This document shows positions 1-20,846 of a stretch of 20,846 nucleotides of DNA, in pieces. The notes under the pieces are model-generated. The model had not been told where the DNA came from. It did no database searches and worked only from the letters and a program-made list of their open reading frames with translations. This DNA is from a virus. How positions within the stretch are numbered: position 1 is the first letter of the stretch; each line of letters starts with the position of its first letter. The stretch lies in the IMG/VR virus record IMGVR_UViG_3300027659_000265, positions 1 through 20,846 of that record; one strand, given 5' to 3'. A program made the translations under genes and the position numbers.

Positions 1-1
1 G

Positions 2-67
2 GCCCGCGCCGAGGCGCTCAACAAGCTGACCGATGAGGAAAAACGCCTACTAGGGGTCTCAAGGTAA
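2..67 (+). CDS. C-terminal end of an unidentified protein (partial, enters from the left edge)
   Basis: An open frame runs from the window edge to a TAA at 65-67 and gives 21 residues ending in EEKRLLGVSR. The charged, helix-like composition fits a genuine C-terminus, and the next gene follows 18 nt later on the same strand. Too little is present to name a family. Its position just before the packaging genes suggests another phage gene in the same direction. Confidence 0.45.
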   Translation, partial: ARAEALNKLTDEEKRLLGVSR

Positions 68-85
68 CACGTTATTAGACCAGCC

Positions 86-424
86 ATGACAAACTACCGA
101 AAACAACGTGCCGAGCGCAAGCGGCTGAGAATGAGCGCAATGGGAAAAGCCTCCCAACGCGTGCAATCCGCTCGCCGGCTGGAGCATATGGCCGAGCGGC
201 TGAGGGAAATGGCGGAGAATGACGTGCAGAACCTGCCGCGCAGCCAGGGCGATGCGCTCGGGTGCCTCCAATGGACGGATTTCAGATCCGGCAAGGTCAG
301 GCGCTGGACGGTGCGGATCGGCTGCCGGCGCGACCGGATCACCGTCGAGGCTCCAGGCGATGCACCAAGCAAATCACACGGCTGGACATGGTTCCTCACC
401 CAACTCCGCAAACACCTGTCATGA
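86..424 (+). CDS. Small basic hypothetical protein upstream of the terminase genes
   Basis: The product has 112 residues. The first 45 or so are strongly basic and probably helical (start MTNYRKQRAERKRLR), and the C-terminal half is rich in W, R and G (TDFRSGKVRRWTVRIG). I do not recognise the family. The basic N-terminus could bind nucleic acid, but that is only inference. The ATG at 86 has no Shine-Dalgarno sequence. The stop at 422-424 overlaps an ATG at 421 that is in frame with the small terminase, so translational coupling is possible. The reverse-strand frame over the same bases looks like a shadow. It is probably a phage accessory gene of the packaging region. Confidence 0.6.
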   Translation: MTNYRKQRAERKRLRMSAMGKASQRVQSARRLEHMAERLREMAENDVQNLPRSQGDALGCLQWTDFRSGKVRRWTVRIGCRRDRITVEAPGDAPSKSHGWTWFLTQLRKHLS

Positions 425-437
425 GGGAAGGTTTAGC

Positions 438-447
438 GGGGACCACC
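438..447 (+). promoter_or_regulatory. GGGGACCACT-type motif, copy 1 (GGGGACCACC)
   Basis: Nine of ten bases match the recurring module-boundary motif. It lies just after the 112-residue gene and 45 nt before the chosen ATG of the small terminase. Function unknown. It is the weakest copy. Confidence 0.4.
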
Positions 448-492
448 GGCGGGACTCGCCAAGCCCTCGCGCGCGCGGAAGATGGAAGGACG

Positions 493-1008
493 ATGAAACG
501 AACCGTGGCCAAGCAGGGACGAGCGAAGAAGAAAGCGCCGCCGAAACCGCGCGGCAGGCCGTCGAGGTTCTCTCCCGCCGTGGCCAGCAAGATCGCGGAC
601 GGGCTTTCCAACGGGACTCCGCTCACGGTGATCTGCTCGCCAGCGGGGATGCCGGGGATTCGCACGGTTTACGACTGGATGGAGAAAGACGCGGGGTTTT
701 CCGCAGACATCGCGCGCGCCCGAGATTGCGGGTTCGACGCCATCGCTACCCGACTGAGGGAGACGGCCCGCGAGGGAGGTGACAGCACCGGCGACGTGCA
801 GCGCGACAAGCTCATCATCGAGACTGATCTCAAGCTCCTCGCCAAGTGGGATCCGAAACGCTACGGCGAGCGGATCACCCAGGAGGTCAGCGGCCCGAGT
901 GGCGGCCCGATCTCGACCGTTCACGCCTTCGCTCTGGCACCCCAGCAGGAAGACGCGCTCGCCCGGCTGATCGAGGCCAAACGCGCAGCCATTACTCAAG
1001 GCGGCTGA
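493..1008 (+). CDS. Terminase small subunit (DNA-packaging recognition protein)
   Basis: The 171-residue product has a very basic N-terminus (KQGRAKKKAPPKPRGRPSRF), then a helix-turn-helix-like region around ICSPAGMPGIRTVYDWM, then the pattern ARDCGFDAIATRLRE and a tail with LAKWDPKRYGERI. This order matches the phage small-terminase family whose members read GRPSKYTP...PSRSTVYRWL...LAPKKYGDK. Such proteins bind the packaging site and recruit the large subunit. The large-subunit gene starts within the stop codon (TGATG). I chose ATG 493, preceded by a purine-rich GGAAGGA. ATG 421, overlapping the previous stop, would add 24 residues of untypical sequence and would put a GGGGACCAC motif inside the gene. 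Confidence 0.85.
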   Translation: MKRTVAKQGRAKKKAPPKPRGRPSRFSPAVASKIADGLSNGTPLTVICSPAGMPGIRTVYDWMEKDAGFSADIARARDCGFDAIATRLRETAREGGDSTGDVQRDKLIIETDLKLLAKWDPKRYGERITQEVSGPSGGPISTVHAFALAPQQEDALARLIEAKRAAITQGG

Positions 1009-2360
1009 TGACCACGGAGGAAAGCCCGACGATGTTCTGCGCCAAGGTGCTTGGCGTGATCCCCTACGAGTGGCAACTCGACGCCATGGAGTCCGTGGCG
1101 GTGGGCAAGCAGACCAGCGTGGTGGCCGCCAACGGCAGCGGTAAGACGGCGCGGCTCATTGCACCGCTCATCCTCTGGTTTCTCCACAAGCACCCGCGCG
1201 GGCAGTGTGTGTTCACGTCCGGATCGTGGATGCAGATCCAGAAACAACTCTGGCCGGCGATCCGCGTCTTTCAAACGCGATTCCCGACGTGGCAATTCAT
1301 GGCCGAGGAGCTGCGGACCCCGGAGGGCGGCTTCGCTTTTGGATTCTCGACCGACAACCCCGGCCGGGCGGAGGGACATCACCCGAAGGTATCCCAGGAG
1401 GAGGATCCGGTTTTTCTGATTATTGACGAGGCCAAGACCGTGCCGCAGTCGATCTTCGAGGCCTTCGACCGCTGCACGCGGAAATATGAGCTGTGGGTCT
1501 CTTCGCCGGGATCGCCGCGCGGGCCGTTCTTCGACTCGCATCACAAGGCCGCCGGTTTTTTTCACACCGTCAAAGCCACGTCCAAGGACTGCCTGCACAT
1601 CCCCGCGGAGCGCTACGAGCTCGACCTCCGGCGCTATGGGATGGATCACCCGCTGTTCCGCTCCAAGCACCTTGCGGAGTTCACCGAGGACTCGGGCGCG
1701 TTCATCCTGACCAGCGAGCGATTGAAGCGATCGTTGGAATCGCAGCCCGCCGCGGTGACTACGGGCGAGGTGGTCGCGTTCTGCGACTTTGCGGCAGGCG
1801 GTGACGAGAACGTGCTCGCGGTGAGGAAGGGGAACCACGCTTACATTGCCGACGCCTGGCATGAGAAGGACACGATGCAGGGCGTCCGCCAGTTCATCCA
1901 GCTTTTCGGGCGCGAGGAATTGTCAGCCGGCCAGATCTGGGGGGATGCGGATGGCCTCGGCACGGTGATGATCGACGCGCTGGCGGAGGCGGGCTGGAGG
2001 ATCAACCGTTTCCACGGCGGGCAGGCAGCCAACGAGAAGGACGAATACGCGAACCTGATCGCCGAGGTGTGGCACGTCGGGGCGAGGGAGATCGAGCGCG
2101 GCCGCGTGCACCTCGGGCAGCTCGACGCGAAGGCATTTGACCAACTGACCACCCGCAAGAGCGAGTGGACCGACACCGGCAAGCTGCGGGTGGAGTCCAA
2201 GGACAAGATGCGGGCAAACGGCGTGAAATCGCCGGACCGCGCCGACGCGCTGCTCGGGGCCATCGCCTGCGGCGCGCGGATGACCGGGGCGGTGAGCTCG
2301 CGGGACGTGCTCGCGGGGGGCGGTAACGCGTTTCACGGCGGATTTGTCTCCGGCTGGTGA
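1008..2360 (+). CDS. Terminase large subunit (packaging ATPase and nuclease)
   Basis: The 450-residue motor protein pumps DNA into the prohead and cuts the genome. An N-terminal ATPase has a P-loop-like ANGSGKT at residues 41-47, a Walker B VFLIIDEA at 135-142 (D140, E141) and a coupling motif SSPGSP at 165-170. The C-terminal RNase H-like nuclease shows spaced acidic residues: D260 in VAFCDFAAGG, D313 and D315 in WGDADGLG, and D410/D413 in SPDRADAL. Length and motif order are normal for a complete large terminase. The start ATG 1008 overlaps the small-subunit stop (TGATG); an upstream extension of the frame would run through the small-subunit gene and is rejected. A GGGGACCACT motif follows 2 nt after the stop. 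Confidence 0.93.
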   Translation: MTTEESPTMFCAKVLGVIPYEWQLDAMESVAVGKQTSVVAANGSGKTARLIAPLILWFLHKHPRGQCVFTSGSWMQIQKQLWPAIRVFQTRFPTWQFMAEELRTPEGGFAFGFSTDNPGRAEGHHPKVSQEEDPVFLIIDEAKTVPQSIFEAFDRCTRKYELWVSSPGSPRGPFFDSHHKAAGFFHTVKATSKDCLHIPAERYELDLRRYGMDHPLFRSKHLAEFTEDSGAFILTSERLKRSLESQPAAVTTGEVVAFCDFAAGGDENVLAVRKGNHAYIADAWHEKDTMQGVRQFIQLFGREELSAGQIWGDADGLGTVMIDALAEAGWRINRFHGGQAANEKDEYANLIAEVWHVGAREIERGRVHLGQLDAKAFDQLTTRKSEWTDTGKLRVESKDKMRANGVKSPDRADALLGAIACGARMTGAVSSRDVLAGGGNAFHGGFVSGW

Positions 2361-2362
2361 GG

Positions 2363-2372
2363 GGGGACCACT
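2363..2372 (+). promoter_or_regulatory. GGGGACCACT motif, copy 2 (packaging/lysis boundary)
   Basis: A perfect GGGGACCACT sits 2 nt after the large terminase stop and exactly 43 nt before ATG 2416 of the holin-like gene. It is preceded by two more Gs, as in copy 3. No conserved -10 element is visible downstream. Confidence 0.6.
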
Positions 2373-2415
2373 ATCGGGGCTGTGATTCCGGCGGGGTCGC
2401 CCGAAGGTCGCGGGC

Positions 2416-2664
2416 ATGTCACCGCAGTTCAAAAAGCAATTCCTCCAGATCGTCACCGGGTTGGGCGGTTTACTCGCCGGCATTGGCACGTTGCCGCTGG
2501 ATTCCGCCGTGCTGCCATTCCCTGCGGAGTGGCGGCCCTACGTCATCTCCGTGGGGTTCTTCGCGCTGACGGCGCGGCAGTGGCTCCAGTTCGCCGCCGA
2601 CCTGATCGACAACGGATCGGTGGATGGCTCCTACGAATTCACCCCGAAAGATCCCGAACCATGA
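2416..2664 (+). CDS. Holin-like small membrane protein
   Basis: The 82-residue protein has a charged N-terminus (SPQFKKQ), a hydrophobic segment near residues 8-26 and a second near 43-63, then a polar acidic tail (TPKDPEP). Two helices in under 100 residues at the head of a lysis cassette fit a two-helix holin, which would permeabilise the inner membrane and release the endolysin. The family was not recognised by sequence, so the function rests on topology and position. Its stop overlaps the start of the lipoprotein gene (ATGA at 2661-2664). The longer frame entering from 2357-2382 is a shadow. Confidence 0.6.
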   Translation: MSPQFKKQFLQIVTGLGGLLAGIGTLPLDSAVLPFPAEWRPYVISVGFFALTARQWLQFAADLIDNGSVDGSYEFTPKDPEP

Positions 2665-2798
2665 AAGCCGTCATCCTGCTCGCCCTCGCGGCTATCCTCA
2701 GTTCCTGCACCCTGTCCATGAATGCGGACGGATCCAAGGCCGTGACGCTTGACGCGGCCACCGCGGCCACCGTGATCCGGATCATTTCGGAAAAGTAA
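2661..2798 (+). CDS. Small lipoprotein in the lysis cassette
   Basis: The 45-residue product has a short signal (MKAVILLALAA) ending in a lipobox ILSSC with Cys16 as the lipidation site. The predicted mature peptide is about 30 residues (TLSMNADGSKAVTLDAATAA). Within a lysis cassette such a lipoprotein could be an outer-membrane spanin subunit, but it lacks the proline-rich body typical of Rz1, so this is only a possibility. Its start overlaps the holin-like stop by four bases, which argues for a real, translationally coupled gene. The alternative is a membrane-anchored regulator of lysis. Confidence 0.65.
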   Translation: MKAVILLALAAILSSCTLSMNADGSKAVTLDAATAATVIRIISEK

Positions 2799-2802
2799 AC
2801 CC

Positions 2803-2913
2803 ATGCACCCTCTCGGACCCGAAGACGATGAAACACCGACCGGCACGCTGCCGGCCTTTCTCGTCTGCGGGGTGTTCTGGGGGCTGGTGGTTCTCTACGT
2901 CATCTTTCTATGA
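2803..2913 (+). CDS. 36-residue single-helix membrane microprotein
   Basis: A short frame from ATG 2803 to TGA 2911-2913 gives an acidic N-terminus (MHPLGPEDDETPTGT) followed by one strongly hydrophobic segment (LPAFLVCGVFWGLVVLYVIF). It starts 4 nt after the lipoprotein stop, and its own stop overlaps the ATG of the endolysin candidate (ATGA at 2910-2913), so it fills the gap exactly. Perfect coupling on the downstream side and an uninterrupted membrane helix support a real gene. A role as antiholin or second holin is plausible but not shown. Confidence 0.6.
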   Translation: MHPLGPEDDETPTGTLPAFLVCGVFWGLVVLYVIFL

Positions 2914-3473
2914 AGATCCTTCCCGCCAGTCGCCCGAAAGCGGGATTCTGCCAGATCGTGGACCTCGCCGAGGCCGTGATGGGCAACGCGCTGCCCGAGG
3001 TGTTTGTCGTCGGGGTGCGCGGCTACTACCTTCACACGATGGGCGCGGCCGGCGCGAATGACCGCAATCTTTACGACGACGCGATCTTCGTGGTCTCGGG
3101 GGATTGTTTCGGGGGCTTCAATGCCAACACCGACCCGAGTGCGTTCAAGTATGGCATCGCCACGTTGATTGCCGGCGTGCATTGGTATCGGCCCGGCAAC
3201 CACGGGATTTCCCGGCCGGGCGGCGGCTACCCGGCCTTCCGGCCCGCCACCCCGGACGAGGCGCTGCCGGTCATGCGCGACGGCAAGGCGGGGAAGAGCG
3301 ACGGCATCGCCATCAACATCCACCGGGGCGGCTACACCACGACAAGCTCGGCCGGTTGTCAGACGATCCACCCGGAGCAGTGGGACGAGTTCCACGCCAT
3401 GCTCACCAAGGCGCTTGCCACGGCGCGAGCCAAGAAATTTCCCTACATCCTCATCACCGGACCCATCATCTAA
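2910..3473 (+). CDS. Candidate endolysin with L,D-transpeptidase-like H...SxGC motif
   Basis: The 187-residue protein contains GVRGYY at 35-40, NDRNLYDDAIFVV at 50-62, and near the end INIHRGG (H138) followed by TTTSSAGCQTI (C150). A histidine followed by SxGC resembles the active site of L,D-transpeptidase (YkuD)-fold enzymes that act on peptidoglycan cross-links. Its place between small membrane proteins and ahead of the portal gene fits the lysis enzyme of this phage. No signal peptide is evident, consistent with release through a holin. The catalytic assignment is by motif analogy only; a cell-wall-modifying or purely structural role cannot be excluded. ATG 2910 overlaps the preceding stop. 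Confidence 0.65.
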   Translation: MKILPASRPKAGFCQIVDLAEAVMGNALPEVFVVGVRGYYLHTMGAAGANDRNLYDDAIFVVSGDCFGGFNANTDPSAFKYGIATLIAGVHWYRPGNHGISRPGGGYPAFRPATPDEALPVMRDGKAGKSDGIAINIHRGGYTTTSSAGCQTIHPEQWDEFHAMLTKALATARAKKFPYILITGPII

Positions 3474-3483
3474 ACCTCCTCCC

Positions 3484-3708
3484 ATGATCGAACTGCCTCT
3501 GGCCTGGATTCTCACCGTCATCGGCACCCTTGCCGGAACCATCGCCACCCTCGCCGCCGTGATGTGGGGATTCATGAAATCGCGGTTGTCCGCCCAGGAC
3601 AAGATCATCGAAATCCAAGGGGTGACCATCGGCAAGCTGCAGGAAGACGTGGCGCGGATGGCCAAGGGCTGCGGCGCGGATTCCTGCCATTGGAAGCACG
3701 GCCGCTGA
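3484..3708 (+). CDS. Membrane protein with one helix and a short coiled-coil tail
   Basis: The 74-residue product has one long hydrophobic helix (about residues 5-31, containing LAGTIATLAAVMWGF), a basic junction (KSR) and an amphipathic stretch with coiled-coil character (about 36-58), ending in CGADSCHWKHGR with two cysteines. This layout recalls small XhlA-type or inner-membrane spanin-type lysis proteins, though it looks short to span the periplasm alone. The start ATG 3484 follows a C/T-rich leader 10 nt after the endolysin stop. It is the last gene of the lysis cassette and a GGGGACCACT motif follows its stop. Confidence 0.6.
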   Translation: MIELPLAWILTVIGTLAGTIATLAAVMWGFMKSRLSAQDKIIEIQGVTIGKLQEDVARMAKGCGADSCHWKHGR

Positions 3709-3712
3709 CGGG

Positions 3713-3722
3713 GGGGACCACT
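3713..3722 (+). promoter_or_regulatory. GGGGACCACT motif, copy 3 (lysis/head boundary)
   Basis: A perfect copy, preceded by further Gs, 4 nt after the TGA of the membrane protein and exactly 43 nt before ATG 3766 of the portal gene. It helps choose ATG 3766 over GTG 3739 as the portal start. Confidence 0.6.
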
Positions 3723-3765
3723 AAGGCATGGCGACAGAGTGCCAGTGACGCGACATCATCTTCGC

Positions 3766-5421
3766 ATGGTCACCCAATGCCGCTCTCTCCGCGAATCAGG
3801 CGGACTCCCGCCGCGCCGTTCCGAGCTCATCGAAGCCGCCGCCGACTTCCCCACCCGCTCTGGCAACGATTGGGGCAGCTCCATCAATGTCCCGCTCGCC
3901 CGCGACCGGATGCTTGACTATTTCGAGCGCGAACAGCTACCCGGCGACGTTCGCAGCACCCTTTCCGCCGCCCTCAACGGGGATCTGCACTACCAGCATC
4001 TGCTGTTTACGGCCATGCTCGACACCTGGCCGAAGCTGCAAAAGGCCATTGAGGAAATCGGCCGCAAGGTTTCCGTCGCGCCTTGGAAGATCCACCCCTA
4101 CGCCGCGCGGGGCGAGCAACCGGACGCGAAGGCGGAGAAGGTCGCCAAGGAATTGGAGGCGCGGGTCTGGAGCATGAAGCCCGACGCGGTTCGCATGGAG
4201 AACGGGCTTGAAGACACGATCAGGGCGCTGGTGCGCGGTTACTACTACGGGCACGCGGTCTGCGAGATCCGTTGGGAAAACCATGACGGCTGGCGGCCGC
4301 GCTCCACCAAGACGGTGCCTGCCCGCTTTTACGGCTACCCCTACAGCACGCCCGCCACCGCGGACCCCGAGGACCGGTTGATGTTCGACCCCAGCGGCAT
4401 GCGCGGCAGCCGCGCCTTCGAGGACTTCCCGGCGAATCGTTTCCTGATCGGCATTCACGCCGGCCACGCCGGCCACCCGGCCACCGCGGCCCCGCTGCGC
4501 GCGCTGGCGGGCTACTGGCTGGCGGCGGTTTACGGTCTCAAGTGGTTCATGTCCTTCACCCAGCTTTACGGCATCCCGTGGCGGCACGCCGAGGTCGCCG
4601 ACGCGAAGGACGAGGGTTCGGTGCGCGCCGCGCTGGCGAGCATCGGCTCGAATGGCTACATCGTCACCCGCAGCGGCACCAAGATCAACGTGCTCGACTC
4701 CGCCAAGGCGGGCGATTCGCTGCCGCAAAAGGCGCTCATCGACCTCGCGGACCAGCAGTGCGACCAGTTCATCCTCGGGCAGACGTTGACGAGCGGCACC
4801 GGCAGCACCGGCAGCCGGGCCCTTGGAGAGGTCCACCAGGGCACGCTCGACGGCGTGATCGAAGGGATTTCGGACTACGTCGGCGGCATCCTCACCCACC
4901 AGCTCATCCCGGCCATCGTCGCCGCCAACTACGGCAACAGCCTCGGCCACGACCTGCCGGAAATGTGGGCGCGGCGCGAGGATGTGCGCGATGAGAAAGC
5001 CCTCGCCGAGCGCGACGAGAAGATCGGGATCACCACCGGCCGGGTGCCGGTTTCCAAAGCATGGTTCTACGAGCGGCACGGGATCCCGGCACCCGCTGCT
5101 AGCGACGAATTACTTTCCCCTCCCTCGCCGGATGGCGTGCAGGGAGAACCTGCAACGGGCGATGTTTTGCCTCATGAAACAAAGGGAGGTGAGGGGAAAC
5201 CTGTGGAGAAAGTCACCGCGGCCATGATCGAGGCTGGCGGATTCCGCACGCTCAGCCGCGGCGATTACGACGTTGCAGCCGCCTCTGCCGCCATCGACAA
5301 CGACCCCGAGGAGGTCGCCGCGCTCGTCGCCAAGATGCAAGCCGCCGCCAAAGCAGGGTTGACCGACGACGACGCGCTCGCGTCCATGCTCGCCGCCGCT
5401 TGGCTTTCCGGACTAGAGTGA
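3766..5421 (+). CDS. Portal protein, DUF935 / Mu gp29-like
   Basis: The 551-residue product forms the dodecameric DNA channel at one vertex of the head and docks the terminase. It shows the DUF935 pattern: TRSGNDWGSSINVPLARDRM near the N-terminus, ALVRGYYYGHAVCEIRW in the middle and ILGQTLTSGTGSTGSRALGEVH starting near residue 336, which closely matches Mu-type portals. Residues about 440-490 are low complexity (SPPSPDGVQGEP) and precede a helical alanine-rich tail. A GTG at 3739 would add nine residues; ATG 3766 is preferred for its spacing to the upstream motif. The gpF-like gene follows after 7 nt. Confidence 0.92.
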   Translation: MVTQCRSLRESGGLPPRRSELIEAAADFPTRSGNDWGSSINVPLARDRMLDYFEREQLPGDVRSTLSAALNGDLHYQHLLFTAMLDTWPKLQKAIEEIGRKVSVAPWKIHPYAARGEQPDAKAEKVAKELEARVWSMKPDAVRMENGLEDTIRALVRGYYYGHAVCEIRWENHDGWRPRSTKTVPARFYGYPYSTPATADPEDRLMFDPSGMRGSRAFEDFPANRFLIGIHAGHAGHPATAAPLRALAGYWLAAVYGLKWFMSFTQLYGIPWRHAEVADAKDEGSVRAALASIGSNGYIVTRSGTKINVLDSAKAGDSLPQKALIDLADQQCDQFILGQTLTSGTGSTGSRALGEVHQGTLDGVIEGISDYVGGILTHQLIPAIVAANYGNSLGHDLPEMWARREDVRDEKALAERDEKIGITTGRVPVSKAWFYERHGIPAPAASDELLSPPSPDGVQGEPATGDVLPHETKGGEGKPVEKVTAAMIEAGGFRTLSRGDYDVAAASAAIDNDPEEVAALVAKMQAAAKAGLTDDDALASMLAAAWLSGLE

Positions 5422-5428
5422 TTCAGTT

Positions 5429-6754
5429 ATGGCAACCGACGGCGATTTTAACCAGGCGTTTCAATCCTTCTCCCGGCGTGAGAACCTCCCTGCCGCGCTC
5501 ACGTCGGAGGAATGGAGCAGCGTCCCTTCCGAGATCCGCGAGCGGGCGTTCTTCATGTCCCGCGTGACGGATGCGGAGATCCTCCAGCAATTCCGCGACG
5601 AGACGGACGCGGTAGTCAGGAATGAGCGATCCGTGAACGACGCGGAAAAGCGGTTGTTCATGTGGCTGGAAGAGCGCGGCTACCAACCGCCGGAAGGCAA
5701 GGCGGGCGGGCTGGAAGACCTCTCCAGCCTCGCTCGCATCAACGTCGTTTTGCAGACTAACCGCGACATGGCGCGGGGGCATGCCGATTGGGTCCGCAGT
5801 CAGACCGCCATCCGGGGATTTCCGGCTCAGGAGTTGGTCCGGATCAAGCAGGCCAAGGAGCCGCGGAACTGGCCGGCGCTCTGGGCGGAGGCCAAGGCCG
5901 AACTCGCCGACATCCCTGGCGTGCATCCCACCCGCATGATCGCGCTTCTGAATCATCCGATTTGGCGGAAAATCTCCCGCTTCGACCAGCCGTGGCCGCC
6001 GTTTGACTTTGGCAGCGGCATGGGAGTCACCGGCATTTCCCGCACCGAGGCTCTGGAGCTTGGCATGAAGCTCGACCCGAACACCGACCCGATGCAAAAG
6101 CCGATCCATCGGACGATGAATGACGGGCTGGAAGTCGCCCCGCAGGTCTCCGATCCGGTCTTGAAGCTGGCACTCGCCGACAAGCTCGGCCGCTTCGGCG
6201 AGATGCAAGACGGCAAGCTCGTCTTCACCGACCCGGATGGCTCCAAGCCCGCCACCGCGGCCAAGCTCGCCGAGATTTGGGCCAAGCCCGCACCCGCCGG
6301 CTATGACCGACTGACCCAAAAGGACGCGCTCGACGCATGGGCTGGCGGACAAACCCCGGACGCGCAAGACGCCCGGATCATTCTCCGCAAACTCTTCGAC
6401 CGCATCGAGACCGCCGAGTCACCCGCGGATCTGTGGCGGGGCTTCAAGCTCTCCGCCGCTGAGGCGGTGGTGCTCATCCGTTCGCTCACCGCAAAACGCC
6501 TCACCATCCCCGCCAACGTCGCCGGATGGGAATGGGGGACGGCGTCGGCACAAGCCCGCGCCATGGCTGGCGAGCTGGGCAACGGTTGGAACGTCACCCT
6601 GCACGTCAAAGGCGCAAGCAAGGCGATCGACATCCAAGCACTCCGCCCTGGCAAGCCGGGATTCGTGTATGTCGGCGGCACCGAGTTCAAGGTCGAGGCA
6701 TTCACCCAGGATCCGGCCACCCGGACGATCCGGATCACGCTCTCCGAATCATGA
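5429..6754 (+). CDS. Mu gpF-like minor head protein with a C-terminal ADP-ribosyltransferase-like domain
   Basis: The 441-residue protein follows the portal, the usual place of the Mu gpF head-morphogenesis protein, which sits near the portal and helps assembly. The N-terminal half carries RINVVLQTNRDMARGHADW (103-121), typical of gpF. From about residue 335 the chain looks like an ADP-ribosyltransferase fold: LWRGF (R337), a WGTAS segment (369-373) where STS would lie, KGASKAIDIQAL (394-405) and GTEFKVEAF (417-425). The expected E-x-E is replaced by PGFVYV (410-415), so catalysis is doubtful. The fold assignment is by pattern only. The stop overlaps the next start (ATGA at 6751). Confidence 0.78.
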   Translation: MATDGDFNQAFQSFSRRENLPAALTSEEWSSVPSEIRERAFFMSRVTDAEILQQFRDETDAVVRNERSVNDAEKRLFMWLEERGYQPPEGKAGGLEDLSSLARINVVLQTNRDMARGHADWVRSQTAIRGFPAQELVRIKQAKEPRNWPALWAEAKAELADIPGVHPTRMIALLNHPIWRKISRFDQPWPPFDFGSGMGVTGISRTEALELGMKLDPNTDPMQKPIHRTMNDGLEVAPQVSDPVLKLALADKLGRFGEMQDGKLVFTDPDGSKPATAAKLAEIWAKPAPAGYDRLTQKDALDAWAGGQTPDAQDARIILRKLFDRIETAESPADLWRGFKLSAAEAVVLIRSLTAKRLTIPANVAGWEWGTASAQARAMAGELGNGWNVTLHVKGASKAIDIQALRPGKPGFVYVGGTEFKVEAFTQDPATRTIRITLSES

Positions 6755-7401
6755 GTCTCTCCATCACCATCGACGTGAACGATGCCACCGCGCAAGCCGC
6801 GGTTTCCGCCGTGGCCGAGGCACTCAAGGACCGGCAGGGGATGCACGGGAAGATTTCCAAGTCCGTGCTCGGCATCGTCCGCAAGCACTTGGATGACAAG
6901 TATGTCCCGCGCAACAGCCGCGGCGATTTCTGGGCCGACGTGCGGAACTCCGCGCAATCCAGCGCCACCGCCGACGAGGCCACCGTTTCACTCACTGAGC
7001 TGGGAATCGCGCTGCGCTACCACGGCGGCGAGGTGACGCCCGGCAAAAGCATTTCCAGCTTCACCGGCAAGCTCACCAGGGCGCTCGCCGTGCCCTCCGC
7101 CGAGGTGCCCATCCGGGACGGCCGCCAGATCCGGCCGGGCCGCGCGGGCGTGCTCGCGTTCATCGAGTCCAAGACCGCCGGCGAGACGGTCGGCTATCTG
7201 GTGGAAGGCGTGCTCAAGACCGCCGTGCGAGGCAAGAACAAGGGCCAGCCGTATGCCGTCGCCAAGCCTGGCGGGGCCTTGCTCTACACGCTCCGCACCA
7301 TCACCCGCCACCGCGGCGACAAGGGCATTTTCCCGACTGAATCCGCGATCTCAGACGCGGGGTCCGCGGCGATCTTGGACTTCGTGAAATCCTTCGAGTA
7401 A
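6751..7401 (+). CDS. Virion morphogenesis protein, Mu gpG-like (tail completion)
   Basis: The 216-residue product resembles the gpG/phage-tail-S type: a small-domain start (MSLSITIDVNDATAQAAV), a central segment with VRKHLDDKYVPRN, then SLTELGIALRYHGGEVTPGK, where family members have a stretch reading YA..HQFG. Such proteins act at the head-tail junction or in tail completion. The gene overlaps gpF by four bases, matching the Mu portal-F-G order. The C-terminal half (LLYTLRTITRHRGDKGIFPTE) is less typical. The name rests mainly on order and pattern. A GGGGACCACT motif follows 2 nt after the TAA. Confidence 0.6.
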   Translation: MSLSITIDVNDATAQAAVSAVAEALKDRQGMHGKISKSVLGIVRKHLDDKYVPRNSRGDFWADVRNSAQSSATADEATVSLTELGIALRYHGGEVTPGKSISSFTGKLTRALAVPSAEVPIRDGRQIRPGRAGVLAFIESKTAGETVGYLVEGVLKTAVRGKNKGQPYAVAKPGGALLYTLRTITRHRGDKGIFPTESAISDAGSAAILDFVKSFE

Positions 7402-7403
7402 AC

Positions 7404-7413
7404 GGGGACCACT
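7404..7413 (+). promoter_or_regulatory. GGGGACCACT motif, copy 4 (connector/capsid-module boundary)
   Basis: A perfect copy 2 nt after the gpG-like stop. It lies 32 nt before ATG 7446 or 44 nt before GTG 7458 of the protease gene; the second distance matches the other copies better. Confidence 0.55.
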
Positions 7414-7445
7414 CCAAACCCTAGGATTTTCTGGGGCGATGCGGC

Positions 7446-8462
7446 ATGGGTCATCCCGTGCCAAGGATCATCACCGCCGCGTTCGCCTCAGCCGTCTCCA
7501 AGGACGCGCCGGGCGAGATCGTGTATATCCCGGTCGGCTCCAGCAGGATCTCCGCGACCGTCAGCGGCAAGCCCGGTGAAATCACCGTGAACGTGCCCGC
7601 CGAGCGCGGGGCTGAGATTGCCGCGGCACTTCAGGAGGCTCTCGACAAACGTCTTTCCGGCACCGTCCGCCCACGTCTCGCGTTTGACCACGCCAAGACG
7701 GGCCCGGCATCCGGACACCCTTCCGCTTTTTCCTTTGACCCGGAGCGCGGGATCCTCCTCGCCGCCAGTTGGAGCACCAGCGGACGCGCTGCCATCGAGG
7801 GCGGCGACTACGGTTATTTCTCCCCGACCTTCCTCATCAATTCCGACGGCATCCCCTCCGGCCTCCCCGACAAGGGCGAGATCGGCTCGCTGGTCGATGA
7901 GCCCGCTTTCCGCGGCATCGGCCTGATTGCCGCCGCCGACACCGATCTCAACCCCGAAACCATTATGTCACAAATCATCCTCGCCGCCCTTGCGGCCACC
8001 GACGAAACCGAAGCTGTCGAAAAAATCTCCTCCCTCAAAGAGGGGATGAGCGACAAGGAAAAACGCATCGCCGAACTCGAAGCCGAACTTGCCACCCTCA
8101 AGGGCCAAGTGGAAGCCGCCGAGGCCATCGCCAAGGATGCCAAGACCGCTGGCCACAAGGCCAAGGTCGAAGCCGCCGTCGCCGCGGGCAAGATCGCCCC
8201 CAAGGACGAGGAAACCCAAGCGCAGGCGCTCGAACTGCTCGAAGCCTCCGAAGCCCTTGGCAGCAAATTTCTCGCCGCCATGCCGGTGACGCTCGAAGGA
8301 CTCGAAAAGAGCCTCGTCCACGCCGGGCTCAACCCTGGCGGCAGCGCCGACATCCGGGTCGAGGCCGCCTTCACCAAATCCCGCGCAGAACTCGGCGAAA
8401 AAGCCGATTTCTCCCTGGTCTGGGCGCGCGCCGCCGAACTCGATCCCTCCGCCTTCAACTGA
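7446..8462 (+). CDS. Prohead protease with scaffold tail, Mu gpI-like
   Basis: The 338-residue protein pairs an N-terminal protease with a C-terminal scaffold. The protease part shows LAFDHAKTG (H82) and DYGYFSPTF (S126), the His and Ser positions expected for Mu gpI-type proteases. From about residue 174 it turns into an alanine- and glutamate-rich helical scaffold (MSDKEKRIAELEAELATLKG), which should guide capsid assembly and then be cleaved. ATG 7446 is annotated; GTG 7458 in the same frame would start at PRIITAAF, four residues later, and sits 44 nt from the upstream motif. The gene precedes decoration and capsid genes, as in Mu-like heads. Confidence 0.85.
   Translation: MGHPVPRIITAAFASAVSKDAPGEIVYIPVGSSRISATVSGKPGEITVNVPAERGAEIAAALQEALDKRLSGTVRPRLAFDHAKTGPASGHPSAFSFDPERGILLAASWSTSGRAAIEGGDYGYFSPTFLINSDGIPSGLPDKGEIGSLVDEPAFRGIGLIAAADTDLNPETIMSQIILAALAATDETEAVEKISSLKEGMSDKEKRIAELEAELATLKGQVEAAEAIAKDAKTAGHKAKVEAAVAAGKIAPKDEETQAQALELLEASEALGSKFLAAMPVTLEGLEKSLVHAGLNPGGSADIRVEAAFTKSRAELGEKADFSLVWARAAELDPSAFN
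7965..8462 (+). CDS. Probable nested in-frame scaffold protein, Mu gpZ-like (internal start)
   Basis: In Mu the scaffold gpZ is translated from an internal start inside the protease gene I. Here an in-frame ATG at 7965 (residue 174) lies exactly where the protease part gives way to the helical scaffold, and would give 165 residues beginning MSQIILAALAATDETE. It is preceded by a G-poor A/C-rich stretch (CTCAACCCCGAAACCATT), the same leader style seen before real starts such as 8502 and 11036. No Shine-Dalgarno sequence is present, as is usual in this window. Translation from this site is inferred. Confidence 0.5.
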   Translation: MSQIILAALAATDETEAVEKISSLKEGMSDKEKRIAELEAELATLKGQVEAAEAIAKDAKTAGHKAKVEAAVAAGKIAPKDEETQAQALELLEASEALGSKFLAAMPVTLEGLEKSLVHAGLNPGGSADIRVEAAFTKSRAELGEKADFSLVWARAAELDPSAFN

Positions 8463-8490
8463 TCCCAACCACTCCCAACCACTCCCAACC
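8463..8490 (+). repeat. Tandem 10-bp leader repeat TCCCAACCAC
   Basis: Two perfect copies of TCCCAACCAC and a partial third (TCCCAACC) fill the gap between the protease stop and the decoration gene, just before GAACCAACATC and ATG 8502. The tract is almost free of G, so it should be unstructured in mRNA and may favour initiation without a Shine-Dalgarno sequence. Confidence 0.8.
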
Positions 8491-8501
8491 GAACCAACAT
8501 C

Positions 8502-8885
8502 ATGTCCCTAGCCACTGAAAGTCCAATCATCCCGATCACCAACGGGGCCGCCGCCGTCACCATGGGCAAAATCGTCAAAATCAGCTCCGGCACCAGCGTG
8601 GTCACCACCGCGGCCACCGAAGCTGCGTTCGGCGTCGTCACCGAGGATTGCGCCGCCTCTGGCGTGGCCTCCGTCGCTCCGGCCGGATCCGGTGCCATCG
8701 TGTTTGTCGAGGCGTCCGCCTCCGGCATCGCAATCGGCGACAACCTGGTGCCTGCCGCTTCCGGCCAGTGCAACAAGTCCACCACCGCCACCCACAAGGC
8801 TTTCGCGGTCGCCCTGGAAGCGTCCACCGCCGCTGGCCAGCTCATCAAGGCCGTGCTCAGCCCCGGTTACATCGTCCTCGCATAA
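8502..8885 (+). CDS. Capsid decoration/stabilisation-like protein
   Basis: The 127-residue product is rich in A, S, T, V and G with alternating beta-type patterns (GKIVKISSGTSVVTTAATEAA, cut in family style by short turns) and contains the hallmark-like stretch GVVTEDCA and SGIAIGDNLV. Between protease and major capsid genes, proteins of this size and composition usually bind the capsid surface (DUF2190- or gpD-type). Recognition is by position and composition, not by a decisive motif. The start at 8502 follows the tandem CCCAACCAC leader, and the capsid gene begins 34 nt downstream. Confidence 0.6.
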   Translation: MSLATESPIIPITNGAAAVTMGKIVKISSGTSVVTTAATEAAFGVVTEDCAASGVASVAPAGSGAIVFVEASASGIAIGDNLVPAASGQCNKSTTATHKAFAVALEASTAAGQLIKAVLSPGYIVLA

Positions 8886-8919
8886 TCCACCACCCACTCA
8901 CTCCAACTGACCTCATATC

Positions 8920-9825
8920 ATGGCCACTCCTGCAAACATCTCCACTCTCAACCAGTTCGCCAAAGGACTGTTCCAAGAGACCTCCTCGCCCCTCGCCGAT
9001 TTCCTCGCTCCTGTCGTTCAGACGGGTGCGGCTTCGTTCTCGGTCATCGACTACGCCAAACGCTCCGGCTTCCAAGTCCCGAGCGCCAAGCGCGCGATCG
9101 GCGGCGACTCCACCGCCGTCATGACCGACGGCGAGCGCGTCAACATCTCGCTCAGCCCCTACGCGCTGCACGACGTGATCGACAACCATGAGCTTGCCCT
9201 CGCCACCGACGGCGACGGCTCGCGCATCCTCCGCGAGGCACGCATCCGCAACCTGGTCTCCCAGGCCGGCAACAGCCGCCTCAACGAGACCCTCACCGTC
9301 ATGCGCGCCGGAGTTGCCGCCACCGCGGAAGTCTGGGGCTCAAGCGATGATCCGGTCGCCGACATCGACCTCTACATGGAGACCATCGCCAACGCGACCG
9401 GCATGCTCCCTAACCGCGTTGTCTTCAACCTCGGCGCTTGGAGCATCTTCAAGAACCACGCCAAGACCATCGCGCGCTTCCCCGGCAGCCAGAAAATCAA
9501 CCCGATGATCTCGGACGTTGGATCGCTCTTCCTCAACCCGAACACCCAGTGCCTCGTCAGCACCTCGATCAAGGACACGTCGCTCAACGCGGCGAGCACC
9601 AAGACCAAGGCGCTTGCTACCGAAGTCTGGGTTTATTTCGCCGAGGAGAACTCCAACCAGTTCGACGGCTCCGCGTTCAAGACGTTCCGCGTCTCGCTCA
9701 ACCCGTTCGGCGGCGTCCGCATCTCGCAGAAAGATTTCGGCGAGAAGGTCATCACCGAGTGGACCGAGGCCGCCTATGTGAACAACGCGGCCGCCGCCGC
9801 CCGCCTCACGGTCACCACCGCCTGA
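8920..9825 (+). CDS. Major capsid protein
   Basis: The 301-residue product is taken as the head shell subunit. It begins with a helical arm (ISTLNQFAKGLFQ) and contains AREARIRNLVSQAGNSRLNETL-type helix sequence, then a segment with LPNRVVFNLGAWSIFKNH typical of capsid proteins that describe a site as 'P..vvfg..aw..l..H'. The end is a beta-rich domain (FKTFRVSLNPFGGVRISQKD). It follows the protease-scaffold and decoration genes, and a strong terminator lies just after it, as expected for the most highly expressed head gene. The leader is G-poor (CACTCCAACTGACCTCATATC). Confidence 0.85.
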   Translation: MATPANISTLNQFAKGLFQETSSPLADFLAPVVQTGAASFSVIDYAKRSGFQVPSAKRAIGGDSTAVMTDGERVNISLSPYALHDVIDNHELALATDGDGSRILREARIRNLVSQAGNSRLNETLTVMRAGVAATAEVWGSSDDPVADIDLYMETIANATGMLPNRVVFNLGAWSIFKNHAKTIARFPGSQKINPMISDVGSLFLNPNTQCLVSTSIKDTSLNAASTKTKALATEVWVYFAEENSNQFDGSAFKTFRVSLNPFGGVRISQKDFGEKVITEWTEAAYVNNAAAAARLTVTTA

Positions 9826-9853
9826 TTTTCGCCCCCAGGCTCGTTTGTGTGTT

Positions 9854-9890
9854 GCCCCCGTCCGCCTCACCGCGGCCGGGGGCTTTTCCT
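9854..9890 (+). terminator. Intrinsic terminator after the capsid gene
   Basis: GCCCCCG at 9854-9860 pairs perfectly with CGGGGGC at 9877-9883. CCGC at 9862-9865 pairs with GCGG at 9872-9875 inside, leaving one mismatch and a six-base loop. TTTTCCT follows. It separates the capsid module from the connector module, so a new promoter or deliberate partial read-through is expected downstream. Confidence 0.85.
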
Positions 9891-9891
9891 T

Positions 9892-9901
9892 GGGGACCAC
9901 T
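9892..9901 (+). promoter_or_regulatory. GGGGACCACT motif, copy 5 (after the capsid terminator)
   Basis: A perfect copy immediately downstream of the terminator T-tract and exactly 43 nt before ATG 9945. A motif placed between a terminator and the next gene is where a new promoter or activator site would be expected. Confidence 0.65.
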
Positions 9902-9944
9902 GGCAGTCATGGCGGGCGCCGTCACCGCTCGCCATGCTGCGGCC

Positions 9945-10382
9945 ATGTCTTGGACCGCTCTCACCGCCGACAACATCCGGGGCCGCCTCTCCCTCGATGA
10001 GCTCGACGGCTACGTCCAGACCAGCGGCCAGGAATCCGCCGGCGTCGATTCGCTGGCGGAGATCATCTACCAAGTCACCGCGATGGTCCGCGGCAAGGTC
10101 GCCTCGAACCCGGCCAACCTCACCAAAACGGGCCCGGCCGGAACCATCCCCGACGAATGCCTGTTCGCGGCCTGCACCATCGCCCGCGACGCACTTGTCG
10201 GATCTCTGCCGCTCTCCGAAGGCGCGACCGAAGTCCGCAAAGAGGAGCTCCGCAAAGCCTATGCCTTTCTCGACTCCGTCGCCGCGGGCGGCGTCCGCAT
10301 CGAGGACGCCAGCGGGGCCCTCCCCGAAATCCCCGCCGCCGCCTCCCGCTCTCACGGCGGATCCACCCTGCTGGAATTCTGA
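9945..10382 (+). CDS. Head-tail connector, DUF1320 / Mu gp36-like
   Basis: The 145-residue product begins MSWTALTADNIRGRLSLDEL, has a helical core with IIYQVTAMVRGKVASN and DECLFAACTIARDALVGSLP, and then REELRKA-like sequence (EVRKEELRKAYAFLDSVAAG). These match the DUF1320 pattern of Mu gp36, part of the neck between head and tail. An in-frame ATG at 9909 would add 12 residues, but 9945 gives the natural N-terminus and sits 43 nt after the GGGGACCACT motif. The next gene starts 2 nt after the stop. Confidence 0.78.
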   Translation: MSWTALTADNIRGRLSLDELDGYVQTSGQESAGVDSLAEIIYQVTAMVRGKVASNPANLTKTGPAGTIPDECLFAACTIARDALVGSLPLSEGATEVRKEELRKAYAFLDSVAAGGVRIEDASGALPEIPAAASRSHGGSTLLEF

Positions 10383-10384
10383 GC

Positions 10385-10819
10385 ATGTCCCGCTTCTACA
10401 CCACCGCAGACGCCATCGCCGCCCATCTCGCCGCCATCCCGGCGCTCGACGGCGTGCCTTTCGTCGTGGACCGGCAGAAGGACATCGCCAGCGAGCTCCG
10501 CAAGGCGGTCGCCAAACAAAGCGGCTGCCTCGCCGTGATCTCATGGACGGGCTCCCTCAACAACGACGCCACCGCCGACGGCCCCGCGCTCTCCAACGCC
10601 TACACGGTCACGCTCTTCTCCAAGCCGGTCCTCCGCGCCGGCGAGACACCCGCAGACGATCTCATCGAGGCCATGGCCGAGGCGCTCCACGACCACCGGA
10701 TCTCCCCGAACGATCATTTCGCCGATCGGCTCGTCATCACCGGCATCGACCCGATCCCCGCCGACGAGCTGCTCATCTATCAAATCAAGATTTCCATCCC
10801 ACTCCAGTTCCAGTCATGA
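10385..10819 (+). CDS. Tail-terminator/tail-completion candidate
   Basis: The 144-residue product reads as an alpha/beta protein: an N-terminal helix (YTTADAIAAHLAAIP), a middle strand GCLAVISWTGS, the strand pair NAYTVTLFSKPVL, and a C-terminal LIYQIKISIPLQF. This resembles small neck or tail-terminator proteins that cap the tail tube and join it to the head. It sits between the gp36-like connector and the tail-tube candidate, which is where such a gene belongs. No diagnostic motif was recognised. Its stop overlaps the next ATG (ATGA at 10816). Confidence 0.5.
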   Translation: MSRFYTTADAIAAHLAAIPALDGVPFVVDRQKDIASELRKAVAKQSGCLAVISWTGSLNNDATADGPALSNAYTVTLFSKPVLRAGETPADDLIEAMAEALHDHRISPNDHFADRLVITGIDPIPADELLIYQIKISIPLQFQS

Positions 10820-11007
10820 CCTCCGACCCGAAAACATCCCCGGAGCCGCGCAACATCGCGGCCATCGTCACCGTCGACCGCTGCACCATTGGCGAGGCGG
10901 ACTACGGCACCGGCCCGCTGCCCATCGCCCTGACCGCCACCGAGGCGAAGGCGCTGGAGTTGCTCGGCCTCGTCACCATCACCGGCATCTTCCAAGAGCC
11001 CGCTTGA
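10816..11007 (+). CDS. Small hypothetical protein before the tail-tube gene
   Basis: The 63-residue product (MTSDPKTSPEPRNIAAIVTV at the start; ALTATEAKALELLGLVTITG near the end) has no recognised family. The four-base overlap with the preceding gene and the same-strand context support translation. It has one cysteine and no membrane segment. Genes of this size in this place are often neck accessory proteins (compare the small Mu gp38-type gene), but sequence gives no confirmation. Confidence 0.6.
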   Translation: MTSDPKTSPEPRNIAAIVTVDRCTIGEADYGTGPLPIALTATEAKALELLGLVTITGIFQEPA

Positions 11008-11035
11008 ATAAACCAACCACCAGAACACCACCACC

Positions 11036-11620
11036 ATGCCTGCTCCCGTATCCACCCTGACCCGTCGCGAATTACTCAACGTCTCCACCCTCTGCTTCAT
11101 CCCCGTGGGCGAAAGCCTGCTCACCACCACGCTCGCCGCCGCCACCTGGCCGGCGCAAAGCGCGATGGTCGTCACCGGCGCGCTCGTCGCGGGCGTCACC
11201 GCCTACCAGATGCCAGACATCGAGACGCTGGAACTCTCCCGCGAGTTCGAGGTCGATACCTTCCAGGTGCCACAAAGCACCGGCGGTTATTTTGACGACG
11301 AGGAAAGCACGCTCAAAAAAGTGATTTACAAGGGCGAGACGAGCAAGACGAGCAGCTACTTCAAGCAGCTCGAACTCGCCACCGCCACCGTCCCGGTCAT
11401 CGGCACCGCAATCGTCCCGTTCGCGCTCAACAACAGCCACATCGAAGGGCTCGCCGTCATCGAGCAGCGGAACAAAAGCGGCGTGCTGGTCGAGCGGATC
11501 TTCTTCTGGTCGCGCCTGCGTCTGGACGGTGCGAGCAAGACCGACCCGAAAACCCGCAAAATCGCCTTCACCCTCGAAAAGCGCGACTCGTCGCTCAACA
11601 CGGTGACCCTCCTCGCCTAA
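11036..11620 (+). CDS. Major tail (tube) protein candidate
   Basis: The 194-residue protein is beta-rich with many T, V and S residues. It contains DIETLELSREFEVDTFQVPQ, then a basic segment (LKKVIYKGETSKTS), and ends with KTRKIAFTLEKRDSSLNTVT. Strand patterns, size and position directly after the neck genes fit a tail tube subunit. No sheath-like gene follows, which favours a long non-contractile tail. Its ATG follows a G-poor leader (CCACCAGAACACCACCACC) without Shine-Dalgarno. A stable hairpin after the gene may set its expression above that of the next gene. Family identity was not established by motif. Confidence 0.5.
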   Translation: MPAPVSTLTRRELLNVSTLCFIPVGESLLTTTLAAATWPAQSAMVVTGALVAGVTAYQMPDIETLELSREFEVDTFQVPQSTGGYFDDEESTLKKVIYKGETSKTSSYFKQLELATATVPVIGTAIVPFALNNSHIEGLAVIEQRNKSGVLVERIFFWSRLRLDGASKTDPKTRKIAFTLEKRDSSLNTVTLLA

Positions 11621-11653
11621 GCGATCCCTCCCACCCCGTCTGGGAAACCCCGC

Positions 11654-11687
11654 GCCGTCAGCATCGCCGTCAAGGAATGCTGACGGC
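11654..11687 (+). terminator. Stem-loop after the tail-tube gene, without a T-tract
   Basis: GCCGTCAGCAT at 11654-11664 and ATGCTGACGGC at 11677-11687 form a perfect 11-bp stem with a 12-nt loop. The loop repeats GCCGTCA (11666-11672), so TGACGGC could pair with either copy. No T-run follows, so an attenuator, a processing site or a 3'-end stabiliser is as likely as a terminator. An ATG at 11677 lies in the stem and is not the chosen start. Confidence 0.6.
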
Positions 11688-11706
11688 ACAATCACAACGC
11701 CGCCCC

Positions 11707-12063
11707 ATGGCCAGCTCACTCAAAAACATCAAGCTCGGACTCGTCGTTACCGGCGAAACCTGGGGCGGCCTGACATTCACCATCGACAGCTCCGACGACA
11801 CCACTTTCGCCGCCGCGCTCACCCGCGTCCGCATGAGTTGGCGGGCGGCCGGAGCGGTCGCGCTCACGCTCGACAGCAACACGGCCGGGCAGATCACCAT
11901 CGCCACCGCCACCGCCTACGGCTGGAGTTTCACCGTCGAGCCTCGCGCCCTCGCGCTCGACCCCGGCTTCTACACCTGGGCCATCGAGGTGACCTCCGCC
12001 GCCGGCATCGACAAAGACCTGCTCTCCGGCACCCAACAAATCATCCCCGACCCGCACGCGTAA
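11707..12063 (+). CDS. Small beta-rich tail protein of unknown function
   Basis: The 118-residue product begins MASSLKNIKLGLVVTGETWG and contains TFTIDSSDDTTFAAALTRVRM, then ALTLDSNTAGQITIATATA and a final WAIEVTSAAG. It reads as an Ig-like or jelly-roll-like beta domain of the kind found in phage tail or fibre-associated proteins that supply 'ramp' or 'input data' domains. I cannot name the family. ATG 11707 is chosen over ATG 11677, which lies inside the hairpin stem. The stop overlaps the collagen-like gene start (TAATG at 12061-12065), so the two are probably coupled. Confidence 0.6.
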   Translation: MASSLKNIKLGLVVTGETWGGLTFTIDSSDDTTFAAALTRVRMSWRAAGAVALTLDSNTAGQITIATATAYGWSFTVEPRALALDPGFYTWAIEVTSAAGIDKDLLSGTQQIIPDPHA

Positions 12064-12911
12064 TGCCTACCAGCGTCACCCTCACGACCAACAACGCCTC
12101 GACCGAATATCATCTCGAACTCGGCGCGCGCGGACCCATCGGAGCCACCGGACCGCAGGGCGTCCAAGGCATCCCCGGCGCTGCTGCGACCATCACCCTC
12201 GGCAGCGTCACCACGGGCGCTGCGGGCAGCTCAGCCATTGCTACCAATTCCGGCAACTCCAGCGCAGCGACGTTCAACTTCACGATCCCGCGAGGCGACA
12301 AGGGAGATCTCGGCAATACCGGCCCCGCAAACAGCTTGAGCATCGCCAGCGTGACCACGGGCGCAGCCGGATCGAGCGCCAGCGTCACCCTCGGCGGCAC
12401 GGCCCCGGCGCAAACGCTGACGTTCGCCATTCCGCGCGGCGACGTGGGACTCACCGGCCCAATCGGAACCGCCGCCACCATCACCCTCGGCAGCGTCACC
12501 ACGGGCGCTGCGGGCAGCTCAGCCATTGCTACCAATTCCGGCAACTCCAGCGCGGCGACGTTTAACTTTACGATCCCGCGCGGCGATGTTGGCGCGACCG
12601 GCCCAAGCGGCGACACCTCAGTCATCGCGTTCGAGACGGTAGCGACCACGACCCGCACTCTAACTCCGACCGACGCCGGGAAAAAGTTCCGCTTCACGAA
12701 TGCCGCTGGCTGCGCGATCACGATTCAGCCGGACGCATCCGGCGCATGGACGGCGGGCCAAATTGTTTATTGCCGCCGCGTCACGGGTGCGGGTGCGCTG
12801 ACATTCGACAACACCGGAATCACGATCAACGGCAACGCCATTTCTGAGGTTCTTACGGGTGAGGAGTTTGCCTTGCATCAAGTCGCAGCTAACACGTTCG
12901 ACTTTATCTAA
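12063..12911 (+). CDS. Collagen-like tail fibre protein with three 48-residue repeats
   Basis: The 282-residue protein starts with a short beta segment, then Gly-X-Y runs (GPIGATGPQGVQGIPG at 24-39). Three 48-residue units start near residues 42, 90 and 138; each has a SVTTGAAGSSA strand part, an IPRGD joint (76-79, 124-127, 172-175) and a short collagen stretch such as GDKGDLGNTGPA. Collagen-like Gly-X-Y segments trimerise in phage fibres. The C-terminal 90 residues (FRFTNAAGCAITIQPDASG onward) look like a globular tip. Units 1 and 3 are almost identical in DNA, pointing to recent duplication or conversion. The start overlaps the previous stop (TAATG). Confidence 0.82.
   Translation: MPTSVTLTTNNASTEYHLELGARGPIGATGPQGVQGIPGAAATITLGSVTTGAAGSSAIATNSGNSSAATFNFTIPRGDKGDLGNTGPANSLSIASVTTGAAGSSASVTLGGTAPAQTLTFAIPRGDVGLTGPIGTAATITLGSVTTGAAGSSAIATNSGNSSAATFNFTIPRGDVGATGPSGDTSVIAFETVATTTRTLTPTDAGKKFRFTNAAGCAITIQPDASGAWTAGQIVYCRRVTGAGALTFDNTGITINGNAISEVLTGEEFALHQVAANTFDFI
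12189..12265 (+). repeat. Long direct repeat in the fibre gene, copy A
   Basis: Seventy-seven bases are identical to 12477-12553, 288 bases away (two 48-codon units). Beyond the identical core, the next 30 or so bases differ at only a few positions (12266, 12275, 12281, 12293), all silent third-position changes. Confidence 0.9.
12477..12553 (+). repeat. Long direct repeat in the fibre gene, copy B
   Basis: Second copy of the 77-base identity starting at 12189. The unit between them (codons 90-137) is related in protein but clearly diverged in DNA. Confidence 0.9.
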
Positions 12912-12914
12912 CCC

Positions 12915-13685
12915 ATGTCCCTACTTTACACCCAAGTCGCAAGCCAGCGGCGGAAATATGACCGCGATGCCCGCGCGTATCTCGCGGCAACTGGCGCGAG
13001 CCAGCGAGATGAGATCGACGCGTGGGTCAAGGGGATCAAGGCGCTGAGCTTATGGGATGGAATGATTTGCTGGCCTCTCCGCTCGACGCAAAACCACGGC
13101 ACTGGCACCACGGCGCGGTCCTTGGGCGGGCTGGGCAACTACCCCGGCACGCTCGTCAATGGCCCCACATGGGGCGCAGATGGTCTGCTGGTCACGCACG
13201 GATCCAGCCAAGCAGTCACTGTCTCCGTCCCGTTTGCCGCGCCCGTGAGCACGATGCTAGTGGCTCAAAAAGATTTAGTGGCGGGAAGTGTTGGGAGCAG
13301 CTCGGTATTCGGCGGCAGCAGTGCTAACATTCCCAGGCATGTCATCGTAGCCAGTCGGGCAGTTTCGTGGCGCTCCGCTTGGACGTCGGCAGGGCAAAGC
13401 TACACTTATAGCCAAGGGGCTTATAATGCCTTTTTCGGGTATGGCACCGTCGGCACGCAGCGCGGCAGGCTCAACGGGGCCACGGCAAACAGCTGGGCAA
13501 GCACCACCACCGTCTCCGCGCCCACCGGCAGCTTTACCCGAGTCCACGGCCTCGATACGATGACGGGCGTATCCGGCACCATCAACGGCGCGATGACTGC
13601 GTTTTTTATCGGCCCAGACATCGACACGGTGGCGGTCTATAACCTCTACAAAGACACGCTCGGAAAGGGGCTTGGATTACCATGA
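12915..13685 (+). CDS. Phage tail fibre/adhesin-like protein with a LamG-like fold
   Basis: The 256-residue product begins with a helical segment (YDRDARAYLAATGASQRDEI), then DAWVKGIKALSLWDGMICWP, a pattern common in phage proteins that place a laminin-G/concanavalin-type beta sandwich after a short helix pair. The rest is beta-rich and aromatic (GGLGNYPGTLVNG, SYTYSQGAYNAFFGYG). It probably binds a host surface sugar or a fibre partner, by analogy only. The codon and base usage seems more AT-rich than its neighbours, hinting at exchange between phages. Its TGA overlaps the next ATG (13682-13685). Confidence 0.65.
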   Translation: MSLLYTQVASQRRKYDRDARAYLAATGASQRDEIDAWVKGIKALSLWDGMICWPLRSTQNHGTGTTARSLGGLGNYPGTLVNGPTWGADGLLVTHGSSQAVTVSVPFAAPVSTMLVAQKDLVAGSVGSSSVFGGSSANIPRHVIVASRAVSWRSAWTSAGQSYTYSQGAYNAFFGYGTVGTQRGRLNGATANSWASTTTVSAPTGSFTRVHGLDTMTGVSGTINGAMTAFFIGPDIDTVAVYNLYKDTLGKGLGLP

Positions 13686-14041
13686 GCTTCGAGCGAACCG
13701 AGCGGATCATTGCCCTCCCCGCCGCTCTGGTGGAGGCAGTATTTCCGCAGCTCCGCGCCCAATTCGGCGAGGATTTACCAGACGGGCAAAGCACCGTCCG
13801 CACGATTGGCGCTCACTGGGACGATGTGGCAAAAACTTGCATCCGCGCAGCGTCATTCCCCCAGACGATCATCGCCACCCCTTTAACCACCGGAGAACTT
13901 GCATTCCGCTGCCTGTGGCAGGCCGATCTCGCGGCTGTCTTCGACGCGGGTCAAATCAGCGGAGCCCGGGAGCTAACGCTCGACCAACTCATGACCCTGG
14001 ACGTCCGCGTATCAATCGACCCCGAACCTACCGACCAATGA
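13682..14041 (+). CDS. Hypothetical protein downstream of the adhesin (possible fibre partner or chaperone)
   Basis: The 119-residue product (MSFERTERIIALPAALVEAV at the start) is mainly helical with a strand-like middle (FPQTIIATPLTTGELAFRCLW) and an acidic tail. No family recognised. ATGA overlaps on both sides (with the adhesin at 13682 and a 10-codon mini-ORF at 14038) tie it to fibre translation, and fibre genes are often followed by assembly chaperones. That role is guesswork. Confidence 0.6.
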   Translation: MSFERTERIIALPAALVEAVFPQLRAQFGEDLPDGQSTVRTIGAHWDDVAKTCIRAASFPQTIIATPLTTGELAFRCLWQADLAAVFDAGQISGARELTLDQLMTLDVRVSIDPEPTDQ

Positions 14042-14070
14042 CCGTCCCGACCGACCGAATCAATCCATGA
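14038..14070 (+). CDS. Possible 10-codon linking mini-ORF
   Basis: MTVPTDRINP then TGA. It starts in an ATGA overlap with the previous gene's stop (14038-14041) and ends in an ATGA overlap with the next gene's start (14067-14070), filling the gap exactly. It may only serve to carry ribosomes across; whether the peptide matters is unknown. Confidence 0.3.
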   Translation: MTVPTDRINP

Positions 14071-14576
14071 TCCAGACCCTCTACCAACTCGACTTCATCA
14101 CCGCCGCCGGCACGCTGCGGCTGCTGGATAGCGGCGCGCGGGTGACGGAGGAGATCGCGCCCAAGGTCTCCCAGGGCGCGGCGACTTACGCGGCCATCGG
14201 CGCGGCGTGGGGCGAAACTGTCGCCGCGGGCGGGGCGATGGTGACGGTGGATTTCTCGGTGGTGAAAAACCACGCCAGCCACGCCGCTTTGCGCGGCTAT
14301 TGCATGAGCCATGCCGCCAGCCTGCCGTCTGGCAAAACCGGCACCCTGCGGCTCACCATCACCGGCGGCCAGACCTGGGACATCGCGGACGCGACGCTGC
14401 TCTCCTGCGCGCCCATGCCACTGCTGCCCACCCAGGATTTCGAGACGCTCACCAGCTACTCGGTGACCGGCGGGGAAATGCTGCCGGCCGCCGCCATCAC
14501 GCTTTACGCCGGCATCCCGTGGGACTGGACGCTGCAACAATGGCAGACAGTCTCGCACCAATGGCAGACCCTTTGA
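14067..14576 (+). CDS. Hypothetical tail protein
   Basis: The 169-residue product (MIQTLYQLDFITAAGTLRLL at the start) has a strand-rich body (GAMVTVDFSVVKNHASHAAL; TGTLRLTITGGQTWDIADAT) and ends in a small internal repeat, QWQT-VSH-QWQT, whose DNA repeats CAATGGCAGAC with a 21-base period (14538 and 14559). No family recognised. Position between fibre genes and the tape-measure candidate suggests a minor tail or tail-tip component. The start overlaps a TGA in ATGA form. Confidence 0.6.
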   Translation: MIQTLYQLDFITAAGTLRLLDSGARVTEEIAPKVSQGAATYAAIGAAWGETVAAGGAMVTVDFSVVKNHASHAALRGYCMSHAASLPSGKTGTLRLTITGGQTWDIADATLLSCAPMPLLPTQDFETLTSYSVTGGEMLPAAAITLYAGIPWDWTLQQWQTVSHQWQTL

Positions 14577-14607
14577 ATATCGAACATCGAACACTCAACC
14601 CCCAACG
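14573..14607 (+). repeat. Host-type GAACATCGAAC repeat-like stretch in the intergenic gap
   Basis: The gap after the 169-residue gene reads TTGAATATCGAACATCGAAC followed by ACTCAACCCCCAACG. It contains the near-repeat ATCGAACATCGAAC and resembles, from memory, dispersed intergenic repeats abundant in Verrucomicrobiota and related phyla whose chance translations contain 'FDVRCSMFDV'-like strings. Not confirmed by search. Confidence 0.4.
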
Positions 14608-14620
14608 CTAACCTTTTTTT

Positions 14621-15256
14621 ATGGCCGCAAACACGCTCACCTCCAATTCCATCTCCTCCACCTATACGCAGATCCTCCACATCGGCACCGGCACGGCGGG
14701 AATCTCCACCGTCCGCACCGGCGACGGCACAACGACCGTGCTGGAGTTCGTGTCCGGCGGGGCCAAGGTCAACGGCACCTTCAACGCGACCGGCGCTTTG
14801 ACCGTGGGCGGCGCTTTGACCGTGACGGGGGCCATCACAGCGCTCGGCGTGCCGGTTTATGCGCGGTTGACTTCCGATGTGACGGCCTCCACCACCACCG
14901 AGGTGGCGCTTTCCGCGCTGACATTCACCCCGGTCTCGGGTGCTATCTACGAGGTGGAAATGGCGCTCATCGCCACCAGCGCGGCGACCACCACGGGGGT
15001 GCAAATCGTCAACACCGGCGGCGCTGGCACGCTGGCGATGGCGGAGCCTACCTCCGCGTTTTCGATCTCCGCCATCGGCGGCACCTACGCCGCCACGGCC
15101 GCGCCGGTGGCCACCAACAATTTCGGCATCCTGCTCAAGGGCATCTTCGCGCCCAGCTCGACGGCCCCGCTCAATTTCACGGTCAAGAGCGAGGTGGCGT
15201 CATCGGCCGTATCGATCAAAGCAGGCTCCTTCCTCAAAATCAGCCGCATTTCCTAA
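14621..15256 (+). CDS. Beta-rich tail/fibre protein
   Basis: The 211-residue product is rich in T, A, G, S and V. It carries GTGTAGISTVRTGDGTTTVL followed by repeated beta-strand turns (NATGALTVGGALTVTGAITA), a pattern common in trimeric phage fibre or tip proteins. The C-terminal half (AIYEVEMALIATSAATTTG onward) looks like a globular beta domain. No specific family recognised. It follows the repeat-like gap and a seven-T tract (14614-14620) and lies 9 nt before the tape-measure candidate. Function as a virion surface protein is inferred. Confidence 0.6.
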   Translation: MAANTLTSNSISSTYTQILHIGTGTAGISTVRTGDGTTTVLEFVSGGAKVNGTFNATGALTVGGALTVTGAITALGVPVYARLTSDVTASTTTEVALSALTFTPVSGAIYEVEMALIATSAATTTGVQIVNTGGAGTLAMAEPTSAFSISAIGGTYAATAAPVATNNFGILLKGIFAPSSTAPLNFTVKSEVASSAVSIKAGSFLKISRIS

Positions 15257-15265
15257 CCGCACACC

Positions 15266-16798
15266 ATGGCCGACAAGGACATCCAAATCGGGATCAAGAC
15301 CACGGCGGACACCTCCGGGGCGGAGAAGGCCGAAAAATCCATCTTCAAGATCGAAGACGCGGCCAAGCAGGCCGAGCGCGAGCTCGATGTGCTGGCGGCG
15401 AAGCAGCGCCAAGTGGAGGGCAAATCCACCACCGACAAAACCGGCGGACTGCTCGGCGTGGACATTTCCGGCGGGGCGCAAAAGCTCGGCCAAGAGGCGG
15501 CGGACTACGCCGGATTCGGGCAGGAGTTCCGGGCGGTAAGCAAACTCATCAGCGCGGACGCGGTGGCGGTGGCGGGGTCATTCGTGGCCATCGGCGCGGC
15601 GGCCGTGAAGTCCTATGACATGCTAGACGAGACCGCATCGCGCTGGCGCGAATTTGAGGCGGAACTGGCAGCCCGCGGGCAAGCCCTCCCGCAGGAAATC
15701 GCGAACCAGATCGCGGTTATTGAAAAAACGATCGGGCCGGTCAAAGCCGTGATCGACGGGGTGACTGGCGCGATGGAAGGGATGTGGAACGTGGTCAAAG
15801 ACCCGGTGGGCGAGCTCACGGGATTGAACGACCTGAAAGAGTCCCTGCAACAGCAGGACGCTCTATTGAAAAGCCTGAATGCGGCCCGCCTGAAACTGGC
15901 GAACGAAACCGGCAACTCACTTTCCAAGGTTTACCAGGCGGAAGCGGACGGGCTCAAGGAACAAGAAGAAACTCTCAAACGGATCGGCGTGCTGCGGGGC
16001 CAGCTCCAATCCATCGAACAACAGCGGGCCGACCGCCAAGTCAAAATCGCCCAGCAAGACGGTGGCGACGTGGCGCTCGCCGAGGCCAACGCCCTCGCCG
16101 TGCGGCTCAAGGTGGAAGTGCAAAGGCTGGTGGAGGATCTCCGCCAAAGTCAATCCGCCGTAACTGTCGCGCAGCAAGCGCAGTCCACGGCATTCAGCGA
16201 CTACACGCGCGCGCTCACGGACAACGTCGATAAACTCGATCCCGCGAAGTTTGAGAAACTCAGCACCACGCTGGACAAGGCAAATGCCGAGCTCCAGAAA
16301 TCCCAAGACATCGCCAACGAGCAGACCCGGCTGTTTGCCGACGCCAAGCTCAACGTGGCGGAGGATGTGGAGGTGGCGCTGGTTGACCTGAAGGACAAAT
16401 ACCAGGAGTCGATTTCCAAAAGCGCGGGCGAGGCTTTCAAAGCCGTCGAAACCAGCCTGAAAGAAACCCTCACCACCGGCCCGACCGCCGCACTGGAGAC
16501 CATCAAAGTGGAGGTGGGCACCATCACCACCGCCGCCACCGCCAAGAGCACCGAGGTCAAGACCGCGCTCGACGGCGAGCGGGCGACAACGGTGCAAGCG
16601 ATCCAGGCGGTGACCCCCACGCCGCAGGACACCGCCGCCATCGTGGACTCCATCAAGGGACTCAGCACCGCCATCAACAACCAGGGCAACTCCATGATCT
16701 CCACGATCAACGCCATCACCGCCGTGGTGAATGAGAATGCCCGCCGGATGGGGAATTTCCAGCAGCAGATCAACCAAATCATGGCCCGCATCCGATGA
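15266..16798 (+). CDS. Tape-measure-like tail protein (short)
   Basis: The 510-residue product starts in the style of tail length proteins (IQIGIKTTADTSGAEKAEKS). It continues with long helical, coiled-coil-rich segments full of Q, E, K and A, one hydrophobic segment near residues 97-114 (DAVAVAGSFVAIGAAAVK), and a C-terminal helix (NFQQQINQIMARIR). It precedes the tail hub, where a tape measure belongs. If it is one, about 0.15 nm per residue would predict a tail near 75 nm; that is family arithmetic, not a measurement. The usual frameshifted tail-assembly chaperone pair was not found upstream. The start follows the short leader CCGCACACC, and the stop overlaps the next ATG. Confidence 0.6.
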   Translation: MADKDIQIGIKTTADTSGAEKAEKSIFKIEDAAKQAERELDVLAAKQRQVEGKSTTDKTGGLLGVDISGGAQKLGQEAADYAGFGQEFRAVSKLISADAVAVAGSFVAIGAAAVKSYDMLDETASRWREFEAELAARGQALPQEIANQIAVIEKTIGPVKAVIDGVTGAMEGMWNVVKDPVGELTGLNDLKESLQQQDALLKSLNAARLKLANETGNSLSKVYQAEADGLKEQEETLKRIGVLRGQLQSIEQQRADRQVKIAQQDGGDVALAEANALAVRLKVEVQRLVEDLRQSQSAVTVAQQAQSTAFSDYTRALTDNVDKLDPAKFEKLSTTLDKANAELQKSQDIANEQTRLFADAKLNVAEDVEVALVDLKDKYQESISKSAGEAFKAVETSLKETLTTGPTAALETIKVEVGTITTAATAKSTEVKTALDGERATTVQAIQAVTPTPQDTAAIVDSIKGLSTAINNQGNSMISTINAITAVVNENARRMGNFQQQINQIMARIR

Positions 16799-18552
16799 CT
16801 TTCACCCCACCATTCACCCTCACCGGCGAGGCCGGAAAAGCCCTCGGCAACGTCGGCTATTCGCTCGCCGCGCTCGGCGTGCAAGACGCGGTGTTGTCGC
16901 TCCGCTCGCTGGATGTGGACACGCTCACCTTCAGCCTCCGCGACAACGGCAACCGCCCGGCCATCCCGGATGACGGCCAATGGCTCACCCTCAAAGACGA
17001 CGCCGGGCAGGTGCTTTTCACCGGCATCGCCAAGCGGAGCTTCCGCTTCCCGGAGAGGATCTACACCTACGAGATCAGCAATGTTTATCAGGGGATGATG
17101 GAAACTAACCTGCTATCCAACGGCCGGCCGTTCATCACCTATTTCGCCGATGACGCGGTGAACATCCTGACGGACCTTTTAGAGCGGGCGGGCGATGTTG
17201 GGTTGGCGGTGCAAACCGGCGCAATGCCCGCGCTCTTCACGGTGCCGAAAATGTCATTCCGCGCCAGCTCGTATGCGGGCGCGATCGAGGACGCACTCAA
17301 ATGGCTGCCGGACGTGACCTCGAACATGGACTACTCGACCACGCCGCCGACGCTGCTATTCCACACCCGTGCATCAGCGGCGGAAAAAGTGATCGACCTG
17401 GATAGAGAGAGCCACAAAGCCACGGCCTTGGAACTCACTCCGTATCCAGAACTCCGTGCGCTTGCGGTGGATTTCTCCTACGCGAAACGCCAGGGCGACA
17501 GAACGATTGAGGTGTTGAGCCAATCCGCGGGAGATCCTGACGCGGCGGGCATGCGGAAAATCAGCCTGTTTATCAGCGGCGCGGAGCGGATGGACGCGTT
17601 CATCGCGGAATCATTGGTCACGGCAATGGACGCGAAGGAGATGGCACTGAAGCTGGGTGCTATTGACCCAGCACAGAGCAAGTCGCTCGTTTTGAATTGG
17701 GATTGGCTGAAAGCAGCGGAACCCAATATCGCTGCTGCAATCGTGCAACAACCGAATTTCACCATGTATTTGGCAACGCCCGTTTTCACGATGAATAACG
17801 GATATTATGACGGGTTCGGCAGTGATTTCGATTCATACACAACAAGAACCAGCACGAATGGCATTCGCTCAGCGAAGCTCTCAGAGACGCAGGGAGGGAC
17901 GGCAGTCGTGGGTTGGTGGCCGATCACTGCGGCGGCCGCTGCGGAATGGAATACGGCCGACCTTGCCTCGGTAGGGGTTACGAAAAAAACCGGCTGGTAT
18001 AGTAACGACCTATTCTGGGATTCGCGATACCATGCAAATGTCATGACTTCGGCGGGTCTAACATACCTCAACGGTTTTTCGTCCAATCGGCGGGACGCTT
18101 ACTGGAATTACAACTCCATCAGGTCTTTTTGGTGGAGGACGGTCCCGATTCCAGTGACGATCATTAACGCACTGCCAAGCACGGTCGAGCAACTACTCGC
18201 TGCCAACAATCCAGGCTTTTCTTTGGATTTTATCAAGCGCGCCGAATACGTTGACGTGCCGCCCGACCTCGCCGCCAACTACTTCGCCCGCCAGGACTGG
18301 ACGCCCTACAAGGGCAGTCTCACCCTCGCCCCCAGCGCGCCGGACTTCCCGGCCCCCGGCGATTTCCTATCCGTCCGCGGCGAGGGCCTGCCCACCGAGT
18401 GGGAGACCATGAAAATCCCCGTTGCAGAGCTCGCGCTGGACCTCCGCACCGGCGTTGCAACGGTCGCCATCGGCCCGAGCCCGCGGATGGATTTCTCCAG
18501 CCTCGTGGACCGCCTCCGCATCCCGCCTGAAGACAACTACCAGGCAGGCTAA
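16795..18552 (+). CDS. Tail hub/baseplate-like protein with a divergent central domain
   Basis: The 585-residue product has an N-terminal beta domain (GQWLTLKDDAGQVLFTGIAK), then RIYTYEISNVYQGMMETN and a hub-type segment (PELRALAVDFSYAKRQGDR), matching the general look of gp27/gpD-type tail hubs after the tape measure. Residues about 300-480 differ: aromatic, N- and S-rich (NNGYYDGFGSDFDSYTTRTS; DAYWNYNSIRSFWW), encoded by visibly more AT-rich DNA (about 17690-18240), then hub-like sequence resumes. This looks like a swapped or inserted surface domain. The start overlaps the tape-measure stop (ATGA). The gene ends 1 nt from the integrase stop on the other strand. Confidence 0.65.
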   Translation: MTFTPPFTLTGEAGKALGNVGYSLAALGVQDAVLSLRSLDVDTLTFSLRDNGNRPAIPDDGQWLTLKDDAGQVLFTGIAKRSFRFPERIYTYEISNVYQGMMETNLLSNGRPFITYFADDAVNILTDLLERAGDVGLAVQTGAMPALFTVPKMSFRASSYAGAIEDALKWLPDVTSNMDYSTTPPTLLFHTRASAAEKVIDLDRESHKATALELTPYPELRALAVDFSYAKRQGDRTIEVLSQSAGDPDAAGMRKISLFISGAERMDAFIAESLVTAMDAKEMALKLGAIDPAQSKSLVLNWDWLKAAEPNIAAAIVQQPNFTMYLATPVFTMNNGYYDGFGSDFDSYTTRTSTNGIRSAKLSETQGGTAVVGWWPITAAAAAEWNTADLASVGVTKKTGWYSNDLFWDSRYHANVMTSAGLTYLNGFSSNRRDAYWNYNSIRSFWWRTVPIPVTIINALPSTVEQLLAANNPGFSLDFIKRAEYVDVPPDLAANYFARQDWTPYKGSLTLAPSAPDFPAPGDFLSVRGEGLPTEWETMKIPVAELALDLRTGVATVAIGPSPRMDFSSLVDRLRIPPEDNYQAG

Positions 18553-18553
18553 C

Positions 18554-19591
18554 TCACCCCAGCCGCCTCACCGCCTCCAGCGAGTGATCGTCGCGCACGT
18601 GGCCATAGGTCCGCATGGCCAGCGCGCCGCCGTCCTTGTGGCCCAGCCATTTCGAGACGGTCGGAACATCCACGCCGGATTCGATGCACCAGGTCGCGAA
18701 AAAATGCCGCAGGTCATGCACCCGCATCCTGGGCAGTTCGAGCGCCTCGCACGCCGTGTCCAGCGCCCGGCGCGGGGATCTGAGGGAGAAAATCCGGTCC
18801 GCGTCCCTCGCATCCTCCGGCCGCGCCTCATCGAGGATCGCCCGCAACGGCGCGGAGATCGGCACCCGCCGGAACTCCGCGCCTTTCGTCTCGCCATCCA
18901 CCCCAATTTCCAACCACTCCGGCTTGACGTTGCCCCACGTCAGCGCCGCCGCCTCGCCCTTGCGGCAGCCCGAGAACGCCAAAAACCCCACCAGCCGCGA
19001 AGACTGCACGCACCCGCGCTTCCGCTGGCCCAGGATGAACCCCACGATCCGGTCCATCTCACCGCGCCCAGGCATCGCCCTCAGCACCTTCCGTGGCCGC
19101 ATCCGTTGCAACTCCCGCGTCGGGTCGTCCACCCGCAGCCCGGCCTCGATGAGGATTCCCGCCAGCTTTCGGATCGCCCCGTGCAATTTGTTCGCCACCG
19201 ACACCGAGTATTTCGCGCCGACCTTCGCCCACCAAGCCGCCGCCTCCTGCCGGCTCCAATCGCCGCCGGCCGCCGTCAGCGGCAAAGTGTCGCGCAAAAT
19301 CCGGATCACGTCGCCGCAGGCCGCCGCCGTCTTCGGCCGGATGTTCGGGCGCTCCACCAGGTCCGCCTCCAGCGCGTTGACCGCATCCCGCAGCGTCCGG
19401 GACGCGCCCTTCCGTGCCGCCGCCTGCGACCGCTCGCCCGCAAGCCGCGCGTTGCGCTTGATCTTCGCGATCTTCAGCGAATCCGTCTTGAGCGAAACGC
19501 GGATTGTCTTGCCAGCCACCTTGGCGCGCAGGTAATAAACGCCGTTCTCATGACGCACCAAGTTCTCACCCACATTCACAAAGTCTCCCAT
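18554..19591 (-). CDS. Tyrosine-family site-specific integrase
   Basis: The 345-residue protein catalyses recombination between attP and a bacterial attachment site. An N-terminal arm-binding-type region (GVYYLRAKVAGKTIRVSL) and a core-binding domain precede a catalytic domain with SGCRKGE (R210), a likely K236 in GETKGAE, HDLRH (H292, R295), WLGHKD (H318) and the nucleophile Y329 in RTYGHVRDD. All expected residues are present, so it should be active. It is the only leftward gene. Its promoter side faces the tRNA-half attachment region 122 nt away, as expected for an int-att pair, and its 3' end converges on the tail hub gene. Confidence 0.95.
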   Translation of the reverse strand: MGDFVNVGENLVRHENGVYYLRAKVAGKTIRVSLKTDSLKIAKIKRNARLAGERSQAAARKGASRTLRDAVNALEADLVERPNIRPKTAAACGDVIRILRDTLPLTAAGGDWSRQEAAAWWAKVGAKYSVSVANKLHGAIRKLAGILIEAGLRVDDPTRELQRMRPRKVLRAMPGRGEMDRIVGFILGQRKRGCVQSSRLVGFLAFSGCRKGEAAALTWGNVKPEWLEIGVDGETKGAEFRRVPISAPLRAILDEARPEDARDADRIFSLRSPRRALDTACEALELPRMRVHDLRHFFATWCIESGVDVPTVSKWLGHKDGGALAMRTYGHVRDDHSLEAVRRLG

Positions 19592-19597
19592 GCCGGA

Positions 19598-19626
19598 AAC
19601 TTTGCGGTTTCGTCGGTTTTTGTCAA
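19598..19626 (-). promoter_or_regulatory. Possible integrase promoter
   Basis: On the - strand a perfect TTGACA (19626 to 19621) is followed, after 17 nt, by AAAGTT (19603 to 19598), a poor -10. The start codon is 29 nt downstream of the -35 box, so the leader would be very short. Only the -35 match is good. Confidence 0.25.
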
Positions 19627-19637
19627 TTTCCCCGGCA

Positions 19638-19680
19638 CGGAGGTAGGCAAAAGCGGTGGGAGAAATCCAATTCGCTCGGG
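19638..19680 (+). repeat. Attachment-region direct repeat, unit 1 (left of the tRNA half)
   Basis: CGGAGGTAGGCAAAAG at 19638-19653 is identical to 19853-19868. It is followed by a related GGTGGGAGAAAT and a shortened match to the ATTGCGCTCTGG part of units 2 and 3. It lies between the integrase start and the tRNA half, as an arm-type integrase site would. Confidence 0.65.
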
Positions 19681-19690
19681 AATTGAATTT
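19663..19690 (+). repeat. Imperfect inverted repeat upstream of the tRNA half
   Basis: AAATCCAATTC (19663-19673) and GAATTGAATTT (19680-19690) pair at 10 of 11 positions around a 6-nt spacer. It could be an operator for integrase control or part of the recombination complex. Confidence 0.4.
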
Positions 19691-19712
19691 GTAAATCGTT
19701 GAAAATAAGCAA

Positions 19713-19751
19713 GCGCCTGTAGCTCAGTTGGATAGAGCACCCGCCTTCTAA
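19713..19751 (+). other. 5' half of tRNA-Arg(UCU): probable attachment-site core
   Basis: GCGCCTG (acceptor strand), TA, GCTC-loop-GAGC (D arm with AGTTGGATA), A, CCCGC (anticodon stem 5' strand) and the seven-base loop CTTCTAA with anticodon TCT are present. The sequence then changes to TTTGATTTGG instead of the expected GCGGG, so the gene is cut exactly after the anticodon loop. It cannot make a tRNA. A clean half-tRNA beside an integrase marks the identity segment used for integration. Flanking repeats on both sides suggest attP rather than a chromosomal junction. Confidence 0.8.
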
Positions 19752-19852
19752 TTTGATTTGGGGGGGGTGGGATTGTTGGGTTTCCTTATGGAATAAGGGA
19801 AAATTCAGGGTCATCGGGCCGGAATCGGGCCCGGAAAACGCTCGTTTCGGGG

Positions 19853-19904
19853 CGGAGGTAGGCAAAAGGGGGTGGGCGAAAATAACAGCATTGCGCTCTG
19901 GCTG
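19853..19904 (+). repeat. Attachment-region direct repeat, unit 2
   Basis: It begins with the 16-bp CGGAGGTAGGCAAAAG shared with unit 1 and ends with a 27-base block (19878-19904) shared with unit 3 at 26 of 27 positions. ATAACAG (19882-19888) also pairs with CTGTTAT (19902-19908), a perfect 7-bp inverted repeat missing in unit 3. Confidence 0.75.
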
Positions 19905-19913
19905 TTATGTGGA

Positions 19914-19964
19914 CGGAGGCTGGAAAACAAGGGGTGTGAAAATAACAGAATTGCGCTCTGGCTG
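19914..19964 (+). repeat. Attachment-region direct repeat, unit 3
   Basis: It starts CGGAGG, is diverged in the first half, then matches unit 2 over 27 bases (19938-19964) except one C-to-A change at 19949. Spacing to unit 2 is 60-61 bases, so these could be helically phased binding sites. Confidence 0.75.
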
Positions 19965-20062
19965 GTGGCTGGCGGATTTGACCTTTTTCCCATGTGGCGG
20001 ATGATCTATCCAGTTGACGCAATTTCGTTGCGGCGCGGGAGGGAACCGGATAGAAGCGGGGC

Positions 20063-20722
20063 ATGAAGAAGATCGCGGGGGTGTCGGTGTGGACTTGGGC
20101 GGCGGGAATGGGCGTGGCGCTTGCTGCCGTGGCGGCGATCGGGCAGGCGATGGATGGCGGGAACGGGAACGGGAAACCAAAGGAAGCCGCGACCAAGGTG
20201 GCGGTCGCGGCGGGTAAGGAAAAACCCGGCACCGAGGTTGAGGCGCTGGGGCAGGCCGCGTTGCAAGAGATCCAGCTCAGGACATGGGCGGTGGATTCCG
20301 TGGCGACCTGCGAAACGGATCTGGAAAAGCAGACGCTCCCCGGCAAGGCGGCGCTGGCGTCAATCGCTCTGAATGAAGCAAAGGGAGGATTGGCGAAGGG
20401 TGACGCGAAGATGGCGGCGGCGCTGGAGATGCTGAAGGCGAAAGGCGTGGCTGGTGGGATACTTGCCAGCCAGTTAACGAGCTTTTCCAGATACTCCGAC
20501 GAAGTCATCCGCGAGTATAACCGGGCACGCAGGTTTGACGGATACACGCCGGAAGCTAGGGAGCTTCACATCGAGTCCCTGAGGACGCGGGCCATGAATG
20601 GCGACGGTGTTTCACTTGATGACGTGCGGCGCGGCGGGTATGAGTCGGAGGTTATGCGGCGGGTCAAGGCGGCGTGGCAGGAGGAGATTAACCGGATGAC
20701 GCGTGAGGCGCTTTCGCGCTAG
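20063..20722 (+). CDS. Unknown exported or membrane-anchored protein beyond the attachment site
   Basis: The 219-residue product has a hydrophobic N-terminal helix (about 6-28: GVSVWTWAAGMGVALAAVAA), which could be a signal peptide (possible cut after IGQA) or an anchor, then a G/N/K-rich linker (31-57) and a mostly helical, charged body with one cysteine (C83) and an RxxR-rich end (YESEVMRRVKAAWQEEINRM). No family recognised. Base usage resembles the phage genes. Location just past the attachment site is where accessory (moron) genes often sit, but it might be a host gene if the junction is chromosomal. No Shine-Dalgarno at normal distance before ATG 20063. Confidence 0.6.
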   Translation: MKKIAGVSVWTWAAGMGVALAAVAAIGQAMDGGNGNGKPKEAATKVAVAAGKEKPGTEVEALGQAALQEIQLRTWAVDSVATCETDLEKQTLPGKAALASIALNEAKGGLAKGDAKMAAALEMLKAKGVAGGILASQLTSFSRYSDEVIREYNRARRFDGYTPEARELHIESLRTRAMNGDGVSLDDVRRGGYESEVMRRVKAAWQEEINRMTREALSR

Positions 20723-20846
20723 GTTCGATCTCCGCAGGCACCGAAGATCACAGCTTCCCGACCGGCCCGCGTAGCGTTTGACGGTGTAACCGCCGTCGCG
20801 GGGGGTCAGTTGAAACGGCGGTGGAATGGGATAATCTTTTCTGTTA
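20723..20846. other. Right-edge sequence without an assignable gene
   Basis: A weak stem (GATCT at 20727-20731 with AGATC at 20745-20749) and an imperfect GACGG-CCGTC stem near 20780-20797 are present, neither with a T-run. On the - strand a frame entering from the right edge would end at a TGA at 20806-20808 with residues TEKIIPFHRRFN, possibly a convergent gene's C-terminus, but 12 residues are too few to call. Confidence 0.3.

Follow-up and report, generated by a model that had tools for sequence, protein, structure and literature searches.

Why does a phage genome carry the 5′ half of a tRNA-Arg(UCU) gene beside its integrase, with no 3′ half following it? The window analyzed here is the complete IMG/VR entry IMGVR_UViG_3300027659_000265, which is 20,846 nt long and classed as linear. 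Since Pfam and PHROG matches reveal an Sf6-like small terminase, a Mu-like portal, a head maturation protease, and a major head protein, the window represents a tailed phage. No recognised host genes were seen in it. The locus comprises the following features.

18554–19591, minus strand: tyrosine-recombinase integrase of 345 aa (Pfam PF00589, E 1.4e-13; phrog_1, E 1e-42), divergent from the tRNA half.
19592–19712, no strand: gap of 121 nt between the integrase and the tRNA half, the integrase-side arm region; tRNA nt 1 lies 122 nt from the integrase start.
19633–19668, plus strand: arm-like repeat toward the integrase, made up of CGGCACGGAGGTAGGCAAAAGCGG and, after it, a degenerate second unit GCGGTGGGAGAAATCC (repeat D1, 88% to 19848–19871).
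19713–19751, plus strand: 5′ half of tRNA-Arg(UCU), spanning nt 1 through the last position of the anticodon loop, very probably the attP core (39/39 match with complete tRNA-Arg(tct) genes; nt 1–39/40 duplicated in integrated relatives).
19848–19904, plus strand: arm-like repeat unit 2, away from the integrase (D1 and D2).
19909–19964, plus strand: arm-like repeat unit 3, away from the integrase (D2, 83% to unit 2, spacing 60).
20063–20722, plus strand: ORF of 219 aa beyond the core, from the ORF listing, codirectional with the tRNA half.

The 39-mer GCGCCTGTAGCTCAGTTGGATAGAGCACCCGCCTTCTAA occupies 19713–19751 on the plus strand, and tRNA identity breaks off directly past the anticodon loop, where TTCTAA is followed by TTTGATTTGG. 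ARAGORN detected no tRNA in the window, and the 3′ half is absent, in agreement with the first-pass annotation. That annotation had also proposed a search for a complete tRNA-Arg(UCU) sharing the 39 nt, and such genes exist. A complete tRNA-Arg(tct) on contig L003 (375–451) is identical to the window over nt 1–39, of 260 genomes from the Luteolibacter marinus family 15 contain the 39-mer, and all 12 checked loci bearing it in Akkermansiaceae-type genomes are complete tRNA-Arg(tct) genes with identical nt 1–39. The 39/39 match is not due to chance. The 39-mer also occurs in the tRNA of L003, an unrelated viral contig, and is therefore not diagnostic of one particular host. Neither a lysogen of this phage nor its attB turned up in the genomes searched. 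An Rfam scan of the region returned one sub-threshold P10 match and nothing else. The stretch at 19996–20017 matches the central part of the tRNA half imperfectly and in inverted orientation (18/22), perhaps as a remnant of a different att core or by chance; 3 of 150 shuffles scored as well, and it was discarded as too weak to count as evidence.

The core is surrounded by direct repeats. D1 (24 nt, 88%) has copies at 19633 and 19848, and D2 (41 nt, 83%) has copies at 19864 and 19924, so that one repeat copy lies toward the integrase and two lie on the opposite side. This arrangement bears out the earlier description of a half-tRNA with direct repeats at 19638–19964, an interval that covers the core and the repeats, with unit 1 on the integrase side and units 2 and 3 beyond. 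The integrase-side repeat is a degenerate tandem pair, GAGGTAGGCAAAA / GCGGTGGGAGAAA, and tandem GGTGGTCAAAA pairs are found at the matching place in two related phage contigs, L002 and L004. In L002, tandem TTTTGACCACCGC units occur two per side of the core, and L004 exhibits the same pattern. The repeats presumably serve as arm-type integrase sites.

Three related phage contigs share this layout, as expected for an attP with a 5′-half core. Their integrases are 60–62% (L002 and L004) and 47–50% (L006) identical to that of the window, and each carries the tRNA-Arg(UCU) 5′ half upstream of the integrase, in the same orientation, ending at TTCTAA and flanked by repeats like those of the window. 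In L002 and L004, viral-contig DNA lies on either side of the core. None of the three records, which may be fragments, yielded the window portal; otherwise different phages therefore appear to share only the integration module. A more distant integrase (L007, 36%) is associated with the opposite arrangement, a flipped tRNA-Thr(UGU) 3′ half. No close relative was present in INPHARED, where the ten matches listed are all partial, at 23–28%. We conclude with high confidence that the locus is the attP of a Verrucomicrobiota temperate tailed phage, with the 5′ half of the host tRNA-Arg(UCU) as its core, and that integration swaps in that half.

A lone half gene could also be a product of decay, namely an old attL or attR from which the tRNA 3′ half was deleted, and degenerate tRNAs do lie beside the integrases of L127 and L133. 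Such a history is very improbable for the window, in which the 39-nt identity is perfect and stops exactly at a functional boundary, repeats are found on both sides of the core, and three other viral contigs stop at the same place.

The attP reading predicts a defined course of integration. The divergent integrase would recombine attP with the host tRNA-Arg(UCU) at their shared anticodon-loop region, and the crossover would fall within the loop itself. The host 5′ half and its promoter would be moved to the prophage end opposite the integrase, where the orphan half would read into phage DNA. Meanwhile, the phage 5′ half would join the chromosomal 3′ half beside the integrase, yielding a complete tRNA with phage DNA upstream. 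The gap at 19592–19712 would then become the DNA immediately upstream of the rebuilt tRNA, which would be transcribed from element DNA by an element promoter. The corresponding gap is conserved in the tRNA-bearing relatives, ranging from 102 to 318 nt and mostly from 120 to 155 nt.

Integrated relatives, taken as full-length integrase matches adjoining a complete tRNA, reveal both ends of such insertions. The far end was located for nine elements (L128, L135, L155, L156, L160, L129, L145, L157, and L115), which span 5.7 to approximately 41 kb and occupy tRNAs Ser-CGA, Arg-CCT, Arg-TCT, and Met-CAT. All nine have a complete tRNA at one end and the core duplicated at both. Their far ends carry an orphan tRNA 5′ half that ends at nt 39/40, with no 3′-half sequence past it; this half stays with the host-side upstream DNA, while element DNA precedes the rebuilt tRNA. 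Identity of the orphan half begins exactly at nt 1 in most of the nine. In L156, it reaches 5 nt further upstream through shared letters, and in L160 and L115, the letter preceding the acceptor stem (ARAGORN nt 1) differs between the halves. When the two flanks of the L160 element are joined at the tRNA, they align without a break, at 96%, with the sister genome L232, in which the site is empty. A search for an uninterrupted empty site of L145 found none, and the distal half was not found in the stretches examined of L085, L101, L118, L121, L124, L152, L154, and L159. On the strength of the nine relatives and the empty site, the rebuilding of a tRNA from an element 5′ half and a chromosomal 3′ half, as put forward in the first-pass annotation, is demonstrated for the clade, as distinct from the window's own host.

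The two halves differ at position 6 in L145, with G6 in the displaced half and C6 in the integrase-side half, which produces a C6–C67 acceptor-stem mismatch in the tRNA-Arg(CCU). From the letters of the two halves, this tRNA looks like an element/host chimera, the alternative being a later mutation. The mismatch in the rebuilt tRNA-Arg(CCU) (L145 9776–9848; L181 near 986) would possibly leave the chimeric tRNA impaired. At the L129 element, the far flank (L201, approximately 19086–19145) resembles the integrase-side arm of other Ser-CGA elements, which suggests that the site may have had an earlier occupant.

The integrated relatives also bear on whether the half could instead act independently as a phage-encoded tRNA fragment, for instance a decoy or regulatory RNA. 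Its exact start at tRNA nt 1 and its shared direction with the downstream ORF at 20063–20722 would suit such a role. The position next to the integrase, the repeats, and the recurrence of halves as a duplicated att segment in the nine relatives are fully explained by integration, and no promoter is seen before the half; we regard this interpretation as scarcely credible.

The attP sequence found in the window would equally be present where two phage copies are integrated in tandem, with the integrase end of one copy followed by the 5′ half and then by the far end of the next. In that case, the mechanism would be unchanged, but the genome would not be free. Junctions with only the 5′ half do occur within bacterial MAG contigs (L111 and L161), and the resemblance of the L129 far flank to the integrase arm of an earlier occupant points the same way. 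In contrast, L002 and L004 carry the half inside single viral contigs, away from their ends, with no host DNA seen near the half in the stretches read, and the window lacks a recognised host gene. A tandem origin is thus quite improbable. The proposal that the window derives from an unintegrated, circular, or excised genome remains likely, tempered by the linear IMG/VR record and by the fact that a tandem-prophage junction looks identical.

In a scan of bacterial genomes, 80 integrase loci were collected, nearly all from Verrucomicrobiota. Most have an ARAGORN tRNA just upstream of the integrase, on the opposite strand, with its 5′ end facing the integrase. When orientation was labelled for the scan loci together with hand-read cases, 76 integrases were 5′-facing and 8 were 3′-facing, and the 5′-facing ones target 13 anticodon classes. 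The reversed, 5′-half orientation is therefore the rule in a large integrase clade, rather than a quirk of the window phage. A quickly built integrase tree, in which a few rows have long branches, indicates at least 6 changes of orientation and at least 29 changes of tRNA target, and this disparity implies that 5′ capture has been stable over long evolution. Orientation is nonetheless not fixed, since the nearest 3′-facing integrases (L086, L087, and L089) belong to the window's own subclade, together with the 5′-facing L084, L085, L088, and the four phages. L084 and L085 are two integrase-tRNA loci of one cultured strain, Luteolibacter marinus NBU1238. In either orientation, the tRNA half adjacent to the integrase is that of the element. 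The anticodon stem-loop target has dyad symmetry (PMC8371274), so that an integrase reading the core could use it either way round; this symmetry may explain the orientation flips. Because the 5.7-kb L156 element belongs to the clade, very small elements use the same integration system. This element (L156 624–6200) carries the integrase, an ORF with an HYHLFVFG motif that is HUH-replicase-like by eye, and an AAA-ATPase-like ORF.

The system shares a tyrosine integrase, a core inside a tRNA gene, and the rebuilding of that gene on integration with the usual elements that replace the 3′ half. Those elements keep the original tRNA promoter, whereas the window element carries nt 1–39, so that the promoter is lost; in the relatives, likewise, the 5′ end of the complete tRNA faces the integrase. 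Integration at the anticodon stem-loop is known from such elements (PMC8371274, citing Williams 2002). Recombination with the tRNA 5′ region is considerably rarer than with the 3′ region, and Zhao and Williams 2002 (J Bacteriol 184:859), with a reversed target orientation, is cited as a precedent for it (PMC6563490). Among archaea, CalSub-E1 of Ca. C. subterraneum seems to have used the 5′ part of a tRNA-Ser gene for its recombination, as the window phage would, but it is a single case, the other thaumarchaeal tRNA insertions in that survey all being 3′ (PMC6563490). Archaeal pTN3-like integrases use the tRNA 5′ half as well, an arrangement seldom met in bacteria; in these Thermococcales elements, integration splits the integrase into Int(N) and Int(C), and the integrase promoter drives the rebuilt tRNA (PMC8371274). 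In the window clade, by contrast, integration leaves the integrase whole, with its transcription directed away from the tRNA, and the window core is placed upstream of the integrase gene at a distance of 122 nt, an arrangement distinct from the suicidal split of the pTN3/SSV type. The Zhao and Williams study, to judge by its title, reportedly concerns a single element, compared with at least 13 anticodon classes in the window clade. A literature search, mostly without subscription papers, found no description of a large bacterial clade in which 5′-half integration is the rule. Integration by the 5′ half is thus already known; what is new is its generality across Verrucomicrobiota and the missing promoter.

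The loss of the native promoter raises the question of how the rebuilt tRNA is transcribed. Sigma70 scores were compared with dinucleotide shuffles of each sequence, using an approximate E. coli-type matrix. Native leaders score well, with z values of 2.01 for free tRNAs (n = 13) and 2.37 for six 3′-facing relatives with native upstream DNA, and displaced host leaders reach 1.22 (n = 6). Element leaders score no better than shuffles (mean z 0.18, SEM 0.16, n = 59) and differ from native leaders with a Mann-Whitney p of 1.2e-7, a comparison in which the element leaders are the more AT-rich (39% against 52% GC), a bias that per-sequence shuffles may correct only partly. Tests of the element leaders for an extended −10 and for inverted repeats gave no signal. 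Around the window half, the sole sigma70 match lies at 19978–20005, past the core, with none before the half. The first-pass annotation had held that phage DNA supplies the promoter region of the tRNA, by which the phage could control a host tRNA-Arg; element DNA does stand upstream, but the 59 leaders contain no sigma70-like promoter. A degenerate motif, GTAAGT..TTG..AAT.AA..GGTT, occupies positions −25 to −1 before the tRNA (19688–19712 in the window) in several elements with differing tRNAs, and lies approximately 21 nt downstream of a GTCAA at the arm repeats. This motif appears more like att geometry than a promoter.

The contrast between the element leaders and the native z of 2.0–2.4 could also mean that the rebuilt tRNA, stripped of its promoter, is silent after integration and that the host relies on other tRNAs. 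This outcome is possible but rather unlikely: in 10 of 11 assemblies with Arg-UCU elements, no complete tRNA-Arg(UCU) other than the rebuilt gene turned up (the assemblies are incomplete, and the search pattern allowed 3 mismatches), and the tRNA sequence is kept intact, a property that silence would not select for. Transcription of the rebuilt tRNA from an unrecognised element promoter is the likeliest explanation. We tentatively propose, while holding the full scheme to be doubtful, that this Verrucomicrobiota integrase clade routinely takes host tRNA genes and strips their sigma70 promoter, so that an element-borne and possibly lysogeny-dependent promoter takes over the host's sole tRNA-Arg(UCU) or some other tRNA, while the freed host promoter is directed into the distal prophage end. 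Once the window phage is integrated, the displaced host tRNA promoter would point toward the ORF at 20063–20722, for which Pfam and PHROG searches gave no match. The far-end genes of L155, L156, and L002 are oriented opposite to this ORF.

These findings extend what reviews treat as a rarity, 5′-half tRNA integration, to a whole clade. Delimiting prophages by duplication of the 3′ half could misplace the ends of these elements, and tRNA annotation would overlook the chimeric nature of the rebuilt gene. For the Verrucomicrobiota that carry them, the elements constitute a natural experiment on what transcribes a needed tRNA after its promoter has been lost.
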